Positions 1 through 64,000 of a stretch of DNA of 64,000 nt are shown one piece after another. Under the pieces are notes generated by a model that did no database searches, was not told the origin of the DNA, and saw only the letters and a list, made by a program, of their open reading frames with translations. How positions within the stretch are numbered: the first letter of the stretch is position 1; the number at the start of each line of letters is the position of its first letter. The DNA is taken from the NCBI RefSeq assembly GCF_011043775.1, contig NZ_JAAKXY010000004.1:124001-188000 (forward strand), written 5' to 3'. Made by a program: the position numbers and the translations under genes. The stretch is from Natronolimnobius sp. AArcel1. Lineage in GTDB: Archaea > Halobacteriota > Halobacteria > Halobacteriales > Natrialbaceae.

Positions 1-18
1 CGCACGTGGCGAGTACAC

Positions 19-201
19 CTACTTTTTGCGTGCGGTACACGCATCTCGAGCAGTCGCTGTCAACACGGCACCCGTCCCAACGAGCAGTGCTACCCCAGTG
101 AGACCGGCAATGAGAGACGGATCGAGTGTTGACGAACCGAGGAACGCCAGCCCGCTGATCGCCAGGAGCCCAACCCCGAGGGCGATCTGTGTCAGATCCA
201 T
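19..201 (-). CDS. small two-helix membrane protein
   Basis: A 60-residue protein starting MDLTQIALG. Two hydrophobic stretches are visible (about residues 4-24 and 32-54), joined by a short polar turn and followed by a basic tail ending in RKK, so it is probably a small inner-membrane hairpin. The frame stays open upstream of this Met for another 47 residues, but that extension is polar and lacks haloarchaeal acidity; the Met at 201 is the better start because the first helix follows at once. Function is unknown. It is divergent from the PUA protein at 320, so the gap between them holds both promoters. Confidence 0.6.
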   Translation of the reverse strand: MDLTQIALGVGLLAISGLAFLGSSTLDPSLIAGLTGVALLVGTGAVLTATARDACTARKK

Positions 202-319
202 TACGAACTCGAGTATACAGCCAGAGTATATAATGGCCATGATATTTGACTGAAAATGGTGCGAGTCGTCGTCCGAGCAGGTCGAAGGGCTTTCGACGCA
301 CCACACCAAAGCGAGGGCA

Positions 320-811
320 ATGACTGACGCCACCGACGGCAACGCGGGCCTGCCGGCGCTGCGGACGATTGCGGACTACCAGTTCGGCGCGGGTGCAGGG
401 GAGGCACTCTTTCCCACGGCGGAAACCGACTCGCTCACGGTCAAACGCACCTCATCCGGCCGACCGCGACAGGTCCACGCCGATGCTGGCCGACTCGTCT
501 CGTTCGGCACTGACGGGCGCTTTACCCTCGGTCTCGAGGGCGGCCGGCGCCTCAAAGCAGCCCTCGAGCATCCTGCGTACCGCATCGTCGTCGATGACGA
601 GAGCGAACCGTTCGTCCGCGACGAGAAGAACGTCTTTTCGAAGTTCGTCCTCGAAGCGGGGTCCGAGATTCGGCCAGGCGATGAGGTGCTCGTCGTCCAC
701 GAACGTGGCGAGTTGATCGCAGTCGGCCGTGCGGAACTGGATGCCGCCGCAATCGGCGAGTTTGAGACCGGCGTGGCAGTCTTCGTTCGCGAAGGCGCGC
801 CGGCGGAGTAG
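320..811 (+). CDS. PUA-domain protein
   Basis: A 163-residue acidic protein. The second half (about residues 75-155) looks like a PUA RNA-binding fold: a strand YRIVVDDE, then the typical GDEVLVVHERGELIAVGRAEL segment in which the chain returns with a Gly-rich turn. The N-terminal half contains ALRTIADYQFGAGAGEALFP, a pattern I associate with archaeal stand-alone PUA proteins and the pre-PUA region of tRNA-guanine transglycosylase relatives. It is therefore likely an RNA-modification or translation factor, but no catalytic domain is present and the RNA target is not evident. It starts at the ATG at 320. Confidence 0.75.
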   Translation: MTDATDGNAGLPALRTIADYQFGAGAGEALFPTAETDSLTVKRTSSGRPRQVHADAGRLVSFGTDGRFTLGLEGGRRLKAALEHPAYRIVVDDESEPFVRDEKNVFSKFVLEAGSEIRPGDEVLVVHERGELIAVGRAELDAAAIGEFETGVAVFVREGAPAE

Positions 812-843
812 TGTGGTGACGGGAACTCGCAGTGTGAGCGCAG

Positions 844-1587
844 TTACGATGAGAGCGCGCCGGGAGAGTGTTTCCGTGAGACGGGATAATACCGAGCGAC
901 GAGTCCGGCGGCGACGGCAGCCCCACACAGTATGAGCGCGTCATCTGGCCGGCCAGTGAAGACACCACCAAGGGCGAGGACGCTGCCAAGGCCCAACAGC
1001 ACGGGAACCGGTCTCGAAACGCGCGCTCGGATCGCAAGCGTTCCCGCGAGATAGAGCCCGCCGAGTACGATACCGGCCAGGACATCACCCGGGTAATGAA
1101 CGCCAAGTGCAACTCGTGAGAGCGCAACAAGGACAATAATGGCCACGCAGACGGCGACCCGCTGTCGACGGGAGCCACGCGTGGAATCGACCGCGACGAG
1201 CCCCCAGAAGACGGTTGCAGCGATGGCGTGTCCGCTCGGGAAACTCGAGGAGGTAAAACCCAGTCCGAGGTCGTACAGTATTGAGAGCCCGGCAGGCAGG
1301 AGGTCGGGGCCAAACGGTGGATTGGTTGCAGGACGCGGGACCGAGAACAGCGGTTTGAGTGTCACGAAAATGCCGTAGCCGCCGATAACGATGCCAGACC
1401 ACGTCATCGTCCGGCGGCGATCACCGAACAGCGACGCCCAGAGCAGCCCCGGGATCACGACGTAGACGCTCCCGAGAAACGAGATGATGAGCAATGCGAC
1501 CGCTAGCCAGACCGGAATCGCATTCGTGAGTCCATCGACGACCGTGCCGTCGAATAGCATTATCTTCGCTAACGAGAACAACATCAA
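844..1587 (-). CDS. PAP2-family membrane phosphatase
   Basis: A 247-residue membrane protein with about six hydrophobic helices. All three motifs of the PAP2 (type 2 phosphatidic acid phosphatase) family can be read: K-x6-RP in KPLFSVPRP, PSGH in SFPSGHA, and SR-x5-H-x3-D in SRVALGVHYPGD. The family removes phosphate from lipid phosphates such as phosphatidate or polyprenyl diphosphate at the membrane face. In archaea a role in recycling dolichyl or archaetidyl phosphates is plausible but is inference. It is divergent from the DedA gene at 1758. The last 40 residues are less conserved and rich in Ala and Gly. Confidence 0.88.
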   Translation of the reverse strand: MMLFSLAKIMLFDGTVVDGLTNAIPVWLAVALLIISFLGSVYVVIPGLLWASLFGDRRRTMTWSGIVIGGYGIFVTLKPLFSVPRPATNPPFGPDLLPAGLSILYDLGLGFTSSSFPSGHAIAATVFWGLVAVDSTRGSRRQRVAVCVAIIVLVALSRVALGVHYPGDVLAGIVLGGLYLAGTLAIRARVSRPVPVLLGLGSVLALGGVFTGRPDDALILCGAAVAAGLVARYYPVSRKHSPGALSS

Positions 1588-1757
1588 AAAAGACTGGAGT
1601 GACTTTCTCGTGTGGAAAATCCGCTTGACGATTTATACTGACAAACGTGATACCGTTGGCTATCGGTCGCTGCGAATGGTCGGCATACCGTTGTCCAGGT
1701 TGTGCCGCCGGAACCGCGCTCCAACTCCCTGATGACGCCCCCTCCACGAAGCAAGTG

Positions 1758-2276
1758 ATGTCGACAACGACAGCCCTCCTCGAGTCCGTTCTGGCAGTTG
1801 TTCACCTCGTAGGTATGCCCGCATTGTTTGTCATCTTCGTGCTTAAGGGAGCGCTCATTGGGAAAGTGTTTCCGACAAGTGTGTTCCTCTCGGGATACGT
1901 TGCCGTGATCGGGCCGACCTACTGGGGAGCCGTCACTATCGTCGTGTTGGTAACGGTCGCTCACGTGCTCGGACAGGGAGCCATCTTCGCGGGAAGCAGA
2001 CGCTACGGAAAGGATGTCCTCTCGATGCTGCCGTATCTTCCGTTCGATCCAGCGTCACAAACGTTCCAACGGGTCGAACAGTGGTTTCACCAGTATGGCG
2101 GTGTTGCCGTGTTCGTGACGAACGTTATTCCCTGGAGTCGCGGACTAATCGCAATCCCTGCGGGGGTGAGTTCGTATCCGAGCGGACGCTATCTCGTCCA
2201 CGTTGGCACCTCAACACTGCTGTATCACGCCGTCTACGTTGCCGTCCCGCTCGTTGGACTCGCACTATTTGCATGA
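1758..2276 (+). CDS. DedA/SNARE-associated-type membrane protein
   Basis: A 172-residue membrane protein with four or five helices. It has the DedA-family features: an early Gly with reentrant character near GKVFPTSVFLSGY, and the motif around residues 125-140, FVTNVIPWSRGLIAIPAGVS, which corresponds to the family's F-x-R-x(3)-G-P-(A)-G-x-x pattern. DedA/DedA-like proteins are lipid scramblases or lipid carriers in other organisms. The reading frame extends 37 residues upstream, but that part contains stray Cys and Trp and no membrane segment; the ATG at 1758 gives a normal DedA start. It is divergent from a lipid phosphatase (PAP2), which suggests a shared lipid-carrier role (inference). Confidence 0.75.
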   Translation: MSTTTALLESVLAVVHLVGMPALFVIFVLKGALIGKVFPTSVFLSGYVAVIGPTYWGAVTIVVLVTVAHVLGQGAIFAGSRRYGKDVLSMLPYLPFDPASQTFQRVEQWFHQYGGVAVFVTNVIPWSRGLIAIPAGVSSYPSGRYLVHVGTSTLLYHAVYVAVPLVGLALFA

Positions 2277-2348
2277 CTGTCTCACTTCGGCGAATAGTCA
2301 GCGCGACAGACCGCAGGGTAAAAGGTTGCCGACCCCGACGTGTCGCGT

Positions 2349-2732
2349 ATGTTTGGAGGAGGCGGCGGCGGACTCAATCCGCGCAAGATGGAACAGATGA
2401 TGGAACAGATGGGTATCGACGTCGAGGATATCGACGCTGAAGAGGTCATTATCCGCACCGACGAGCACGACCTCGTCTTCAGCGACGCTGAAGTCACCAA
2501 GATGGACGCCCGCGGGCAGGAAACCTACCAGATCATCGGCTCGCCCGAAGAGGTTGAATCCGGTTCTGCCGGCGGCGCTGCAGGCGGCGAATCCGAAGAT
2601 TCCGGCCCGTCGATCCCCGACGACGACGTCGACCTCGTCGCAACGCGTGCCGGCGTCAGCGAGGACGACGCCCGCGCCGCACTCGAGGACAACGACGGCG
2701 ACCTCGCCGCGGCAGTCGAGGACCTCGAGTAA
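2349..2732 (+). CDS. nac: nascent polypeptide-associated complex protein (archaeal NAC)
   Basis: A 127-residue protein. It begins with the Gly-rich and positively charged ribosome-contact segment ([18 protein letters not shown]), followed by the small NAC barrel (residues about 30-65, ending in [11 protein letters not shown]). An acidic linker leads to a C-terminal UBA domain (about residues 85-127; [19 protein letters not shown]). Archaeal NAC is a homodimer that sits near the ribosomal exit tunnel. A GTG three codons upstream (2340) is an alternative start. The trmI gene follows only 8 bases after the stop, so the two are probably one transcript. Confidence 0.95.
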
Positions 2733-2740
2733 TCCCGCAC

Positions 2741-3544
2741 GTGACGGGACGCGATACTGACGACGACAGCGCCGGCGATAGCCTCGAGAGCGAGAGCGAA
2801 CACGACGGTGACCGCGTTCCCGTCTTGCTCGTGCGCGGCGACCGCGAGTTTCTCGTCCAGCCCGGCGAGGAGATGGGCACCGACCTCGGCGTCCTCGAGG
2901 TTCCCGAAGATGTCCAAGCCGGCCAGACGCTCGAGACGCACCTCGATGAGGAGTTTCAGGTGCGACGACTTCGCGGCCCGGACCTCTTTCATCACTTCGA
3001 GCGCACCGGCGCGCCGATGGTCCCGCGCGATATCGGACTGGTGATCGGTGAGACCGGCATCGCCCGCGGCGACCGCGTACTCGACGCTGGCACCGGCACT
3101 GGCGTCCTCGCGGCCATGATGGCGCGTGCCGGTGCCGAGGTCGTCACCTACGAGCGAAAGGGCGACTTTGCCGATGTAGCGCGCGAAAACATGGACCTCG
3201 GCGGCGTTTCTGACACGGTGGACGTGCGAACTGGCGATCTGCTCGAGAATCTCGACGACCTCGAGTCGTCGTCGTTCGACGTGCTGACGCTTGATACGGG
3301 CGATGCCGACGATGCAATTGCCCACGCGCCAGACCTGCTGGTCGAGGGCGGTTTCGTCGCGGTCTACAGCCCGTTCATCGAGTCGACTCGCGCTGTCGTC
3401 GAGACGGCCCGCGAGGTCGGACTCGCGAATATCCGAACCCGCGAGACCATCCAGCGCGAGATGCAGTTCGACGACCGTGGCTCGAGGCCCTCGACGGCTC
3501 CCGTGGGTCATACGGGCTATCTGACGCTCGCGCGTAACGAGTAA
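2741..3544 (+). CDS. trmI: tRNA (adenine-N1)-methyltransferase TrmI
   Basis: A 267-residue enzyme with a GTG start. An N-terminal beta domain (about residues 20-85) is followed by a Rossmann-type methyltransferase with the SAM-binding motif VLDAGTGTGVLAAMMARAG (about residues 107-125). The preceding segment RRLRGPDLFHHFERTGAPMV is characteristic of the TrmI/Trm61 family. Archaeal TrmI forms m1A at positions 57 and 58 of the tRNA T-loop as a homotetramer. It lies directly behind nac, a gene order that puts two translation-linked functions together. The acidic N-terminal leader is a haloarchaeal addition. Confidence 0.93.
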   Translation: MTGRDTDDDSAGDSLESESEHDGDRVPVLLVRGDREFLVQPGEEMGTDLGVLEVPEDVQAGQTLETHLDEEFQVRRLRGPDLFHHFERTGAPMVPRDIGLVIGETGIARGDRVLDAGTGTGVLAAMMARAGAEVVTYERKGDFADVARENMDLGGVSDTVDVRTGDLLENLDDLESSSFDVLTLDTGDADDAIAHAPDLLVEGGFVAVYSPFIESTRAVVETAREVGLANIRTRETIQREMQFDDRGSRPSTAPVGHTGYLTLARNE

Positions 3545-3607
3545 GCGAGACCGTACCACAGGGACGACACTATTTTGACGCGGTCGCTCGAGTCAGTAGT
3601 CATACCA

Positions 3608-4081
3608 ATGAACGCTCGAGGAACCGTCGACGGCATCTATATCGCGCCGGATTCCGGCGAACCGATGGAATCGGTCGACACCGTCGAGGCCGTCGCCGAC
3701 CGTGGCCTCCGCGGGGACCGATACTTTCGAGAGCAGGGGCTGTACGACCGACGCGAGGATCTTCCGGAGGGGACTGGCGTCACGCTCATCGAAGCCGAAG
3801 CGCTCGAGGCAGCGATGCGCGACGAAGATACGGATGTAGAGCCACAGGAAACAAGGCGGAACATTCTGACGCGAGACGTGGCGCTGAATCACCTCATTGA
3901 CCGCGAGTTTCGGGTCGGAGAGGCGACACTCGTCGGTGTCCGATTGTGCGAGCCCTGCAGTTACATGGAATCGCTCGCGGAGACGACGGGTGCCGTTGAG
4001 GCGCTGGTCCATCGCGGCGGGTTGAACGCCACCATCGTAGAGTCAGGCTCGATCACAGTTGACGATGAGATCGTCTTATAA
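3608..4081 (+). CDS. MOSC-domain protein
   Basis: A 157-residue protein starting MNARGTVDGIYIAP; the frame is open for 11 more codons, but the ATG at 3608 gives the usual MOSC start strand. Features: a G-LRGDRYF element near residue 38, a beta-rich middle with NILTRDVALNHL, and a conserved Cys pair in RLCEPCSYME (about residues 117-126). In MOSC proteins this Cys region binds sulfur or the molybdenum-cofactor sulfur, as in Moco sulfurase C-terminal domains. The family is generally linked with sulfur transfer to metal centres. Partner protein unknown. Confidence 0.85.
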   Translation: MNARGTVDGIYIAPDSGEPMESVDTVEAVADRGLRGDRYFREQGLYDRREDLPEGTGVTLIEAEALEAAMRDEDTDVEPQETRRNILTRDVALNHLIDREFRVGEATLVGVRLCEPCSYMESLAETTGAVEALVHRGGLNATIVESGSITVDDEIVL

Positions 4082-4180
4082 GCGCCGACACGGTTGGCGT
4101 TCGTGGCAACCCGAGCGCCAGCAGAAACGGGTGTGATCGAATGGTGCGACCGCGCTACAGCAATTGGTAGCGTGGCGACC

Positions 4181-4489
4181 TCAATTATCGTCTTCGCGCC
4201 ACTTGTGCTCGCACTCCGTACAGATGAAAAAGCGCGTCTCTGATTCGTCGGCCGAGCGAATCTGTTGCATGTACCAGTGGGCGCGGTCATTCTCACATTC
4301 CGGACAGAGCGCATCCGTTTCTGGTAGCGACGTCTCGCCAGAGGACTCGATGACCTCACTGGCTTCCTGGTCGTCCGTGACGGTGTACTGGTCTGCGTCG
4401 CCTTTCGGCTTCGTAAAGCCGCAACTGCCACACTCCCAGATGCCGCCGTCCGCTTTCATCATCGAACCGCACTCGTCGCAAAATTCCAT
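4181..4489 (-). CDS. tfs: transcription factor S (TFIIS-like, RPB9-related)
   Basis: A 102-residue protein with two zinc ribbons: an N-terminal ribbon (CDECGSMM ... CGSCGFTK) and a C-terminal ribbon (CPECEND ... CTECEHKW). Between the last cysteines lies RSADESETRFF, the acidic hairpin whose Asp-Glu pair stimulates RNA cleavage by stalled polymerase in TFIIS and archaeal TFS. With both acidic residues kept, it is expected to be cleavage-active, unlike the inhibitory TFS4-type paralogs. The linker (residues about 35-58) is acidic. Confidence 0.93.
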   Translation of the reverse strand: MEFCDECGSMMKADGGIWECGSCGFTKPKGDADQYTVTDDQEASEVIESSGETSLPETDALCPECENDRAHWYMQQIRSADESETRFFICTECEHKWREDDN

Positions 4490-4573
4490 TAGTATCCGGC
4501 CTACGTCGGCCGACGGACTTAAACGACGCGTTTGGTGACTCCCAGAGACCCTTGAGGAGCGACGAACTCACCG

Positions 4574-5956
4574 TTACGTACCGCCAATCGCCTCGAGAAC
4601 GGCCGGGAGTTCCGTCACGAACGCCTCGACCTCGAGATAGCCGAGTCGAAGTCGCTCGAGCGCAAGCGTCCACTCCTCGTCGCTGTCCTCGTTGATATCG
4701 TCGAGTGTGCGCTCGAGACGGGTGTCAGTCCAGTCGCGGTCCTCGATGATGACGGTACAGAGGTGGTGGACGAGCAGATGGTCGCCGTCCGCCTCGAGGC
4801 GATTCTCGAGTGTCTCGTCGGCGCTCCGGGCGGCCTCGAGGACATCTTCGCCAGTAGTCTCGAACGAGGATCGGAGTGGATCGTCATTGTTGAGGGTAGC
4901 GAGCGAGGGCATGTCCGCGAATTCCTCGAGCGTGCGTACGACTGCGTCCCGTTCGGCGATGAGGCGAACTGCGAGTGCGATTCGACCGCGGCGGCGCTCG
5001 TCTGAGCCGTCTGATCTATCAAATTCAAACGGCGTCCAGATGTCGCGTGCGTAAGACGAACGCTCGTCGTCGTAGCTGAAGTCGATAGCATCGAGACGTG
5101 TCTCGAGGTCGTCTTCGAGCGATTCGTAGCGCGACTCGAGGGTGGGAGCGGCGTCGGTTGTGGTGTCGGCCTCGTCGTGGAGATGGGCCTCGAAGTGTTC
5201 GATATCCTCGAGCAGCGCCTCGACGACAAAGACAGGGATAGATGCTCGTGCCAACTCGTCTGCCCCAATCCAGTCTGTTCGATCGGGGTCCGCATCGGAC
5301 CCGTGTGCGGAGTCACCACGCTCGAGTGCGCGCCGACCCGACGCGATTGTTGTCCGAACGCCCTCGAGGTAGTCGTCGAGGTCGCCGTAGGCGGCGACAG
5401 CCCACGGGAGGTCGTCTGCGTAGTACGTGATCGCTTCGCTGACGCGTTCGTACTCGTCTTCGACAGTATCGAGTTCGTCGACGACGTCATCAGTGTCTCG
5501 GTCATTGCGCTCAACCTGGGCGAACGCCAGCGCGTGACCTGCACTCCGCAACCCGTCTCGCAAGTCCTCGAGCAGCTCGAGTCGCTCGACCGGCGTGCGG
5601 TCACTGCTGTCTGCAAATCGGTCTGCAGCATCGGAGAGAGTGTCTTCAGCGGCCTCGAGTCGCGACTGTGCCCGCCGAACCTCACGCGGGAGGTCGTTCA
5701 GTTGATCCTCGAAGTCAGGCCATGCCGCTCGAGTCTCCGCGAGTAACTCCTCGAGATCGTCTCGAGCAGTCTCGAGATGCTCATCGCTAACGGTGAGCGT
5801 CGTTTCGGTCTCGAGGGTGGGCCGGTCGCGGTCGCGAGCAGTCCGAAGGGCGTCGCGGTCGTCCCAGCGTCGGAGTCGGCGACGCTGGTGGTAGCTGCCG
5901 AGACCGAGAAGACCGCCAATACTGCCGGCGGAGAGCAGGAGGGAACGTCGGTCCAT
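4574..5956 (-). CDS. membrane-anchored or exported helical protein, uncharacterized
   Basis: A 460-residue, strongly acidic protein. It begins MDRRSLLLSAGSIGGLLGLGSY, a twin-Arg start followed by a hydrophobic stretch, and then a basic patch (RRRLRRW). There is no lipobox Cys. The rest is almost entirely charged helix (Glu, Asp, Arg, Leu), with heptad-like stretches at about residues 45-110 and again at 225-300, so an extended helical bundle or coiled coil outside the membrane is likely. I recognise no catalytic motif. It is divergent from the secreted beta-sandwich protein at 6102. Confidence 0.7.
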   Translation of the reverse strand: MDRRSLLLSAGSIGGLLGLGSYHQRRRLRRWDDRDALRTARDRDRPTLETETTLTVSDEHLETARDDLEELLAETRAAWPDFEDQLNDLPREVRRAQSRLEAAEDTLSDAADRFADSSDRTPVERLELLEDLRDGLRSAGHALAFAQVERNDRDTDDVVDELDTVEDEYERVSEAITYYADDLPWAVAAYGDLDDYLEGVRTTIASGRRALERGDSAHGSDADPDRTDWIGADELARASIPVFVVEALLEDIEHFEAHLHDEADTTTDAAPTLESRYESLEDDLETRLDAIDFSYDDERSSYARDIWTPFEFDRSDGSDERRRGRIALAVRLIAERDAVVRTLEEFADMPSLATLNNDDPLRSSFETTGEDVLEAARSADETLENRLEADGDHLLVHHLCTVIIEDRDWTDTRLERTLDDINEDSDEEWTLALERLRLGYLEVEAFVTELPAVLEAIGGT

Positions 5957-6101
5957 TGACTCAATTGATCAGCAGGGCGTCATAAGTCTTGTTGATAGTC
6001 TGTTCTAAATCGTAACTCTTCCAAATATGAGTGTCTCGAGGCCCGAAACGAGCGTTTTCAGAAAGGATATACCGGGGTAGGCAGATGCTTCGACAGCCAT
6101 C

Positions 6102-6995
6102 ATGCACGCAAATCGTCGCACGTTCATTCGACGCTCGTCGGCCGCAACGGCCGGACTGTTCGGCGTCGCAGCCGCGACACCAACTGCGACTGCAGACGAG
6201 CCAGCCGACGACATGGCGCTCGTCGAGGGTCAACTCAGGTACGGCGAGAGTCCCGCCGGAGACGTCACCGTTGCGTTCGACGAGGACACGTCAACCGAAA
6301 CGGCGAGCAACGGGCGCTACGACCAGGAACTCGAGCCCGGCACCTACACCGTCGCAGTCGACGAAGGCGGCTACGTCGCCGACACCGAGGAGATTGAACT
6401 CGAGGCCGGCGACACGACCAGCGTCACTTTCGACCTCGAGCGCGAGTGGGGACCCGAGGAGGGCGAAATCGAAGTCGCCATCGTCGAACCCGGCGGTGGC
6501 TCGACGCTCGAGTCTCGAGTGACAATTTTTGGCAACGGCGAGACACATAGCGTCGTCGCGCCGAACGGGCGACTCCCGGATGGCGAGCGTTGGACGACCG
6601 GATTGGTCGTCCCTGAGGGCTGGTGGGAGATTCACGTCGAAGGCGTCGAGGGCTACGGCGACGGCTACGAGGAGGTCTACGTCGAGGCAGGCGAGGATGT
6701 TCGCGCGCTGATCGACCTCGCAGAACAGCCACGGCCAATCTCCAAGACGGCACTCGTCTCGGGTGAGATAACTGATGAGGACGGCGACCCCGTCGACGAT
6801 GCGACGGTGCGCCTGCGCGGCGAGCGCTCGACGCGCGTCGAGACGACCGACGAAGACGGCGAGTTCGACGCCAAACTCGAGCACGGTCAGTACACGCTCG
6901 ATGTCTTTGCAGATGGGTACGACCGCGCCGAGACGGACGTTGTCGCCCGGTTCGGTCGCATGGTCGAACCAGAGATCACACTCGAAACAGACTAA
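6102..6995 (+). CDS. Tat-exported protein with repeated carboxypeptidase-regulatory-like domains
   Basis: A 297-residue protein. The N-terminus MHANRRTFIRRSSAATAGLFG is a Tat signal (two RR pairs, then a hydrophobic Ala/Gly core), with a likely cut after the ATPTATA run. The mature part holds two copies of a carboxypeptidase-regulatory-like (CNA-B-like) beta-sandwich: about residues 40-110 (GDVTVAFDEDTSTETASNGRY...) and about residues 215-290 (GEITDEDGDPVDDATVRLRG...). A less clear middle domain (about 115-210) is rich in Gly and Tyr. Such domains are structural or adhesive; no enzyme domain is present. A TATA-like GATATAC lies about 35 bases upstream of the start. Confidence 0.82.
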   Translation: MHANRRTFIRRSSAATAGLFGVAAATPTATADEPADDMALVEGQLRYGESPAGDVTVAFDEDTSTETASNGRYDQELEPGTYTVAVDEGGYVADTEEIELEAGDTTSVTFDLEREWGPEEGEIEVAIVEPGGGSTLESRVTIFGNGETHSVVAPNGRLPDGERWTTGLVVPEGWWEIHVEGVEGYGDGYEEVYVEAGEDVRALIDLAEQPRPISKTALVSGEITDEDGDPVDDATVRLRGERSTRVETTDEDGEFDAKLEHGQYTLDVFADGYDRAETDVVARFGRMVEPEITLETD

Positions 6996-7036
6996 CGACG
7001 TCTCACGGCCGGTAAAAGTGTCAAGTTTCTACTACG

Positions 7037-7291
7037 CTATCCTTCGCCTTCCGACTGGAACGGCTCGCCGACCGCTTCGCGCGGCAAGACGTTGTGTAAC
7101 TCTGTCTTGAGATCCTCAGGCGACTCGAACTGCTCGGTTTCGCTGCGTTCGACCAGCGAGCCAAGGTTTCGCTCGCCATCAGCGAGCAACAGGGTTGTCT
7201 CCGAAAACTCTTGGACAGCGTCGTCGTTCGACGCGGGATACTCGAGGTCCGTGAGGACGGTTTCGATGCGGCTCAGTTTGACATCGGTCAT
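7037..7291 (-). CDS. DUF5789-type small haloarchaeal protein
   Basis: An 84-residue acidic protein starting MTDVKLSRIETVL; a further ATG three codons upstream is possible. The pattern of an N-terminal helix, a central TTLLLADGERNL strand-turn and a C-terminal FESPEDLKTELHNVLPREAVG helix fits the haloarchaeal DUF5789 family as I remember it. It has no known function. It is convergent with the Tat-exported protein upstream in the map and divergent from the MFS gene. Confidence 0.65.
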   Translation of the reverse strand: MTDVKLSRIETVLTDLEYPASNDDAVQEFSETTLLLADGERNLGSLVERSETEQFESPEDLKTELHNVLPREAVGEPFQSEGEG

Positions 7292-7406
7292 AGGAATCAC
7301 TACGCCAGAAAGGGGCTTGTAACTCGTTGCCGATACAAGCGACAGTCCCCGTCGGAGACGTTTCTATTCGAAACTATAAACGGACGCGCCGATGCAGTAG
7401 GGATCG

Positions 7407-8744
7407 ATGCGAAGACTGCTCGAGTGGCTTCGAACGCCGGTTAGCTGGACGAGTTGGCTGTTCGGGGTGCTCATCGCGCAGTTTGCCGTCGACCGCCGAG
7501 TACTTGCGCTGGCGTTTGCACGGATGGCCGACGGCATCGGCAACTCGTTTCTCATTATCGTTATCCCACTGTACGTGACGAGTGAGGCCGTCGGTGGACC
7601 GACGTTTGGCCTTTCGGAGGCGATGATCATCGGGATCATCCTCTCGCTGTTTGGGTTTCTCAACAGTAGCTTTCAGCCACTAACGGGGCGGCTCTCGGAT
7701 CGAACGGGGCGACGAAAGCTGTTCATCCTGATTGGATTAGGTGGACTGGCAGTGACGAATCTCGCGTACGTATTAGCAGGGAGCTACATCTCGCTGGTCG
7801 TCATCCGTGGCTTGCAGGGGATCAGCGTCTCATTTATCATCCCCGCGTCGGTCGCGCTGGTGAACGAACTCGCGACGACGGGCGACCGCGGCGGCAATAT
7901 GGGCGTCTACAACACGTTCCGACTGGTTGGCTTCGGCGCAGGCCCGGTCGCCGCCGGCGCGGTGGTCAATCTCGGCCCCTACACGCTCCCCGGTGGCCTG
8001 TCGATCACGGGCTTCGACGCGGCCTTCTATATCGCCGTCGTGACCGCCGCGCTCAGCTACCTGCTCGTAACCATCCTCATCACCGACCCCGACACGACGG
8101 ACGCGACCGCAGGCGCAGACCTCTCGATTGACGTCTGGGACCGCTCGGGCTCGAAGGTCTTCGATCCCATCTTCACGCTCGGGCTTGCCTCGCTGTTTAT
8201 GGCCGCCTCGATTGCCCTGTTTGCGACAATCCAGCCACAGGTGAACGAACGTCTCGGGCAGGGGGCGACCTGGTTTGGCCTGCAGTTTGCGGCGTTTATC
8301 GTCGCCCAGATCGTCTTGCAGACACCGATTGGTCGGGCCTGCGACCGGTTCGGACGGCGGCCGTTCATCGTCACCGGAATGGTAATTCTGGTGCCATCGA
8401 CGCTGGTGCAAGGATTCATCCTGACTCCCGAGTCGATGTTTGTCGCACGGCTTGCTCAGGGTATCGCAGGCGCGATGGTGTTCGCGCCGGCACTCGCACT
8501 CGCTGGCGACCTCGCGCCCGAGGGTGAATCCGGCTCGAAACTCTCCGTGTTGACGATGGCCTTTGGCTTTGGGATCGCCATTGGGCCGTTCTCCTCGGGC
8601 GCGCTGATCGAGTACGGCTTCCACGTGCCGTTTATTTTCGGCACCGTTCTCGCAGCGATGGGGGCTGTTCTCGTGTATACGCAGGTCGAAGAGAGCCTCG
8701 AGTCAACGGAGCCGATTCCACTGCCGTTCGTCGGGAGTGACTGA
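7407..8744 (+). CDS. major facilitator superfamily transporter
   Basis: A 445-residue protein with 12 predicted membrane helices. The loop between helices 2 and 3 carries the MFS signature GRLSDRTGRRKLFI (about residues 90-103), and the symmetry-related loop between helices 8 and 9 has GRACDRFGRRPFI (about residues 310-322). The proline-rich and Gly-rich helix 5 (PASVALVNELATTGDRGG context) resembles drug and sugar-efflux antiporters. Substrate cannot be told from sequence. It starts ATG at 7407 with a basic N-terminus (MRRLLEWLR). Confidence 0.88.
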   Translation: MRRLLEWLRTPVSWTSWLFGVLIAQFAVDRRVLALAFARMADGIGNSFLIIVIPLYVTSEAVGGPTFGLSEAMIIGIILSLFGFLNSSFQPLTGRLSDRTGRRKLFILIGLGGLAVTNLAYVLAGSYISLVVIRGLQGISVSFIIPASVALVNELATTGDRGGNMGVYNTFRLVGFGAGPVAAGAVVNLGPYTLPGGLSITGFDAAFYIAVVTAALSYLLVTILITDPDTTDATAGADLSIDVWDRSGSKVFDPIFTLGLASLFMAASIALFATIQPQVNERLGQGATWFGLQFAAFIVAQIVLQTPIGRACDRFGRRPFIVTGMVILVPSTLVQGFILTPESMFVARLAQGIAGAMVFAPALALAGDLAPEGESGSKLSVLTMAFGFGIAIGPFSSGALIEYGFHVPFIFGTVLAAMGAVLVYTQVEESLESTEPIPLPFVGSD

Positions 8745-8809
8745 CCGACCGCAGGCAAGAGCGGCGAGGGACGCAACGCAAAAGTACTGTATCCACATAC
8801 GATCCGACG

Positions 8810-9313
8810 ATGACGCTTTCGGAGGAGGCCAAAGGACGCCTGGCAGACGTGGTGGAGCTACAGCCGACGAAAAATTCCGAGCTACAGGACCGGTGGGGGG
8901 TCGAAAGCGGGAGCGAGGTTCACCAGTATCTCGAGAACGAACTGAGCGATTACTACTTTCGCGACGATAACAGCCTGATCCGGGCAACCGCGGAGGCCAA
9001 CGATCTCGTCGATGTCGAACCGGGTATCGAAAGCGACCCAGACGCAGATGGCGCGCCCTCGCGCATTCGCGTGCCGGAACTACAGGCCCAGATCGTCGAC
9101 GTACTCGCCGGCCCCGAAGAGGAATCGGAGAGTGTCGTCTCCGTGCTCCACAGCCTCCGCGAGGCCTACGATGTCGACCCGTCGGCTGAAGATGTCCGCT
9201 CAGGCCTCCAGAGTCTCCGCCGGAAAGACGTGGTCGAAATCGAGTACCGAACCGTCCCCACGTTCCGCCTGGCTGTCGACCGCGACGACCTCGAGGTTGC
9301 CGTTTCCAACTGA
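8810..9313 (+). CDS. DUF5797-type putative DNA-binding protein
   Basis: A 167-residue acidic protein. The N-terminal part (MTLSEEAKGRLADVVELQPTKNSEL...) resembles a winged-helix: three helices and SEVHQYLENELSDYYFRDDN, which reads as a recognition helix and wing. The C-terminal half (VPELQAQIVDVLAG...DVRSGLQSLRRKDVVEIEYR) looks like a second helical or winged unit. It fits the haloarchaeal DUF5797 family from memory. It is likely a transcription regulator, but target unknown. It runs in the same direction as the MFS gene 66 bases upstream and may share its transcript. Confidence 0.68.
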   Translation: MTLSEEAKGRLADVVELQPTKNSELQDRWGVESGSEVHQYLENELSDYYFRDDNSLIRATAEANDLVDVEPGIESDPDADGAPSRIRVPELQAQIVDVLAGPEEESESVVSVLHSLREAYDVDPSAEDVRSGLQSLRRKDVVEIEYRTVPTFRLAVDRDDLEVAVSN

Positions 9314-9382
9314 GACCTCTTACCGCCAGTTCTGGTAGCCGCTACCAGTCGAGAGCTGGTTAGCGGCGGGTGTCTGGTCCTC

Positions 9383-10348
9383 TTATTCGTCAGGACTCGC
9401 GTCCGCACCCGCTGGGCCTGCCTCGAGAAGTTCTGCCGTTAGATATTCGACGAACCGGTCTGGGTGTTCGGCGTGTGGTAACTGCGTCGCGTAGTCGATG
9501 ACGACCAGATCGAGATCCGCCGCTCGAGAGAGATCTCGTCCGTTGCGCAGTGGCACGAGTTCTGCGTCGCGTCCCCAGACGAGCGTCGTGTCGGTCTCGA
9601 GGGCGGCCAGTTCTGTCGCGAGGTCGAATTTGGGATCGAGCGTGCCGGACGCAAAGGAGGCTGGGGCGTAGCGAGCGCCCGGCTGATGGGCGCTATCCCA
9701 GGCGTAGGCGACTTCTGCGGCGTCGATTCGGTCACTGTCGTAGTAGCCATCCCGGTCGTAAAAGTACCGCAGCGAGGGTTTGCTTGCGAGCAGATTGAAT
9801 AGCGTCGTGCCGAGAAGTGGCGACCGAACGAGCGTGCGCAGCCACGGGCGCTCATCGCCGGTATCGCCGGTCGGGCAGATCAAGACGAGATGGGCGAACT
9901 CGCTTTCGTCTTCACCTGCAGCGTCGACGGCGAACGCACCGGTCAGCGAGGAGGCGACGACGATTGGTGACTCGGTGACGTCGCCCGCGAAGTCACGGAT
10001 GAACTCCGCATACAGCGTCGGCGAGTAGACAAGCGGCGGGCGATTCGAGCGCCCGAATCCGGGTAGGTCAACGGCGAACACGTGATAGTCTTCGGCCAAT
10101 CGCTCGAATACAGGGCTGAACTCGTTGCTGCTCGCTCCCGCGTGGACGCCATGAAGCAAGAGCATATCTGGATCGCTCGGATCGCCGGCAACGGTGTATC
10201 GTGTCTCCATCCCACGCCAGCGATACGTTCGTTCGACACCCTCGAGCGGGTTCTCGAGGTCACCTGCGCGTTTCGAAAGGAGGCGATTGCCGACGACGGC
10301 CGCACCAACGCTTCCGACCGCTGCACCGAGGACTGTTCGGGCGTTCAT
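9383..10348 (-). CDS. alpha/beta-hydrolase fold protein, membrane-tethered
   Basis: A 321-residue protein. Residues 1-25 form a hydrophobic anchor (MNARTVLGAAVGSVGAAVVGN). The hydrolase core then shows the oxyanion segment LLLHGVHAGASS, the nucleophile elbow VVASSLTGAF (catalytic Ser in a small-x-Ser-x-small turn), an acid position in WGRDAELVPLRN and a late His in LPHAEHPDRF. The triad therefore looks complete. The closest familiar group is the esterase/haloperoxidase-like hydrolases. Substrate unknown. The ASSLTG elbow departs from the usual GxSxG. Confidence 0.85.
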   Translation of the reverse strand: MNARTVLGAAVGSVGAAVVGNRLLSKRAGDLENPLEGVERTYRWRGMETRYTVAGDPSDPDMLLLHGVHAGASSNEFSPVFERLAEDYHVFAVDLPGFGRSNRPPLVYSPTLYAEFIRDFAGDVTESPIVVASSLTGAFAVDAAGEDESEFAHLVLICPTGDTGDERPWLRTLVRSPLLGTTLFNLLASKPSLRYFYDRDGYYDSDRIDAAEVAYAWDSAHQPGARYAPASFASGTLDPKFDLATELAALETDTTLVWGRDAELVPLRNGRDLSRAADLDLVVIDYATQLPHAEHPDRFVEYLTAELLEAGPAGADASPDE

Positions 10349-10431
10349 ACCACACAGTATGGCCGCGATGGCCTTAGAACTGCGGTCAGTATCCAGCGTG
10401 TGATAGTCAACGAGTCATCGTCGTGGCCGCC

Positions 10432-11580
10432 TCACCGCGAAGGCTCGTCACCCTCGAGTGTCGTCTCGCCGAGGTTGCCCTCGTGCTCGCTTCTGTCCTC
10501 ACTGTCGAGGTCACCCTCGAGGTCGGCCTCCGCCAGACACGCCTCGAGGTCCTCGAGAACGGCATCGGCAATCGAGTAGGGATCGGTCTCGCCCGTCCGA
10601 ACGGCGTCCGCGAGGGCGTCAATCCCACCCGTACGCTCGAGTTCGGCCTCGAGCAAGCTGTTGACGTCCTCCCGAAGAAGTGTCCGAATCTCCTCGGCGT
10701 GGCGCTTGCGAGCCAGTTCCGTGCGGGTGCCCGTCGACTCGAGGAACGCCCGATGGGCCGCGAGTTCCTCGAGAAACGCCTCAATGCCCTCGCCGCTCGT
10801 TGCGACGGTTTCGACAATTGGTGGCCGCCAGCCCTCCGCATCGTTTGCGTCGTCCGGAGTGCTGTCAGCAGCCACCGTCGCAACGCCGTGGTGCCCGGAG
10901 CCGACGGTGCTCGTTCCCTCGCCAAGGTGGATCATCTCCTCGAGTTCCTGGACCGTTCGGTCGGCCCCATCGCGGTCGGCCTTGTTGACCACGAACACAT
11001 CTGCGATCTCGAGGATGCCGGCTTTCAGCGTCTGGATGTCGTCGCCCGAACCCGGCGGGACGAGGACGGCGACCGTCTCTGCCGTACGGACGATGTCGAT
11101 TTCGTTCTGGCCAGCGCCGACGGTCTCGATGATGATCTTGTCCTTGCCGAAGGCGTCCATCGCCTTGACCGCGTCCGCGGTGGCAGTCGACAGGCCGCCA
11201 AGCGTCCCACGGGCGCTCATCGAGCGCACGAAGACGTCCATATCCCCGACTGTAGAGGCCATTCGAATCCGGTCACCGAGCACTGCACCGCCGGTAAACG
11301 GCGAGGATGGGTCAATCGCGATAATGCCGACCGTCTCGCCCCGGTCGCGATAGGTTTCCGCGAGTTTGTCCACCAGTGTCGACTTTCCCGCACCGGGGCT
11401 GCCCGTGATTCCGATCACGTCCGCCTCGCCCGTGTGGGGGTAGAGGTCAGAGACGAGGTCCCGATAGCCCGGCGCGCGATCCTCGATCTTCGAGATGACG
11501 CGGGCCAGCGCGCGATGTTCACCCGCGAGGAGCCCCTCGAGCAGTTCGGCGTGCACACTGGCGTCGTCAGCGCCGCTCAT
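10432..11580 (-). CDS. meaB: methylmalonyl-CoA mutase-associated GTPase MeaB
   Basis: A 382-residue G3E-family GTPase. The start is the ATG at 11580, where ATGA overlaps the stop of the B12-binding subunit. Motifs: Walker A GITGSPGAGKSTLVDKLAE (about residues 57-75), the MeaB/ArgK signature IDPSSPFTGGAVLGDRIRM, the switch region ETVGAGQNEIDIVR, and NKADRDGAD for guanine recognition. MeaB protects and reloads cobalamin in methylmalonyl-CoA mutase, the enzyme that links propionyl-CoA and the methylaspartate cycle to succinyl-CoA. The long C-terminal tail (from about residue 340) is acidic and haloarchaeal. The catalytic mutase subunit is not in this window. Confidence 0.95.
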   Translation of the reverse strand: MSGADDASVHAELLEGLLAGEHRALARVISKIEDRAPGYRDLVSDLYPHTGEADVIGITGSPGAGKSTLVDKLAETYRDRGETVGIIAIDPSSPFTGGAVLGDRIRMASTVGDMDVFVRSMSARGTLGGLSTATADAVKAMDAFGKDKIIIETVGAGQNEIDIVRTAETVAVLVPPGSGDDIQTLKAGILEIADVFVVNKADRDGADRTVQELEEMIHLGEGTSTVGSGHHGVATVAADSTPDDANDAEGWRPPIVETVATSGEGIEAFLEELAAHRAFLESTGTRTELARKRHAEEIRTLLREDVNSLLEAELERTGGIDALADAVRTGETDPYSIADAVLEDLEACLAEADLEGDLDSEDRSEHEGNLGETTLEGDEPSR

Positions 11581-11993
11581 CGCTCGGGTGCGTTCTCCCG
11601 GACGAACGCGATGGTCTCTGCAATCGACGTGCCGGGGCCGAAAATCTGGGCGACGCCCGCCGACTCGAGCGCCGGACGATCTTCCTCGGGGATGACGCCG
11701 CCGACGAGGACGAGCGTATCCTCCTTTGCGCCGTACTCTGCCAGCCCGTCCATGATCTTGGGCACGAGCGTGTCGTGTGCGCCGGAGAGGATCGAAATCC
11801 CGAGCACGTCGACGTCCTCTTGGACCGCAGCCTGAACGATCTCCTCGGGCGCGTTGTGCAGCCCCGAGTAGACAACCTCGAAGCCAGCGTCTCGAAACGC
11901 TCGAGAGATGACGTGTGCGCCCCGGTCGTGGCCGTCGAGTCCGACCTTGGCGACGAGACACCGGATCGACGCCTCCTCCTGTTCGGTACTCAT
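11577..11993 (-). CDS. methylmalonyl-CoA mutase, cobalamin-binding subunit
   Basis: A 138-residue protein corresponding to the C-terminal B12-binding domain of methylmalonyl-CoA mutase. It has the base-off cobalamin motif LDGHDRGAHV (D-x-H-x2-G), followed by the SGLHNAPEEIVQAA and GGVIPEED turns that pack against the corrin tail. In haloarchaea this domain is a separate polypeptide. It overlaps meaB by four bases (ATGA), so the two are translationally coupled. The start MSTEQ at 11993 was chosen because the upstream extension lacks the acidic character of the protein. Confidence 0.94.
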   Translation of the reverse strand: MSTEQEEASIRCLVAKVGLDGHDRGAHVISRAFRDAGFEVVYSGLHNAPEEIVQAAVQEDVDVLGISILSGAHDTLVPKIMDGLAEYGAKEDTLVLVGGVIPEEDRPALESAGVAQIFGPGTSIAETIAFVRENAPER

Positions 11994-12102
11994 AGGCCCC
12001 TGTTCACCGCCCGCCCGTTTCACGTTAACGGACACCAGTACGGCTATGAAGCCGCACCCAGCATCAATGAAGGCAAGGTTACGGATTATTTCGTTGGACA
12101 AA

Positions 12103-12126
12103 GATATATTCCGTACGAGTCCGTAC
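12103..12126 (+). promoter_or_regulatory. TATA box and inverted-repeat operator of the HTH/TumE-like cassette
   Basis: GATATATT at 12103-12110 is a good archaeal TATA box; its expected start point falls near the ATG at 12134, so the message is nearly leaderless. Between them sits a perfect 5-base inverted repeat with 4-base spacer, GTACG-AGTC-CGTAC (12113-12126). A dimeric HTH protein bound there would block polymerase. This suggests autoregulation by the first gene product (inference). Confidence 0.55.
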
Positions 12127-12133
12127 TACTGCT

Positions 12134-12709
12134 ATGAAAGAACCGAGCCCAGAACTGACGGTTGACGCCGGCGAACGGGCGGAACCGCCGGATTTCGATG
12201 CGCTCGAGGATCCGGCCGACCTCATCCGCGGCGAGCGAACGCGCGACGATTTCTTCGATACGGTGCTCGGATTGGACAGTCCGGCGACGGTGAGCGATAT
12301 CGCCGACCGTGCTGGGCACGGCGTCGATGCAGCGAGGGAGTATCTCGAGTGGTTCGCGCGGATGGGAATTGTGGCGCAGGTCACTGACTCACCGGCGACG
12401 TACGAGCGAAACGACGGCTATCTTCGCTGGCGTCGCGTCCAGCAACTCCAGAGCCAGTACACGGTCGATGAACTCCTGTCCGCACTCGAAACGGAGCGAG
12501 CAGCTGACGAAGAGTTCACCACAACGTTCGAGGTCGACTCACCGAGCGACATCTCGATTGCCGCATACGCATCAGCAACCGACCAGCCGGTTGCGGATGT
12601 CTGGGAGGAACTTTCATCGTGGCAGACGACCCGCCGCCGAATCGATCTCCTCGAGCGTGCGCTCACGACTGATTCCGGAACGGCTACCGACGAACGCACA
12701 GCCGTATGA
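12134..12709 (+). CDS. winged-helix protein, DUF7342-like (putative antitoxin/regulator)
   Basis: A 191-residue acidic protein. Residues about 30-100 form a winged helix: LIRGERTRDDFFDTVLGL, then ATVSDIADRAGHGVDAAREYLEWFARMGIV with helix-turn-helix spacing, then a wing containing YERNDGYLRWRR. The C-terminal half is helical and likely dimerizes or binds the partner. Its stop overlaps the next gene's ATG by four bases, and an inverted repeat lies in its promoter. This layout of a DNA-binding first gene and a TumE-like second gene is that of a type II toxin-antitoxin pair. Confidence 0.72.
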   Translation: MKEPSPELTVDAGERAEPPDFDALEDPADLIRGERTRDDFFDTVLGLDSPATVSDIADRAGHGVDAAREYLEWFARMGIVAQVTDSPATYERNDGYLRWRRVQQLQSQYTVDELLSALETERAADEEFTTTFEVDSPSDISIAAYASATDQPVADVWEELSSWQTTRRRIDLLERALTTDSGTATDERTAV

Positions 12710-13152
12710 CCGAGCGCAGCGACGACACGTGGGATCGCGACGATAGCGGCGCGCCGGTCGATTTCGACCGATTAGAGACGATTGCAGATCGACTCGAGAC
12801 GAGCGGGCGGTTCGAACGCGTCGACAGTCACCCCGCGTTCGCGCCGAATCGTGTGGTCTGTGTCTACGACTCGACGTTCTACCCACCCACCGTTGAGGCG
12901 GCTCGAGTCGAGTTCATCTGGTTCAAAAACGGCGATTTCACGATTCAGTATCACGAAGACCACAGTGCAGGGACGTTCGATCACCGATGGGATCGACATC
13001 CTTCCGATCACAACGCTCGAGAGCACATCCACCCGGGACCCGACGCACCGACGCCGGGAGTCGATACGTCCCATCCCGACGATTGGCGCGATGTCCTTAC
13101 AGCGGTCCTGAAAGAGATCGAGGAGCGACAGCGAGCGTTCTGGACCGAGTAA
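12706..13152 (+). CDS. TumE/DUF6516-family protein (putative toxin)
   Basis: A 148-residue protein. Its core reads ARVEFIWFKNGDFTIQYHE, then HRWDRHPSDHNAREHIHPG, the His-rich signature I associate with the DUF6516/TumE family. The family is proposed as the toxin half of toxin-antitoxin loci. It is translationally coupled (ATGA) to the winged-helix gene. The cluster of conserved His, Asp, Arg and Trp could form a nuclease site, but the reaction is not established here. The product is intact, with no stop or frameshift. Confidence 0.75.
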   Translation: MTERSDDTWDRDDSGAPVDFDRLETIADRLETSGRFERVDSHPAFAPNRVVCVYDSTFYPPTVEAARVEFIWFKNGDFTIQYHEDHSAGTFDHRWDRHPSDHNAREHIHPGPDAPTPGVDTSHPDDWRDVLTAVLKEIEERQRAFWTE

Positions 13153-13158
13153 TCGAAC

Positions 13159-14223
13159 CTACAACTCGACTCGAGTCCCCTCCTCTGCCGACTCGTACAC
13201 CCCCTCGGCAATCTGGACATCGGTGAGCCCGTGTCGACCGTCTGGTGCAAGCTCCATCTCAGTCAGCACCGCGGTCGCGAAGTAATCGAACTCCTCGGTG
13301 ACCTCGTGGGGCGCTGCAACAGTCCCCTCGAGGTGGCTCCCGTCGACGTCAATCGTCAGGTGACAGGCGTCGTCGACGCCGAAGACGGATTCGACGACGA
13401 TCCGGCCCTCGGTCCCGGTGATTGCGAACCGACTCGCGCCGGCTGAATTGAAACTCGCGGTACACGAGGCTGTCACAGCATCGGGGAACTCGAGGTGGAC
13501 AGCGACGTGTTCGTCGACGCCCTCGAAGGCGGGATGGGAGTTATCCGTCGTGCCGCGGACGGCGACCGGGTCGGCGTCGAGGACGTACCGGGCGGTGTTG
13601 ATCGGATAGACGCCGATATCCATCAGCACAACGCCGCCAGCGAGGTCGGGATCGAGTCGCCACTGATCCGGCCCGCCGTGCTCGAGGACGTGAAAGGAGA
13701 ACTCGCCATGAACCTGAACGGGGTTGCCGATGAGGCCGTCTGCGACCTTCCGGCGAATCCAGCGGATCGAACGCGCTGCCTGCATCCGGTAGGCCGTCAT
13801 CAGCGGGACGCCCGCATCCTCGCAGACCTCGACCAAACGTGCGGCGCGGTCGGCATCCGCCTCGAGTGGCTTCTCACAGAGGACGGCCTTCTCGAGGTCG
13901 GCGGCGGCGGTTTCGACGTGCGGAAGGTGGAGCGCGTTCGGCGTGACGATATAGACTGCGTCGTAATCCTCGCTGCCGACGCCGTCGCCGTACTCCTCGT
14001 AGGTGAGCGCGTGTTCGGCGTCGAACTCGCGTGCGACCTCACTGGCCTTTTCAGCGGAGCCGCTGACGACCGCCGTCGTCTCGCAGTAGTCTGATTCCTC
14101 AATACACGGCAGCGCGGTGTTTCGTGCGAACCCGCCAAGACCGATGACTGCGAATCGCAGTGGTGCGTCCGCAACAGAACGGTCCCAGTCTCGCTCGAAT
14201 CGCGCCGGGAGCTCGAGTGTCAT
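13159..14223 (-). CDS. gfo6: Gfo/Idh/MocA oxidoreductase, D-xylose 1-dehydrogenase (Gfo6)-like
   Basis: A 354-residue NAD(P)-dependent dehydrogenase. The N-terminal Rossmann fold has FAVIGLGGFARN (about residues 25-36), and the catalytic block is AVLCEKPLEADADRA with the family Lys of EKP. The second domain has GGVVLMDIGVYPINTARYVL, where Asp and His/Tyr positions bind the sugar. The sequence is close to the NADP-dependent D-xylose 1-dehydrogenase of haloarchaea, which starts oxidative xylose breakdown. A glucose or other aldose dehydrogenase role is also possible. It is divergent from the RraA-like gene. The ATG at 14223 was preferred to one at 14247. Confidence 0.82.
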   Translation of the reverse strand: MTLELPARFERDWDRSVADAPLRFAVIGLGGFARNTALPCIEESDYCETTAVVSGSAEKASEVAREFDAEHALTYEEYGDGVGSEDYDAVYIVTPNALHLPHVETAAADLEKAVLCEKPLEADADRAARLVEVCEDAGVPLMTAYRMQAARSIRWIRRKVADGLIGNPVQVHGEFSFHVLEHGGPDQWRLDPDLAGGVVLMDIGVYPINTARYVLDADPVAVRGTTDNSHPAFEGVDEHVAVHLEFPDAVTASCTASFNSAGASRFAITGTEGRIVVESVFGVDDACHLTIDVDGSHLEGTVAAPHEVTEEFDYFATAVLTEMELAPDGRHGLTDVQIAEGVYESAEEGTRVEL

Positions 14224-14368
14224 AGAGACCACGTCAAGGCGTGCCATATTGTAGGCACCGAAAGCGGGTACTTACGTCCCGACGACAGGGTACAGAAATC
14301 GTGAATGTTTACTCGAATTGTACTCATGGTCGGTGGAAACCGGCAGCAGGCGTAGCCAGTAGCCGCTA

Positions 14369-14375
14369 TTTTATA
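14369..14375 (+). promoter_or_regulatory. TATA box of the RraA-family gene
   Basis: TTTTATA ends 31 bases before the ATG at 14407, the right distance for an archaeal TATA box with a very short leader. It lies in the 183-base divergent region shared with the Gfo6-like gene. Confidence 0.5.
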
Positions 14376-14406
14376 CCCCGCGCGCCAGTTGCCACCGAGC
14401 ACGACA

Positions 14407-15078
14407 ATGGTAACCAGTGAACAACGAGAGAAGCTAACGAACTTCCACAGCGCCCTGCTCAACGACGTGACCGACGAGATGGGGATCAAAGACAACGTGA
14501 TTCCCTGTACGCGTCTCGAGTCGCTGTGGTCGCGCGAACCCACGGTCGGCACGGCCCACCCAGCCCAGCGCGTTGAAATCGGCTACGAGAAAGAGGGCGA
14601 CGACGACGAAGACGAAGGCTCTGAATTCTTCGACTATCTCGAGGCGACCGACCCCGGCGATTTCATCGTGATGGCCGCGCCCAAAGACACGGAGGTTGGC
14701 CTCTGGGGGGAACTCCTGAGTTCGATTGTGCAAGAAAACGGCGCGGAGGGTGCGCTCATCGACGGCCCAACGCGGGATTCGCGACTGATCGAAGAACACG
14801 AGTTCCCCGTCTGGGCGGAAGGCCACAGCGCCATCGAGTCGTTCGGCCGCGTCGCCTTCCAGGAGTACGGCGTCCCCGTCGAGGTCCACGACGTGACCAT
14901 CAACCCCGGCGACGTCGTCTTCGCGGACTACGAATCAATCGTCGTCATCGACCCCGATGACCTCGAGCACGTCATCGACGAGGCTGAAGACGAACTCGAG
15001 ACGGAGAACAAGGTTCGCTCGGACATCCGCGACGGCGATAGCGTCTACGAGGTCTGGGATCGGTACGGGACGCTCTGA
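14407..15078 (+). CDS. RraA/HMG-aldolase family protein
   Basis: A 223-residue protein of the RraA-like fold (phosphohistidine-swivelling-like alpha/beta/alpha barrel). It shows GLWGELLSSIVQENGAEG (about residues 98-115) and then DGPTRDSRL, in which Arg123 and Asp124 match the substrate-binding Arg and metal-ligand Asp of class II 4-hydroxy-4-methyl-2-oxoglutarate aldolases. True RraA RNase E inhibitors lack a complete catalytic set, so an aldolase role is more likely. It sits between a sugar dehydrogenase and a sugar-acid dehydratase. It could cleave a 2-keto-3-deoxy acid (inference). The acidic loop at about residues 61-72 is haloarchaeal. Confidence 0.78.
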   Translation: MVTSEQREKLTNFHSALLNDVTDEMGIKDNVIPCTRLESLWSREPTVGTAHPAQRVEIGYEKEGDDDEDEGSEFFDYLEATDPGDFIVMAAPKDTEVGLWGELLSSIVQENGAEGALIDGPTRDSRLIEEHEFPVWAEGHSAIESFGRVAFQEYGVPVEVHDVTINPGDVVFADYESIVVIDPDDLEHVIDEAEDELETENKVRSDIRDGDSVYEVWDRYGTL

Positions 15079-15184
15079 TCGCTTCGTTCGGGGGCGCTCG
15101 CACGACGTGCTGATGGCGAGGCCGGTGAGCCGCTGGCTTGTCCCGCACTGGAGAAAACGGCGACTGGTGCGGGTATGTGACGAT

Positions 15185-15190
15185 TTATAT
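15185..15190 (+). promoter_or_regulatory. TATA box of the sugar-acid dehydratase gene
   Basis: TTATAT starts 29 bases before the ATG at 15214, which places the start point at or next to the start codon; the transcript is probably leaderless. This gives the dehydratase its own promoter separate from the RraA-like gene. Confidence 0.5.
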
Positions 15191-15213
15191 GTTGGAACCC
15201 GACAGAGGGTGAC

Positions 15214-16404
15214 ATGGAACACGAGAGTGCGCCCCGCGATGTTGCGATTACAGATATCCAGACGACGACAATCGGCGAGACCTTCGAGTGGACGCTCGTC
15301 CGCATCTACACGGACGCAGGCGTCACCGGCACCGGCGAGATGGTCCTCGGCCCGAAAGCAGACGCCTACCTCCACGAGGTCAAACCGATCATCATCGGGA
15401 AGAACCCCGTCGACATCGACGCGCGCTGTACGGAACTGTTCGACTACCTCTCTTACCGCGGCGGGATCAACGGCATCGGCGTCACCGCGATTTCGGGGAT
15501 CGATCTCGCGCTGCACGATCTCGCTGGGAAACTGCTCGAGGTGCCCGCTCACCAACTTCTCGGCGGGAAACACCGCGAGGACGTTCGCGTCTACTGTGAC
15601 GTCCACGCGGGCGAGCACCTCCACGAGGCCGACGGCGAGCCTGACGAGGATCCCTACGATCCCGAAGCCTACGCTGGGGCGGCCGAAGCAGTCGTCGACG
15701 AAGGCTGGGACGCGATCAAGTTCGACCTCGACAGCCCCGACAAGCACGTTCAAGATCCGAAAAACAAGCACCTGAACGCTCGAGCAATCGACTTCCGCGC
15801 CTCCATCGTCGAGGCCGTCACCGAACGCGTCGGTGACCGCGCGGACATCGCCTTCGACTGCCACTGGAGCTGGACCGGCGACACCGTCCGCCGACTCGCC
15901 TCGGCTGTCGAAGACTACGACGTCTGGTGGCTCGAGGACACTGTCCCGCCGGAAAATCACGACGTACAGGAGTACGTCACCCACAACACGGACACTACCA
16001 TCGCCGCGGGTGAGAACATCTACCGCGTTGAGGGCGCGCGCCAGTTAGTCGAGAATCAAGGCCTCGATATCATCCACCCTGACGTGCCCAAAAACGGCGG
16101 CATGCTCGAGACGAAAAAGATCGCGAACATCGCGAAAGCCTACTACATCCCGCTCGCGCTGCACAACGTCGCCTCGCCGGTCGGGACGATGGCCAGCGCC
16201 CACGTCGGCGCTTCAGCCTCGAACTTCCTCGCACTCGAGTACCACGCCCGCGACGTGGACTGGTGGGACGATGTGGTCGAAGAGGACATTCTCGAGCCGG
16301 GCCGGATCGAGGTGCCGGATGAGCCGGGTCTCGGCGTCGAAGTTGATCTCGACGTGGTTGCAGCGCATATGAAAGAAGGCGAGGAACTCATCGACGAAGC
16401 GTAG
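15214..16404 (+). CDS. enolase-superfamily sugar-acid dehydratase (xylonate/gluconate type)
   Basis: A 396-residue protein. The N-terminal capping domain carries TFEWTLVRIYTDAGVTGTGE. The barrel domain has DAIKFDLD (catalytic Lys region), DCHWSW (first metal-ligand Asp), WWLEDTVPPE (Glu ligand) and GENIYR (third Glu ligand), and ends with ALHNVASPVGTMAS, where the His is the general acid. This set fits the mandelate racemase/muconate-lactonizing branch that dehydrates sugar acids to 2-keto-3-deoxy acids. Its motifs are close to what I recall of haloarchaeal xylonate and gluconate dehydratases. Substrate is undecided between xylonate, gluconate and galactonate. It lies in a sugar module with the dehydrogenase at 13159 and RraA-like protein. 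Confidence 0.83.
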   Translation: MEHESAPRDVAITDIQTTTIGETFEWTLVRIYTDAGVTGTGEMVLGPKADAYLHEVKPIIIGKNPVDIDARCTELFDYLSYRGGINGIGVTAISGIDLALHDLAGKLLEVPAHQLLGGKHREDVRVYCDVHAGEHLHEADGEPDEDPYDPEAYAGAAEAVVDEGWDAIKFDLDSPDKHVQDPKNKHLNARAIDFRASIVEAVTERVGDRADIAFDCHWSWTGDTVRRLASAVEDYDVWWLEDTVPPENHDVQEYVTHNTDTTIAAGENIYRVEGARQLVENQGLDIIHPDVPKNGGMLETKKIANIAKAYYIPLALHNVASPVGTMASAHVGASASNFLALEYHARDVDWWDDVVEEDILEPGRIEVPDEPGLGVEVDLDVVAAHMKEGEELIDEA

Positions 16405-16506
16405 CCAGTCTCTGCATCGGTTTCGGTTATTACCAAAGCTTAATCCATTTGATGTTTTATCGGCGATAGTCACTATGGTCTCCCGCCGTCCCAACAGAAG
16501 TCGGCT

Positions 16507-16710
16507 TCAGTCGTCGGACTCGTTGACGGACTCGGTTTCGGTATCGTCCGCGTTCTCGTCTTCCGCATCGGACGAATCGTCACCCCTCGATTCCACCGCG
16601 GCGTCGTCGGGCGCGTCCTCCGTGTTTTCTTCGCCTGTAGGGCCGACGCAGCCGCCGAGTGATGCGGAAATGGCACCAGTGGCCGTAACGAGAAGTGTTC
16701 GACGGTTCAT
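16507..16710 (-). CDS. small Tat-type lipoprotein, acidic
   Basis: A 67-residue protein starting MNRRTLLVTATGAISASLGGC. Twin Arg, a hydrophobic core and a lipobox LGGC with Cys21 predict Tat export and lipid attachment. The mature part is only about 46 residues, nearly all Asp, Glu, Ser and Asn, with no recognisable fold. It might be a surface-charge or spacer protein. A TATA-like AATAAACC lies upstream on the minus strand, in line with a real gene. Confidence 0.6.
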   Translation of the reverse strand: MNRRTLLVTATGAISASLGGCVGPTGEENTEDAPDDAAVESRGDDSSDAEDENADDTETESVNESDD

Positions 16711-16788
16711 AGAACTCGAGTGATCGGTTTATTGATAAGTGCTTTCTGATTCCCAAGAGTGCGACCGCGTTGAGGGTCCATCGCCGAG

Positions 16789-17601
16789 TCAGGCATCGAA
16801 ATTCTCGTCCCACTCGAGTCCGGTCCCCACTGCAGTCGCACCACCATCGACGAGGAGGTTCTCACCAGTAATGAACGACGCTTCGTCGGATGCAAGAAAC
16901 AGGATCGCATCAGCGATTTCGCGTGGCTCGGCGGCTCGCTTCAGGATTCCCGGCCCGTCCGGGTTCGGGGTAGTCTCTTCCTCGAGCATGGCTTCAGCTT
17001 CGTCCTCGTCCTCTGGCAGGTGATAGTCGGTGACGACCCAGCCCGGCGAGACGGCGTTGACGCGGATGCCGTCGCTTGCGTGATCGCAGGCCATGTCCTT
17101 GGTCATCGCGACGACTGCGCCCTTCGTCGAGTCGTACTGTGCCCAGTCGGGTCGGGCGAGGCCCGCACCGACCGAGGCGACGTTGACGACCGCGCCGCCG
17201 TCGTCCATGAGCGGAATACAGTGTTTCGAGCAGAAGGCGACGCCCTTCTGGTTCACAGCGAGGATGCGGTCCCAACTTGCTTCGTCTGCCTCGGTGACCG
17301 GCATTGGATCGACGCGGATAGCCGCGTTGTTCACGAGGATGTCGACGCGGCCAAATCGGTCGGCGACCGTCGCCGCCATGGACTCGACTGCGGCTTCCGA
17401 ACCGACGTCAGCCTCGAGACCCAGTGCTGTCTGACCCGTCGCATCGGTAACCTCCTCGGCTGTCGCCTGTGCTTCGTTGCCGTCTCGGTCGACCACGACG
17501 ACCGTTGCGCCCTCCTCGGCGAGGCGATGGCAGGTCGCTTCACCGATGCCGCGTGCGCCGCCCGTGACGACCGCAACCGCGTTCGCAATACGTGCTGTCA
17601 T
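16789..17601 (-). CDS. short-chain dehydrogenase/reductase
   Basis: A 270-residue SDR. It has the cofactor motif TGGARGIGEATCH (about residues 12-24), an acidic residue after beta-2 in VVVVDRDG pointing to NAD(H), NNAAI, the Ser of NVASVGAG, and the catalytic YDSTKGA (Y-x3-K). The start at 17601 (MTARIANAV) was chosen as a normal SDR start; ATGs at 17631 and further upstream are alternatives. It follows the sugar module on the opposite strand and may oxidise a sugar or keto-deoxy acid. An insertion at about residues 205-222 is acidic (EDEDEAEAMLEEE). Confidence 0.88.
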   Translation of the reverse strand: MTARIANAVAVVTGGARGIGEATCHRLAEEGATVVVVDRDGNEAQATAEEVTDATGQTALGLEADVGSEAAVESMAATVADRFGRVDILVNNAAIRVDPMPVTEADEASWDRILAVNQKGVAFCSKHCIPLMDDGGAVVNVASVGAGLARPDWAQYDSTKGAVVAMTKDMACDHASDGIRVNAVSPGWVVTDYHLPEDEDEAEAMLEEETTPNPDGPGILKRAAEPREIADAILFLASDEASFITGENLLVDGGATAVGTGLEWDENFDA

Positions 17602-17792
17602 AGCCGTCGCATCGCCCCCCGGAACCGTCATCCTTGGGGCACCGGCCGATACTGATCGGGCTTCCGAAGCGCCAATTCTTTGATAAGCGGCCACGATCCG
17701 TGAGAGAAAGTTCCCTGAACCAAAGGCTAAAGAGCGAAACGACCGAACATTCTCCCAATGACTATCGTTCGTCTATTGCGGAGGGATCTCTC

Positions 17793-18464
17793 GTGGGCGT
17801 TGAGATAAAAGAAACCAGGGTCACCGACGCCGAATACGAGGCAATGAAGCAGTTCGTCTTCGAGTATCTCGCGGCTAGCGTCGAGAAAGAAGAAGAAGGC
17901 GGGCGCATGCGCTGGTACCCGTGGCACTCCGCGGAGTACCGGCACAACCACATCCTCAACGTGGTCGACCTCTCCAAGGAGATCGCCCGCGAGGAAGGCG
18001 CAGACGTCGACGTCACCCGCGTCGCCGCCCTCTTTCACGACGTCGCGAAACTCGAGACCGACCAAGAGCTGCACGCCGAAGCTGGTGCTCGCGTCGCTCG
18101 TGAGTACCTCGAGTCCCGTGTCGACTACCCTGAATCGTTCATCACCCAGGTGTGTCGTGCGATTGAACAGCACTCCTATCAGGGCGACTTAAACGACGTC
18201 GCACTCGAGACGCAGTGTCTCATCGAGGCGGACATGCTCGATAAGGTCGGTGCGAACGGCACCGCGCTCATGCTGTTGCGGATGGGCTATGAAGCCCGCA
18301 CGCACATGGACTCCAACGAGATGGTCGACCGCGTCCTCGAACGTGGCTACGACGCCGCCTCGCGCGTCCAGAGCGACACCGCCGAAGGAATCGCCCACCA
18401 GCGCCTCAAGCGCGTCAAGTGGTTCAGCGAGTGGCTCGAGGACGAAATCGCGGGCATGGGCTAA
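17793..18464 (+). CDS. HD-domain phosphohydrolase
   Basis: A 223-residue protein with a GTG start. HD-superfamily features: HSAEYRHNHILNVVDLSKEIAREE (first His), then VAALFHDVAKLETD with the HD doublet, a further His in EQHSYQGD, and a late Asp in IEADMLDKVGANG. All metal ligands seem present, so it should be an active metal-dependent phosphohydrolase, for example on nucleotides. Substrate unknown. The frame is open for 53 codons upstream without a family match; the GTG at 17793 is the likely start, with ATG at 17844 another option. Confidence 0.8.
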   Translation: MGVEIKETRVTDAEYEAMKQFVFEYLAASVEKEEEGGRMRWYPWHSAEYRHNHILNVVDLSKEIAREEGADVDVTRVAALFHDVAKLETDQELHAEAGARVAREYLESRVDYPESFITQVCRAIEQHSYQGDLNDVALETQCLIEADMLDKVGANGTALMLLRMGYEARTHMDSNEMVDRVLERGYDAASRVQSDTAEGIAHQRLKRVKWFSEWLEDEIAGMG

Positions 18465-18500
18465 CCGCCGAACCCGTAGTCACAACTGCCGACCAACGCA

Positions 18501-18510
18501 TTTTGTTTTT
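18501..18510 (+). terminator. T-rich terminator of the HD gene
   Basis: TTTTGTTTTT lies 36 bases after the stop of the HD-protein gene and just outside the stop of the convergent LysE gene. Archaeal intrinsic termination needs only such T-runs on the sense strand. Confidence 0.55.
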
Positions 18511-19203
18511 TCACAGCAGCGAGAGGGTTCCAATACCGAGAAACAGCGCTCCGAAACCGGCGAGGACGACGCCACTGAGCGCAGCAATCACCGGCGCGAG
18601 CGCATCAACGCGGCGTCCGGCCGCAGCCAGCGCAGCCGGATACGCGATGATCCAGACCACGATGCCACCGAAAAAGCCAGTGATCAGCGCGGGCGACCCC
18701 GTCTCAACGACCAGCATGCCGCTAAGCGAGTCGCCGACGGTGGGAACGTGTGCGAAGACGTCGAGCGTCCCCGACTCGAGTAAGCCGACGCCGACGGTGA
18801 GCCAGAAGCCGATCTGGTAGGGGTTGGTCAGCGAGAGCGCGAACGTCTTGCGAAAGCCCTTGGAGGAGCCGTTGTTCTCGCCGATAAACGAGGCGGTCGA
18901 CCGGGCGTCCTCGAGTGCGCCGATGGCGAAGTAGAGCATAAGCACGCCACCGATGAGATAGAGAATTGACCGGATCACCGGGATGCGGTCGATGACGGTG
19001 ACGACGCCGGCAAGCACAAGGACGAAAAAGAGCACGTCTGCGAGCATCGCGCCGGCACCCGCCCAGAAGCCGGCCAGCCAGCCTCGGATGACGCTCTCTT
19101 CGGCAATAATGGCGTTCATCGGGCCCGGCGGGGCCGCAATCGCGAGTCCGAAGACGACGCCCGCAAGCGCCGTTGCAACGAGGGAAACAGACACGGTTCT
19201 CAC
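18511..19203 (-). CDS. LysE/RhtB-type exporter
   Basis: A 230-residue membrane protein with about six helices. The N-terminal helix contains the family signature FGLAIAAPPGPMNAIIAEESV (G-P-x-x-x family pattern), followed by WLAGFWAGAGAMLADVLFF and later LSLTNPYQIGFWLTVG, matching the second half-motif N-P. LysE-type proteins export amino acids or other small cations and metabolites. It starts ATG at 19203 and is convergent with the HD protein; the only terminator visible is the T-run between them. Confidence 0.82.
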   Translation of the reverse strand: MRTVSVSLVATALAGVVFGLAIAAPPGPMNAIIAEESVIRGWLAGFWAGAGAMLADVLFFVLVLAGVVTVIDRIPVIRSILYLIGGVLMLYFAIGALEDARSTASFIGENNGSSKGFRKTFALSLTNPYQIGFWLTVGVGLLESGTLDVFAHVPTVGDSLSGMLVVETGSPALITGFFGGIVVWIIAYPAALAAAGRRVDALAPVIAALSGVVLAGFGALFLGIGTLSLL

Positions 19204-19275
19204 CCTCGAGTCCGCACTCAGCGGGCAAAAGGACAGCGACCGCGCGGTCGCGCTTGCGAGTGACAGCGGTCCGTT

Positions 19276-19605
19276 TCAGTTTTCGACTTCGAGTTCCGGC
19301 TCGAGTTCGAGTCGCCGGCGGTGAGCGCTACGCCACTGTCTGTAGCCGTAATAGACGATTGCACAGACGATGCCGACGCCGACGGCAACCGATAGGCACA
19401 AAACGGCGATGAGCGGGTCGGAAAGCGACGCCATCGGTTCCTGTGGGAAGCGATCAGCAGCCTGTTGCTGTGCAGGCGAGAGGCCAGCGATGAACACGCG
19501 ATAGGAGAGATACAGCGCGCTTGCGAGCCAGAGGAGGAAGACGCCCTGTGCGAGGAGCCAGCCCACTCGGTGGGTCGTCGGCGTCGGGTTCTCGACCTCG
19601 GTCAT
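19276..19605 (-). CDS. two-helix membrane protein, haloarchaeal
   Basis: A 109-residue protein with two membrane helices (about residues 12-34 and 60-84), a soluble loop between them with AQQQAADRFPQEPMASL, and a basic-then-acidic C-terminus (RRRLELEPELEVEN). It resembles the small membrane proteins found with haloarchaeal respiratory or cytochrome genes but I see no haem or copper ligands. It precedes the LysE gene on the same strand and is divergent from the thioredoxin-like gene. Confidence 0.65.
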   Translation of the reverse strand: MTEVENPTPTTHRVGWLLAQGVFLLWLASALYLSYRVFIAGLSPAQQQAADRFPQEPMASLSDPLIAVLCLSVAVGVGIVCAIVYYGYRQWRSAHRRRLELEPELEVEN

Positions 19606-19760
19606 CTGCTCACCGTTCGGATCATGTCTCGCGGATGCTCATCCCGACCGGACCGTATGCTTTGTGGATTGCCCGGGGACTCTTTTCGCTGGACGATGTA
19701 GTGGTGGTATGACCGCTGTCACCGCGTCCCAGAATCACTGTGTACCTCGGAGGTGGCGTC

Positions 19761-20447
19761 GTGAATCGTCGTGAGGCCCTTGCCGGCGTCGCGAGCGTCG
19801 GCGTCCTCGGCGGAAGCGCCGTCGTGCTCTGGCGTGGACTGCCATTCGGGGAGGAGAGAGACATTCCATCCGAGTCAGCGACGGACTCCGCTGGGGACGA
19901 CAGCGACGGCGACACCAGCGACTCGAGCGGCCCACTCGAACTCGAGACGCTCGAGGCACCGGGGAGCGAGTCGGGGACGCTGACGGTTCCGAACGACGGG
20001 CTGACACTCGCGATGTTCTTTTCGCCGGTCTGTTCGCGCTGTCGGTCGCTGATGCCGAACATGGCCGACGCACAGGAACGTCTCAGCGACCAGTACGGTG
20101 ACGAACTCACCGTCGTCTCAGTGACGGGCCAGCAGTCGCCGGACCAGTTGCAAGAGTGGTGGGTCGACCACGACGGCGACTGGACGCTCGCCTACGATGA
20201 CGGCCGTGACCTCACCAATCGCTACGATGTCGTCACCCACCCGGTCCTCATCGCCATCGACGACACCGGAGCCATCCAGTGGGAGGCAGAGGGCGTTCTC
20301 GAGGCCGACCGGATCGTCAGCAGCGTCGAGCGGGTCCTCGAGAGTGATTCAGATGCTGACACTGACGACGTTGTTTCAGATGCTGACGACGACGCCGGAG
20401 AAACTGAATCGGAAACCGATGGAAACGAGACTGATCACGAGCACTGA
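19761..20447 (+). CDS. TlpA/thioredoxin-like protein, exported or membrane-anchored
   Basis: A 228-residue protein with a GTG start, MNRREALAGVASVGVLGG, giving a twin-Arg signal or anchor. After an acidic linker (about residues 35-75) comes a thioredoxin fold: LAMFFSPVCSRCRSLM with the redox CxxC as CSRC, VVSVTGQQ, and the cis-Pro turn VVTHPVLIAI. It should reduce or oxidise disulfides outside the cytoplasm, for example in cytochrome maturation. The C-terminal 40 residues are an acidic Asp/Glu/Thr tail. Confidence 0.85.
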   Translation: MNRREALAGVASVGVLGGSAVVLWRGLPFGEERDIPSESATDSAGDDSDGDTSDSSGPLELETLEAPGSESGTLTVPNDGLTLAMFFSPVCSRCRSLMPNMADAQERLSDQYGDELTVVSVTGQQSPDQLQEWWVDHDGDWTLAYDDGRDLTNRYDVVTHPVLIAIDDTGAIQWEAEGVLEADRIVSSVERVLESDSDADTDDVVSDADDDAGETESETDGNETDHEH

Positions 20448-20473
20448 CGGCGCCTACGGAAAATCAGCCCGTC

Positions 20474-23400
20474 TCAGGCTTCAGCCTGCCAGTTGCGAAT
20501 CCGGTCCGCACTGACGCCGTCGACGCTCTCGGCGACGGCGTCGGGGTCGGCGTCGCTCAGATCAGACAAGCTCTCGATACCTGCCGCGACGAGCTTTTCG
20601 ACGGTTTTTGCGCCGACGCCCTCGAGCGCCTCGAGATCAGAGCCGGAGTCGCTTTCGCGGGCCTGGAACTCCTGATAGTTACAGATCGGACAACCCAGTT
20701 CCCAGGGTTCGTCGCCGCTGTGGACCAGCAGTTCGGGGAGATCGTGTTCCTCGCAGCGCTCGTCGGTGACTTCGATGTCGCCGCGTCGAGGCAGCGGCAG
20801 AGAGTACTCGCAGTCGGGATAGCGCGTACAGCCGACGAGTCGAGAGCCACTCTGGAGGGTTTTGACGGCGAGTTCGCCGTCGTGTTCATCTCCGCAGTCT
20901 GGACACGCACCCAGAACAGGCCCTTCGCCCGCATCTTCGGCCTTACAGAGCGGGCAGCCGTGGACGAACGTCTGGCGACCCGCGAGCATCTTCACCTCGT
21001 TCAGGCCGTGCTCGTCGCACTCGTCCTCGAGGATGAGCGGCTTGCCAGTCGAGGGCAGCGGCAGGGTGTTCTCACAGTCGGGATAGCCGTCACAGCCGAT
21101 GAAGTACGAGCCGTGGCGGCTGTTTCGCACGAGCAGGTCCTCGCCGCAGTCGGGACACGGCCCGAGTCGCTTGTCGTCTTTGAGCGACTTGCGCAGGTGA
21201 TCGCCGATTTCGTCGCGCGACTCCGCGAGATTCGCGAAGATTTCTTCCAGCATCTCGCGAGATTCGTCGGTCACGTCCTCGAGTCCGGCCTCGCCGCTGG
21301 CGATGGCGTCCATGTCGGCCTCGAGTTGGGCCGTCATGCCCTCGCTGACGACGCGGTCGGCGTAGTTCTCCGCGGCGTCAACGACCGCCATCGCGAGTTT
21401 GGTGGGTCGCGGTGGATCACTCTCGATGTAGCCCCGGTCGTACAGTTTCTCGAGGGTGTTGTGCCTGGTCGAGTTATGAACGACGATACCACCTTCGATT
21501 GCAAAATTTGGTGCTGCATCGGAAACGGTAAGATCGTACACCGCTCCGTCGTAGTCACGCTCGCTTAGATCGGTGACTGTCGTCGACGACGGCAGGCCGA
21601 GGAGTGTCGCGTATATCGACGATTTGAAGCCGTCAGCGGTATATCGGAACGTCCTGTTTCCGTCGTGACTCCGATTGCTCCCCTCAATCTCGGTTTCAAT
21701 ATACTCGTCCTCCTTGAGTTCGGACACGGTGGTTTGTGCCAGCGGCTGTGAAATCTCGAGTTCGTCGGCAATTTCATCGGTCGTGAGCGCTCGATCGGCG
21801 AGCGTTGCAAGCAGTTCAGCTTTTCGCTCAGTAACGGGATATGCGCGCAGTGAATCGAGCCCGCGATGGAATTTCCAGTCACAAGAGATCGGAACGGTAT
21901 CGAGGAACCGCTCGAGAGTGCGACGACCACGAATGTGTAGTTTGTGCTGGCCTGCGGCGAGTTTCGTTTCAATATCCAACGCCGAGAGCAGTTGTTGAAC
22001 TGCGCCCAGCAAATCGTGATCGGTATTTGAGATAAACGCCTTCCGATCGGTGGAGAGGTGTCCTTCGTCGTCGAACAGCGCGCCAATAAACCACGGAGCG
22101 TATACCGTCGGAACGTTCGGTACACCGTCGGTTGATACCTCTTCGAGAACAACGTGGAGAATGCGACCGACCGCTGCGGGAACGTTCGCCTGATATCTCG
22201 TTTTATGATGGGTCTTCCGACCAGGTTGTTCGGTTATAGTGGGACGAACGCCGAACACGGACTCGATATCCGTGGCGAATCGCTCGATCAATCGACGGTC
22301 CGTGTTGTGGTACCGGATGTCGACGACGTTCTCGGTTTCGTCGACGTACACTGATCCGTCACCGAGCAGATTGCCAAGTAGTCGAGCGAGCGCGGGACTC
22401 CACTGAATCGGGAAGGGGTTCTCGAACGTAACGTCGTTGTTCAATCCGTGAAGCCCGTCGGGCTCAATGCCGAGTTCACCGAGAATCCACACGGGAACGT
22501 CCCGATGATCGTTCTCGAATTCGCTGATGTGGCTCCGATCGGCACCGACCGTTGCTGCAAGTTCACGCTGGGTCTGTCCAGTCCGTTCTCGATACGCGGC
22601 GAGCGCGTCGTTCGCACCGGTCCCATACAGTTTCGAATCGACGGTGCAGTTGGCAGCGAACGTCCCCCAACTGACGGCAACCGGCCCGTCGTCTGCTGCG
22701 TACTCCGTCGGGTCGCTGCGGACAGTAAGTAACTCCTCACCTGGTTCGATTGCTTTCGCAGGACGAACGTCGAATCCATCCTCGGTAGTGACGTACAGGG
22801 GATGATCGTCCGTCACCGAGAACGTTCCCGCTGGCGTCACGATATCGAGAACGCGTTCGTCGTCACCGAGCGGTCGCTCGCTTACGAGCGTCGTCTCTTG
22901 GTCTTCAACGAGACCGGTTTGTTCATTAAGCGACAGTGTCGTCGGTGTTTCCGATGTCGTCGCAATATTGGTATCGCCATCGGCCATGACGACCTGACCG
23001 CTCTCAAAGAGTTCCTGTACCGGTGAGCGAACGATTTCGACATCGGATCGATGGAGAACGGTCGTGTCCGCGGTGAGACATTTCGTCCCAATCCCCATGT
23101 CCTCCATGGTCTCGATGAGCCGCGACTGGCCGTATCGGCGAGGTGGCTGGGTCTCTTTGTCCTCGAGTTCGACATCGGTGAGTGCGAGTTCCTCGCCTTC
23201 GTCGACGTCAGGGACGTAGTTCTCGCTGGTGTTGAAGTACGGGTAGACGTCGTGGTAGCCGGCCTCGACGAGGCGTTTGCCGTTTGCCTTGAGCCGGCAG
23301 TCGGCGGCCTCGGAGACGACTTTGAGGTGCTCCCAAATCGCCGGATCAGCGACGGTCGCGTAGAATCGGCGAACGACCAGTTCGTACACTTCCCACTCGT

Positions 23401-24565
23401 CGTCGCTTACGTCGCCGCCGCGGGCAGGAATCTCGCCAGTCGGATGAATTGGCGGGTGGTCGGTCGTCTCCTCATCGCCCTCGGTTGGCTCGATTTCGTC
23501 GGCCTCGAGAAGATCCTCAGCAGATTCGCCGAGCGTCGGATGGCCGACGAAGTCATCGAGCAGTTCCTCGGGGTCGAGGTCGTCGGGGTAGACGGTGTTG
23601 TCGGTTCGCGGGTAGGTGATGTAGCCGGCGGTGTAGAGGTCCTCGGCGATGGACATCGCGCGCTGGGCGGAGTAGCCCAGTGAGCCGGCTGCGCGGATGA
23701 ATTGAGTGGTGTTGAACGGCGTCGGTGGGTCGTCGGTCCGCGTACGGCGGTTGACGTCGACGACGGTCGCGGAATCGTTCTCGGAGAGTGTTTCGTAGAC
23801 CTCCTTGGCAGTGGCTTCGTCCCAGACGCGCTCGGCCTCGTTGTCGTCTTCGTCGCGGTAGAAGTACTGGGATTCGAAGCTGGTCTCATCCTTATGCAGG
23901 TCGGCAAACAACTCCCAGTAGGACTCAGGATCGAACGCTTGAATCTCGCGTTCGCGGTCGACAATCAACTTGAGCGTCGGCGACTGCACCCGGCCGACGG
24001 AGATGAAGTCGTTGCCGAGTTGGCCGGCAGAGAGCGAGAGAAATCGCGTGAGTGCAGCGCCCCAGACGAGGTCGATAATCTGGCGTGCCTCGCCTGCGGC
24101 GGCGAGGTCGAAATCAAGCTCGTCAGGGTTGTTGAATGCGTCTTGGACCTCGTTTTCCGTGATCGAGGAGAACCGAACCCGTCGAATTGGGACATCTTCG
24201 TTGACCTCGCGGACGATCTCGTAGGCCTCCTTGCCGATGAGTTCGCCCTCGCGGTCGTAGTCTGTCGCAATCGTCGCCGTCGTCGCTTTGCGCGAGAGAA
24301 TCCGCAACGTTGCGACGATGTTCTCTTTGGTCGCTTTCTTCTCGACGCTGGCGTCGATCAGTTCGACAGGTTCGACGTCGCGCCAGTCCGAATACTCCGA
24401 TGGGAAATCGACACCGACGACGTGGCCCGACAGCCCCACGCAGCGTTTGCCACCCCACTCGTAGATGTTGACGCCGTTCTCGCGACTCGAGTCGTACGTC
24501 CCACCTGAGAGGATGTCTGCGATTCGTCGTGCAGCGTTTTCCTTCTCGGTGATGATCAGTTCCAC
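20474..24565 (-). CDS. topA: DNA topoisomerase I (topA) interrupted by an intein
   Basis: A 1363-residue precursor; without the intein 827 residues, the normal archaeal size. The Toprim domain (residues 1-140) has ITEKENAARRIA and TDYDREGELIG with its Mg-binding acids. The strand-cleaving Tyr is Tyr318 in YITYPRTD. After the core come four Cys units (such as CPDCGEDL ... GCDGYPDC, and CPDCGDEH ... GCTRYPDC) and a C-terminal helix-hairpin-helix (LEALEGVGAKTVEKL). The intein lies between Lys495 and Ser1032 within the conserved IGTK-STRHN segment. The gene is divergent from the globin transducer. Without splicing the enzyme should be inactive. Confidence 0.95.
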   Translation of the reverse strand: MELIITEKENAARRIADILSGGTYDSSRENGVNIYEWGGKRCVGLSGHVVGVDFPSEYSDWRDVEPVELIDASVEKKATKENIVATLRILSRKATTATIATDYDREGELIGKEAYEIVREVNEDVPIRRVRFSSITENEVQDAFNNPDELDFDLAAAGEARQIIDLVWGAALTRFLSLSAGQLGNDFISVGRVQSPTLKLIVDREREIQAFDPESYWELFADLHKDETSFESQYFYRDEDDNEAERVWDEATAKEVYETLSENDSATVVDVNRRTRTDDPPTPFNTTQFIRAAGSLGYSAQRAMSIAEDLYTAGYITYPRTDNTVYPDDLDPEELLDDFVGHPTLGESAEDLLEADEIEPTEGDEETTDHPPIHPTGEIPARGGDVSDDEWEVYELVVRRFYATVADPAIWEHLKVVSEAADCRLKANGKRLVEAGYHDVYPYFNTSENYVPDVDEGEELALTDVELEDKETQPPRRYGQSRLIETMEDMGIGTKCLTADTTVLHRSDVEIVRSPVQELFESGQVVMADGDTNIATTSETPTTLSLNEQTGLVEDQETTLVSERPLGDDERVLDIVTPAGTFSVTDDHPLYVTTEDGFDVRPAKAIEPGEELLTVRSDPTEYAADDGPVAVSWGTFAANCTVDSKLYGTGANDALAAYRERTGQTQRELAATVGADRSHISEFENDHRDVPVWILGELGIEPDGLHGLNNDVTFENPFPIQWSPALARLLGNLLGDGSVYVDETENVVDIRYHNTDRRLIERFATDIESVFGVRPTITEQPGRKTHHKTRYQANVPAAVGRILHVVLEEVSTDGVPNVPTVYAPWFIGALFDDEGHLSTDRKAFISNTDHDLLGAVQQLLSALDIETKLAAGQHKLHIRGRRTLERFLDTVPISCDWKFHRGLDSLRAYPVTERKAELLATLADRALTTDEIADELEISQPLAQTTVSELKEDEYIETEIEGSNRSHDGNRTFRYTADGFKSSIYATLLGLPSSTTVTDLSERDYDGAVYDLTVSDAAPNFAIEGGIVVHNSTRHNTLEKLYDRGYIESDPPRPTKLAMAVVDAAENYADRVVSEGMTAQLEADMDAIASGEAGLEDVTDESREMLEEIFANLAESRDEIGDHLRKSLKDDKRLGPCPDCGEDLLVRNSRHGSYFIGCDGYPDCENTLPLPSTGKPLILEDECDEHGLNEVKMLAGRQTFVHGCPLCKAEDAGEGPVLGACPDCGDEHDGELAVKTLQSGSRLVGCTRYPDCEYSLPLPRRGDIEVTDERCEEHDLPELLVHSGDEPWELGCPICNYQEFQARESDSGSDLEALEGVGAKTVEKLVAAGIESLSDLSDADPDAVAESVDGVSADRIRNWQAEA
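21473..23080 (-). mobile_element. intein with LAGLIDADG endonuclease and two HTH domains, in topA
   Basis: The 536-residue intein runs from Cys1 (CLTADTTVLH) to Asn536 (GIVVHN), with Ser as the +1 extein residue. Block B TDDHPLYV holds His93; block F is AVYDLTVSD; the end has the His535-Asn536 pair. All splicing residues are present. The inserted nuclease (about residues 228-400) has two LAGLIDADG motifs, LARLLGNLLGDG (Asp241) and WFIGALFDDEG (Glu339). Two further helix-turn-helix units are seen, at residues 155-205 and 415-485. Base composition looks lower in GC than the surrounding topA, consistent with foreign origin. Confidence 0.93.
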
Positions 24566-24823
24566 AGCGACTCACCCCCGTGAGGGCAGGCCCCCGTCGT
24601 CGGCGCTGACACAGTCGGAAGCACTCGACGAGTCAGCGAACGCTCGATTCTCATTGTCGCCGGCTACGGCTGAAATGCTGATAATCCTTTCGCCGAGAAA
24701 CCGCCCGACAGCGCGGGTGTGCGTGCGCTCGAGCGCGATTGCCCGTCGCGTGCGTCGCGCGATGGTGGCCGGGGATGGCCGAAGTCACAACCACTATACT
24801 CACCGGGTAGTGAAGTAGTGGCA

Positions 24824-26701
24824 ATGCCGCAATCCGGCCCGACCCAGTCGCGTCTTGGCCTCCGCCAGGATGTCGACGAGGACGCCTTACTCGAGGGGAT
24901 TGATCTTGACGCGGACGATATCGCGTGGCGAAAGCAGTTCATCGGCTTCGATGCAGACGACGAAGCCCGACTCGCCGCGCTGACGCCGACGTTTGACCGT
25001 CTCGCCGACGAGTTTGCTGGGGAGTTTTATAGCCATCTGACTGCACATGAGGAAACCAAAACTGTCCTCGGTCGGTCCGACCGGACGCTCGCCCAACTCG
25101 AGCGGACGCAGGCCGAGTACCTCCGAAGCCTCGGCGAATACGCCTACGACGAGGGGTCAGATCCCGGCTACGGTGCGGATTACTTCCGTCAGCGTGCAGT
25201 CATCGGCAAGCTTCACAGCATGCTCGAGATGCCGGCCAAGCAGTATATCGGCTCGTACATGCAGTATCACGAGCGATTGCTGTCGGAACTCTTTGCGCAG
25301 TTTCTCGCAGATATAGCAGACGACCTCGAGCCAGAGACGCACGACCGAATCGCAGCGCGAGCCGACGAGACGCTCGAGGATGCCCTGTCGGTGCTTCGCG
25401 TGACGAATCTCGATATGCAGGTCGCGATGGACACCTACCTCGAGAGCGAGGCCGAAGACGTCTGGACGAACGTTCTCGAAGAGATGCTCTCACCCGTGAT
25501 CGCCATCGACACGGATGGCAAAATCGTCGCCTATAACGATGCGATGGCGGAGTTGACCGGCGTCACAGCATCCGAAGCGACCGAGATGGAACTGTGGGAA
25601 CTGTTCCGAACCGACGAGAGCCACGACACGCGAGAAACCGCAATCGAACACGCGTTCGCAACCGAGGAACCGATCCGAGAACTCGAACTCGAGATTCTAA
25701 CCCACACCGGGGAGACGCGAGAGGTCATCTGCTCGAACGCGCCGATGTACGACGAAGACGGCGACCTCATGGGGGCCGTTTCGGTCATGCGCGACGTGAC
25801 CGATCTGCGCCAGACAGAACGCGAACTCGCAGCCGCCAGACAGCAGGTATCGACCGAGATCGGCACGCTCGCGACCGAACAGGAGACGACCGCGCGGGAC
25901 ATCGCCGAGACGATGGACGACCTCGAGTCGCGCGCAGCGACACAGGTCGAGATGGCCGAAGAGATGCAGACGGAACTGCAGGAGTACGGCGCGACGATGG
26001 AGCAAGTTGCCGCGAGCGCCGAGGAGGTCGCAAGCGCCGCCGACGAATCGAAACAGGTCGCGACGGCGGGCCTCGAGACCAGCGTTGAGGCCCAGGAAGG
26101 CATGACGGAGGTCGTCAAGACGGTCGACGAACTGATGGAGACCTCGACGACGCTTCGCAACCGGATGAAAGAAATCGACGACATCGTCGACGTGATCCGG
26201 GACGTGGCCGATCAGACGAACCTGCTTGCACTGAACGCGAACATCGAAGCTGCCCACGCCGGCGAGGCGGGCGATGGGTTCGCCGTCGTCGCGAACGAAG
26301 TCCAGTCACTCGCCGAAGAGACGAAAGAACACACGCATGAGATCACAACCCGCATCGAGACGATCCAAAATCAGACCGCCCGAACCGTTGCCGCCGCTCA
26401 GGAGACCAACGAGCGAGTCAGACGTGCAAATGCGGACATCGACGACGCCGTCGAGTCCTTCGAGGAAATCGCCGCCGTCGTCGACGAAGCCGCGACGGGC
26501 ATCGAAGAAATCGCGACAGCAAACGATGAACAGGTCGACAGCGTCGACGAGATGATCGCCCTCGCCGCGGAGTACGCCGCCCACTCCGAAGCCGCCCTCG
26601 AGTCCGCAGAAGAAACCGCGGCTATCGTCGACGATCAACTCGAGACGGCAGAACAGATTCGGGACCGGATCGAGGCCTTCGAGGCAGAACGCGAGCAGTA
26701 A
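24824..26701 (+). CDS. globin-coupled PAS sensor/methyl-accepting transducer (HemAT-like)
   Basis: A 625-residue soluble protein without membrane helices. Order: protoglobin domain (about residues 30-185; proximal His131 in [12 protein letters not shown]), PAS domain (about 210-325; [22 protein letters not shown]), then a chemotaxis signalling coiled coil with the hairpin tip [22 protein letters not shown] (about 465-485) and Glu/Gln-rich methylation helices. It should sense oxygen through haem and signal to CheA. The known HemAT of Halobacterium lacks a PAS domain, so this has an additional sensor. The ATG at 24824 was chosen as the upstream frame is not globin-like. Confidence 0.9.
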
Positions 26702-26721
26702 TTGTGGGGAGTGACGACGGC

Positions 26722-28233
26722 TCAAGAGCCAATCGGCAACCACTTTACGAGTGTTGGACTGAACTCCGCAGCCATGCGTGCGTCGTCCTCGGTAAAGGCA
26801 TCCATCGCGATCAGTGAGAGTACGTAGACGCCGATGACGACCACTGGGAGCGCGACCACAACGAGGAGATCCGACTCGAGGACATAGACGATTGGCGCGC
26901 CAGCGATGCTCGCGGGGACGCCGGAAACGACAATTTTAGCGAAATCCCTGGTGAAGGGGTGGATGCCGTCGAGATAGTAAATTTCGGTGAGCGTGAGCAG
27001 TCCAACGAGGATGAGTGCGACCGCGGAGCCGATAGCTGCACCTTCCATGCCGAAGATGGGCACGAGCGTGATCGAGACGACGAAGTTCGCACCGAAGAGG
27101 ACAACGGTGTTGACGAAGACAAAGCGAGAGTAGCCCATTCCCTGCAAAAGCGAGCCGTCAGGGCCGCCAAAGGTGACGTTGAACAGGAACGCGCCACAGA
27201 GCAAGACAACAACAAGGTTGGCTGCGGCGTACTGGGGCGTGTAGAGGACAGCAAGGTAGGAACTCGCACCCAGCGAGAGGATAATCGTGATCGGTAGCGT
27301 AATGCCGGCGATCCAGCGAGCCATGATCCGGAATCGCTGTTCGACCAGGTCGATATCGTCTCGAGTTTCAGCAATCAGCGGCTTGAACACAGGCGACAGC
27401 GAGTTGAAGATGATCATCAGCCCGGAGCCGAGCATATAGCCAACGCGGTAGATCCCCACGTCGTCCGAATCGAGGAAGTAGCCAAGGACGAAGTAGTCAA
27501 CGTTGCCCATCAGCACGAAGACGACGCTTGTCATCGCCAGCGGCACCGAGTAGATCACGAGCGGCTTCGGCGCGACCAACTCGAGGTCGGCTGTGAGAAG
27601 GCTCCAGGCTTTCGAGACGAAAATGGCTGCGCCGATTGTGATCGCGACGAAGAGGCCAATAACGTAGCCGCCGATAAGCCCAAGGAGACCAAAACCGGCG
27701 ATCAGGAAGCCAGCGGTGACGGCGAACCGGACGATCGGCCGCACCAGATCACGCATGATGACGCGGTACTGGAGTTTCTTGATGCTGTAGTAGGAGGTGA
27801 GCAAGACGTTGTAGATCGCAAGCATCGGAATCGTCACCGACAGTAACAAGAGGGCAATCTGCATTGCCGGCTCCTGAAAGAGCGAGCCGATGAACCCGGA
27901 GCCAGCAGCGATGGCGAGTGCGACCAGCGAGGACGTGATAAGCACGGTCGCTGTCACCTGGACGATGACGCCCTTTGCCTTCCCGTGTTCGCCCTCATCG
28001 AGATACTGCGGCACGAAATAGTCGATCGCAAGCGGTAATCCAAGATTCGCAAACACCTGCATGAACAGAATAACCGAGGTTGCAAGCACGAACAGCCCGT
28101 AGACAGAGGGGCTGACGAAGCGCGTCATCAGCATGACAATCGCGAAGCCGAAGACGCCGTTAACCACGTTTCCGATAAACGTGATACTGCCCTGTCGCGC
28201 AAGCGTCGTCACACCCTCGTCGTGGTCAGTCAT
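26722..28233 (-). CDS. oligosaccharide flippase-family membrane protein (Wzx/MATE-like)
   Basis: A 503-residue protein with 12-14 predicted membrane helices, beginning with a short charged tail (MTDHDEGVTTLARQ). The start of the first helix, GSITFIGNVVNGVFGFAIVMLMTR, is typical of polysaccharide flippases. The pattern of a conserved N-terminal half with Gly-rich helices and a more variable C-terminal half fits the RfbX/Wzx group. It probably flips lipid-linked sugars for glycoprotein or exopolysaccharide assembly. No glycosyltransferase lies nearby in this window. It ends 20 bases from the globin gene's stop, convergently. Confidence 0.82.
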   Translation of the reverse strand: MTDHDEGVTTLARQGSITFIGNVVNGVFGFAIVMLMTRFVSPSVYGLFVLATSVILFMQVFANLGLPLAIDYFVPQYLDEGEHGKAKGVIVQVTATVLITSSLVALAIAAGSGFIGSLFQEPAMQIALLLLSVTIPMLAIYNVLLTSYYSIKKLQYRVIMRDLVRPIVRFAVTAGFLIAGFGLLGLIGGYVIGLFVAITIGAAIFVSKAWSLLTADLELVAPKPLVIYSVPLAMTSVVFVLMGNVDYFVLGYFLDSDDVGIYRVGYMLGSGLMIIFNSLSPVFKPLIAETRDDIDLVEQRFRIMARWIAGITLPITIILSLGASSYLAVLYTPQYAAANLVVVLLCGAFLFNVTFGGPDGSLLQGMGYSRFVFVNTVVLFGANFVVSITLVPIFGMEGAAIGSAVALILVGLLTLTEIYYLDGIHPFTRDFAKIVVSGVPASIAGAPIVYVLESDLLVVVALPVVVIGVYVLSLIAMDAFTEDDARMAAEFSPTLVKWLPIGS

Positions 28234-28323
28234 GGCCCGATGGTCTCATTGCTGGCGTCCCGGACACACGTTCGTCGCCCGCCTGCACTCGAGCGTGGCG
28301 CAGTTCAACGCGACAACGCCACA

Positions 28324-28722
28324 TCAGACACCTGTTGCTGGCTCGAGTTCGTACGTCGCCACGTCGGCCGCTCGCTCACCGTAGTGTGGAAACTCCACCT
28401 CGAAGGCCCACTCCTCACCAGAGGAGACATCGTCGTCGACGTTTTCGATGACGCTCTCGAGTTCGTCCCCGTCGGCGTCGTAGAAGGTTGCCCGGACCTC
28501 GACGTAGTACAACGTTCGCTCGCCGACGTTTCTGACGACGCCCCAGACCGTCACGCGTTCGTCGTCGGTTCCGGGGTCGTCGCGAACGAGGTCGTCCCAG
28601 ATGATGTCGACATCGCCGGGTTCCGTAATCTCCTCGCCGTTGTCGTTGGTGACATACTCGAGACAGCCGGCTCCAGACGCAAGGCCGACCGGCCCGAGTG
28701 CGAGGAACGCACGACGATCCAT
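28324..28722 (-). CDS. FxLYD-domain lipoprotein
   Basis: A 132-residue protein with a Tat-type lipobox start MDRRAFLALGPVGLASGAGC, Cys20 being the lipidation site. The mature part is a beta-sandwich: VTVWGVVRNVGERTLYYVEVRATFYDADGDEL is the FxLYD pattern (aligned F/Y-x-L-Y-x-V), common in haloarchaeal cell-surface lipoproteins. It probably binds or packs against other surface proteins. The gene is upstream-convergent with nothing and divergent from the DUF2103 gene at 28825. Confidence 0.8.
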   Translation of the reverse strand: MDRRAFLALGPVGLASGAGCLEYVTNDNGEEITEPGDVDIIWDDLVRDDPGTDDERVTVWGVVRNVGERTLYYVEVRATFYDADGDELESVIENVDDDVSSGEEWAFEVEFPHYGERAADVATYELEPATGV

Positions 28723-28824
28723 CGGGCAGATGTAGGGCGGGGTGAGTCTTGAGGGTTCGGGACGCGGCGACTCCACGAGCACCGAAAGCGGGTTTGTTTT
28801 ACACGCCCGACGAAAATCCCTGGT

Positions 28825-29592
28825 ATGAAGTGTCGCCACTGTGCATCGCCGCTCGAGAAACCCGGGGACTTCTGTCTCGTCTGCCGGGAATGCAACACCG
28901 AAGCGGTGGTGCTCGAGGCGGGACGCGACCGGGCGACGCTGACGATGCTTTCGGGCGACGCCGAAGACGGCGGAGAGGACCACACCCATGGAACCCACAA
29001 CGTGGACGACCCAGTCCTCGGCGAGACGACGATCACGACGACGCCGGAAGACGGCGAAAACGAGCCAGTCGAACTGCGGAATTTCGCGGGCTTGATCGGC
29101 GACGAAATCCGGCGAAAGCGACCCGATGAGGTCTATGCGGGCGGTGACCGAACGGTGATTCGAGCCGTCCGAGACGACATTCACCACTCGTTCTATCGCG
29201 TCGACGACGACGAACCAGTACAGGCAGTGCTCGAGCGCCGGAGTACGCGCGCACTCGATGTCGTCGACACCCCGCCCGTCGAGAAAATCGGCGGGAGCCA
29301 CACGACGCTGATCGGCGGGCGAACCGGCATGCGTGCCATCCGGGCCGTTGCTGGCCACCCACACGTCAAGAAGGTCATCCCCGGGCCGATTGACGCGGGC
29401 GGCAAAGGCTCACAGTCCGGGATGCGCGCAAAAGTCACCCGCGCCGACAATGGCGGCAACGTTCGCATGCTTCTGCGAGACGGCTCGAGCGTGCAGGAAA
29501 ACCGAATTGTGACGACGGCTCGCGACCGCGAGATGGGCGAACGGATTCGTGATGACCTCAACGATGTGCTCACTGAGGCGGACTTTCAGTAG
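28825..29592 (+). CDS. DUF2103-type zinc-ribbon protein
   Basis: A 255-residue protein. The N-terminus MKCRHCASPLEKPGDFCLVC is a zinc ribbon (CxxC-x11-CxxC). The middle (about residues 75-140) is an acidic alpha/beta domain, and the C-terminal half is Gly- and basic-rich: GGSHTTLIGGRTGMRAIRAVAGHPHV and GPIDAGGKGSQSGM. This matches the archaeal metal-binding DUF2103 family as I recall it. Function is unknown, but genes of this type often lie next to eL43 and rpoP, suggesting a translation- or RNA-related role. Here only the small membrane gene lies between. Confidence 0.78.
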   Translation: MKCRHCASPLEKPGDFCLVCRECNTEAVVLEAGRDRATLTMLSGDAEDGGEDHTHGTHNVDDPVLGETTITTTPEDGENEPVELRNFAGLIGDEIRRKRPDEVYAGGDRTVIRAVRDDIHHSFYRVDDDEPVQAVLERRSTRALDVVDTPPVEKIGGSHTTLIGGRTGMRAIRAVAGHPHVKKVIPGPIDAGGKGSQSGMRAKVTRADNGGNVRMLLRDGSSVQENRIVTTARDREMGERIRDDLNDVLTEADFQ

Positions 29593-29698
29593 GCCGCTGA
29601 CGTTGCCGACGCAAGAATTGTCACGAGCCGATGAAAGAGACACTGTCTGCTGGTTGTCCTGCCCTTAGGAGGCTGGCTGTAATGAGATATAATTAGCT

Positions 29699-29899
29699 AT
29701 GCTCGAGCGAGCAGATGCCGTCCTGGCCGTAATTCCGCTGCTTGCGATCAGTGGCGTGCTCGTCCGCGCACTCATTGGAGCGACCGGAGTCGCAACGGGT
29801 CTCCTCGCCGTCCCGCTCGCCCCAGTCGGCTACATTGCTGCGCTTGCGTTCGTCTTTCGAGAGCTACTGGCGGGTCCAGTCGCCAGACAAGCAGCCTAA
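29699..29899 (+). CDS. small two-helix membrane protein
   Basis: A 66-residue protein starting [19 protein letters not shown]. Two hydrophobic helices (about residues 7-27 and 31-55) end in [14 protein letters not shown]. No cysteines or recognisable family. It starts 68 bases upstream of the eL43 promoter and could be co-transcribed with it. Confidence 0.55.
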
Positions 29900-29933
29900 G
29901 TGGAAGCAAATAGCACAAGCGAGACTCAACAGG

Positions 29934-29939
29934 TTTAAG
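29934..29939 (+). promoter_or_regulatory. TATA box of eL43-rpoP-pcc1
   Basis: TTTAAG begins 33 bases before the eL43 ATG at 29967. The expected start point lies within a few bases of the start codon, so the ribosomal-protein message is short-leadered or leaderless. Confidence 0.5.
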
Positions 29940-29966
29940 AATCCGCTGGCGGTAGCTAGCGCTACT

Positions 29967-30227
29967 ATGTCCCAGAAAGGAACTGTTGGGAGCGCAGGCC
30001 GCTTTGGCGCACGCTACGGCCGCGTCGCCCGCCGCCGTGTCAGCGAGGTTGAAGCCGACATGCAGAGCGCAGAAGTCGATGGCGACAGCGTCAAACGCGT
30101 CGGCACCGGCATCTGGAAAAACGAAGAGACCGGCGAAGTGTTCACCGGCGGTGCCTACCGCCCAGAGACCCCCGCCGGCCGCACCGTCAAGCGCTCGATT
30201 CGCGCTGCACTGGGCGAAGACGACTAA
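29967..30227 (+). CDS. rpl37ae: 50S ribosomal protein eL43 (L37ae), zinc-less form
   Basis: An 86-residue protein. The start [20 protein letters not shown] and the end [22 protein letters not shown] match the conserved L37ae fold. Between them, where other L37ae proteins have a C-x2-C ... C-x2-C zinc finger, this one reads [25 protein letters not shown] and has no Cys at all. The rRNA-binding basic residues remain. It should still assemble into the large subunit, with the finger held by packing or not folded. rpoP and pcc1 follow directly, the usual archaeal order. Confidence 0.93.
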
Positions 30228-30248
30228 TCCCCTCCCCTCTCACAACGC

Positions 30249-30383
30249 ATGAGTTACAAATGCTCTCGCTGTAAACGCGACGTTCAGCTCGATGAGTACG
30301 GCGGCGTCCGCTGTCCGTACTGCGGGAACCGCGTCCTCCTGAAAGAACGCAGCCGCGACGTCAAGGAAGTCGGCGTCCAGTAA
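30249..30383 (+). CDS. rpoP: DNA-directed RNA polymerase subunit P (Rpb12)
   Basis: A 44-residue protein, [18 protein letters not shown], that continues with [19 protein letters not shown]. The four Cys (CxxC-x13-CxxC) bind zinc, and the basic C-terminal tail is the Rpb12 pattern. It stabilises RNA polymerase core and open complex. It is too short for ordinary gene finders, but its position between eL43 and pcc1, the conserved archaeal arrangement, makes it certain. The pcc1 start follows its stop by one base. Confidence 0.95.
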
Positions 30384-30384
30384 G

Positions 30385-30639
30385 GTGTCTTCTCACGACG
30401 CGACGCTCGAGTTCGAGTACGAAACTCCTGCTCGCGCCCGCCTCGTCGCCGATAGCATCGCGCGCGAAATCGGCGAAATCGACGACGAGCGCTCACAAAC
30501 ATCTCTCGAGCGTGCCGACTCAACACTATATATCCAGATTACCGCAGGCGACGTCATCGCCTTGCGCGCCGCGATGAACACCTGGTCAACCCTACTCGAG
30601 GTTGCAGAGCAAACGGCTTCGATTGGCGAGACAATTTGA
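30385..30639 (+). CDS. pcc1: KEOPS complex subunit Pcc1
   Basis: An 84-residue protein with a GTG start (MSSHDATLEFEYETP). It has the Pcc1 core: two strands, FEYETPARARLVADSIAREI, and a later helix ALRAAMNTWSTLLEVAEQTA. Pcc1 dimerises the KEOPS complex that makes N6-threonylcarbamoyladenosine in tRNA at position 37. Kae1/Bud32, Cgi121 and the other partners are not in this window. It follows rpoP with one base between, so all three genes are likely one operon. Confidence 0.9.
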   Translation: MSSHDATLEFEYETPARARLVADSIAREIGEIDDERSQTSLERADSTLYIQITAGDVIALRAAMNTWSTLLEVAEQTASIGETI

Positions 30640-30748
30640 GGTGCCCCGCCGCCGCGTCGTGGCGACTCCCTCGAGTCCGGTCTCGTATTCGACCCCGGAA
30701 CACACAGGCCGAATCCTTCTTTCGAGAGACGCCGGACTGGAACCCGAC

Positions 30749-31414
30749 ATGGGTCGGGACGTTACCAGACGCGAGACACTCGTCGGAATCGGCAGCGCCG
30801 TCGCCGTTGGTGCCAGCACTCGCCCGGCGCGCGCCGAAACTGTGACCGAGGCTGACGCGAGTGACATCGTCGAACACGACCTCGAGACCGAGTATCCGAC
30901 CTGTGTCTACAAGCGCGACGACGACGGCGAGTGGCGCGTCTCGATGCCGATCAACGTCCGCGTTCGCGTGCCCGGGGACCAACCCGCGCTGGCCGCAGTC
31001 GAGGCCGAATTTACTGGCGTTACGAATCTCGAGTGGACGCAACTGCTCCCGGACAGTCCAACGCGAGCGTGGGACGACCGTCGCGAGGAACTGGTCAAAC
31101 CAGCACTCTCGGTTCGGCGGCCTCGACTTGGCGACGGCTGGGCGCACGTCCACGTCTGGCCCGTCGATGCAGAGCGAGCAGCGATCCACGCCCACCTCGA
31201 CGTCTTCGACCTCAGTTCGTCGTACTTCCACCGTGGCGACGACTACGACGAGGCCGCTCGAGCGGTGAGCAGACAGTTCACAGACGAGGGAACAGCGAGT
31301 CTGAACCCAGCGGACTGGGATCTGCAAACACCGTACAGTATCGACTACGGCGTCGAGGATGAGCGACTCGAGCGCTGGGGTGAGACGGGTGACCGAAAGC
31401 TCGAACTCGGCTAA
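30749..31414 (+). CDS. Tat-exported protein of unknown function
   Basis: A 221-residue protein. MGRDVTRRETLVGIGSAVAVG is a Tat signal with a probable cut after the ARPARA-like stretch near residue 30 (A-x-A). The mature protein is acidic, with RVRVPGDQPALAAVEAEFTG, LLPDSPTRAWDDR and a Trp/Tyr-rich end (SSSYFHRGDDYDEAAR, then NPADWDLQTPYSIDYG). I do not recognise the family. The start at 30749 was taken as the first Met in frame with the Tat motif; the frame is open further upstream. Confidence 0.68.
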   Translation: MGRDVTRRETLVGIGSAVAVGASTRPARAETVTEADASDIVEHDLETEYPTCVYKRDDDGEWRVSMPINVRVRVPGDQPALAAVEAEFTGVTNLEWTQLLPDSPTRAWDDRREELVKPALSVRRPRLGDGWAHVHVWPVDAERAAIHAHLDVFDLSSSYFHRGDDYDEAARAVSRQFTDEGTASLNPADWDLQTPYSIDYGVEDERLERWGETGDRKLELG

Positions 31415-31502
31415 CTGTGGTTGAGAAGTTGTGTCTTCACTCAGTTTTAAAATTAGCTGTGAACAGGCAGTTTGATCACTACATATGCGAATTGAACACG
31501 AA

Positions 31503-31580
31503 CGTTCGCGCGAACGAGCGGTCCGAAGGACCCGGTAGTGAGCGCGATTCGCCGGTCTCGCTTCGCTCGACCGGCTTTTT
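31503..31580 (+). terminator. structured intergenic block ending in a hairpin plus T-run
   Basis: Within the 236-base gap after the Tat protein, three stem structures follow each other: CGTTCGCGCGAACG (perfect palindrome, 31503-31516), GGTCC-GAA-GGACC (31520-31532), and GCCGGTC-N11-GACCGGC (31551-31575) followed by TTTTT (31576-31580). The last is a classic intrinsic-terminator shape. No reading frame fits the block. Confidence 0.5.
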
Positions 31581-31650
31581 GGCATGAACCTCTACTGAAC
31601 GTGATTTCCACACAAGATGCTAACTGAAGACATTATTTTGCTACCCGCTG

Positions 31651-32409
31651 CTACCCAAACGAGCCAAGCGACGACTGCAAACTGCGATCTGTCTCACCGT
31701 CTCCCAGTTCGTAGCCGACCAGATCACGCATATCCACGGCGTAGGTCGTGCCGCCGTGCTCGAGCACAAGCACTCGGCCCTTGACACCGACGACAGTGCC
31801 CGACGCGAGCGTCTCCGCGACTGGCTGTGCCTCGAGGTCGAGGCCGTAGTCGAAGGAAAAGCGCTCGAGAACGTCAGGCTCGAGTGACTCGAGTGTTCGC
31901 TCCCATGCCTCGAGATCGACTGGACTCGCGAGCGAGGCGATTTTCGGGCCCGTTCGGACGCGATCCGTGAGCCGGGTTGCGAGTTCGGCCTCGAGTTCGC
32001 GGGCGATGCGGCCGTTCGAGACGGTGTGGATATGGGCTGCGCGGTCGGCTCCCTGCTCGCGCAGGCGGGTCTCGAGTCGCCATAGTTTGGTGACGCCGAC
32101 TTTGAACGTGTCGGGGCCGAACGCGGCGATATAGACCGCGTGGTCCTCGTAACAGTCCATCTCGTCTTTCAGGCAGGTCCCGGTACAGCGCGCACAGACC
32201 CAGGTACTGGTGTGGTACTCGCAGTAGGGCGCTCGCGGTCGGTCACAGGCGATGTGTTCATCACCGTCGAGCGTGCCCGCACAGCGGCGCTCTGCGAGTG
32301 TGTAGGAGAGTTCGGTTCCCGCCTCGAGTGGCTGGCGCTCGATGCGCTCGCCGTCGGCGAGCACCAATGCGGACCCGCGACCGCTCGGCTCATAGCCAAC
32401 GCATTGCAC
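31651..32409 (-). CDS. DUF2797 protein with GIY-YIG-like core and cysteine cluster
   Basis: A 252-residue protein. A Cys-rich N-terminal part (RRCAGTLDGDEHIACDR, YCEYHTSTWVCARCTGTC) looks like a zinc-binding module. It is followed by AVYIAAFGPDTFKVGVTKLWRLETRLREQGADRAAHI, which resembles the GIY-YIG nuclease pattern of YI, GVT and an Arg helix. The family is known as DUF2797 in archaea and bacteria; a nucleic-acid role is plausible but not shown. The start is the ATG at 32409; the gap upstream (32410-32753) holds no gene. Confidence 0.72.
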   Translation of the reverse strand: MQCVGYEPSGRGSALVLADGERIERQPLEAGTELSYTLAERRCAGTLDGDEHIACDRPRAPYCEYHTSTWVCARCTGTCLKDEMDCYEDHAVYIAAFGPDTFKVGVTKLWRLETRLREQGADRAAHIHTVSNGRIARELEAELATRLTDRVRTGPKIASLASPVDLEAWERTLESLEPDVLERFSFDYGLDLEAQPVAETLASGTVVGVKGRVLVLEHGGTTYAVDMRDLVGYELGDGETDRSLQSSLGSFG

Positions 32410-32753
32410 AGCCGACGTTCGGCCTAGACTGGGATATCGCTACCGGATACAGTGGCGCTGCAAAAAGCGAGCCACGCAAGAATGTGCTCGGCTCCGCCCC
32501 GTAAAGATCCATCCAGCGGAGACGTGGCTCGTTCCTCGAGTGGTCGCACGCGATACACTGCCCAGCCGTTCCACCAGTCTTGCTATCGTCCGGTGACGAA
32601 TTGGTCTCCGAGGCCATGATATATAAAAACCGTCCATGACATACCCATGCATGCGTTCGGCCACGAGTTGCGCCCTGAGCCACGTATAGCGGCTGGTGCA
32701 CTTGGAACCAGGATCACCGCAACTGACTTACAGCGGTCTCTCGACAGGCGAGT
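32410..32753. other. intergenic region between DUF2797 and BsuPI-like genes
   Basis: 344 bases with no convincing gene. A TATA-like ATATATAAAA sits at about 32619-32628, yet the nearest start on either strand is badly placed, and it could serve the plus-strand gene only with a leader of around 100 bases. A 103-codon minus-strand frame overlaps the DUF2797 start and lacks family features. Confidence 0.4.
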
Positions 32754-33098
32754 ATGACACTCGAGGGAACACTCGAGACGACCGTGACAGCACGCGAGCC
32801 AGCACGTGTTTCGTTCGTATTTACCGTCACTAACACGGGCGCTGAGCCGGTCGAGATCCAGTTTACAGACGCAGCAAAAGCCGAGTTCATCGTGTACGAA
32901 AATGGGAGCGAACGCTGGCGTTTCACCGACGGCCGGGCGTTCATGCAACTGCTCAGTTCAGATCGACTCGAGCCAAACGCGTCGACGACCTACGACGGCG
33001 AGTGGGAGGACCCAGAGCCGGGCACCTACACCGCCATTGCCCAGTTGCGTGCGCAGGACACGACCTGTGAGGCCCGAACCGAGTTCAGCCTCGAGTAG
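32754..33098 (+). CDS. BsuPI-like intracellular protease-inhibitor domain protein
   Basis: A 114-residue beta-sandwich without signal peptide, so it is cytoplasmic. SFVFTVTNTGAEPVEIQFTDAAKAEFIVYENG then RWRFTDGRAFMQLLS and LEPNASTTYDGEWED are the alternate strand pattern of the BsuPI-related inhibitor family (Pfam type). The founding member inhibits a Bacillus intracellular serine protease; whether this one does is unknown. The acidic composition is as expected for haloarchaea. Confidence 0.8.
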   Translation: MTLEGTLETTVTAREPARVSFVFTVTNTGAEPVEIQFTDAAKAEFIVYENGSERWRFTDGRAFMQLLSSDRLEPNASTTYDGEWEDPEPGTYTAIAQLRAQDTTCEARTEFSLE

Positions 33099-33204
33099 TA
33101 ACACTCGATACAACCAATAGCCACACTCGAGTGTAACCCAAAACGGAAGCGTCAGATTTGGCGGCGTCAGTGGGTATAAACCGACCGCAGCCAAACGGGT
33201 TTGC

Positions 33205-34131
33205 ATGCAGGCGCTGGTTGTCGCGGCGCACGGATCGCACCTGAATCCGGATGCTTCGGACCCGACCTATGCCCACGCAGAGACCGTCCGCGAGACGGGC
33301 GCGTTCGACGAGGTCCGCGAAACGTTCTGGAAGGAAGAACCACACTTTCGCGAGGTCATCCGAACCCTCGAGTCCGAAGAAATCTTTGTCGTTCCGCTGT
33401 TCATCAGCGAGGGCTACTTCACCGAGCAGGTGATTCCTCGAGAATTACGACTCGAGGGCTGGGACCCCGAACAGTGGGACTCAGACGGGACGAGCGCGAC
33501 GGAGGTAACGCTCGAGGTCGGTGACGCCGAGAAGACGGTCCACTACTGCGGGCCGGTCGGCACGCACGATGCGATGACGGACGTGATCGTCCAGCGTGCG
33601 GAGACGGTGACGGGCGATCCCGAGGTCAGCGAGGGAGTTGGCCTCGCGGTTGTCGGTCACGGCACCGACCGGAACGAAAACTCCGCGAAGGCAATCGAGT
33701 ACCACACCGAGCGCATCCGGAAGCGCGACCGCTTCGATGCGGTCCAGGCATTGTATATGGACGAAGCACCCGAGGTCGACGACGTGACAGAGTACTTCGA
33801 AACGGACGATATCGTCGTCGTGCCCCTCTTTATTGCCGACGGCTATCACACCCAGGAAGACATTCCCGAGGACATGGGCCTCACACCGGACTACCGACTC
33901 GGCTGGGACGTCCCGAGCGAGGTCGACGGCCACCGCATCTGGTACGCCGGCGCGGTCGGCACTGAAGCGCTTCTCGCGGACGTCCTCCTCGAGCGCGCCT
34001 CCGACGCGGGCGCAACGCTTGGTGACGCACTCGAGCGCGTTCGACAGGAAACAATGCAGGGGGACGCCGGACCATCCGAGTCCAACTCGAGTCACGCGCA
34101 GACAAACGGAAAACCGGTGACCGACTCATGA
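33205..34131 (+). CDS. cbiX: CbiX/sirohydrochlorin chelatase-like protein
   Basis: A 308-residue protein of two alike halves. The first begins MQALVVAAHGSHLNPDASDP with the chelatase His in AAHGSH; the second begins LAVVGHGTDRNENSAKAIEYH with a matching His in GHG. Each half also has VVPLFISEGYFT or VVPLFIADGYHT. CbiX proteins insert cobalt (or nickel/iron) into sirohydrochlorin for cobalamin or related tetrapyrroles. A second His lies in each half, so both sites look alive. The next gene (DR2241 family) overlaps by four bases. Confidence 0.9.
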   Translation: MQALVVAAHGSHLNPDASDPTYAHAETVRETGAFDEVRETFWKEEPHFREVIRTLESEEIFVVPLFISEGYFTEQVIPRELRLEGWDPEQWDSDGTSATEVTLEVGDAEKTVHYCGPVGTHDAMTDVIVQRAETVTGDPEVSEGVGLAVVGHGTDRNENSAKAIEYHTERIRKRDRFDAVQALYMDEAPEVDDVTEYFETDDIVVVPLFIADGYHTQEDIPEDMGLTPDYRLGWDVPSEVDGHRIWYAGAVGTEALLADVLLERASDAGATLGDALERVRQETMQGDAGPSESNSSHAQTNGKPVTDS

Positions 34132-35273
34132 CGGCCCTCGAAACTGCCGTCGACGCACTCCTCGAGCGCGCGGAAGACAACTCAGTCACGTTCGATGGCC
34201 TCCGCCTCGGGTCCGATGGCGACGCCTACACGCTTTCGACGCCGACTATCGAACGAGACGGACTCGAGGCTGACGCCCTTCGCGACGTACTGACTGGTCT
34301 CGACGATCTCGAGCCATACGTGCGCAACTGGTACCACTGGCAGGTGCGAGTCGGCGCCAAGGGGACTGCCCGCCGCGCATTCTTGCGCTGGTGTGAGCGT
34401 GCGCCGCTTTCGGCCGATGAGATGCAGGTTGCCGACCCGGTCGATGAGTCGCCCACCCTCCCAAAACGAAACGCCGCCCTCGAGACCGGCATCGACCGTG
34501 AGTGGGGGCAACTGGCGATCACCGCCCGCTTTCTCGATACCACCGAGCCAACCGGCGAGCGCGTCTACGACTGTTGGCACGTCGAGGATGCCGACACCGC
34601 ACTCGAGGCACTCGAGGTGTACGACGAGCCATCGGACGCGCGTGAGATCGCGACCAACGACGAAGACGGCCGCTATCGCCCGCTCAAAACCGCGCCAACT
34701 CTGCGATCGGGGTGGGCCTTTACCGGCCTCTCGGGGCGCGAACTGGTCGACACCATCGGCTTCATCTATCCGGCGACGATTGCCAACTGGCACCGCGAAC
34801 AGCGCGGAAATCTCGACGTCGATCACTGGGTCGACACCGCCGAGCGCCAGACCGGCATCTACGACGTGATCGACGACCTGCCACGCGAGGCCGTCGACTG
34901 GCTGGCCGAGGCCTGCTGTGTCGACTCCCAGTGTCTGCGCCGACGCGAGTGGGAGTACGAGGCAGGCGACGACCTCGAGCCTGCCGGCGGTGACGGCCCG
35001 TTCCCCTGTCGAGAGCCCTGTTCGCTCGTCGTCGCAGCCGCCCGTAAATGGGCGATCCTCGAGTCTGAAACAGAGAAAACGTACGAACTCGAGTTGACGA
35101 CAAGTGAGTACAATCAGCTTGCGGACCTCATCGATGCGGTCGCTGATGGCCGGGTTGATGACATCCGCGAGGCAGACGTCAACGACGGCGCAAATCGCTA
35201 TCGCGCGCGGTACTTACGGGCAAAACGATTCGACGACGAGGGTGGACTCGACGCTCGAGAACGCTCCGAGTGA
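34128..35273 (+). CDS. DR2241-family protein (CbiX partner, Fe-S type)
   Basis: A 381-residue protein, in ATGA overlap with cbiX. It has the four cysteine-like pattern EACCVDSQCLRRREW then FPCREPCSLVVAAARKW (about residues 262-305), suggesting a 4Fe-4S or zinc site. The N-terminal half has YVRNWYHWQVRVGAKGTARRAFLRWCE. It belongs to the DR2241 group, which in many haloarchaea follows CbiX and is thought to support tetrapyrrole or cobalt chemistry. Precise reaction unknown. Confidence 0.82.
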   Translation: MTALETAVDALLERAEDNSVTFDGLRLGSDGDAYTLSTPTIERDGLEADALRDVLTGLDDLEPYVRNWYHWQVRVGAKGTARRAFLRWCERAPLSADEMQVADPVDESPTLPKRNAALETGIDREWGQLAITARFLDTTEPTGERVYDCWHVEDADTALEALEVYDEPSDAREIATNDEDGRYRPLKTAPTLRSGWAFTGLSGRELVDTIGFIYPATIANWHREQRGNLDVDHWVDTAERQTGIYDVIDDLPREAVDWLAEACCVDSQCLRRREWEYEAGDDLEPAGGDGPFPCREPCSLVVAAARKWAILESETEKTYELELTTSEYNQLADLIDAVADGRVDDIREADVNDGANRYRARYLRAKRFDDEGGLDARERSE

Positions 35274-35274
35274 G

Positions 35275-35877
35275 TTAGCGAACTAACAGCGCAAGCGCCG
35301 TGACGACGCCACCGGCGACGACCAGTAAGCCGATCATCGCCGCCGGGCCGCCAATCGTCGCCGCCGTCGAGACGCCGATTCCGAGCGCGAGTATCCCGAG
35401 AACACCGAGCGCAAGCGTTCCCGGTTCGAGGCCAACGGAACCAGCGCGTTCGAGTGCCTGCTCGAGGGGTGACTGCTCGGACGTTGTCTCGGCTCGTGGC
35501 TTCGAAAACGACTCGTCGATATCGACCGTAGCCGGTTTTGGTTTGACGGTTACATCGATTGTCTCCGATTCGGATCCGTAGCCTGTCAGGACCTCGAGTT
35601 CGCCCTCGAGTGGCTCGTCGATGTCCGTTGCCGCGACCGAGACCGGGACCGTAAGCGTCTCATTGGCCTGCACGTAGTAGTTCGGTCCGTCAATCGAGAC
35701 GATCTGTGAAAAGCGCCTGTCGCCGTTGAGTCGACAATGAACGTGTGCAGGGGCGTCGTGGCCCTGCAAATTGAGTGCAAACGAGCCGCGGGCCTCGACG
35801 GCAGGCATGTCTGTCTCGAGCGTGTCGGTGGCCTCGCGGTTGACGTGGACGGTGACTTCGGTCCGGGAGACGGGCAC
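35275..35877 (-). CDS. membrane-anchored haloarchaeal protein with Ig-like domain
   Basis: A 200-residue protein. Residues about 1-110 are a beta-rich acidic domain (TEVTVHVNREATDTLETDMP, GYGSESETIDVTVKPKP). A linker leads to two hydrophobic helices at about 148-170 and 176-199, so the domain faces the outside or the cytoplasm with a C-terminal hairpin anchor. No signal peptide. It might belong to a haloarchaeal DUF7524-type family, which I cannot confirm. The stop lies two bases beyond that of the DR2241 gene, convergently. Confidence 0.65.
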   Translation of the reverse strand: MPVSRTEVTVHVNREATDTLETDMPAVEARGSFALNLQGHDAPAHVHCRLNGDRRFSQIVSIDGPNYYVQANETLTVPVSVAATDIDEPLEGELEVLTGYGSESETIDVTVKPKPATVDIDESFSKPRAETTSEQSPLEQALERAGSVGLEPGTLALGVLGILALGIGVSTAATIGGPAAMIGLLVVAGGVVTALALLVR

Positions 35878-35883
35878 AGTCGA

Positions 35884-36084
35884 TCAGGCTGGGGTTTCCT
35901 CGCGCATGTCAGGCGGCAGCAAGTTCGGGATGCCATCCTCGATCGGGTAGCGCTCGCCGCATTCCGTACAGACGAGCGTTCCCGAGACGATTTCCTCGTC
36001 ATCGTCGTCGTACTCTGCGTCTTCGAGTTCCAACTCGTGTTTGTCCAGCGGACAGCGGAGGATCTCCAGCAACGACTCCTTCAT
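35884..36084 (-). CDS. trm112: Trm112-family methyltransferase activator
   Basis: A 66-residue zinc-ribbon protein: MKESLLEILRCPLDKHELEL, then LVCTECGERYPIEDGIPNLLPPDM. Only three or four Cys positions are visible (C11, C39, C42), the typical Trm112 pattern. The closing DGIPNLLPPD motif is diagnostic. Trm112 is the small partner of several methyltransferases that modify tRNA, rRNA and the termination factor. One candidate client, a Trm9-like methyltransferase, lies at 47703. It lies 6 bases from the DUF7524-like gene. Confidence 0.88.
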   Translation of the reverse strand: MKESLLEILRCPLDKHELELEDAEYDDDDEEIVSGTLVCTECGERYPIEDGIPNLLPPDMREETPA

Positions 36085-36185
36085 ACTACGTAGGCTGGCC
36101 GCATCCAGCAAAAGGTTTCGGGAACGCGCCGCGCGAAGAGCGTGGCGGCGGCCCGCGTGCGGTACTCGTGGTCGTGGCCGTCGCG

Positions 36186-37565
36186 TTACTCGTAGGGGTT
36201 CTCGACGACGACGGTTTCCTCGCGGCCCGGACCAACGCCAACCGCGTAGATCGGTGCCTCGAGTTCGTCGCTGAGATACTCGAGGTAGGTGCGGGCGTTT
36301 TCGGGGATCGCGTCGTAGCCCTCGGCGGCGACGGCGGCCCAGTCGACCTCGTCCCAGCCGTCGAACGTACGGAGATTCGCCTCGCAGCGGCCCCACTCCT
36401 CGGTTGTCGGGGGCATCGCAAGCAGTTCGTCGCCGTCGAGATCGTAGCTGTGGCCGACTTTCACTTCGTCCAGACCGGCAAGCACGTCGATGTGATTGAC
36501 CGCGAGCCCGGTGAAGCCGTTGACGCGCGCGGAGTGGCGAAGCATTGGCATGTCGAGCCACCCGACGCGGCGTGGGCGGCCGGTGACGGTGCCGTACTCG
36601 CCGCCTTCCTCACGAATGTACGTCGCGAGTTCTTCGTTCTCGCCGTCGCCTTGTGTGTCGTAGCCGGGCGTGTCGCCTTCGACGCCGCCGAGTTCGGTCG
36701 GCAGCGGACCGCTGCCGACGCGCGTGAGGTAGGCCTTGACAATGCCGATGATCTCGCCGTCTGCGATGACGTTCGGGCTGAGGCCCGTCCCGACGGCCGC
36801 GCCGCCCGCGGTCGGGTTCGAGGACGTGACGTAGGGGTAGTTCCCGTGGTCGATGTCGATGATCGTCCCCTGTGCACCCTCGAACATGACGGTCTCGCCG
36901 CGTTCCATCGCGTCCGTAAGGAACGCGCTGGCGTTGACGGTCATGTTCTGGTCGGCGAGGCGCTCGCCGATTTCCGAGAACTCCTCGAAGAGTGCGTCGA
37001 CATCGAACGCGTCCGGATCCTCGAGGTCCGAGACGTCTGCGCCGTAGACGTCCTCGATCAGCGCGCGCTTTTGAGGCACGACGTACTCGAGGCGCTCGCG
37101 CAGGACCTCGGGATCGAGGAGGTCACCGACGCGGACGCCGCGGCGGCCAGCTTTGTCCTCGTAGGTCGGGCCGATACCGCGGCCCGTCGTGCCGACTTCC
37201 TGGTCGTCCTCGCTCTTGACGTCTTCCTCGATGCCATCGAGAACGCGGTGAAACGGCAGGATGACGTGAGCGCGTTCGGCGACGCGGACGTCCGGAGAGA
37301 GTCCCTTCTCCTCGAGCGTCGAGATTTCGTCGAACAGCGTCCGTGGGTTGATTACACAGCCGTTGCCGAGGACGCCGATTTTCCCCCGAACGGCACCCGA
37401 CGGCACGAGCGATAGTTTGTACTTCTCACCGTCGTGGACGACGGTATGTCCGGCGTTGTCGCCGCCTTGATAGCGGGCAACGACATCGGCAGCGTCGCCG
37501 TAGAGATCGACGACTCCACCCTTACCTTCGTCGCCGAGTTGCGACCCGACGATTGTGACGGTCAT
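36186..37565 (-). CDS. purA: adenylosuccinate synthetase
   Basis: A 459-residue enzyme starting MTVTIVGSQLGDEGKGGVVD, with the PurA GTP-binding loop GDEGKG and catalytic Asp. Further signatures: GGDNAGHTVV (active-site His), VGTTGRGIGPTYEDK (IMP phosphate), FEGAQGTIIDIDHGNYPYVT, and NKxx-like VNHIDVLAGLD. It catalyses IMP + Asp + GTP to adenylosuccinate in AMP synthesis. The ATG at 37565 was chosen since the frame upstream (to 37670) has no PurA homology. An inverted repeat TGGGTGA-N8-TCACCCA lies 83 bases upstream. Confidence 0.96.
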   Translation of the reverse strand: MTVTIVGSQLGDEGKGGVVDLYGDAADVVARYQGGDNAGHTVVHDGEKYKLSLVPSGAVRGKIGVLGNGCVINPRTLFDEISTLEEKGLSPDVRVAERAHVILPFHRVLDGIEEDVKSEDDQEVGTTGRGIGPTYEDKAGRRGVRVGDLLDPEVLRERLEYVVPQKRALIEDVYGADVSDLEDPDAFDVDALFEEFSEIGERLADQNMTVNASAFLTDAMERGETVMFEGAQGTIIDIDHGNYPYVTSSNPTAGGAAVGTGLSPNVIADGEIIGIVKAYLTRVGSGPLPTELGGVEGDTPGYDTQGDGENEELATYIREEGGEYGTVTGRPRRVGWLDMPMLRHSARVNGFTGLAVNHIDVLAGLDEVKVGHSYDLDGDELLAMPPTTEEWGRCEANLRTFDGWDEVDWAAVAAEGYDAIPENARTYLEYLSDELEAPIYAVGVGPGREETVVVENPYE

Positions 37566-37895
37566 AACAGCGGCGGATTCTTGCCGTGTCGATAAACAGA
37601 TTACGGTATCCCGGCCACTGCAGGCACCAGTCACATCTGCATATTCATGGGTGATGCTATCGTCACCCACTATAGCAGACAGCCACTATCCCCACTAGAT
37701 TGTCCCCTCCACCTACGCTGTGTCACCCAACCCACCAGAGACGGCTCCAAATCGCAAGCCGGCACTCGAGTCGCCGGTAATACCGACTGGAACGGAATCG
37801 TTAACTACTCGCACAAACGAGTATCGCATTGTTCGTGGACTCATCTATCCTCGAGAGTAACATTTAAAAGGTGGAAAGACAAGTTAACAAATGCC
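37566..37895. other. divergent intergenic region purA / winged-helix gene
   Basis: 330 bases with no gene. It holds the purA-side inverted repeat (37648-37669), a second repeat TACTCG-CACAAA-CGAGTA at 37806-37823, and a TATA-like CATTTAAAAG (about 37861-37870) 26 bases ahead of the small winged-helix gene. The TACTC...GAGTA form resembles the haloarchaeal TrmB box apart from spacing. Confidence 0.45.
37648..37675 (-). promoter_or_regulatory. inverted repeat and TATA-like box upstream of purA
   Basis: TGGGTGA-TGCTATCG-TCACCCA spans 37648-37669, next to CTATAG (37670-37675), a possible TATA box for the minus strand. Transcription would start about 25 bases after it, leaving an 80-base leader. 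A similar repeat, GGGGTGA-N6-TCACCCC, precedes nrdR at 58445. Both are nucleotide-metabolism genes. Confidence 0.35.
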
Positions 37896-38201
37896 ATGAT
37901 AGACCGACTTGAGAAGGAAGTCGATATGCTGGAACGACATCTGCAGGTCCTGAAGATGGTTATCGAAAACGAACCGATTGGGATCGTCAAGATGTCCAAC
38001 GAGACCGGCTATCCACATCACAAGGTACGCTACTCGCTTCGCGTCCTCGAAGAAGAAAACCTCATCGAGCCCTCGAGTCAGGGTGCGATCAAGACCGAGC
38101 GCACCGTTGAATTCGTTGACGAACTCGACGGCAAACTCGATGACATCGTCGACAAGCTCGACGGCATGAAGATCGAAGACGTCGCCGAGATCGAAGGCTA
38201 A
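37896..38201 (+). CDS. small winged-helix protein, putative transcription regulator
   Basis: A 101-residue protein: MIDRLEKEVDMLERHLQVLK helix, then a winged helix GIVKMSNETGYPHHKVRYSLRVLEEENLIEPSSQG, then a helical C-terminus KLDDIVDKLDGMKIEDVAEIEG. The order of coiled-coil, HTH, coiled-coil fits a small archaeal dimeric regulator. Target unknown; purA is divergent across 330 bases with two inverted repeats, so it may regulate purA or itself (inference). The ATG at 37891 is out of frame and makes a two-codon reading frame ahead of the real start. Confidence 0.72.
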   Translation: MIDRLEKEVDMLERHLQVLKMVIENEPIGIVKMSNETGYPHHKVRYSLRVLEEENLIEPSSQGAIKTERTVEFVDELDGKLDDIVDKLDGMKIEDVAEIEG

Positions 38202-38408
38202 TCGCTCGCGGGCACGCTATCCACAGACACCGCGTCGAGGATGTATGCACCGACGCCGCACTAGCGGCGCACTGAACTCTCTTTCCGCTTTCTCGCTCTG
38301 GTACCAATAGCGATCGCCAGTTGCGTTGATCGCACAAAATCACTCCCAACCGTGTCACAGCATCCAGTCCACAGTCACGAAACCGCGCTATCGACGTCGG
38401 AGAGGCGA

Positions 38409-41090
38409 TTACAACTCTGGGACGTTCATGTGGAAGCCTTCCGATCGAGATTCGACGAGACAGAGGTGATACCCCTGCTTTCGCGAGAGGTTGACGTAGC
38501 TCAGCTTCGAGCCACGACTGAGCAGTCCGCTGCTCGTTGCCTGCTCCGTGACCTCGAGTGCGCCCGGTTCGAAGTAACTCGAGGTGACGGCCATCGACGC
38601 GGCGAGGTCGGGATAGTTCGCCTTGACCGCAGAGGCCGCTTCCTCGAGTTCGACGAGCGTCTCCTCGGTAACCGGTTCGCGCGAGTCATTCAGCGTGGCG
38701 AGTACGAGCGGATTGCCCATCTTGTCGAAGGCAACGACGTCGAACGTGACCTCGTCCGGCACGTCGTCGGTTTCGTCGTCCTCGAGTGAGATGGTCGCGT
38801 TCAGTTCGGCGCGGTCGATGCGCGGAATTGCGTCGTACAGATCAGCGAGCCCGCCCGCGTGGCCGGTGTCGCGAATTTCGTACAAGGCCATTTCGGTGAG
38901 CCAGTCGACGAACTGGTAGGCCATCGTGGAGTCGAGATACTCCTCGTACGGCGTGCCATCGACGGCGACAGCGTCCGCTTCGAACTCAGTATGTTGCTCG
39001 AGGCGGAGATTCGTCGCGACCTCATCACGGTCGGCCTCGCCGTCGTGAGCCATCTCGAGAGTGGGCTGGCTCTTGGAGACGTAGCGCACGAAGAGATTCG
39101 TTCCGGCCAACGCGCGATCAGGAGCGAGGTCAGTTGTACTGGAACTGCTCACACTCACGTCGTTGCTTGCCTCTAACTCGTCGATGCGAGCCTCGAGTCG
39201 GTCGACGGTTTCGACGAGTTCCTGATTCTGCTTGCGGAGTCGGTCTCGCTCGGAGACGAGTTCCTTGTTCTTCGATTCAAGCGCCTCTCGTTGCTCTTCG
39301 AGACGCTCAATACGGTCGGTGAGGCGCTCGAGACGCGAGTTGCGCTCACTTCTCGAGGGTGACTGGCTCGCTCTACTGGCAACCGATGTGTTAGACGTGT
39401 CAGGCCCAGTCTCGGCGCGACTCGAGCGCTGATCCTGGCGAGTCGTGTCCGCGTTCGACGGTGATGCACTGTTCGAGCGCTTACTCGGTGGCTGTGGCTC
39501 CTGTTCGGACGTGCCAGTGTCGGCTGTCGTCTGCGAACTGGACTGTGCTGTTCTGCTTGAGGCGCGTTGTGATCGGCGCGCTCGTGTACGGGCAGACGCT
39601 GACTCCGTCGCAACCGAGTTATCCGGATCGATCGACGGGATGCTCCGCGTCTCACGCCACTGCTCTTCTTCCTCGAATCGTTCCTCGAGTTGGGAGTCCT
39701 CCGTATCGGCTGCGTCAGCGTCGTCGGTGGTTGCAGTTGCATCAGACTCACTCGAGTCACTGTCGTCTGCCGTGCCGGCTGCGGGGGCTGTGACAGCCGA
39801 TGTCCCAGTCGCACCAGTGTCGGTATCGGTGCTGGTGCGTGTACTGGTGTCGGTGTCAGCCTGCGTCTCCGTCGCCGATTCGGACTGCTCACTCCCAGCA
39901 GTGTCGACAGGAGTGTCACTGTCAGCGTCGTCGTCAGCCGCCGTGTCATCCTCGGTCCAGGAGATATCGTTCTGCTCGAGTTGTTCGGCAGCGGCTTCGA
40001 CATCCGCAGGGTCAGGGCCCGAACTGCCGTCATCGCTCGAGTCGGTGTCCGACTCAGGAACTGCTGAGGCGGCCGAATTCGTCTCGGCATCGTCAGATGA
40101 TGTTGACGGAGTAGCGTCGGTGTCGGCACTGGCGGGAACGTCGGTATCGACAGCGGACGGAGAGTCAGCGCTGAGTTCGGTCCCAGCATCTGCGTCGGTG
40201 ATCCCCGACGAGGGGTCGTCGGTTGCAACCGCCTCGTCGTAGGCCGTCGTGATCCCGTCTGAGTCGTCCGCATCGTCAGCTTCTGAGGCCGTCCCCATCG
40301 CAGTGAGGTCCTCGAGGTCGGTCGCATCCGTCTCGACGGAGACGGCGTCCTCGCCACTCGAGACATCGATCGGTTCGACGGCGCTTTCGGTAGGATCAAC
40401 ACTCGGCTCCGGTGTTGGCTCGACCGTCCTCGAGTCGCTTGACTCAATACCGATGTCACCATCGTCAGCCGCTCCGGACGACGCCCCTGTGTCCGCAGCG
40501 GTCGTGCTTGCATCTGTGTCTGTCCCTTCCGACACGGGTGTCTCGTCTTCACTGCCAGGAACGTCGGTGACGGAAATGTCGACATCGATCACTTCGTAGA
40601 TACCGACCTCGTCGCTGGCCTTCTCGAACGCCTCGTCACCGGTCACCAACCGGTTGGCGTTTCCGATATAGGCCGCGGCCATTCGCCGACCACCGTAGTA
40701 GACTGCGTAGTAGTCCCCGCTGAGGACGTTTTCGGCCAGTTCGATATAGCCCGTAAACGAGCCGTTTTGCAACGTCTGATCGACCTCGGCAAGCGACGTT
40801 TCGTTCGTATAGTACTGTGCCCGTGTCTCGCCCCCCTGTTCGTCCATCGCACAGAGAAGCGGTAGCGATGGATGTGGCGCCTGATACGCCGTTCCAGTTG
40901 CGCTTTCGAAGGCTTCAATCTCTCCGTCGACGACCCCGACGATCCGGCCATTAAGCATAAACAGCCAGGTTCGTCCTGCCGTCACAGCCCCGGAGAAGCC
41001 ACTCGTAGCGAGATCCGAAAGTCCATCGTAACCGCCACTGAACGGGCGAGAATCCCATTGTTCGACGCGCTCCTGCGTGCGCGATTCCAT
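38409..41090 (-). CDS. large haloarchaeal protein with acidic low-complexity middle and coiled coil
   Basis: An 893-residue protein. An N-terminal domain (about residues 1-175; FSGAVTAGRTWLFMLNGRI and later YAVYYGGRRMAAAY) is followed by a 370-residue Ser/Thr/Asp/Glu tract (about 185-560), then a predicted coiled coil (about 580-642; RLERLTDRIERLEEQREAL), and a C-terminal globular domain (about 655-893; VRYVSKSQPTLEMAHDGEADRDE to SKLSYVNLSRKQGYHLCLV). No signal peptide or membrane helix. It resembles haloarchaeal DUF7527-type proteins. It might be a cytoplasmic scaffold with an N-terminal sensor of unknown kind. Confidence 0.7.
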   Translation of the reverse strand: MESRTQERVEQWDSRPFSGGYDGLSDLATSGFSGAVTAGRTWLFMLNGRIVGVVDGEIEAFESATGTAYQAPHPSLPLLCAMDEQGGETRAQYYTNETSLAEVDQTLQNGSFTGYIELAENVLSGDYYAVYYGGRRMAAAYIGNANRLVTGDEAFEKASDEVGIYEVIDVDISVTDVPGSEDETPVSEGTDTDASTTAADTGASSGAADDGDIGIESSDSRTVEPTPEPSVDPTESAVEPIDVSSGEDAVSVETDATDLEDLTAMGTASEADDADDSDGITTAYDEAVATDDPSSGITDADAGTELSADSPSAVDTDVPASADTDATPSTSSDDAETNSAASAVPESDTDSSDDGSSGPDPADVEAAAEQLEQNDISWTEDDTAADDDADSDTPVDTAGSEQSESATETQADTDTSTRTSTDTDTGATGTSAVTAPAAGTADDSDSSESDATATTDDADAADTEDSQLEERFEEEEQWRETRSIPSIDPDNSVATESASARTRARRSQRASSRTAQSSSQTTADTGTSEQEPQPPSKRSNSASPSNADTTRQDQRSSRAETGPDTSNTSVASRASQSPSRSERNSRLERLTDRIERLEEQREALESKNKELVSERDRLRKQNQELVETVDRLEARIDELEASNDVSVSSSSTTDLAPDRALAGTNLFVRYVSKSQPTLEMAHDGEADRDEVATNLRLEQHTEFEADAVAVDGTPYEEYLDSTMAYQFVDWLTEMALYEIRDTGHAGGLADLYDAIPRIDRAELNATISLEDDETDDVPDEVTFDVVAFDKMGNPLVLATLNDSREPVTEETLVELEEAASAVKANYPDLAASMAVTSSYFEPGALEVTEQATSSGLLSRGSKLSYVNLSRKQGYHLCLVESRSEGFHMNVPEL

Positions 41091-41215
41091 AGTTCAACAA
41101 GCGGTAACTGAAACAAATACGTTTCGCCTAGTGTCGACACAACGTGAACGAATCACTAATCTTGAACAAACCGCCTCGAGACGGGTGAGAAAACGCCCTC
41201 GAGACACACTCGTGC

Positions 41216-41494
41216 TTAAATCTTCGACTCAGCGTCGTCGGCGAGTTCTTTCATCCGCTTGCCGATCCGGCCGGCACTCGAGAACTCGTCTTCACTCATG
41301 CCCTTTGCGAGTGCGTTGCCGAGGACGAAGACGGCGTGTTTGTGTTCGCTCTTGGATTTATGGACGTGCGATGGATCAACGTCGAGCTGACGATACGGCT
41401 CGAACAACTCCGCATCCACCTCCTCGCGATCGGCGAAGTACTCCATGATAATAACGAGTTCTTCGTGGAGCTCGAGGAGTTCGTCTTTGTGCAT
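41216..41494 (-). CDS. UPF0058-family protein
   Basis: A 92-residue acidic protein starting MHKDELLELHEELVIIMEYF. The repeated Glu/Asp-rich helices, the central LDVDPSHVHKSKSEHKHAVF and the final GMSEDEFSSAGRIGKRMKEL fit the archaeal UPF0058 (metal-binding-like) family. The upstream frame adds 29 residues without acidity; the Met at 41494 is the likely start. Function unknown; the His-rich middle hints at metal binding. Confidence 0.8.
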   Translation of the reverse strand: MHKDELLELHEELVIIMEYFADREEVDAELFEPYRQLDVDPSHVHKSKSEHKHAVFVLGNALAKGMSEDEFSSAGRIGKRMKELADDAESKI

Positions 41495-41618
41495 GGGAAC
41501 GTGTACGAACGGTCTCGGCTTAAGGATTGTGTGCGTAGCACTCGCAAATCCGGTGCGTATCAACGCCAGACGTATTAGCAACAGCGATTACCGTGACGAA
41601 AAGACAGTGTGGACAGCG

Positions 41619-42773
41619 CTACTCGGCGACGGAAACGGAGCGGTCGCGCTGGCCGGCAGGGAACCACGCAAGTTCGTGGTCGGCGGTGACGCGGACGGCG
41701 ACGCGTTCGTCTAAGTCGATCTGGTCGGAGTGGTTGTGCATGCATTCGATCGTCTCGCCGGAGTCGAGTTCGACGCGATAGAGGACGGTCGGGCCGAGAT
41801 ACCGCCGGTAGACGACGCGCCCGTTTGATTCGACATCAGCGGCGGAGACGGCGGTCACGTCATCCGGGCGAACGAGCAAGTCGATATCAGTCCCGTCGTA
41901 TTCCGTGACGAGGCCGTTGACATCATCGCGGAGGACACGGCCAACGGCAGTTTCGACGTCGTCACCGCGAACCTCGCCCGAGAGGAAACTAGCGTGGCCG
42001 AGGAAGCCGGCGACGAACCGAGATTTTGGCTGCTGGAAGACGTGCTCTGGCGTGCCAATCTGTTCAATATCGCCGTCGTTCATGACGGCAACCCGGTCAG
42101 AAATTGACAATGCTTCCTCTTGATCGTGCGTGACCGAAATCGCGGTGACACCTGCTTCCTTGATGATGCGGCGTACCTCCTCGCGCATCTCGACGCGCAA
42201 GTCCACGTCGAGATTCGAAAACGGTTCATCGAGCAACAACATCGCCGGTTCAGGCGCGAGCGAACGAGCGAGCGCAACCCGCTGTTGCTGGCCACCAGAT
42301 AACTCCTCAGGATAGCTCTCGCCTTGCTTTTCGAGGCCAACGAGGTCGAGTAACTCTGTCACGCGGGCGTCTTTCTCTGCATCGGACCAGCCCTGCAATC
42401 CAAAGGCGACATTCTCACGAGCGGTTAGGTGCGGGAACAGCGCGAATTCCTGAAAGACGACGCCGACGCCACGGTTTTCCGGTGGAACAAAGTGACCATC
42501 ACCAGCAACAGCGTCTCCATCGAGTCGTACACAGCCAGCGTCTGGCTCCTCGAGGCCGGCGATGAGACGGAGTGTCGTTGTCTTTCCACAGCCCGATGGG
42601 CCGAGCAACGTCAGAATCTCGCCGTCGTGAACCGACAGCGAAAGGTCGGGAATAACCTCTTCGCTCCCGTATCGTTTTGCAATAGTCTCGAGTTCGAGGA
42701 CGATGTCATTTGTGGTGGCACGCTCCGGCGTCGGTTCCTCGACCGTCGTTCTGAGTAGTTGCCCATTCGACAT
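41619..42773 (-). CDS. ABC transporter ATP-binding protein (iron/putrescine/thiamine type), orphan
   Basis: A 384-residue ATPase: Walker A LLGPSGCGKTTTLRLIAG (about residues 54-71), Q-loop FQEFALFPHL, ABC signature LSGGQQQRVALARS, Walker B MLLLDEPFSNLD, switch His in SVTHDQEE. The C-terminal 120 residues form a TOBE-type barrel (LVRPDDVTAVSA). This is the FbpC/PotA/thiamine-like group. No permease or binding protein is next to it. Its promoter has a DtxR-type palindrome, so iron import is the best guess for its role. Confidence 0.86.
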   Translation of the reverse strand: MSNGQLLRTTVEEPTPERATTNDIVLELETIAKRYGSEEVIPDLSLSVHDGEILTLLGPSGCGKTTTLRLIAGLEEPDAGCVRLDGDAVAGDGHFVPPENRGVGVVFQEFALFPHLTARENVAFGLQGWSDAEKDARVTELLDLVGLEKQGESYPEELSGGQQQRVALARSLAPEPAMLLLDEPFSNLDVDLRVEMREEVRRIIKEAGVTAISVTHDQEEALSISDRVAVMNDGDIEQIGTPEHVFQQPKSRFVAGFLGHASFLSGEVRGDDVETAVGRVLRDDVNGLVTEYDGTDIDLLVRPDDVTAVSAADVESNGRVVYRRYLGPTVLYRVELDSGETIECMHNHSDQIDLDERVAVRVTADHELAWFPAGQRDRSVSVAE

Positions 42774-42811
42774 GATCGACCGCCGGCAGCCGCCATGCCG
42801 GCTTCTATTAC

Positions 42812-42838
42812 TTTAGGACAGCCTAAAACACTTATAGC
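42812..42838 (-). promoter_or_regulatory. DtxR/Idr-type iron box in promoter of the ABC ATPase
   Basis: TTTAGG-ACAG-CCTAAA, a 16-base perfect palindrome (42812-42827), lies just downstream (on the minus strand) of a TATA-like CTATAAG (about 42832-42838). The start point would fall at or inside the palindrome, ideal for repression. The shape is that of IdeR/SirR/DtxR-family boxes in archaea and bacteria. The ATG is 39 bases further on. Confidence 0.6.
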
Positions 42839-42865
42839 TGCCGGTCCCTTCCCACCCGCCGGGAG

Positions 42866-43342
42866 CTACAGTTCGACGCCGCTCGGGATCAGACTGTGCT
42901 GGCGCAACAGACTCCCCTCGTCGTCGTAGACAAGAAACGTCCGCTTGTCATAGGTGACAAACGGCTCGGACTCGTCCTCGAGCGTGATTTCGACATCGTA
43001 GCGGCCGTCGTCTTCGGAGACGTCCTCACCGTAGCCGCGAGCGGCGCGGATGAACGTCAACACGTCGTCCGCGTCCTCATTGAGTTCGAGAATAAACTCG
43101 CCAGTAATTCGATTTGTGACGCTGACCACGCCTGCTGTCTCGTCACCAAGTGGCTCTTGGAGGCGAAGCGCAACGTCAGTCTCGCTGGCCTCGAGAACGT
43201 TTCCGTCGTGGTCTGTCAGGCGCTCGCGAAGCATCGAAGTGGGGCCAGTGAACGCAATCGATACTGCAGGTTTGCGTGGCTCACCATTCGTTTCAACCCA
43301 GTCGACGTTATCCACATCTAATGTGAAGTGCTCGCGCCTCAT
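42866..43342 (-). CDS. DUF5793-type haloarchaeal protein
   Basis: A 158-residue protein starting MRREHFTLDVDNVDWVETNG. The conserved course EPRKPAVSIAFTGPTSMLRERL, DVALRLQEPLGDETAGVVSVTNRITGEF and the end FLVYDDEGSLLRQHSLIPSGVEL matches the haloarchaeal DUF5793 family as I recall it. Mostly beta-strands, cytoplasmic, function unknown. It lies on the same strand upstream of the ABC ATPase but has its own start. Confidence 0.78.
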   Translation of the reverse strand: MRREHFTLDVDNVDWVETNGEPRKPAVSIAFTGPTSMLRERLTDHDGNVLEASETDVALRLQEPLGDETAGVVSVTNRITGEFILELNEDADDVLTFIRAARGYGEDVSEDDGRYDVEITLEDESEPFVTYDKRTFLVYDDEGSLLRQHSLIPSGVEL

Positions 43343-43508
43343 TCCGTACAAACAAGTTAGCGCTCACACCGTATCAACGTAACGCACAACCTGACAGATT
43401 GTGGGATAGTTATTGACTCGAGGGATGTCACTGCCGCGGCGACGAGTCGCAAGTCACGCCAGCAAACGTCTCTGACCGTCTGATTTAAGATGGTTCAGTA
43501 AGGATATG

Positions 43509-43536
43509 CGACGAACGTACTGTCGTCTGTTCGTCG
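43509..43536 (+). promoter_or_regulatory. inverted repeat in the pilB leader
   Basis: CGACGAAC-N12-GTTCGTCG forms an 8-base hairpin or operator, ending 12 bases before the pilB ATG. A TATA-like ATTTAAGAT lies upstream at about 43482-43490, so the repeat would be in the transcribed leader. It could act as RNA hairpin or as regulator site. Confidence 0.45.
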
Positions 43537-43548
43537 ACATTCCTCACG

Positions 43549-45546
43549 ATGGCACCACACACAGATTCAGACGCGGACGACGCAGCCAACTCCGAGAGTG
43601 AAAGCGGAGATGACACGGGTAGTACCGCCGAAACTGCGACCCAAAACGAACAGTCGGCCGAGCCAGGGCAATCAGCATCGACGACAACGACCGCTGGCAC
43701 AGAACCAGGGACACCCAAAACGGGCGACACAGCCGACGAACCGACCGCGACACCCGCTGGCGTCTCCGCTGAGGAGCAGGCACCAGATCCAGACCCGAAT
43801 TCGACGTTCGATACCGCCAAACGCGTGATTCGGCGCGTCCTCGAGACGCTCCGTGGCTCCGATATCGAGGTCAAAGAGTACAACCCCGACAGCCACGAGC
43901 CACTCATCGAATTCGACGGCATCGATGGCCTCGAGGAAGTCGAGCGCTACTGGGTCGACGCCCCGTTTTCGTTCGTGACAATCGGCTACGACTCCGAGCG
44001 CAGTCACCACCGATACCACGTGGTCGAACCGCGACTAACCGAGAGCGAGCGCCTGTTGCTCGAGACGCTCTTCGAAGACATCCGCGACCCGCTGTTGTAT
44101 CGCGAGCAAGACGCCGATGCCGATGTTGAGGCGATTTTACAAGACACGATTCGTGAGTACCTCGAGCGCTATGGCGCAGAGATCGAGATGGCGACGTTCT
44201 ATCGCCTGTTTTACTACATTCACCGGGATTTCCGTGGCTACGGTCGGCTGGATCCGATCATGCACGATCCACACGTCGAGGATATTTCGTGCGACGGCTA
44301 CGAGTTGCCAATTTTTGTCTATCACGAGGGCTATACCGACATCGAGACGAATGTCTCGTTTGGGCCAGACGAACTCGATCAGTTCGTTGTGCGTCTCGCC
44401 CAGCACTCGGGTCGACATATCTCGATCGGTGATCCAATGGTCGAGACGACACTTCCCGATGGCTCGCGTGCCGAACTGGCTCTCGGCAGAGAGGTCACCC
44501 CGCGCGGCTCTGCATTCACCATCCGAAAGTACGCTGATGAGCCGTTTACGCCGGTCGATCTCATCGAGTACGGCACCTTCAGCATCGAGCAGATGGCCTA
44601 TCTCTGGTTGGCAATCGAGCACAACAAGAGTCTCCTCTTTGCAGGTGGGACAGCCTCGGGGAAAACGACGAGCATGAACGCCATCTCGATGTTTATCCCG
44701 CCGCGTTCGAAGGTGTTGACCATCGAAGACACCCGCGAACTCCAACTGTATCACGACAACTGGCTCTCTTCGGTCACGCGCGAACGAATCCACGAAGGGA
44801 CCGACGTGTCGATGTACGACCTACTCCGGTCAGCACTGCGACACCGCCCCGAATACATCGTCGTCGGCGAGGTCCGTGGCGAGGAAGCAATCACGCTCTT
44901 TCAGGCGATGAACACCGGCCACACGACCTACTCGACGATGCACGCCGACTCGGTCCAGACAGTGATCAACCGACTCGAGAACGAGCCAATCAACGTCCCG
45001 CGGCCGATGGTCCAGAGCCTCGATATTCTCTCCGTGCAGACGCTTACCCGTCTCGAGGATGGTCGCGTCCGCCGAAACAAAGTCATCGCCGAAATCGAGG
45101 GCATCGACCAGCGAACCGGCGAACTCGACTACTCAACGGCGTACACCTGGGACAACGATGGCGATGAGTTCCACTCGAGTGGCAGTCATGTCCTCGAGAC
45201 AATCCGCAACGAGCGTGGCTGGTCACGAACCCAGTTACTGACCGAACTCAAGGATCGCGAACGGTTCCTCCAGTACCTCTGTGCGAACGACATCTCAGAC
45301 TACCGGCGCTTTACCGCGCTCGTCAACGAGTACTACGTCGACCGCGAGAGCGTCCTCGAGACGATCGAGGACGCGGATGGAGCGCCGACAGACAACACAG
45401 CCGAACCGGGCAGCGATGAGCACGGTGGCGATGCCCACGGTGAGGACGAACGGCCAGAAGATGACGGACTCGAGGCTGAACGGGACGACCGAACCGAAGC
45501 TACCGACGATGGTGTCGGTGGTGGCGAGGAGACGACACCACACTGA
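43549..45546 (+). CDS. pilB: type IV pilus/secretion ATPase (PilB/TadA-like)
   Basis: A 665-residue ATPase with an 80-residue acidic, Ser/Thr/Pro-rich start. A ring-forming N-domain (about 100-330; RLDPIMHDPHVEDISCDGYELPIF) leads to Walker A FAGGTASGKTTSMNA (about residues 364-374), the Asp box TIEDTRELQL, Walker B YIVVGEVRGEEA (about 438-449), and the His box NTGHTTYSTMHAD. The C-terminal 60 residues are again acidic. It drives pilus or archaellum-type assembly in haloarchaea. It shares a base with pilC (TGATG). No pilin gene is near. Confidence 0.94.
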   Translation: MAPHTDSDADDAANSESESGDDTGSTAETATQNEQSAEPGQSASTTTTAGTEPGTPKTGDTADEPTATPAGVSAEEQAPDPDPNSTFDTAKRVIRRVLETLRGSDIEVKEYNPDSHEPLIEFDGIDGLEEVERYWVDAPFSFVTIGYDSERSHHRYHVVEPRLTESERLLLETLFEDIRDPLLYREQDADADVEAILQDTIREYLERYGAEIEMATFYRLFYYIHRDFRGYGRLDPIMHDPHVEDISCDGYELPIFVYHEGYTDIETNVSFGPDELDQFVVRLAQHSGRHISIGDPMVETTLPDGSRAELALGREVTPRGSAFTIRKYADEPFTPVDLIEYGTFSIEQMAYLWLAIEHNKSLLFAGGTASGKTTSMNAISMFIPPRSKVLTIEDTRELQLYHDNWLSSVTRERIHEGTDVSMYDLLRSALRHRPEYIVVGEVRGEEAITLFQAMNTGHTTYSTMHADSVQTVINRLENEPINVPRPMVQSLDILSVQTLTRLEDGRVRRNKVIAEIEGIDQRTGELDYSTAYTWDNDGDEFHSSGSHVLETIRNERGWSRTQLLTELKDRERFLQYLCANDISDYRRFTALVNEYYVDRESVLETIEDADGAPTDNTAEPGSDEHGGDAHGEDERPEDDGLEAERDDRTEATDDGVGGGEETTPH

Positions 45547-47645
45547 TGACGCCCGCAAGCGCTGTTCCGCTGGTACTCGCACTGGGGTGTCTCTCGCTGG
45601 TCATCGCCGCGAGATACCACGCCGGTATCGATCGGCTGTTGACGCGGGTGTCGGTCCGACTCTTCGGGGATTCGGTCGCCGAGTTCAAACACGAACAGCC
45701 AGATCGACAAGCCGCACTCCACGGCGCACAGATCCCAACAACCTACCGAGAGTACGGCGCAACCACGATTTTGTACGCAGCACTGATTGCACTCGCCGGG
45801 TCGATTCTCGGCATTTACCTTATTTGGGGGCTGTTGCTCCTCCTCGCAATTGATCCCGAAACCATGCGCGAGTCACTCCCCAGCGCGTTTGGCTTTCTCG
45901 CAAACCTCGGTGGCATTCCCACCCTCTCACTCGGCGAGTTGACCGCCCTATTAATCGTCTCTTGTCTTACGATTGGAGCCGTCGTCGGCGCTAGCGTCTA
46001 CTGGCTCCGCTGGTGGTATCTATCCTACGTTGCCGACAACCGCGCTCGCCGAATCGACACCGCACTCCCCTCAACGGTCGCATTCATGTACGCCCTCTCG
46101 AGAAGTGGCATGGAATTCCCCAAAATCGTCCGTATCGTCGCCCAACAGGAGACCACGTACGGCGAAGCCGCAGCCGAGTTCGACGTCGCCGTCCGAAATA
46201 TGGATGCGTTCGGTATGGACGCCATCACCGCCCTTCAGACGATGGGGCGGCGCTCTCCCAGCCCGAAGTTCCAGGAGTTCACCGAGAATCTGGTGAGTGT
46301 TCTCCAAAGCGGCCACAGCCTCGCTGATTTTCTCGAGGGGAAGTACCACGACTTTCAAGAGGAATCTGAATCCCAACAAGAACAAACCCTCGAGATGCTC
46401 GGGACGCTCGCCGAAGCCTACGTGACCGTCCTGGTCGCTGGCCCGCTGTTTCTCATCACGATTTTGGTCGTTATCGGCATTTCAGTCGGGGACACGCTCG
46501 AGCCACTGCAGGCGCTCATCTACGTCATCTTGCCGTTTGGAAACATCGCCTTTATCGTCTATCTGAGCATGGTCACCGATTCAATCACGCCGGGGACGGC
46601 CTCACCAACCGACTCCGCCAGGTCGACTTCCGGCCTTGACTCGCCGACGGCTGGCATTACGACACAGCCTCGTCCCCGGCCCGACGGCGGCCTCGCACAC
46701 ACAGCCGACACCGGACAGTCAAACGTCGAGCGCGTCCGCTACTACCAGCGATTCAAATACGCACGCAAGCGCCTCACCAGTCCGATTTCGACACTGCTCG
46801 AGCGGCCCACGCTGTCACTAGTCGTCACCGTGCCTATCGCACTCGGCGTTATCGCCTGGCGACTGCCTGCGGCGTTTACCGAAAGCGGCTTCGACGTGAC
46901 CGTCATCGATGATGTGACCGCCGTCAGCGCGCTATTCGTCCTGACCGTCTTCGCGATCTTTTATGAACTCCATCGGCGACGACTCGAGGCAATCGAGGCG
47001 GCAGTGCCGGATCTGCTCGACCGACTTGCGAGCGTCAACGACGCGGGGATGTCGATCGTCTCCTCGATCAATCACGTCCGGGGCTCAGATCTGGGGCCGC
47101 TGGGCGAGGAACTCGATCGCGTCTGGGCAGATATCCAGTGGGGTGCCGACCTCCAATCTGCGCTCGGGCGCTTCGAGCGACGGGTCCGAACGCGTGCCAC
47201 ATCACGAGTCGTCACGCTTCTGACGGAGGCGATGAACGCGAGTGGCAACCTCGCGACCGTGTTGCGAATCGCCGGCCGCCAAGCCGCAGCTGACCGCCGA
47301 CTCAAACGCAAGCGCAAGCAGTCGATGGTCGAGTACATGATCGTCGTCTACATCTCGTTTCTCGTCTTCCTATTCATCATTACCGTGCTCGCAGCGTATC
47401 TGCTGCCGAACCTGCCGACCGACCTCGATATGGGTGACGCTGCTGCTGGTGTCAGCGGACTCGAGGGACTGGGTGGCGAGGGTCTCGGCACGTTCACGAC
47501 CGTGTTCTATCACGCGACGCTTGTCCAGGGCTTACTCTCCGGACTGATCGCCGGCCAGTTGAGCTCTGGCGATTTGCGTGCCGGTGCGAAACACGCCGCA
47601 GCGATGATCGGACTCTCCGTACTGCTATTCGCAGTCATCGTCTAA
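45546..47645 (+). CDS. pilC: type IV pilus membrane platform protein (PilC/TadC-like)
   Basis: A 699-residue membrane protein with two GSPII_F-type cytoplasmic domains: one with YALSRSGMEFPKIVRIVAQQ (about residues 180-200) and LQSGHSLADFLEGKYHDF, and another with DRLASVNDAGMSIVSSINH (about 495-515). Membrane helices flank each. A Pro/Thr-rich linker (about 340-400) separates them. This doubled form is usual for haloarchaeal PilC partners. Its ATG shares the A of the pilB TGA stop, so the pair is translationally coupled. Confidence 0.92.
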   Translation: MTPASAVPLVLALGCLSLVIAARYHAGIDRLLTRVSVRLFGDSVAEFKHEQPDRQAALHGAQIPTTYREYGATTILYAALIALAGSILGIYLIWGLLLLLAIDPETMRESLPSAFGFLANLGGIPTLSLGELTALLIVSCLTIGAVVGASVYWLRWWYLSYVADNRARRIDTALPSTVAFMYALSRSGMEFPKIVRIVAQQETTYGEAAAEFDVAVRNMDAFGMDAITALQTMGRRSPSPKFQEFTENLVSVLQSGHSLADFLEGKYHDFQEESESQQEQTLEMLGTLAEAYVTVLVAGPLFLITILVVIGISVGDTLEPLQALIYVILPFGNIAFIVYLSMVTDSITPGTASPTDSARSTSGLDSPTAGITTQPRPRPDGGLAHTADTGQSNVERVRYYQRFKYARKRLTSPISTLLERPTLSLVVTVPIALGVIAWRLPAAFTESGFDVTVIDDVTAVSALFVLTVFAIFYELHRRRLEAIEAAVPDLLDRLASVNDAGMSIVSSINHVRGSDLGPLGEELDRVWADIQWGADLQSALGRFERRVRTRATSRVVTLLTEAMNASGNLATVLRIAGRQAAADRRLKRKRKQSMVEYMIVVYISFLVFLFIITVLAAYLLPNLPTDLDMGDAAAGVSGLEGLGGEGLGTFTTVFYHATLVQGLLSGLIAGQLSSGDLRAGAKHAAAMIGLSVLLFAVIV

Positions 47646-47702
47646 CGGCGGCCTCGAGTGCGGGACGAACGCTTTTTCCAGTCCGGCCCTCGAGTATCGG
47701 TA

Positions 47703-48416
47703 ATGTCTGAGGGCGAGGACTCGAGTGCGAACGAGCGAGCGAGCGAATCAGACGACGCCACGACTCAGTCGCGTGACAGCGTCCGCGAGACCTACGACCG
47801 GATTGCGACTCACTTCGCATCGACGCGCGAGTACGCCTGGCCCGAGGTCGACACGTTCGTCGAGGAGTGGCAGGCACAGACAGCAGACGCAGCCAGCGTC
47901 GGCCTCGACCTCGGCTGTGGCAACTGTCGCCACGCCGAACTGCTCGCCCCCCACTGCGAGACCGTCGTCGGTCTCGACATCAGCCGTGGCCTGCTCGAGA
48001 CGGGGCGCGAGCGATCCACCGAGCGCGAGTTCCCGGTTGCACTCTGTCAGGGCGACGCGGCCGCGCTCCCGCTTGCATCGAACACCGTCGACGTCGCTAT
48101 CTACGTCGCGACCCTCCATCACCTCCCCACGCAGACAGCCCGCCGCGCCAGTCTCGACGAACTCGCGCGCGTGCTCGCCCCCGAGGGCCAAGCCCTCGTT
48201 AGTGCGTGGTCGACCGCCCACGACCGCTTCGACGCCGATGAGGGGTTCGACACCACCGTCGAGTGGACCCTCCCCGGCGGCGAGCCCGTCGACCGATTCT
48301 ACCATATCTACGCCCCCGAGGAGTTCGAGGCCGATCTCGAGGCGAGCGACCTCGAGATCCTCGAATGGGAACTCTCAAGTGGGAACTGCTATGCGACGGT
48401 GGCTGGCGGACGGTAA
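47703..48416 (+). CDS. class I SAM methyltransferase, Trm9/ALKBH8-like
   Basis: A 237-residue protein. The SAM motif VGLDLGCGNCRHAELLA (about residues 66-82) and following GLDIS, then QGDAAALPLASNTVDVAIYVATLHHLPT with the LHHL pattern, put it with Trm9-type tRNA wobble-uridine methyltransferases. The C-terminus YHIYAPEEFEADLEASDLEI is the family closing. Trm9 enzymes need Trm112, which is found in this window at 35884. The first 15 codons upstream of the ATG at 47703 were not used. Confidence 0.8.
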   Translation: MSEGEDSSANERASESDDATTQSRDSVRETYDRIATHFASTREYAWPEVDTFVEEWQAQTADAASVGLDLGCGNCRHAELLAPHCETVVGLDISRGLLETGRERSTEREFPVALCQGDAAALPLASNTVDVAIYVATLHHLPTQTARRASLDELARVLAPEGQALVSAWSTAHDRFDADEGFDTTVEWTLPGGEPVDRFYHIYAPEEFEADLEASDLEILEWELSSGNCYATVAGGR

Positions 48417-48496
48417 CGGGCGGGATTCGAAGGCGGCTGACAATCGCCACTCGAAAAAGGAAGACCCTTAAACACCGAGCGAAAACGGAAGAGTGC

Positions 48497-48567
48497 GCGC
48501 GGATGGTCTAGTGGTAGGACCTGAGCCTTCCAAGCTCATGGCCCGGGTTCAAATCCCGGTCCGCGCA
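48497..48567 (+). tRNA. tRNA-Gly (TCC)
   Basis: A 71-base cloverleaf without intron and without encoded CCA. Acceptor GCGCGGA pairs with TCCGCGC (48560-48566), discriminator A. D-arm GTC-TAGTGGTAG-GAC, anticodon stem TGAGC/GCTCA with loop CTTCCAA giving anticodon TCC, and T-arm CCGGG-TTCAAAT-CCCGG. The wobble base U would read GGA and GGG. Copies of its 3' end follow at 48661 and about 48756. Confidence 0.97.
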
Positions 48568-48865
48568 CTTGTTGATGAAGGGACGTGAGAAGAGAACACA
48601 TGAGAGGGAATTTGGATCAAGCTGAAGTTCTGCGAACGCAGTGAACAGGTTCTCAGGCGTGGTTCACAATCCCGGTCCGCACACTGTTGCTGGTCGCCGA
48701 GTTACACAACAGAAGTCCACGAAGGATTTGAGCGAGAGTGAAATCCTCGAGCGGTGTTCACACCCCTAGCCCGCGGTTTTGCCACCCACACTCGAGCGAC
48801 GACGAGCAACCAACACGTCGCAAACTGACCGCTCGAGCGGGCATGGAGCCATCGACAGGCAACAG
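48568..48865. repeat. decayed copies of the tRNA-Gly 3' end in an intergenic block
   Basis: 298 bases with no gene. At 48661-48685 the string GGTTCACAATCCCGGTCCGC then ACACT repeats the T-arm and acceptor 3' strand of the tRNA with one inserted base and one change. A third, weaker copy GTTCACACCCCTAGCCCGC lies at 48756-48774. A hairpin AGGATTT-N11-AAATCCT (about 48724-48748) lies between. This looks like old attachment-site scars. Confidence 0.6.
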
Positions 48866-49597
48866 TCACTGATCAGGTCCAGCAGTATCGTCTGCCGTCT
48901 CGAGCGCCACGGCTCTCGCTGCGGTCGCCTTAAATGAGGCTGTGATCTCACGCCCGACTGCGAGTCCCAAGCGGTCCACGCTTGCGTTCGTCACCAGCGC
49001 CTGTATCTCGACATCGGGAGCGAGTCGCACCGAAACGCTGGTGATCGAGTCGCCAGTCTCGAGAGAGTCGACAATGCCAGGAAACTGGTTTCGGAGGCTG
49101 GTGCCGTCGCCTCGAGGCGTGTCATCGGGGTCAGTCAGAACGACTGCGTCCGAGCGGACGCTGACCTGTGCTTCGCTCGCGCCCTCGGGGACCAGCGCGA
49201 GCACGGGACCAAGTGCCGTCTCGACGGTCGCAAGTTCGCCGTCTCGGTCGCGGACAGGGCCTGAAAAGACGGATTCGGTGACACGAGCAACGCCCTCGAG
49301 TTCGGTGGCGTGGCGTTCGAATCGCCGGCGGAGTTCGCGCGCCGTCTCGGTGAGGTTAGTCCCACCGCCGCCGCTGCCGCCGCGACGGCGTTCGGTAATC
49401 GAGCCGACGGCGGACTCGATTTCGACGACCCGATTTTGCAATCGGGCGTACGATCGCTCGAGTTCGTCGGCGGCCTTGTGCATCGAACCGAACTCGTCGA
49501 TTGCGGCGAGCATGTCGATATCGCGTTGCTCGATGGTGACGCTCCCGATCACGAGTCGCGTCGCATACTCCCGTTCGACCTGCACGTTTGCGTTCAT
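48866..49597 (-). CDS. ModE-like HTH-TOBE regulator
   Basis: A 243-residue protein. The N-terminal HTH is of LysR/ModE type: RDIDMLAAIDEFGSMHKAADELERSYARLQNRVVEIE (about residues 25-62). A Gly-rich loop, RRRGGSGGGGTNLTETARELRRRF, follows as in ModE. The C-terminal part has a TOBE-like barrel with SVSVRLAPDVEIQALVTNASVDRLGLAVGREITASFKATA. TOBE domains bind molybdate or tungstate. It follows tupABC on the same strand, 22 bases after tupC, and should repress or activate that operon according to oxyanion level. Confidence 0.85.
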   Translation of the reverse strand: MNANVQVEREYATRLVIGSVTIEQRDIDMLAAIDEFGSMHKAADELERSYARLQNRVVEIESAVGSITERRRGGSGGGGTNLTETARELRRRFERHATELEGVARVTESVFSGPVRDRDGELATVETALGPVLALVPEGASEAQVSVRSDAVVLTDPDDTPRGDGTSLRNQFPGIVDSLETGDSITSVSVRLAPDVEIQALVTNASVDRLGLAVGREITASFKATAARAVALETADDTAGPDQ

Positions 49598-49619
49598 TGA
49601 AACTCCGCTCGAGTGATAA

Positions 49620-50387
49620 TCAATATACCAGTTCGCCATCGATAAATTTCTGGGTTCGGTCATCGGCTGGGTCGTCGAACACGGTCTCTGTCGGGCCGAT
49701 TTCGATGAGTTCGCTGTCGAGGAGGACGGCGACGCGGTCGGCAACTCGTTCGGCCTGATGCATGTCGTGGGTTGCGATAGCGACGCCGATACCGCGGTTT
49801 CGGGCCTGCTGGATGGCGTCTTCGATAACCGCCGTGTTTCGCGGGTCGAGGTCCGACGTGGGTTCATCGAGCAGGAGAATATCCGGCTCGTAGGCCAGCG
49901 CGCGTGCGAACGCGACACGCTGTTTCTCCCCGCCGGAGAGCGACGCGGCGTCCTGCTCTGCGTTGTCGGCCAGTCCGACCGTCCGGAGCGCCTCGAGGGC
50001 AGCACCGGTTCCGTTCGGTCGGCCGACGAGGCTTGCCAGTTCGTGGCGAAGGCGGTCACCCCACGACTGTCGAACACGGAGGCCGTAGGTGGCGTTTCGA
50101 CGAACGCTCGCGTCGAAGAGGCTCGCTTCCTGAAAGACCATCCCAATCTGCCGGCGGTACTCGAGTCGGCGCTGTTTCGGCAGTTGCCAGACGGAGTCGC
50201 CACCGTACGTGATCGTTCCCTCGTCGGGGCGGTCGAATAGCGCGAGCAGTCGAAGCAGGGTTGACTTGCCGACACCGGAGGGGCCGATGAGTGCGACGAC
50301 CTCGCCCGGTGAGACTGACAGTGAGACATCCTCAAAGATGGATTCACTTCCGTATCCGTGTCCAAGGGAGTGTGCCTCGAGTGTCAT
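49620..50387 (-). CDS. tupC: tungstate ABC transporter ATP-binding protein
   Basis: A 255-residue ATPase: Walker A LIGPSGVGKSTLLRLLA (about residues 33-49), Q-loop MVFQEASLFD, signature SLSGGEKQRVAFARA, Walker B ILLLDEPTSDLD and switch His in IATHDMHQ. It has no long TOBE tail, unlike ModC. It lies after tupB (one-base overlap) in the tupA-tupB-tupC order and with a ModE-like gene behind, so it energises oxyanion import. Confidence 0.88.
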   Translation of the reverse strand: MTLEAHSLGHGYGSESIFEDVSLSVSPGEVVALIGPSGVGKSTLLRLLALFDRPDEGTITYGGDSVWQLPKQRRLEYRRQIGMVFQEASLFDASVRRNATYGLRVRQSWGDRLRHELASLVGRPNGTGAALEALRTVGLADNAEQDAASLSGGEKQRVAFARALAYEPDILLLDEPTSDLDPRNTAVIEDAIQQARNRGIGVAIATHDMHQAERVADRVAVLLDSELIEIGPTETVFDDPADDRTQKFIDGELVY

Positions 50388-51115
50388 CAGTAGCGGCCAC
50401 CTCCGTTTCCGTTGCCGAGTCGGACAACGATTGCGTTGACGATCAGAACGAGTACGAGCAGGATCGCGCCGAGGATCATCGCCGTTTCGAACCGACCCTG
50501 GCGCGCCTCGAGTTGGATCGCGGTTGTGAGTGTCCTGGTGACGGAGGTGCCATCAGAGCTTGCGATGTTGCCGCCGACGATGAGGACGCCGCCGACCTCG
50601 CTGATCGCTCGGCCGAAGCCCGCGAGAACGGCGGTTGCAATGCCGTAACGCGCCTCTTTGATCGTTACGAGTGCGACGTCCGTGCGTGTCCCGCCCATTG
50701 CGTAGGCTGCATCACGGACCGACTGCTCGACGCTGCTGACCGCCGCGAGGCTGACGCCGATAATGACCGGCGTTGCAAGGATGAACTGCGAGATGATCAT
50801 CGCCTCTGTGGTGAAAACGAGATCAAAGGTCCCGAACGGCCCCTGATTCGAGACGGCAAAGAGGACGACGAGACCGACGACGACGCTCGGAAAGCCCATC
50901 CCCGTGTTGATGAGCGATGTCACCAGCGCCTTCCCGCGAAACGTCGTAAATCCGATCAGCAGCGCGATTGGCAGACTGAACACCGTACTCAACCCGACTG
51001 CAACGATGCTCACGTACAGCGAGACGACGATGATACTCCGAATGTAGTCCTCCTCGAACGGAAACTCGAGGAGCAGTGGGGCGAGGGTCGAAAGTGTCGT
51101 GGGCTCGAGTGGCAT
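50387..51115 (-). CDS. tupB: tungstate ABC transporter permease
   Basis: A 242-residue membrane protein with about five or six helices. The cytoplasmic coupling (EAA) loop reads [25 protein letters not shown], with the G-x(9-11)-P/Ala pattern of the TupB/WtpB-type permeases, followed by [14 protein letters not shown]. It forms the membrane channel that tupA feeds and tupC drives. It starts at 51115, 17 bases after the tupA stop. Confidence 0.88.
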
Positions 51116-51132
51116 CGATTGGGTTTCGTCGG

Positions 51133-52098
51133 TCAGTTATCGCCACTGGAGCCATCCCACTCCTCGGGAACGTACTGCTCGAAGTTCGAGTCCTCTGAGA
51201 GTGCGTCGGCGAAAAATAGTTGCTCGCCGTCTGACGTGTATCCGTCGATGAGATCCTGTCCTTCCGGCCCCGTAATGTAGCCGATGTAGGCCATTGCGAG
51301 GTCGTACGCGACGTGATCATGGACAGCCGGATTGACGGCGACGATTCCGTAGGGATTCATCAGTTCCTCAGGACCATCCTCGACCGGCCCCTCGACGTGT
51401 ATCTCGAGGTCGAGTTCGTCGCGCATATCGAGAACTGTCCCGCGGTCAGCCAGCGTGTAACCACCTTGCATACTCGTCTGATTCAGAATCTCGCCCATGC
51501 CACCGCCCCCGTCGACGTACCACTCGCCGAACTCCTCGACGGTTAGCCCTGCGGCGTCCCAGAGGTCGCGCTCTTTGGTATGGGTTCCGGACTCGTCACC
51601 GCGCGAGACAAACGGCGATTCCGTCTCGGCGATCACCGAGAACGCCGCCTCGACGTCGTCCGAACCGGAAATATCGGCTGGATCATCCGCTTCGCCGACG
51701 ACGACGAAGTCGTTGAACATGAGGTCCCGACGATTGACACCGTAGCCGTCCGCCATGAACTCGTCCTCGAGTTCGCGGGCGTGGACCATCACCACGTCCG
51801 AATCGCCGTTTCGGGCGTGCTCGAGAGCGGCACCTGTTCCTTCGGAAACGGTCAGCACGCTCACGCCGTAGCGCTCCTCGAAGGCGGCGTTGAGGTCGTC
51901 GAGCAGCCCCGTATCGTAGGTGCTGGTCGTCGTCGTCAGCGTGAGTTCCTCGCCAACGATGTCCGGGCTATTCGCCCCGTTGTCCTCGCTGGCGTCGTCG
52001 CTGCTAGTACCGTCATCATCGCTAGCAAAGCATCCAGCAAGTCCAGCCGCAAGCCCGCTCCCGGCCGTCGCGAGGAGTCGACGGCGTTGTATCGACAT
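51133..52098 (-). CDS. tupA: tungstate-binding lipoprotein
   Basis: A 321-residue protein with a Tat/lipobox start [23 protein letters not shown] (Cys23). The mature binding protein has the TupA signatures [15 protein letters not shown] (TTTS anion loop) and [14 protein letters not shown] (RGDxSGTH oxyanion site), plus [10 protein letters not shown]. These favour tungstate (or vanadate) over molybdate/sulfate binding. An acidic Ser/Asp spacer follows the lipid Cys. The ATG at 52098 gives the normal signal; an upstream in-frame Met at 52125 does not. Confidence 0.9.
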
Positions 52099-52202
52099 AG
52101 ATACTACGATAGCTGGCACGAGCAAATAGCTTGGGGTGCCGGATAAGGAGTTTCAGTTACGACTGCGGATTCTCGAGTGCCCCATTGGAAATAAATAATC
52201 AA

Positions 52203-52394
52203 ATGTGGTTTCGACGCCCGGAAACGAAACCGTGCGTGGCTACACCCCTCGAGTACTGGGCTGCAATCGGTGGCACGTGGGAGGCCTGTACCGAGGACAT
52301 GACAGATGAACTCGGTAAGGACCGCGCGAAAGCCCACTGCTCGGCGATGAAAGACGAAGTGGTGCGCACCCAGCGGTGGCGAACCCGAATCTGA
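52203..52394 (+). CDS. small conserved-looking protein, unknown function
   Basis: A 63-residue protein with the core TPLEYWAAIGGTWEACTEDM, then GKDRAKAHCSAMKDEVVRT. The E-W/Y-x(5)-GGTW-x-C and later AxxxCxxMKDE pattern looks like a small module of haloarchaeal and viral proteins with two Cys. A GTG at 52236 would give a tighter 52-residue product, MATPLEYW. A TATA-like AAATAAATAA lies ahead. Function not recognised. Confidence 0.5.
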   Translation: MWFRRPETKPCVATPLEYWAAIGGTWEACTEDMTDELGKDRAKAHCSAMKDEVVRTQRWRTRI

Positions 52395-52406
52395 GAGGCG
52401 CTCGCG

Positions 52407-52709
52407 TTAGTCGTCCGTGTCGATGGTGTCGGGATCGAGCCACTCGAGTTCGATCTCCAGTTCGAGTTCGTCACCCGCATCGGACGGTTCGCGCTCGAGT
52501 TCCACCTCGAACTCGAGTACCTCGTCCGGGAGCGAGACGGTCACTGACTCGTCGTCGTCATCGTAGACTGTTAACTCGCCGCCAGCCTCGAGCGTCTCAC
52601 CGAGTTCGCGCAGCCAGCCGGCGGCCTGGGCGGGCGACCCGTCGAACTCTCGCTCGAGGAGTTCAATTTCGTCGTCTGTTTCGTCGTCGGGGTCGGAATC
52701 GTCGGACAT
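52407..52709 (-). CDS. amphi-Trp domain protein
   Basis: A 100-residue acidic protein. The body EIELLEREFDGSPAQAAGWLRELGETLEAGGELTVYDDDDESV, with the Ala/Trp helix and paired strands EFEVELERE and ELELEIELEW, fits the haloarchaeal amphi-Trp family. It is cytoplasmic; no function is established. ATGs at 52709 and 52715 are both possible. Confidence 0.78.
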   Translation of the reverse strand: MSDDSDPDDETDDEIELLEREFDGSPAQAAGWLRELGETLEAGGELTVYDDDDESVTVSLPDEVLEFEVELEREPSDAGDELELEIELEWLDPDTIDTDD

Positions 52710-52825
52710 CGCCACTGTCTACGACGAACTGGTGGAAAAAAGCCGACCCGGCACTCCACAGCCTGAAGACCGCAGCGGTGGCATCCGACCGCCGCGATTA
52801 TGCGTCTCGACAGCCATCAGCGACC

Positions 52826-53422
52826 GTGGACTACGACGTACTCGGCTGGCCGCCCGACGGCCCGAAACTGCGACTTGATTACCGGCGCTTTAGCTACGCC
52901 GGGAAGTTCGTCATGACGAACACGGGGAAAGCCGTCGCTCGAGAGCAAGCGGTTGCGAACGAGACGGAACGTGACCAGCACGATAGCGAGGAGTACGCGG
53001 ACGACGTCATTGGCGCGGTCGCGTTCAACGAGGACCGCACCGACGCGGACACCCTGTGGCTGCGCTACGTCACCGTCGCGACCGACCGGCGCGGCGAGGG
53101 AATCGGCCCCAAGCTCTGCGGACTGGTCCGTGACCGTGCCATAGAGCGCGGCTACGACCGTCTCAAAATCGCGGTCAACAACCCCTTCGCCTACGAAGCG
53201 CTGTACCGAACCGGATTTACCTACACCGGCGAGACGACCGGCATCGCAGAATTAGTGCTCGAGTACCCAAAGCCCGATGCGCTCGAAGACGGCGAGACAG
53301 ACCCACAGGAACGGTATCAGGCCGGACTCGAGCAGTACCGCGAACGTGAGTTGTCGGACGAGGAAGCGGAGTTTCTCGAGTCGCGTCGTGGGAGCGACCC
53401 GCCAAAGAGCGACGTGGTGTAG
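52826..53422 (+). CDS. GNAT-family acetyltransferase
   Basis: A 198-residue protein starting at a GTG (MDYDVLGWPPDGPKLRLDYR). Motif A is YVTVATDRRGEGIGPKLCGLV, with R-R-x-x-G-x-G for acetyl-CoA. It is followed by GYDRLKIAVNNPFAYEALYRTGFTYTG, the GNAT motif B. The target is not recognisable. An upstream GTG at 52778 in the same frame is an alternative start. The C-terminal 45 residues are a charged helical extension. Confidence 0.84.
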   Translation: MDYDVLGWPPDGPKLRLDYRRFSYAGKFVMTNTGKAVAREQAVANETERDQHDSEEYADDVIGAVAFNEDRTDADTLWLRYVTVATDRRGEGIGPKLCGLVRDRAIERGYDRLKIAVNNPFAYEALYRTGFTYTGETTGIAELVLEYPKPDALEDGETDPQERYQAGLEQYRERELSDEEAEFLESRRGSDPPKSDVV

Positions 53423-54283
53423 TCATCCTGCTCGAGCAGGTTCGTCAGGGTCGCCGGGTCTACGGTCGACCCAGCACAGATAGGCGGCAGCCAGTATCGC
53501 GGCGTAAAGTGTCCATGCGACCGTAACGCTTGCAATGGTTCCGACGACGATGCCATCCGTCGGCCAGTGTGGAAGCTGTCCGACACCCGTCAGGACGTAT
53601 CCGAGCGTACCGATTGCAAGCAGGAATCCCGCAATCCTGATCGGCCGGCTCGCGTGTACGACGCTCTCGAGGAGCGCATCAACCGGCCCCAGACCACCGA
53701 GGACGAGAAACGCGGGGAACAAAAACAGCGCAATAGCAACGGCGAGGACGATGATAACGAACGTCATTACCGCGAGTATTGACGGACGTACTGTGCTTCG
53801 ACTCACGAACAACAGCGCAAACGACCCGCTCTGGACGGCAAACACGTAGCCGAACAACCAGCCAATTCTCGGCAGAGGTGGAACGACGCCCGTCGTCTCG
53901 GGACTCACAGTCCAGAGTGCAATAGCGAGGACGACCGCCGTCATGAACGCGATGACTGCCTGCCAGCCCAGCAAGACGAGAAACGACTCGAGTCGAATCC
54001 CGAGTAACAGCGCTGGACTAAACTCGACTGCAGGCTCGAGGGGTGGAACGAACGGAACCTGGACGGAGATGACACCGCGCTGTGGAAACGGCGAAAACGC
54101 GGTGGGGTAGGGCGAGTCGACGCGGGCACGAGAACTCGCCGCGCCGAGAACTCCCACGAGGAAAAATGGCACGACCAGCCATAGCTGAGCGCGAAGCAAG
54201 TCGACTGCTGTGCGGAGAACTGAGGATCGTGTCTCCGACGTCTCGGTTTCGTCTGCTGTCGCAGTGGAAACTGTGGGTGCCAT
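53423..54283 (-). CDS. multi-span membrane protein, unknown function
   Basis: A 286-residue protein with about six membrane helices. Opening MAPTVSTATADETETSETRS is a soluble acidic tail, then helices from about residue 33 (LWLVVPFFLVGVLG). A long outside loop with VDSPYPTAFSPFPQRGVISVQVPF lies at about 50-75. No family is recognised; it lies 3 bases behind the beta-propeller lipoprotein gene on the same strand and may work with it. Confidence 0.68.
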   Translation of the reverse strand: MAPTVSTATADETETSETRSSVLRTAVDLLRAQLWLVVPFFLVGVLGAASSRARVDSPYPTAFSPFPQRGVISVQVPFVPPLEPAVEFSPALLLGIRLESFLVLLGWQAVIAFMTAVVLAIALWTVSPETTGVVPPLPRIGWLFGYVFAVQSGSFALLFVSRSTVRPSILAVMTFVIIVLAVAIALFLFPAFLVLGGLGPVDALLESVVHASRPIRIAGFLLAIGTLGYVLTGVGQLPHWPTDGIVVGTIASVTVAWTLYAAILAAAYLCWVDRRPGDPDEPARAG

Positions 54284-54286
54284 GGA

Positions 54287-55687
54287 TTACTCGAGGCCGT
54301 AGAGCATGAGTGTCGTGCCGAAGACGATTCGATCACCGGAGACAACTGCGGGCGTCAATCCGTCGCGTTCGGTATCGCTCCCACCCGACGTCCCAACCAT
54401 CTCGGTGAACGTCCAGAGCCGATCACCGCTTGTTCGCTCGAGGGCGTGGAGTCCGCTTTGACCGGGAACCAACAGGAGGTCATCGGCTGCTGTCGGTGGT
54501 GGCGTGTGTGGAGACCATTTTGAACCGGGTGGGTCGTCCAGCGTTACCTCCCACTGAACGCGGCCCTCGTCGCGGTCGAGTGCAACGATTGTGAGCGGGT
54601 CCGACCCCGACGCTGGGCTCGTCCCAACGTGATAGACCGTCGTCTCGTCGACGGTGAGTCCGACGTGTGTCGAGTGCTCGAACGTTCGTCGCCATCGCCG
54701 GTCACCTGTCGCTGCATCGAGTGCGAGCACCTCGAGCTCATCGTACTCGTCAGTCAACTCGGCAATATAGACGTCGCCGTCGTGTGCGAGGATAGCATCA
54801 CTGCTGGCGGTCGGTCCCTGTCTTTCCGGACGGTCGCTGGACCACACGAGCGTTCCCTCCTCGAGGTCGACGCCAGCAAGTAGCGGTGATCGGAGAACTG
54901 AGTTTGATTCCCGATAGCCGCCCACGATGACGACCGTCTCCGTAGTGGAGTCGACGACATGCCCACCGATGTCGACGTGGCCGTCGTCTACCGGAGCGGC
55001 CGTCTCGAAATCGAATCGCCACCGACGCTGACCGTCGTTCGGATCGCTGGCCGCGACCGTCGTCGATACCGGATGGAGGGTGATGATCGCGTCGTCAACG
55101 ACAAGTGGTGAACCGAGCCACTGTGGCTCGCCAAAGCCTGATTGAAATGCCTCTGTGCTGACCGACTCTCCATCTGCCCACCAGCGAGCACGGGCGTGCC
55201 CGAGACCGTCGACACTGCGTGGCCAACTATCCGGACCCGCTGCATAGCCTACGACCGTTTCGCCGTAGGGAACCACAAGGACGCCATCTCGATAGATCGT
55301 CGTCGAGCCGAGTGCCATCGGCCCGATACCGCGGCCGAAACCGCCGTGTGTCGAGACGTTTGGCCCCTCACCGGTATCGCGGTCGATAACAAACAGACCG
55401 TTCGGGTGCTGACAGTAAACGGTTCCGTCCGCAACGATTGGTGGATACCACCCGGAGGCACCGACACCATGTTCCCAGATAACCTCCGGCTCGTCTCGCG
55501 GAAGTGTTGCGTCGGGCACGAATCGCGTCCGTCCGGAGTCGCAGCCGTACATACGCCAGTCATCGTCGCGATCAGATGGAAATTGCTCCTTCGATACACT
55601 GCCGGTGATGGACTCGAGGCAGCCGCTTACACCAAGCATGCCAACGCTTGCGAGGATGGCTCGACGTGGAGGGTCGATCACAGTCAT
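54287..55687 (-). CDS. PQQ-like beta-propeller lipoprotein
   Basis: A 466-residue exported protein. MTVIDPPRRAILASVGMLGVSGC is a Tat/lipobox start (Cys23). The remainder consists of about seven repeats with the beta-propeller form, for example CDSGRTRFVPDATLP, LVWSSDRPERQGPTASSDAILAHDGDVYIAEL, and ATGDRRWRRTFEHSTHVGLTVDETTVYHVGT (A-x-x-G-D/x-x-W). PQQ-binding residues cannot be judged, so a structural or assembly role is as likely as redox. It and the membrane protein behind it lie on one strand. Confidence 0.82.
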   Translation of the reverse strand: MTVIDPPRRAILASVGMLGVSGCLESITGSVSKEQFPSDRDDDWRMYGCDSGRTRFVPDATLPRDEPEVIWEHGVGASGWYPPIVADGTVYCQHPNGLFVIDRDTGEGPNVSTHGGFGRGIGPMALGSTTIYRDGVLVVPYGETVVGYAAGPDSWPRSVDGLGHARARWWADGESVSTEAFQSGFGEPQWLGSPLVVDDAIITLHPVSTTVAASDPNDGQRRWRFDFETAAPVDDGHVDIGGHVVDSTTETVVIVGGYRESNSVLRSPLLAGVDLEEGTLVWSSDRPERQGPTASSDAILAHDGDVYIAELTDEYDELEVLALDAATGDRRWRRTFEHSTHVGLTVDETTVYHVGTSPASGSDPLTIVALDRDEGRVQWEVTLDDPPGSKWSPHTPPPTAADDLLLVPGQSGLHALERTSGDRLWTFTEMVGTSGGSDTERDGLTPAVVSGDRIVFGTTLMLYGLE

Positions 55688-55803
55688 CGAAGGTTTTTCT
55701 TGACCGACAGTTTCTATCGCGAACTAAAGCTCTTGTTGTTCGGTTGCCCGTCGCGGACAGGCAAAGCCAATCATAAAATCCCAGCCCTCCCAAGGAGTGT
55801 ACA

Positions 55804-56781
55804 ATGGGAAACGCTGCACTCCGTGACATCGCCGTCATCGAAGACGTCCCCTTCGCCGATATCGAGGGCGTCGTCGCTGTTGACGCGCACAACTGGCTCT
55901 ATCGCTACCTGACGACCACTGTCAAGTGGACCTCGAGCGAGAAGTACACCACCGCCGACGGCACCGAGGTCGCAAACCTCATCGGCATCGTCCAGGGCCT
56001 GCCGAAGTTCTTCGAGAACGACGTCACGCCCGTCATGGTCTTCGACGGCGGCCCCTCCGACCTCAAGGAAGACGAGATTGAATCCCGCCGAGAACAGCGC
56101 CAAACGTACGAGGAACAACTCGAGGAGGCCCGTGAAGCAGGCGATCAGGTCGCCATCGCCCAACTCGAGTCCCGAACCCAGCGCCTGACGCCAACGATTC
56201 AAGAGACCAGCCGGGAACTCCTGCGATTGCTCGACGTGCCAATCGTCGAAGCGCCCGCGGAAGGAGAGGCACAGGCGGCCCACATCGTCCGCCGCGGCGA
56301 CGCGGATTATGTTGGATCGGAGGACTACGACGCCCTGCTCTTTGGCGCGCCTCGCACCCTGCGCCAACTGACGAGCAAGGGCGACCCCGAACTGATGGAC
56401 CTCGAGGCGACGCTCGCCCATCACGACCTCACGCTCGAGCAACTCATCGACGCCGCCATCCTGATCGGGACGGACTTCAACGAGGGCGTCAGGGGAATCG
56501 GCCCGAAAACGGCCATCTCGGAGATCACGGAACACGGCGACCTCTGGAGCGTTCTCGAGGCCCGCGGCGACAGCGTGGAGTACGGCGACCGCGTCCGCCA
56601 GCTGTTTCGCGACCCGAACGTGACCGACGACTACGAGTTCGACACGACGCTCGACCCGGATCTCGAGGCCGCCCGCGACTTTGTCACCGACGAGTGGGCC
56701 GTCGACGCCGACGAGGTCGAACGCGGCTTCGAACGGATCGACGAGAGCATCACGCAGGTTGGACTGGACCGCTGGACCTGA
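55804..56781 (+). CDS. fen: flap endonuclease 1
   Basis: A 325-residue XPG/Rad2 nuclease. Parts: N-region [12 protein letters not shown] with the first Asp, [15 protein letters not shown] with the second, I-region [34 protein letters not shown] (acidic metal site), and helix-hairpin-helix [12 protein letters not shown]. The C-terminus ends QVGLDRWT, the PCNA-interacting PIP box. It cleaves 5' flaps in Okazaki-fragment joining and repair. The first Met at 55804 is followed by a basic-hydrophobic start. Confidence 0.95.
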
Positions 56782-57089
56782 TCGGGGTTGGACGCCAGTT
56801 TGCCTTGCACTCGAGGGGTTGCTACCCACCCCGATACGCTGTAGCCCGCCCATACCAGCCAGCGCAGGTGACTGAGGAAGGTGTGGGTCTCGAGGCCGAG
56901 TCGAACGAGCGGGCTGTAAGCGCCGGATAGCAAAACCCGCTGGTGCTGGAGTGATGGTACGGTCTGGTGTCCCGATGTGTCGGTACAACCGCCAACGGCA
57001 CAGTAGACCGTTACAATCCCCTGCTGGATCACCCACGTCACCCATCGATTTCACCCTTCTTCGAACCAGATCAGCCCGCAGCGACGCCG
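56782..57089. other. intergenic region between fen and the NDH-2-like gene
   Basis: 308 bases, convergent between the two genes. I see no reading frame of family type, no clear terminator and no repeat beyond a weak inverted AGCGGG ... CCCGCT. Probably both transcripts end within it. Confidence 0.4.
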
Positions 57090-58310
57090 TTAGCGCTCGC
57101 TCCAGTCTCGAACGCGATCCGCAATAAACTCGCGATAGGCCCGCCCGCTCGCGTTCTCGAGGCCGCCAATCGCGGAGAGATAGCCCAGTCCGACGGTCGT
57201 CTTCAGCGCCTTCGCGGTCCGGCCAGTCACGACCGCGGGGCCGAGTTGGGCAACCGCATCGTCGCCGACGCTGACCAGCCAGCCGGGTGAGTCAAACGAG
57301 AACGATTCGGGCGTCTCTGTCTGTTCCTCGCCGTCGTCAGCCACGTGTTCTCCACTGTCGGTCACGTGTTGCTCGCTGTCAGTCGCAGTCGCCGCCTCGA
57401 GTTCGTCCGTGACAACGCGTGCAATCGCTGTCGACGCCGTTCGCGCCTCGCGAACCGCCGCCTGCGCACTGGCAGGCACCGGCTCGCCGTCGGCATCCGT
57501 TACGGCGGCAGCGTCGCCGAGTGCGAACGTCCGCTCGTCGAGTCGAAGGTCGCTCTCGACTGCGGGTCGCTCGCCAGAAAGGGCGTCCGGGCCGCGAATA
57601 CCGCCCGTCCAGACGAACTGCGCCGCTGGCAGTCGCTCGCCCGACTCGAGGACGACACGCTCCGAATCGGCTCGGAGCACGGCAGTCCCCGTCCGAACCT
57701 CGATTCCCTGCGCCTCGAGTGCGTCGCGAACGGCCTGCTGGAAGTTGTCGGGAAACGCCGGCGCGACGGACTCGAGTTGCTCGAGCAACGTGATCGTCAC
57801 GTCCGCACGCTCCTCGCGGGCGAGTACGGCCAGTTCACCCGCCGTTTGGACGCCGGAGAGCCCGGCCCCGCCAATGACGATGTGGCCGTCCGGCTGGGCG
57901 AACACCTCGAGTGCGCGCTGGCGAATCGCCATCGCATCCGCGAGCGACTTCAGTGGTGTTGCGTGCTCGCGGACACCCTCGAGTCCGTAGTAGGCCGTCT
58001 GTGCGCCCAGACAGATCGCGGCCACGTCATAGGAGAGCGTGCCACTCGAGAGCGAGATGGTCCGAGACTCGCGGTCGATTTCTTCGACGTGGGCGATGCG
58101 AACCGTAGCCCGCTCGAGAACGGCAGGGAGCGAGACGGTGATTGCCGAGGCGAGTTCCGGCCGGCGAATCACGCGATGGAGTTCGTGCTGGACGAGATGG
58201 TCGGGTTCGTCGTTAATCAGCGTGAGCTCGGCCGTATCGGGGAGTCTCTCCTCGAGCAAGCGCGTCAGCGTCAGGCCCGCATAGCCCGCGCCGAGGACGA
58301 CGACGTGCAT
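57090..58310 (-). CDS. NAD(P)/FAD-dependent oxidoreductase (NDH-2-like)
   Basis: A 406-residue flavoprotein. The first Rossmann fold is VVVLGAGYAGLTLTRLL (FAD), the second is HIVIGGAGLSGVQTAGELA (NAD), and the closing FAD motif is FALGDAAAVTDADG (GD). The catalytic disulfide motif is absent, so it is in the NDH-2/sulfide-quinone group. The substrate may be a quinone. An acidic, Thr-rich insertion (about residues 305-340) is haloarchaeal. The last 50 residues, FSFDSPGWLVSVGDDAVAQLG, could form the membrane helix. Confidence 0.83.
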   Translation of the reverse strand: MHVVVLGAGYAGLTLTRLLEERLPDTAELTLINDEPDHLVQHELHRVIRRPELASAITVSLPAVLERATVRIAHVEEIDRESRTISLSSGTLSYDVAAICLGAQTAYYGLEGVREHATPLKSLADAMAIRQRALEVFAQPDGHIVIGGAGLSGVQTAGELAVLAREERADVTITLLEQLESVAPAFPDNFQQAVRDALEAQGIEVRTGTAVLRADSERVVLESGERLPAAQFVWTGGIRGPDALSGERPAVESDLRLDERTFALGDAAAVTDADGEPVPASAQAAVREARTASTAIARVVTDELEAATATDSEQHVTDSGEHVADDGEEQTETPESFSFDSPGWLVSVGDDAVAQLGPAVVTGRTAKALKTTVGLGYLSAIGGLENASGRAYREFIADRVRDWSER

Positions 58311-58444
58311 GTGAGTCGATAGATGCTCGAGCGGTATAGCGGTTCATATCAGTGAAATCGATACTCACCATCGACAGCTAATCAAGTGCACTTGTTCTAC
58401 TACAATTTTATTGGTAACGCTTAAGGAGTGACACCGCACAGTTG

Positions 58445-58476
58445 GGGGTGAACAGCATCACCCCGATATATGGGGT
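58445..58476 (+). promoter_or_regulatory. overlapping palindromes at the nrdR promoter
   Basis: Two inverted repeats overlap. GGGGTGA-ACAGCA-TCACCCC spans 58445-58464 and ACCCC-GATATAT-GGGGT spans 58460-58476. The central GATATAT of the second is also a good TATA box, its start point falling near 58495, 13 bases before the nrdR ATG. A protein bound there would shut the promoter. A related repeat precedes purA. The second palindrome has the general form, but not the exact sequence, of NrdR boxes. Confidence 0.5.
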
Positions 58477-58507
58477 TGAACGCCTGCGGATACGAACAGA
58501 GACATCT

Positions 58508-58999
58508 ATGGACTGTCCAGATTGCAGCCACGACCGGACACGCGTCGTCGATACGGGCACGACCGACTCGATGACCGTTCGACGCCGACGCGAGTGCCAA
58601 CGCTGTTCGTTCAGATTCACCACCTACGAGCGACCCGAGTGGGACACCCTGCAGGTAAAGAAACGAGACGGACGCATCGAGTCGTTCGCCCGGGCAAAAC
58701 TCCGGGCCGGCATCGAACGCGCAGTCGAAAAACGCCCGGTCGACGAGGACACCGTCACCGACCTCGTCGACCGCATCGAGACGCGTCTGAGAGACCGAGA
58801 CACCCGAATCGTCTCGACGACCGCCATCGGCGATCTGACCTCACAGGAGCTCCGAGCAGTCGATAAAGTCGCCTACATCCGATTCGTCTCGGTCTACCGG
58901 GCCTTTTCCGACCCCGAGGAGTTCCTGCGCGAACTCGATGCCGTCCTCGAGGGCGAACACGACGATGCGTCCAACAGCACCGAGTCGGACACCACCTGA
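58508..58999 (+). CDS. nrdR: transcriptional repressor NrdR
   Basis: A 163-residue protein starting MDCPDCSHDRTRVVDT. The zinc ribbon CPDC ... ECQRCSFRFTTYER (about residues 3-42) and the ATP-cone LQVKKRDGRIESFARAKLRAG (about residues 48-68) with RPVDEDTVTDLVDRIE identify NrdR. It senses dATP/ATP and represses ribonucleotide reductase genes; here it heads the nrdA-nrdB operon, 7 bases before nrdA. An overlapping palindrome lies in its promoter. Confidence 0.95.
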   Translation: MDCPDCSHDRTRVVDTGTTDSMTVRRRRECQRCSFRFTTYERPEWDTLQVKKRDGRIESFARAKLRAGIERAVEKRPVDEDTVTDLVDRIETRLRDRDTRIVSTTAIGDLTSQELRAVDKVAYIRFVSVYRAFSDPEEFLRELDAVLEGEHDDASNSTESDTT

Positions 59000-59006
59000 C
59001 CAATAC

Positions 59007-61451
59007 ATGAGTCACACTGCACAGACAACACTCAGCAGCCGGATTCGAACCGTACTGAATCGAACGCGCGCCGAGGATGGATCGATCCTCGACGACGAGA
59101 CAGTCGACGACCTCGTCACCGAAGCCGAACGCAGCCTCTACGACGGCGCTGACGACGAGGAAATCTACGAGGGCATCCTCCACGTCCTGACCGCCCGCAT
59201 CGAACGCTACCCCGAATACAAACAGCTCGCAGCCGACGTCTTCCGCCAGCAGTACTACCGCGAAGTCATCGGCGAGGATCTCGAGGGCTTCGACCTCGAC
59301 CGCGCCTACCGCGAGACCTTCCGCGAGAATATCGAACACGGCGTCGACTGCGACCTCCTCGACGAGCGGATGGACGACCTGTTCGATCTCGAGGAACTTG
59401 CATCCTATCTCGAGCCCAAGCGCGACGAGCACTTCGAGTACATGGCGCTGGATACGCTGTATCAGCGCTATTTCCTCAAAACGGCTGACGGCGAGCGACT
59501 GGAACTCCCACAGGCGATGTGGATGCGCGTCGCGATGGGACTCGCACTCGAGGAAGATGACCCACAGGCACGCACGAAGGAGTTCTACGACGTGCTCTCC
59601 CGCCTCGAGTTTACGCCCTCCTCGCCGACGCTGTTTCACAGCGGCACGGCCCACCCACAGCTGTCCTCGTGCTATCTGACGACCATTCCAGACGATCTCG
59701 AGGGCATTTTCGATGCCTATCAGTCTCACGCCCAGCTCTCGAAGTGGAGCGGCGGCCTCGGCAACGACTGGACGAACGTCCGCGCGTCGGGCTCGCTCAT
59801 CAGTTCGACCGGCGTCGAATCGACCGGCACGGTGCCGTTCCTTCGGATTTCGAACGACGTCACCGCGGCGATCAACCGCTCGGGCAAGCGCCGCGGGGCT
59901 GCCTGTGGCTACCTCGAGTGCTGGCACCTCGATTTCCCGTCGTTCATCGACCTGAAGCGAAACACGGGCGACGAGCGCCGCCGGACGCCGGATATGAACA
60001 CGGCCGCCTGGATTCCGGACCTGTTCATGAAACGCGTCCGCGAGGGCGGCGAGTGGACGCTGTTCTCGCCTGATGAAGTGCCTGAACTCCACGAAACCTA
60101 CGGCTCGGAGTTCGCCGAGACCTACCGCGAGTACGAGCAACTGGCCGAGGATGGCGAGTTGCGCCAGTACGAACGCGTCGATGCCGCAGACCTCTGGCGC
60201 AAGACGCTTACCCGCCTGTTCGAAACCGGTCACCCGTGGGTCACGTTCAAAGATCCGTGTAACGTCCGCTCGCCACAGGACCACGAAGGCGTCGTCCACT
60301 CCTCGAACCTCTGTACCGAAATCACGCTCAACACGAGCCAGGACGAACACGCCGTCTGTAACTTAGGTAGCGTCAACCTCGTGACACACATCGAGGATGG
60401 CCGCCTCGAGCGCGAGTACCTCGCCGACACCATCGAGACGGCGATGCGGATGCTCGACAACGTCATCGACCTCTGTTTCTACCCGACCGAGGAAGCCGCC
60501 GCGTCGAACGAACGCCACCGCCCAATTGGACTCGGCGTGCTCGGCTTCCACGAGGCGCTCATGGCGACCGACACGCCGATGGCAAGCGACGACGCCGTCG
60601 AGCGTGCGAACCGCTGGCAGGAGTTTGTCTCCTATCACGCCCTGCTTAACTCCTCGCGACTCGCCAAAGAGCGCGGCGCGTACCCCTCCTACGAGGGCTC
60701 GAAGTGGGACCGCGGCCTGCTTCCACAGGACACTGTCGACGTCCTCGAGGAAGAGCGCGGGCTCGAGATTCCGACCGACCGGGAGGAAACCCTCGACTGG
60801 TACGTCGTTCGCGAACACATCGAGGAACACGGCATGCGTAACTCGAATACGATGGCAATCGCGCCGACGGCGACGATTTCGACGATCAACGGGACGACGC
60901 CCTCGATTGAGCCCCAGTACTCGAATCTCTACGTCAAATCGAACATGAGCGGCGACTTTACCGTGATCAACGACCGCCTCGTCGAGGACCTGCGCGACCG
61001 CGACCGCTGGGACGACGAGATGGTCGACCGCATCAAGTTCCACGACGGCTCGATTCAGGAGATTGACGCCATCCCGGACGACGTTCAGGAACTGTACCGC
61101 TCCGCGTTCGAAATCGACCCGCGCCACCAGTTGCACTTGACCGCCGTCCGCCAGACGTGGATCGACCAGTCGATCTCGCACAACGTCTTCTTCCCCAGCA
61201 CCGACGGCTCGCTGCTCGACGACATCTACCAGACGGCCTGGGAACTCGGCCTCAAAACCACCTACTACCTCCGGACGCTCGGGGCCTCCCAGATCGAGAA
61301 ATCCACCCTCGACCTTGACGAGTACGGGAAAACGCAGCACCGCTCGAGTGGGGACGAGACGGCCACAACGGACGACGCGGTCAAGACGGACGGCGGCGAC
61401 GACAGCGAACTCTGTCGCGTCGAAGATCCGACCTGCGACGCCTGTCAGTAA
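59007..61451 (+). CDS. nrdA: ribonucleoside-diphosphate reductase, large subunit (class I)
   Basis: An 814-residue NrdA. N-terminal segment has no clear ATP-cone pattern. The active-site region reads QLSSCYLTTIPDD (first reductive Cys), NLCTEITLNTS (thiyl Cys) and AVCNLGSVNLV (second reductive Cys). PTATISTINGTTPSIEPQYSN binds the substrate phosphates. The C-terminus LCRVEDPTCDACQ gives the Cys pair that passes electrons in. It lies between nrdR and nrdB. Start at the ATG 59007; the frame extends upstream inside nrdR. Confidence 0.95.
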   Translation: MSHTAQTTLSSRIRTVLNRTRAEDGSILDDETVDDLVTEAERSLYDGADDEEIYEGILHVLTARIERYPEYKQLAADVFRQQYYREVIGEDLEGFDLDRAYRETFRENIEHGVDCDLLDERMDDLFDLEELASYLEPKRDEHFEYMALDTLYQRYFLKTADGERLELPQAMWMRVAMGLALEEDDPQARTKEFYDVLSRLEFTPSSPTLFHSGTAHPQLSSCYLTTIPDDLEGIFDAYQSHAQLSKWSGGLGNDWTNVRASGSLISSTGVESTGTVPFLRISNDVTAAINRSGKRRGAACGYLECWHLDFPSFIDLKRNTGDERRRTPDMNTAAWIPDLFMKRVREGGEWTLFSPDEVPELHETYGSEFAETYREYEQLAEDGELRQYERVDAADLWRKTLTRLFETGHPWVTFKDPCNVRSPQDHEGVVHSSNLCTEITLNTSQDEHAVCNLGSVNLVTHIEDGRLEREYLADTIETAMRMLDNVIDLCFYPTEEAAASNERHRPIGLGVLGFHEALMATDTPMASDDAVERANRWQEFVSYHALLNSSRLAKERGAYPSYEGSKWDRGLLPQDTVDVLEEERGLEIPTDREETLDWYVVREHIEEHGMRNSNTMAIAPTATISTINGTTPSIEPQYSNLYVKSNMSGDFTVINDRLVEDLRDRDRWDDEMVDRIKFHDGSIQEIDAIPDDVQELYRSAFEIDPRHQLHLTAVRQTWIDQSISHNVFFPSTDGSLLDDIYQTAWELGLKTTYYLRTLGASQIEKSTLDLDEYGKTQHRSSGDETATTDDAVKTDGGDDSELCRVEDPTCDACQ

Positions 61452-61487
61452 GCATCGCCACCAACCAAACACGCTTCAATCACAGCT

Positions 61488-62480
61488 ATGCCAGTCATCA
61501 ATAACGACGACCAGCACGACCCGAACAAGATCCTTCCAATCGACTACGAGTGGGCACGCGAGTACTACGAAGCCGGCGTTGCGAACAACTGGGTGCCCGA
61601 AGAGATCCCGATGCAAGACGACATTCGCCAGTGGGAAGGCGACGCACTCACCGCCGACGAGCGCCGCCTCGTCGAGTGGAACCTCGGCTTTTTCTCGACA
61701 GCCGAATCCCTGACTGCGAACAACATCGTCCTCGCACTCTACGAGTACGTCACTGCGCCCGAATGTCGCCAGTACCTCCTGCGCCAGGCCTACGAGGAGG
61801 CGATTCACACGGACACGTTCATCTACTGCTGTGACTCGCTTGGCTTCGAACCCGAGTACATGTACGGCATGTACGACCGCATCCCCTCGATCCAGGCGAA
61901 AGACGAGTATGTCGTCGACCTCACCCGCGTCGTCACCGAACCGGAGTTCACCCTCGAGACCGAAGAGGACCTCCGCGAGTTCCTGCGCGACGTGATCGGC
62001 TTCTACGTCATCATGGAGGGCATCTTCTTCTATGCCGGCTTTGCCATGATGCTCGGGCTGAAACGCCAGAACAAGATGGTCGGAATCGGCCAGCAGTTCG
62101 AGTACATCCTCCGCGATGAGTCCCTGCACGTCGGCTTCGGCGTCGACCTCATTGAGCAGGTGCGTACCGAAAACCCCGGCGTCTGGACTGACGAGTTCGG
62201 CGAGACTGTCATCGACCTCATCACCGAAGCCGTCGAACTCGAGAAACGCTACGCCACTGAGGCCTGCCCGGACGAGATGCTCGGGATGGGTCCAGCGCAG
62301 TTCGCAGAGTACGTCGAACACATCGCAGATCGGCGTCTCGAGCAACTCGACTTGCCCAAACAGTACGAGACGGAGAACCCGTTCCCATGGATGTCCGAGC
62401 AGGTCGACCTGAACAAAGAGAAGAACTTCTTCGAGACGCAGGTCACAGAGTACCAGAGCGGCGGATCGCTGGACTGGTAA
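61488..62480 (+). CDS. nrdB: ribonucleoside-diphosphate reductase, small subunit (class Ic-like)
   Basis: A 330-residue R2 protein. Metal ligands fit as Glu73 (STAES), Glu104 and His107 (EEAIH), Glu177 (IMEGIFF) and Glu211/His214 (DESLH). Where E. coli has Tyr122, this has Phe111 (HTDTF), and where it has Asp84, this has Glu73. Both are the signature of the chlamydial class Ic enzymes, which use a Mn(IV)/Fe(III) centre in place of a tyrosyl radical. A class Ia/Ib type radical is therefore not expected. It follows nrdA with 36 bases. Confidence 0.95.
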   Translation: MPVINNDDQHDPNKILPIDYEWAREYYEAGVANNWVPEEIPMQDDIRQWEGDALTADERRLVEWNLGFFSTAESLTANNIVLALYEYVTAPECRQYLLRQAYEEAIHTDTFIYCCDSLGFEPEYMYGMYDRIPSIQAKDEYVVDLTRVVTEPEFTLETEEDLREFLRDVIGFYVIMEGIFFYAGFAMMLGLKRQNKMVGIGQQFEYILRDESLHVGFGVDLIEQVRTENPGVWTDEFGETVIDLITEAVELEKRYATEACPDEMLGMGPAQFAEYVEHIADRRLEQLDLPKQYETENPFPWMSEQVDLNKEKNFFETQVTEYQSGGSLDW

Positions 62481-62505
62481 CGAGCAAAAAACGACCTGCT
62501 GTCGA

Positions 62506-63492
62506 TTAGAACAGGTGGTCGTCTTCGTCCTCGAGCAGACGAGCGGGGCCGCCGACGTCCCAGATCGTCGTCGAGACGCCGGTGTCGGAAATCTCTTCTT
62601 CGACGCGTTCGGCGTACTCCTCGGTCGTGTTGACGTAGACGCTCGCGCCGGTGTCAGTCGAGAAGTACACTGGAATATCCTCTTCCTCGCGCAGTTCGCG
62701 CACGCGGTTGAAGATGGCAAGCGTCGCTGGCTGCCAGTAGACCCAGCCCTCGGGGCCGGTCATCGTCGTCGCAGCGAGCGAGAGCGAGTCGTGTTCGGCG
62801 AGTTCGAACACCGAATCGAACTCGTCGTTGCGAAGCGCGTCACGCATCTCTGCGATCTGGCCGTGGATGTGGGCGTTTCGCGCCTGGAACATGTGGCTGT
62901 CTGCGGCCTCATCGTGGGCATCCTCGGTCTCTTTGTGGTACGGCACGAGTCCGACGATGATCTTCATGTCCTCGTGGAGATTACTCGGCAGTCGTCGGGA
63001 GACGCAGTCGTCGTCGTTCAGCCCCGTATGCAACTGCGAGAACGCACCCGTCACTGCGCGGGCCGCAGACGCCGAGCCGACGCGCGCAATCGTCGAAATC
63101 TCTTGCTTGGAGGCATCGAGTTCTGCAGCCTCCGCGAGCGCCATCGCCGCAGCCGCAAAGCCAGACGACGACGAGCCAAGCCCGACGTTCGTCGGGAAAC
63201 TGTTCTCGCTCTCGAGGCGCACCGGATACACCGTGTGGGCAGCGTCAGATTTCGAGCGTGCTTTCTCGACGACGGCTTCGACCCGTTCGGCCGCGCGGCC
63301 CTCGAGTTCCTCGCCGTCAACGATGAAGGTGTCCTCGTCGTAGTCCATGGAGAACTCGACGGTCGTTCGTGTGTGACTCGGTGCCGTACAGACACTGATG
63401 CTGTCGTGATACGGCAGTCGTTCGATGTCATCACGCATCCCGTGGTATTTTACGAGACCCTGAATTGGGTGGGCCATCGCCGTCGCTTTCAT
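62506..63492 (-). CDS. mvaD: phosphomevalonate decarboxylase (MvaD, haloarchaeal)
   Basis: A 328-residue GHMP-type enzyme starting MKATAMAHPIQGLVKYHGM. Motifs: PTNVGLGSSSSGFAAAAMAL (ATP-binding-like Gly/Ser loop), ARVGSASAARAVTGAFSQ, and FSTDTGASVYV with the catalytic Asp. In haloarchaea the homologous enzyme acts on mevalonate 5-phosphate, making isopentenyl phosphate for the archaeal lipid pathway. The phosphate donor pocket is present. It is convergent with nrdB. Confidence 0.9.
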   Translation of the reverse strand: MKATAMAHPIQGLVKYHGMRDDIERLPYHDSISVCTAPSHTRTTVEFSMDYDEDTFIVDGEELEGRAAERVEAVVEKARSKSDAAHTVYPVRLESENSFPTNVGLGSSSSGFAAAAMALAEAAELDASKQEISTIARVGSASAARAVTGAFSQLHTGLNDDDCVSRRLPSNLHEDMKIIVGLVPYHKETEDAHDEAADSHMFQARNAHIHGQIAEMRDALRNDEFDSVFELAEHDSLSLAATTMTGPEGWVYWQPATLAIFNRVRELREEEDIPVYFSTDTGASVYVNTTEEYAERVEEEISDTGVSTTIWDVGGPARLLEDEDDHLF

Positions 63493-63625
63493 ACCGTGAC
63501 ACGGGTGTGATGATTGTATAAACTTCACGGCATCTCTCCAGTAACTCGAGACAGTTCACATCAGATACATATTTGTCGGACTCGGAATCCGAACGCTGAA
63601 ACACCGACCATCCAATGATCAACCT

Positions 63626-64000
63626 ATGGGAACCCCACGCGAGACACGTCAAGAGCAAGCCGAGACGGTCATCGACCGCCTCGAGGAGGCCTATCCTGAC
63701 TCGACGATTTCGCTTCGGTATTCGAACCGCCTCGAGTTGCTGATCGCGGTGATTCTCTCCGCCCAGTGTACTGACGAGCGAGTCAACAAAGAGACGAAAC
63801 ACCTGTTCGAGAAGTACGACGGCCCCGAGGAGTACGCAAACGCGCCCCAGGAGGAACTCGCCGAGGATCTAAGTTCGATCACCTACTACAACAGCAAAGC
63901 CGAGTACATCCGCACCTCGTGTGAACTCATTCTCGAGGAGCACGACGGCGAAGTGCCTGACACGATGGACGAGCTAACGGAGCTGTCGGGAGTCGGGCGG
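63626..64000 (+). CDS. nth: endonuclease III, N-terminal part (runs off window)
   Basis: A start ATG at 63626 opens MGTPRETRQEQAETVIDRLEE. The visible 125 residues contain the Nth helix SNRLELLIAVILSAQCTDERVN (the Q/C pair) and the start of the helix-hairpin-helix, ELSGVGR, at the very end of the window. The catalytic Lys and Asp and the 4Fe-4S loop lie beyond the end. It cleaves oxidised pyrimidines from DNA. It is divergent from mvaD. Confidence 0.93.
   Translation, partial: MGTPRETRQEQAETVIDRLEEAYPDSTISLRYSNRLELLIAVILSAQCTDERVNKETKHLFEKYDGPEEYANAPQEELAEDLSSITYYNSKAEYIRTSCELILEEHDGEVPDTMDELTELSGVGR

Follow-up and report, generated by a model that had tools for sequence, protein, structure and literature searches.

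A haloarchaeal topA intein with predicted helix-turn-helix modules on both sides of its LAGLIDADG nuclease

A handful of structures from thermophiles have shown that intein nucleases can carry accessory helix-turn-helix (HTH) domains. Beyer et al. (2022) described solved nuclease-bearing inteins as a Hint domain, a nuclease, and an accessory domain, and the accessory domain of TliVMA resembles the HTH of the phage 434 repressor (PMC8966425). Deleting the Tli accessory domain reduced cleavage of lambda DNA, and deletion and swaps of this HTH domain pointed to promiscuity, i.e., a nuclease carrying the domain is more promiscuous (PMC8966425). An HTH-like accessory domain and a domain IV are also reported for PI-TkoII (PMC8966425). 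As for haloarchaea, the survey by Soucy et al. (2014) lists topA inteins in four Halobacteria and one other euryarchaeon (PMC4071816), and in vivo homing of a haloarchaeal intein was shown for Haloferax polB (PMC3024317). The term helix-turn-helix is absent from two papers on haloarchaeal inteins (PMC10643990 and PMC3024317).

The window, i.e., the whole stretch of DNA that we analyzed, comprises 64,000 nucleotides from Natronolimnobius sp. AArcel1 (contig NZ_JAAKXY010000004.1). It contains the gene for DNA topoisomerase I, topA (20474..24565, minus strand), whose ORF encodes 1363 amino acids, intein included, and matches Pfam Topoisom_bac (6e-119), Toprim, and two stretches of Zn_ribbon_Top1. 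Translation of this ORF places an in-frame intein of 536 residues exactly at 21473..23080 (minus strand, residues 1–536 running from 23080 down to 21473), in agreement with the coordinates given in the initial annotation. The N-extein (23081..24565, minus strand, 495 residues) ends in GIGTK, and the C-extein (20474..21472, minus strand) begins with STRHNTLEK. Adjoining topA on the opposite strand is an ORF (24719-26701, plus strand) that resembles, by eye only, a globin-coupled (HemAT-like) transducer.

The N-terminal half of Hint (22706..23080, minus strand, residues 1–125) and its C-terminal part (21473..21610, minus strand, residues 491–536) together hold a complete set of Hint motifs: a nucleophile at position 1, a TxxH block B, a C-terminal HN, and a nucleophile at +1. 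The Pfam Intein_splicing match to this copy falls below the family cut-off. In an alignment of 17 homologues, Cys1, Thr90/His93 of block B, and His535-Asn536 (21473-21478) are invariant, and Ser occupies +1 in all 17. The LAGLIDADG nuclease (21872..22414, minus strand, residues 223–403) is matched by two stretches of Pfam LAGLIDADG_3 (E 3e-16), and its model aligned with the I-DmoI fold over 168 residues (Z 16.9, 2.9 Å) in a structure comparison. Its two acidic residues, Asp241 in a GDGS motif (codon 22358-22360, minus strand) and Glu339 in a FDDEG motif (codon 22064-22066, minus strand), are likewise invariant across the 17 homologues. These observations bear out two proposals of the initial annotation, complete splicing blocks (Cys1, His93, His535-Asn536, and the +1 Ser) and intact LAGLIDADG acids, and they show an intein whose LAGLIDADG nuclease has both motifs and both acidic residues.

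Ahead of the nuclease lies an XRE module (22415..22687, minus strand, residues 132–222), for which the initial annotation had proposed an XRE/Cro-type HTH at residues 155–205. Pfam HTH_31 matches residues 160–196 of this copy with E 9e-6, just under the Pfam cut-off since it scores 26.4 bits against 27, and the family matches all 17 haloarchaeal topA inteins at E<=0.001. Profile comparison of the segment with the PDB returned DBP48 (1.7e-6), HipB (about 1e-5), C.BclI (4e-5), and the 434 repressor (about 1e-3). AlphaFold2 (AF2) placed helices at 157–167, 171–178, 182–189, and 197–203, outside the Hint and nuclease segments, and modeled the module alone with a pLDDT of 94.5. Foldseek with this lone model put XRE-type HTH proteins near the top, HipB and C.BclI among them (best E 3e-3, probability 1.00, none below E 0.001), and VIA gave modest scores (Z up to 7.1, 2.1 Å over 54 residues). 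Judged from sequence and model, residues 157–203 (22472-22612, minus strand) are an HTH core of the XRE/Cro superfamily, slightly shorter than first proposed.

Following the nuclease is a MarR-like winged-helix module (21626..21847, minus strand), and here too the early proposal, a winged helix at 415–485, stood with a small shift to 412–485. Pfam MarR_2 matches residues 417–466 of this copy above the cut-off (E 3e-6) and is found in 16 of the 17 haloarchaeal topA inteins. The PDB profile matches are solved MarR/ArsR-type proteins, AdcR (6e-8) and MJ223 (4.5e-6). The AF2 model has three helices (415–429, 434–441, and 445–457) and a wing of two strands (461–466 and 477–482), all outside the Hint and nuclease segments. 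By profile and predicted fold, residues 412–485 are a MarR-like winged helix. The whole-intein AF2 model was built on a 22-sequence alignment (pLDDT 89.6, pTM 0.88) and has separate HTH helices in both segments. We conclude from these sequence matches and models that the two HTH units are real, far beyond chance; chance resemblance was rejected on the PDB-profile matches and on the Pfam counts of 17/17 (HTH_31) and 16/17 (MarR_2).

Full-length homologues were found in 17 of 391 haloarchaeal genomes, the window's own included. All 17 are inserted at one topA site, GTK/STRH (the slash marking the insertion point), and are colinear, aligning end to end; by this shared site and full-length alignment, the window intein belongs to the haloarchaeal topA allele. 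The initial annotation had implied a rare layout. The layout is indeed present, and it is standard in the 17 haloarchaeal topA inteins, which carry both units as ordinary parts, rather than peculiar to this genome; the annotation had itself named this outcome as one that would refute its reading. A scan of the genome collection with a single-sequence query gave no matches; a query built from the 17-member alignment gave matches. These added more haloarchaea, as well as bins labeled Woesearchaeota, Aenigmatarchaeota, and Nanoarchaeota with inteins at the corresponding position of topA; the bins are metagenome assemblies with taxon labels as deposited. These DPANN inteins share the site and most of the layout: Pfam found both HTH types in L049 and L051, winged-helix families only in L048, and the XRE type only in L052. 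Two copies, L052 (3501-4862) and L053 (2-1090, beginning inside the intein because its contig does), retain the XRE module, nuclease, and Hint C terminus and have no winged-helix segment, so the winged helix is not essential everywhere. L050 meets an assembly gap. The two copies without a winged helix form a natural deletion series for that module. Widening the profile search from the class to the phylum (295 genomes) returned only haloarchaeal topA inteins.

The closest described systems share features with this intein. Like the allele listed by Soucy et al. (2014), the window intein sits in DNA topoisomerase I (PMC4071816), and every topA intein in our searches occupies the same site. TliVMA (7qss) and PhoVMA also combine Hint, a LAGLIDADG nuclease, and an accessory domain (PMC8966425), but they have a single accessory domain and another host gene and site, whereas the window intein has two, XRE before and MarR after the nuclease. 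The best whole-model PDB match by Foldseek and VIA was the homing intein PI-TkoII/PI-PkoII (2cw7, 537 residues), with a VIA Z of 22.8 over 346 aligned residues, 16% identity, and 20.7 Å rmsd; given that rmsd over 346 residues, the domains match those of PI-TkoII and their placement does not. PI-TkoII, whose host is a DNA polymerase rather than topA, appears from the profile alignment to carry extra sequence both before (about 137–272) and after (about 416–492) its nuclease. Haloarchaeal MCM (cdc21) inteins also combine LAGLIDADG with XRE-type HTH units, but their Pfam-matched HTHs follow the nuclease, with none matched before it, whereas the XRE module of the window intein precedes it. One such intein, of 642 residues, lies in the same genome (L002, G000:C2:364296-364748 and around; locus 1072-2997). 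It has LAGLIDADG and, toward its end, an XRE HTH that is significant in Pfam (HTH_3 2e-8); by eye, as many as three stretches that follow the nuclease look HTH-like. Multi-HTH inteins look common in haloarchaeal MCM, because in L021 (904-2490) and L026 (880-2466) HTH_3 matches twice beyond the nuclease (E 8e-15 and 5e-13). We also asked whether other haloarchaeal inteins share the XRE module and rejected this: a search of 242 haloarchaeal genomes with the module together with its junction to the nuclease returned topA inteins and, apart from these, nothing but a weak match in another frame, of 252 residues. Haloarchaeal topA inteins (PMC4071816) and HTH accessory domains on intein nucleases (PMC8966425) are already published. 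In the open-licence literature, we found no description of topA inteins that pair XRE before the nuclease with MarR after it, a pairing conserved across haloarchaea and DPANN bins; this result is weak evidence of absence.

The distribution of the intein has the traits of a homing element, with in-frame insertion at a conserved site for which intein-free alleles exist and with differing histories of intein and extein. A congener (L063), whose TopA is 96% identical in the N-extein, has an exactly empty site. The window exteins are 89–90% identical to those of L004, L008, and L012, whereas identity to their inteins is only 56%, and the L004, L008, and L012 inteins are 83–94% identical among themselves. 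This difference between extein and intein identity indicates that the window intein came from another lineage and was acquired separately; the donor lineage is absent from our sample. Nei-Gojobori dN/dS, a simple counting method, pooled over six close pairs gave 0.146 for Hint N, 0.141 for XRE, 0.151 for the nuclease, 0.144 for the winged helix, and 0.166 for Hint C. Because dN/dS is equal in all parts, both HTH modules appear to be kept by selection, constrained like the catalytic parts, and on the same grounds (six close pairs, simple counting) we rejected the view of the HTHs as decaying passengers.

The net charge of the XRE segment is acidic in all but one of 26 members (25/26), which by sequence does not favor strong DNA binding by this module, although acidity is a general feature of halophilic proteins. 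In contrast to all other measured segments, which are acidic or neutral, the winged helix is net positive in 19/26 members. Within its wing motif GSNRS (residues 467–471) Arg470 is invariant, and Arg476 is present in 24/26. In the window copy, the wing is kept, and the family recognition-helix pattern SRGRVNxxVREL reads SQPLAQTTVSEL, without the common Arg/Asn positions of the family and with most basic residues gone. The net charge of its winged helix is −9, and those of L003, L011, and L018 are −7, −9, and −5. The acidic, off-consensus form (21626-21847) is partly shared with L003 and L011. Going by this sequence, the winged helix of the window copy may recognize different DNA or have a low affinity.

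We consider it likely, from sequence, models, and analogy, that this element is a homing intein of full length, belonging to the topA allele of haloarchaea, and that both HTHs are accessory domains of its endonuclease, probably in contact with DNA. With its splicing residues intact, the Hint halves would assemble and splice the translated TopA, removing the intein and ligating the exteins. Once released, the intein would be a homing endonuclease with a specific site: its pseudo-symmetric LAGLIDADG core would cut intein-less topA at GTK/STRH, and repair from an intein-bearing copy would spread the element. The pattern of mobility is shown by the comparisons above. The XRE HTH and the winged helix would probably contact DNA that flanks this site and adjust affinity or specificity, a role we infer from their fold, position, and conservation and from the published work on other archaeal inteins; in the window copy, DNA contact by the winged helix may be weaker or different.

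It is unlikely that the HTH modules are instead structural spacers or stabilizers that position the Hint halves and the nuclease, their DNA contact lost. The acidity of the XRE module across the family and the −9 of the window winged helix would fit such a role, as would the TFIIB inteins, in which an inserted nuclease domain supports splicing geometry (cited in PMC6801210). Against this role stand the conserved wing with Arg470 and Arg476 and a winged helix that is net positive in most members, and two DPANN copies, which have cleanly lost this module, evidently do without it as a spacer. We think it quite doubtful that the intein is a three-module reader, in which the XRE module and winged helix flanking the nuclease would bind DNA independently and either define an extended composite target or repress the expression or splicing of topA, and in which some clades, the window included, would have re-tuned the recognition helix of the winged helix. 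A simple longer-target reading, which the initial annotation had raised alongside autoregulation, is not safe, because the Tli accessory domain made its nuclease more promiscuous. Improbable as well, and distinctly so, are regulatory HTHs that would autoregulate topA or make splicing conditional on DNA and so tie TopA maturation to the state of the DNA: the folds belong to repressor families (HipB, the 434 repressor, and AdcR), and a published summary covers the RadA intein, whose splicing is conditional on ssDNA (PMC8987985), but the patchy occurrence of the intein (17/391 genomes) and its absence from the congener indicate a host that does not depend on it, and constraint on the HTHs is no greater than elsewhere in the intein. 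A misreading of usual nuclease or Hint sub-folds as HTHs has a negligible probability, since, although HTH motifs are short and the window HTH_31 score is just under the cut-off, independent Pfam matches in 17/17 and 16/17 members, PDB profile matches at 1e-5 to 1e-8, separate HTH helices in the AF2 models, and the natural loss of one module all argue against it.

The topA allele provides a natural series of inteins at a single target: in haloarchaea, purifying selection maintains both modules, some DPANN copies have lost the winged helix, and other copies have an altered recognition helix in that module. In published work, one accessory domain makes its nuclease less specific, a result that leaves a question about homing range, and topA inteins would be a good system in which to ask how accessory domains affect it.

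Follow-up and report, generated by a model that had tools for sequence, protein, structure and literature searches.

The ribonucleotide reductase (RNR) operon nrdR-nrdA-nrdB of Natronolimnobius sp. AArcel1 is preceded by two overlapping inverted repeats, which raises the question of whether they serve as an operator, which protein would bind them, and how they are placed relative to the core promoter. In the window, i.e., the whole analyzed stretch of 64,000 nucleotides, the operon lies on the plus strand and encodes the transcriptional repressor NrdR with its Zn ribbon and ATP cone (58508..58999, start codon ATG at 58508), followed by the large (nrdA, 59007..61451) and small (nrdB, 61488..62480) subunits of class I RNR. 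The divergent gene upstream of the nrdR promoter encodes a pyridine-nucleotide oxidoreductase (57090-58310, minus strand), and a flap endonuclease-like gene (XPG_N, XPG_I) is found two genes upstream (55804-56778). Both repeats are present as written in the initial annotation: palindrome 1, GGGGTGA-ACAGCA-TCACCCC (58445..58464, no strand assigned), and palindrome 2, ACCCC-GATATAT-GGGGT (58460..58476, plus strand), overlap by 5 bases. We propose that palindrome 2 and a further box upstream of its center constitute the two-box NrdR operator of the operon, which is located just downstream of the BRE/TATA elements and would repress both RNR and nrdR; we assign this reading a probability of roughly 0.8, based on the conservation, spacing and position of the boxes, their co-occurrence with NrdR, and their match to the key letters of bacterial NrdR boxes.

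The region was rightly described as an nrdR promoter, as the downstream gene product scores 152.7 bits with TIGR00244 (cut-off 124.65) and exceeds the cut-offs of the Pfam models for the Zn ribbon (Zn_ribbon_NrdR) and the ATP cone (PF22811 and PF03477). Its translated Zn ribbon contains two CxxC motifs and an RRRR motif (MDCPDC...RRRRECQRC). In the Streptomyces coelicolor NrdR, bases are contacted by D15 and R17, and the R17A substitution abolishes binding (PMC9110341). The window protein retains D15, which aligns with D15 of the solved NrdR 9fxk; the second base-reading residue, R17, is missing from it in the alignment of 62 haloarchaeal rows, with G17 in its place. This arginine is present in 6 of the 62 rows and replaced in most. 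R17 being a bacterial feature, the window protein remains an NrdR by model and may read DNA differently.

According to the papers on bacterial NrdR, this regulator is rare in archaea. Among 125 genomes of the family, a protein search found it in 15, a count that includes the weak match G036, later dropped, and it occurs in 63 of 391 genomes of the class. Homologous nrdA genes without nrdR exist in many haloarchaea, and the RNR promoters with versus without NrdR form a natural experiment. The analyzed set of 62 NrdR+ promoters leaves out five duplicates, the spurious L016, and L017, L020, L030, L099, and L137, which were overly divergent or unlike haloarchaeal sequences; it includes L014 and L015, in which nrdR is apparently broken. 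For comparison we used 74 nrdA promoters without adjacent nrdR, whose NrdR-less status is partly presumed, as genomes not named NrdR+ were counted as NrdR-less on the assumption of the same 391-genome set; one of them, L186, comes from a genome that encodes NrdR, on a different contig.

The matrix used for scoring each NrdR+ promoter was trained with sequences similar to that promoter left out. Palindrome 2 (predicted NrdR box 2, ACCCCGATATATGGGGT, centered between 58468 and 58469) reaches 23.6 bits in the window versus 9.5 bits for the 99th percentile of shuffled sequences. When its conservation was checked in relatives having nrdR, the site was found to be kept, with 5 bits or more in 60 of the 62 NrdR+ promoters versus 2 of 74 nrdA promoters without adjacent nrdR (medians 16.2 and -2.7, p = 4e-23). 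The form shared by the relatives in the 62 aligned promoters is CCCCACATATGGGGTT. Counted from its center, box 2 of the window has C-5, C-7, G+5, G+7, and the core ATATAT. These letters bear on the claim that the sequence does not match the bacterial NrdR box, which proved wrong at the key positions, as the C and G pairs and the AT core agree with the bacterial consensus. In the two bacterial boxes, conserved C and G pairs occupy positions 9/18 and 40/49 (PMC9110341). Like an NrdR box, box 2 is a palindrome with C and G ten positions apart and an AT core, and the box pair is located at an RNR operon promoter. One of the two exceptions among the NrdR-less promoters is L182 (7.7 bits, at an odd offset). 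The other, L225 (G126), has a strong box 2, GACCCCCGATATCCGGGGTT, of 16.8 bits and no box 1, in a genome without an NrdR Zn ribbon.

Palindrome 1 presents a different picture. The 64-kb window contains 14 perfect palindromes of this layout (7-bp arms, 6-base loop), and ten first-order Markov simulations contained 4-13; being about as common in simulated sequence, such a repeat is not unusual by itself. Its exact pattern has a single occurrence in the 4.56-Mb genome, and 2 of the 62 aligned nrdR promoters carry it, both from the window's genus. It joins two half-sites, the right one of box 1 and the left one of box 2; as the former is a run of G and the latter a run of C, it tends to look complementary. 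A role of palindrome 1 as a separate operator was rejected given this narrow distribution and the chance-level count, and the two repeats do not hold up as equal partners, since the first has no conservation outside the window's genus. Positions 58401-58486 are identical in both species of the genus; this is weak evidence of strong constraint inside the genus, given four longer identical runs within or reaching coding sequence.

The 62 distinct nrdR upstream regions have, in addition to box 2, a box 1 with the form ACACCAGATATTGCGGT in the relatives. The predicted box 1 of the window (TGACACCGCACAGTTGGGGGT, 58429..58449, plus strand) has an intact left half, ACACC, and one base inserted before the right half; it has no score when ungapped (-0.8 bits) and obtains 8.2 bits with one insertion at a 3-bit penalty, a value reached by 0.25% of 2000 shuffles. 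This 1-bp insertion is a feature of the window's genus. Box 1 medians are 21.9 bits for NrdR+ promoters versus -6.1 bits for nrdA promoters without adjacent nrdR, and box-1-like sequence is retained by the NrdR-less promoters L157 (22.8 bits), L190 (16.7), L154 (16.1), L202 (10.9), and L180 (10.7), so that box 1 may overlap or serve as an initiator, or be a remnant there. The centers of boxes 1 and 2 are 29 bp apart in 29 of 62 promoters and 30 bp apart in 33; the left half of the window box 1 lies 30 bp from box 2, as in L149, the nearest relative outside the genus. The bacterial norm for such boxes, about three helical turns apart, is 31-32 bp. With 16-bp boxes the haloarchaeal distances correspond to spacers of 13-14 bp, which is inside the known range given that Listeria NrdR binds DNA with 13- and 14-bp spacers (KD of 11 and 2 nM, respectively), whereas Streptococcus NrdR does not tolerate them (PMC12051234).

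Comparison with the described bacterial NrdR boxes of S. coelicolor nrdRJ, E. coli nrdHIEF, and the Listeria and Streptococcus nrd operons (PMC9110341, PMC12051234, PMC12176259) reveals the same arrangement: a tandem pair of palindromic boxes in which conserved C and G stand ten positions apart around an AT core, a location at an nrdR/RNR promoter, and an NrdR gene present in the genome. The key C and G positions of the haloarchaeal boxes fit the bacterial box supported by cryo-EM. The predicted haloarchaeal operators differ in their center distance (29-30 versus 31-32), in the CCCC/GGGG arms of box 2, in an NrdR that mostly lacks R17, and in their promoter context: they follow archaeal BRE/TATA elements and overlap the inferred transcription start, whereas the bacterial boxes are associated with sigma-factor elements instead.

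The relation to the core promoter is where our interpretation departs from the initial annotation, in which the center of palindrome 2 was taken for a TATA box, so that a bound repressor would cover TBP. Haloarchaeal promoters have TTWT as TATA and CGAAA as BRE (PMC4983044), and an upstream block GGGAAAGTTTTATG fits these letters and persists in promoters lacking box 2. In the window this putative BRE/TATA block (TTGGTAACGCTTAAGG, 58411..58426, plus strand; TTGGGAAAGTTTTATG in relatives), predicted from promoter alignment and PWM, is located about 40 nt upstream of ATATAT and is the top core-promoter match in 58311-58507 (8.75 bits; shuffle 95% level of 8.0). It is common to the NrdR+ promoters and to the 74 comparison promoters, which mostly lack box 2; together with a further conserved upstream element it scores above the shuffle maximum in 74 of 74 (lowest 14.2 bits versus -5.7). 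TATA, TTTA or TTAA is found in just 9 of the 62 aligned box 2 cores. Thus, the ATATAT sequence most likely represents the kinkable AT core of an NrdR box rather than a TATA box. Transcription probably starts near box 1, at about 58447-58450 in the window by the usual TATA-to-start spacing, in which case what NrdR would block is the start region immediately following TATA, and not TBP.

The window's genus itself could be a special case, in which the promoter has moved so that ATATAT at 58466-58471 acts as TATA, transcription starts at about 58493-58497 with a short leader, and NrdR bound to box 2 blocks TBP. The ancestral TATA is weak there (CTTAAG), which leaves a shifted promoter conceivable, and the box 2 core happens to read ATATAT. 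Moreover, the TATA anchor is 23-25 from the center of box 1 in 60 of 62 promoters and 16 in the window's genus, where box 1 is 8 bp closer to TATA. The translation signals have changed as well: 41 of 62 nrdR upstream regions have a Shine-Dalgarno sequence, 50 carry GTG in frame, nine bases ahead of the ATG, and 38 have both, whereas the window's genus lacks both features of its relatives. Nevertheless, the upstream block is still the top core-promoter match and does not differ between the two species of the genus, the rarity of TATA-like box 2 cores among relatives speaks against such a role, and the upstream TATA is retained in all 74 nrdA promoters that mostly lack box 2; we therefore regard a moved promoter as unlikely. 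In most haloarchaea, e.g., L112, though not in the window's genus, nrdR may start at the GTG (VTTMxCPxC).

The initial annotation also suggested that the repeats could form competing hairpins in the 5' leader, controlling translation or attenuation. The arms are able to pair in RNA; however, the leader folds no better than shuffled sequences (z-score of -0.31, its stability being equaled or exceeded by 69 of 200 shuffles), the inverted repeat of box 1 is only partial, and palindrome 1 is absent outside the genus, which makes such control very improbable.

The box pair follows nrdR in its distribution among operons and genomes. It precedes nrdR-nrdA-nrdB in 35 of 62 loci and nrdR-nrdB-nrdA in 26 of 62, the one further locus ending too early. 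The haloarchaeal class I RNRs of these two operon types have been traced to separate bacterial sources (Lundin et al., 2010, PMC3019208), and the common feature of the two unrelated operon types is nrdR, not the enzyme genes. The gene order of the window is that of Natrialba magadii and others in the same paper, where a horizontal origin was proposed; its available text yielded no operator or promoter analysis. On the nrdA tree (51 rows), in which the box 2 score was set by hand to 10 for 12 NrdR+ rows (true values 10.7-19.1), NrdR changes 8 times, and box 2 changes along with it in 4.4 of 5 independent pairs on the starred branches and never in the opposite direction; the corresponding sign test stays at 0.0625-0.25, above 0.05, because of the few pairs. 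In the genome of L186 (G407), NrdR adjoins an operon of the nrdB-nrdA type on one contig and the window-type nrdA is separate, on another. The promoter of the latter has no boxes (box 2 score of -1.1 bits), so NrdR seems not to act on that nrdA.

A box-pair model built solely from sequence (42 box pairs, with the window's genus left out) produced one significant match in 27 of 30 NrdR+ genomes, always at nrdR (E at most 2.2e-5). No second site was significant in these 30 genomes, the next best having E = 0.08, among the 150 candidates scored per genome out of 453-913 first-look ones, so that weak further sites may escape this search. The remaining genomes, G000, G096, and G261, give a score for the box 2 half alone. 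L147 (G261) encodes an NrdR with S15 instead of D15, and its promoter has box 2 and has lost box 1. The class II RNR gene nrdJ was considered as a further NrdR target and rejected, as nhmmer found no box-pair match in the nrdJ locus L175.

The repeats might instead be sites of another DNA-binding protein that is co-retained with nrdR, e.g., a winged-helix or RHH regulator, as the missing R17 and the presence of box 2 without NrdR in G126 could suggest. This is quite improbable, because the boxes are present or absent together with NrdR, both through the losses on the tree and in two unrelated operons, and because a concordance between residue 17 and an operator base ties the box to NrdR itself. 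The base in question is at position -4 of box 1, beside the conserved C: it is C in all 62 called rows without R17 and G or T in all 10 called rows with R17 (added genomes included), and residue and base are concordant in 71 of 71 scored rows, a count in which the L017 base was assigned by eye and which omits six rows without a call or outside the pairing. On the NrdR tree (76 rows, columns 15-18 removed), residue 17 and base -4 each change twice, at the same two places; the two independent pairs are both concordant (p = 0.5), so the association is suggestive and not significant by itself. One possible reading is that a bacterial repressor, having entered haloarchaea along with RNR genes, was refitted to an archaeal promoter with a new DNA-reading code, in which loss of the otherwise essential Arg17 was accompanied by a change of the base next to the conserved C to C, and the return of Arg17 in a nested clade by a reversion to G or T. 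If true, residue 17 of NrdR together with base -4 of the operator would be a natural specificity switch, one residue and one base possibly setting NrdR specificity. In L014 and L015 (genus g16), nrdR looks broken, with the zinc cysteines gone and a truncated match, possibly reflecting ongoing decay; their box 2 scores are 3.3 bits (weak) for L014 and 11.6 bits for L015, where the box is present.

Under the proposed NrdR operator, box 1 would fall approximately at the transcription start and box 2 within the leader. With ample dATP, a tetramer of NrdR would clamp both boxes, each of its two Zn-ribbon pairs kinking the AT core of one box, and thereby keep RNA polymerase off, so that NrdR represses RNR and itself. 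Binding, dATP dependence, repression, and the start site are all predictions from sequence. In the window's genus, where box 2 is intact and box 1 carries the insertion and is nearer to TATA, box 2 may carry most of the repression, or repression may be weaker. Several observations count against the operator: the spacing is 1-3 bp below the bacterial 31-32, R17 is replaced by G, the window box 1 scores only with an insertion, G126 has box 2 without NrdR, box-1-like sequence is retained by several NrdR-less promoters, and the sign test on independent pairs stays above 0.05. Of the initial interpretation, a repressor site at the nrdR promoter that is conserved in relatives, with NrdR as the candidate, stands, whereas the equal palindromes, the covering of TBP, and the RNA hairpins are wrong or lack support. 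No description of an archaeal NrdR operator was found in the open-access literature covered; the box pair provides a concrete predicted one and indicates where a bacterial repressor could sit on a TBP/TFB promoter.

The upstream element that accompanies BRE/TATA, a putative regulator site, was identified in the window as TTGTTCTACTACAA (58392..58405, plus strand) from the profiles of the 62 NrdR+ and 74 other RNR promoters. In these it appears upstream of TATA as TTGTACTACATCAA or TTGTACTACTGAAA, with ACAA a few bases before, and TTGTWCTACWNCAA has no occurrence in the genome besides the window copy. The element could be where an RNR-wide activator binds. CdrS was considered as its owner and set aside, as the published passages on CdrS give no motif letters. 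The promoter of the class II nrdJ gene in the same genome contains a look-alike, TTGTAGTATTCCAA (at about 1254 of L175).
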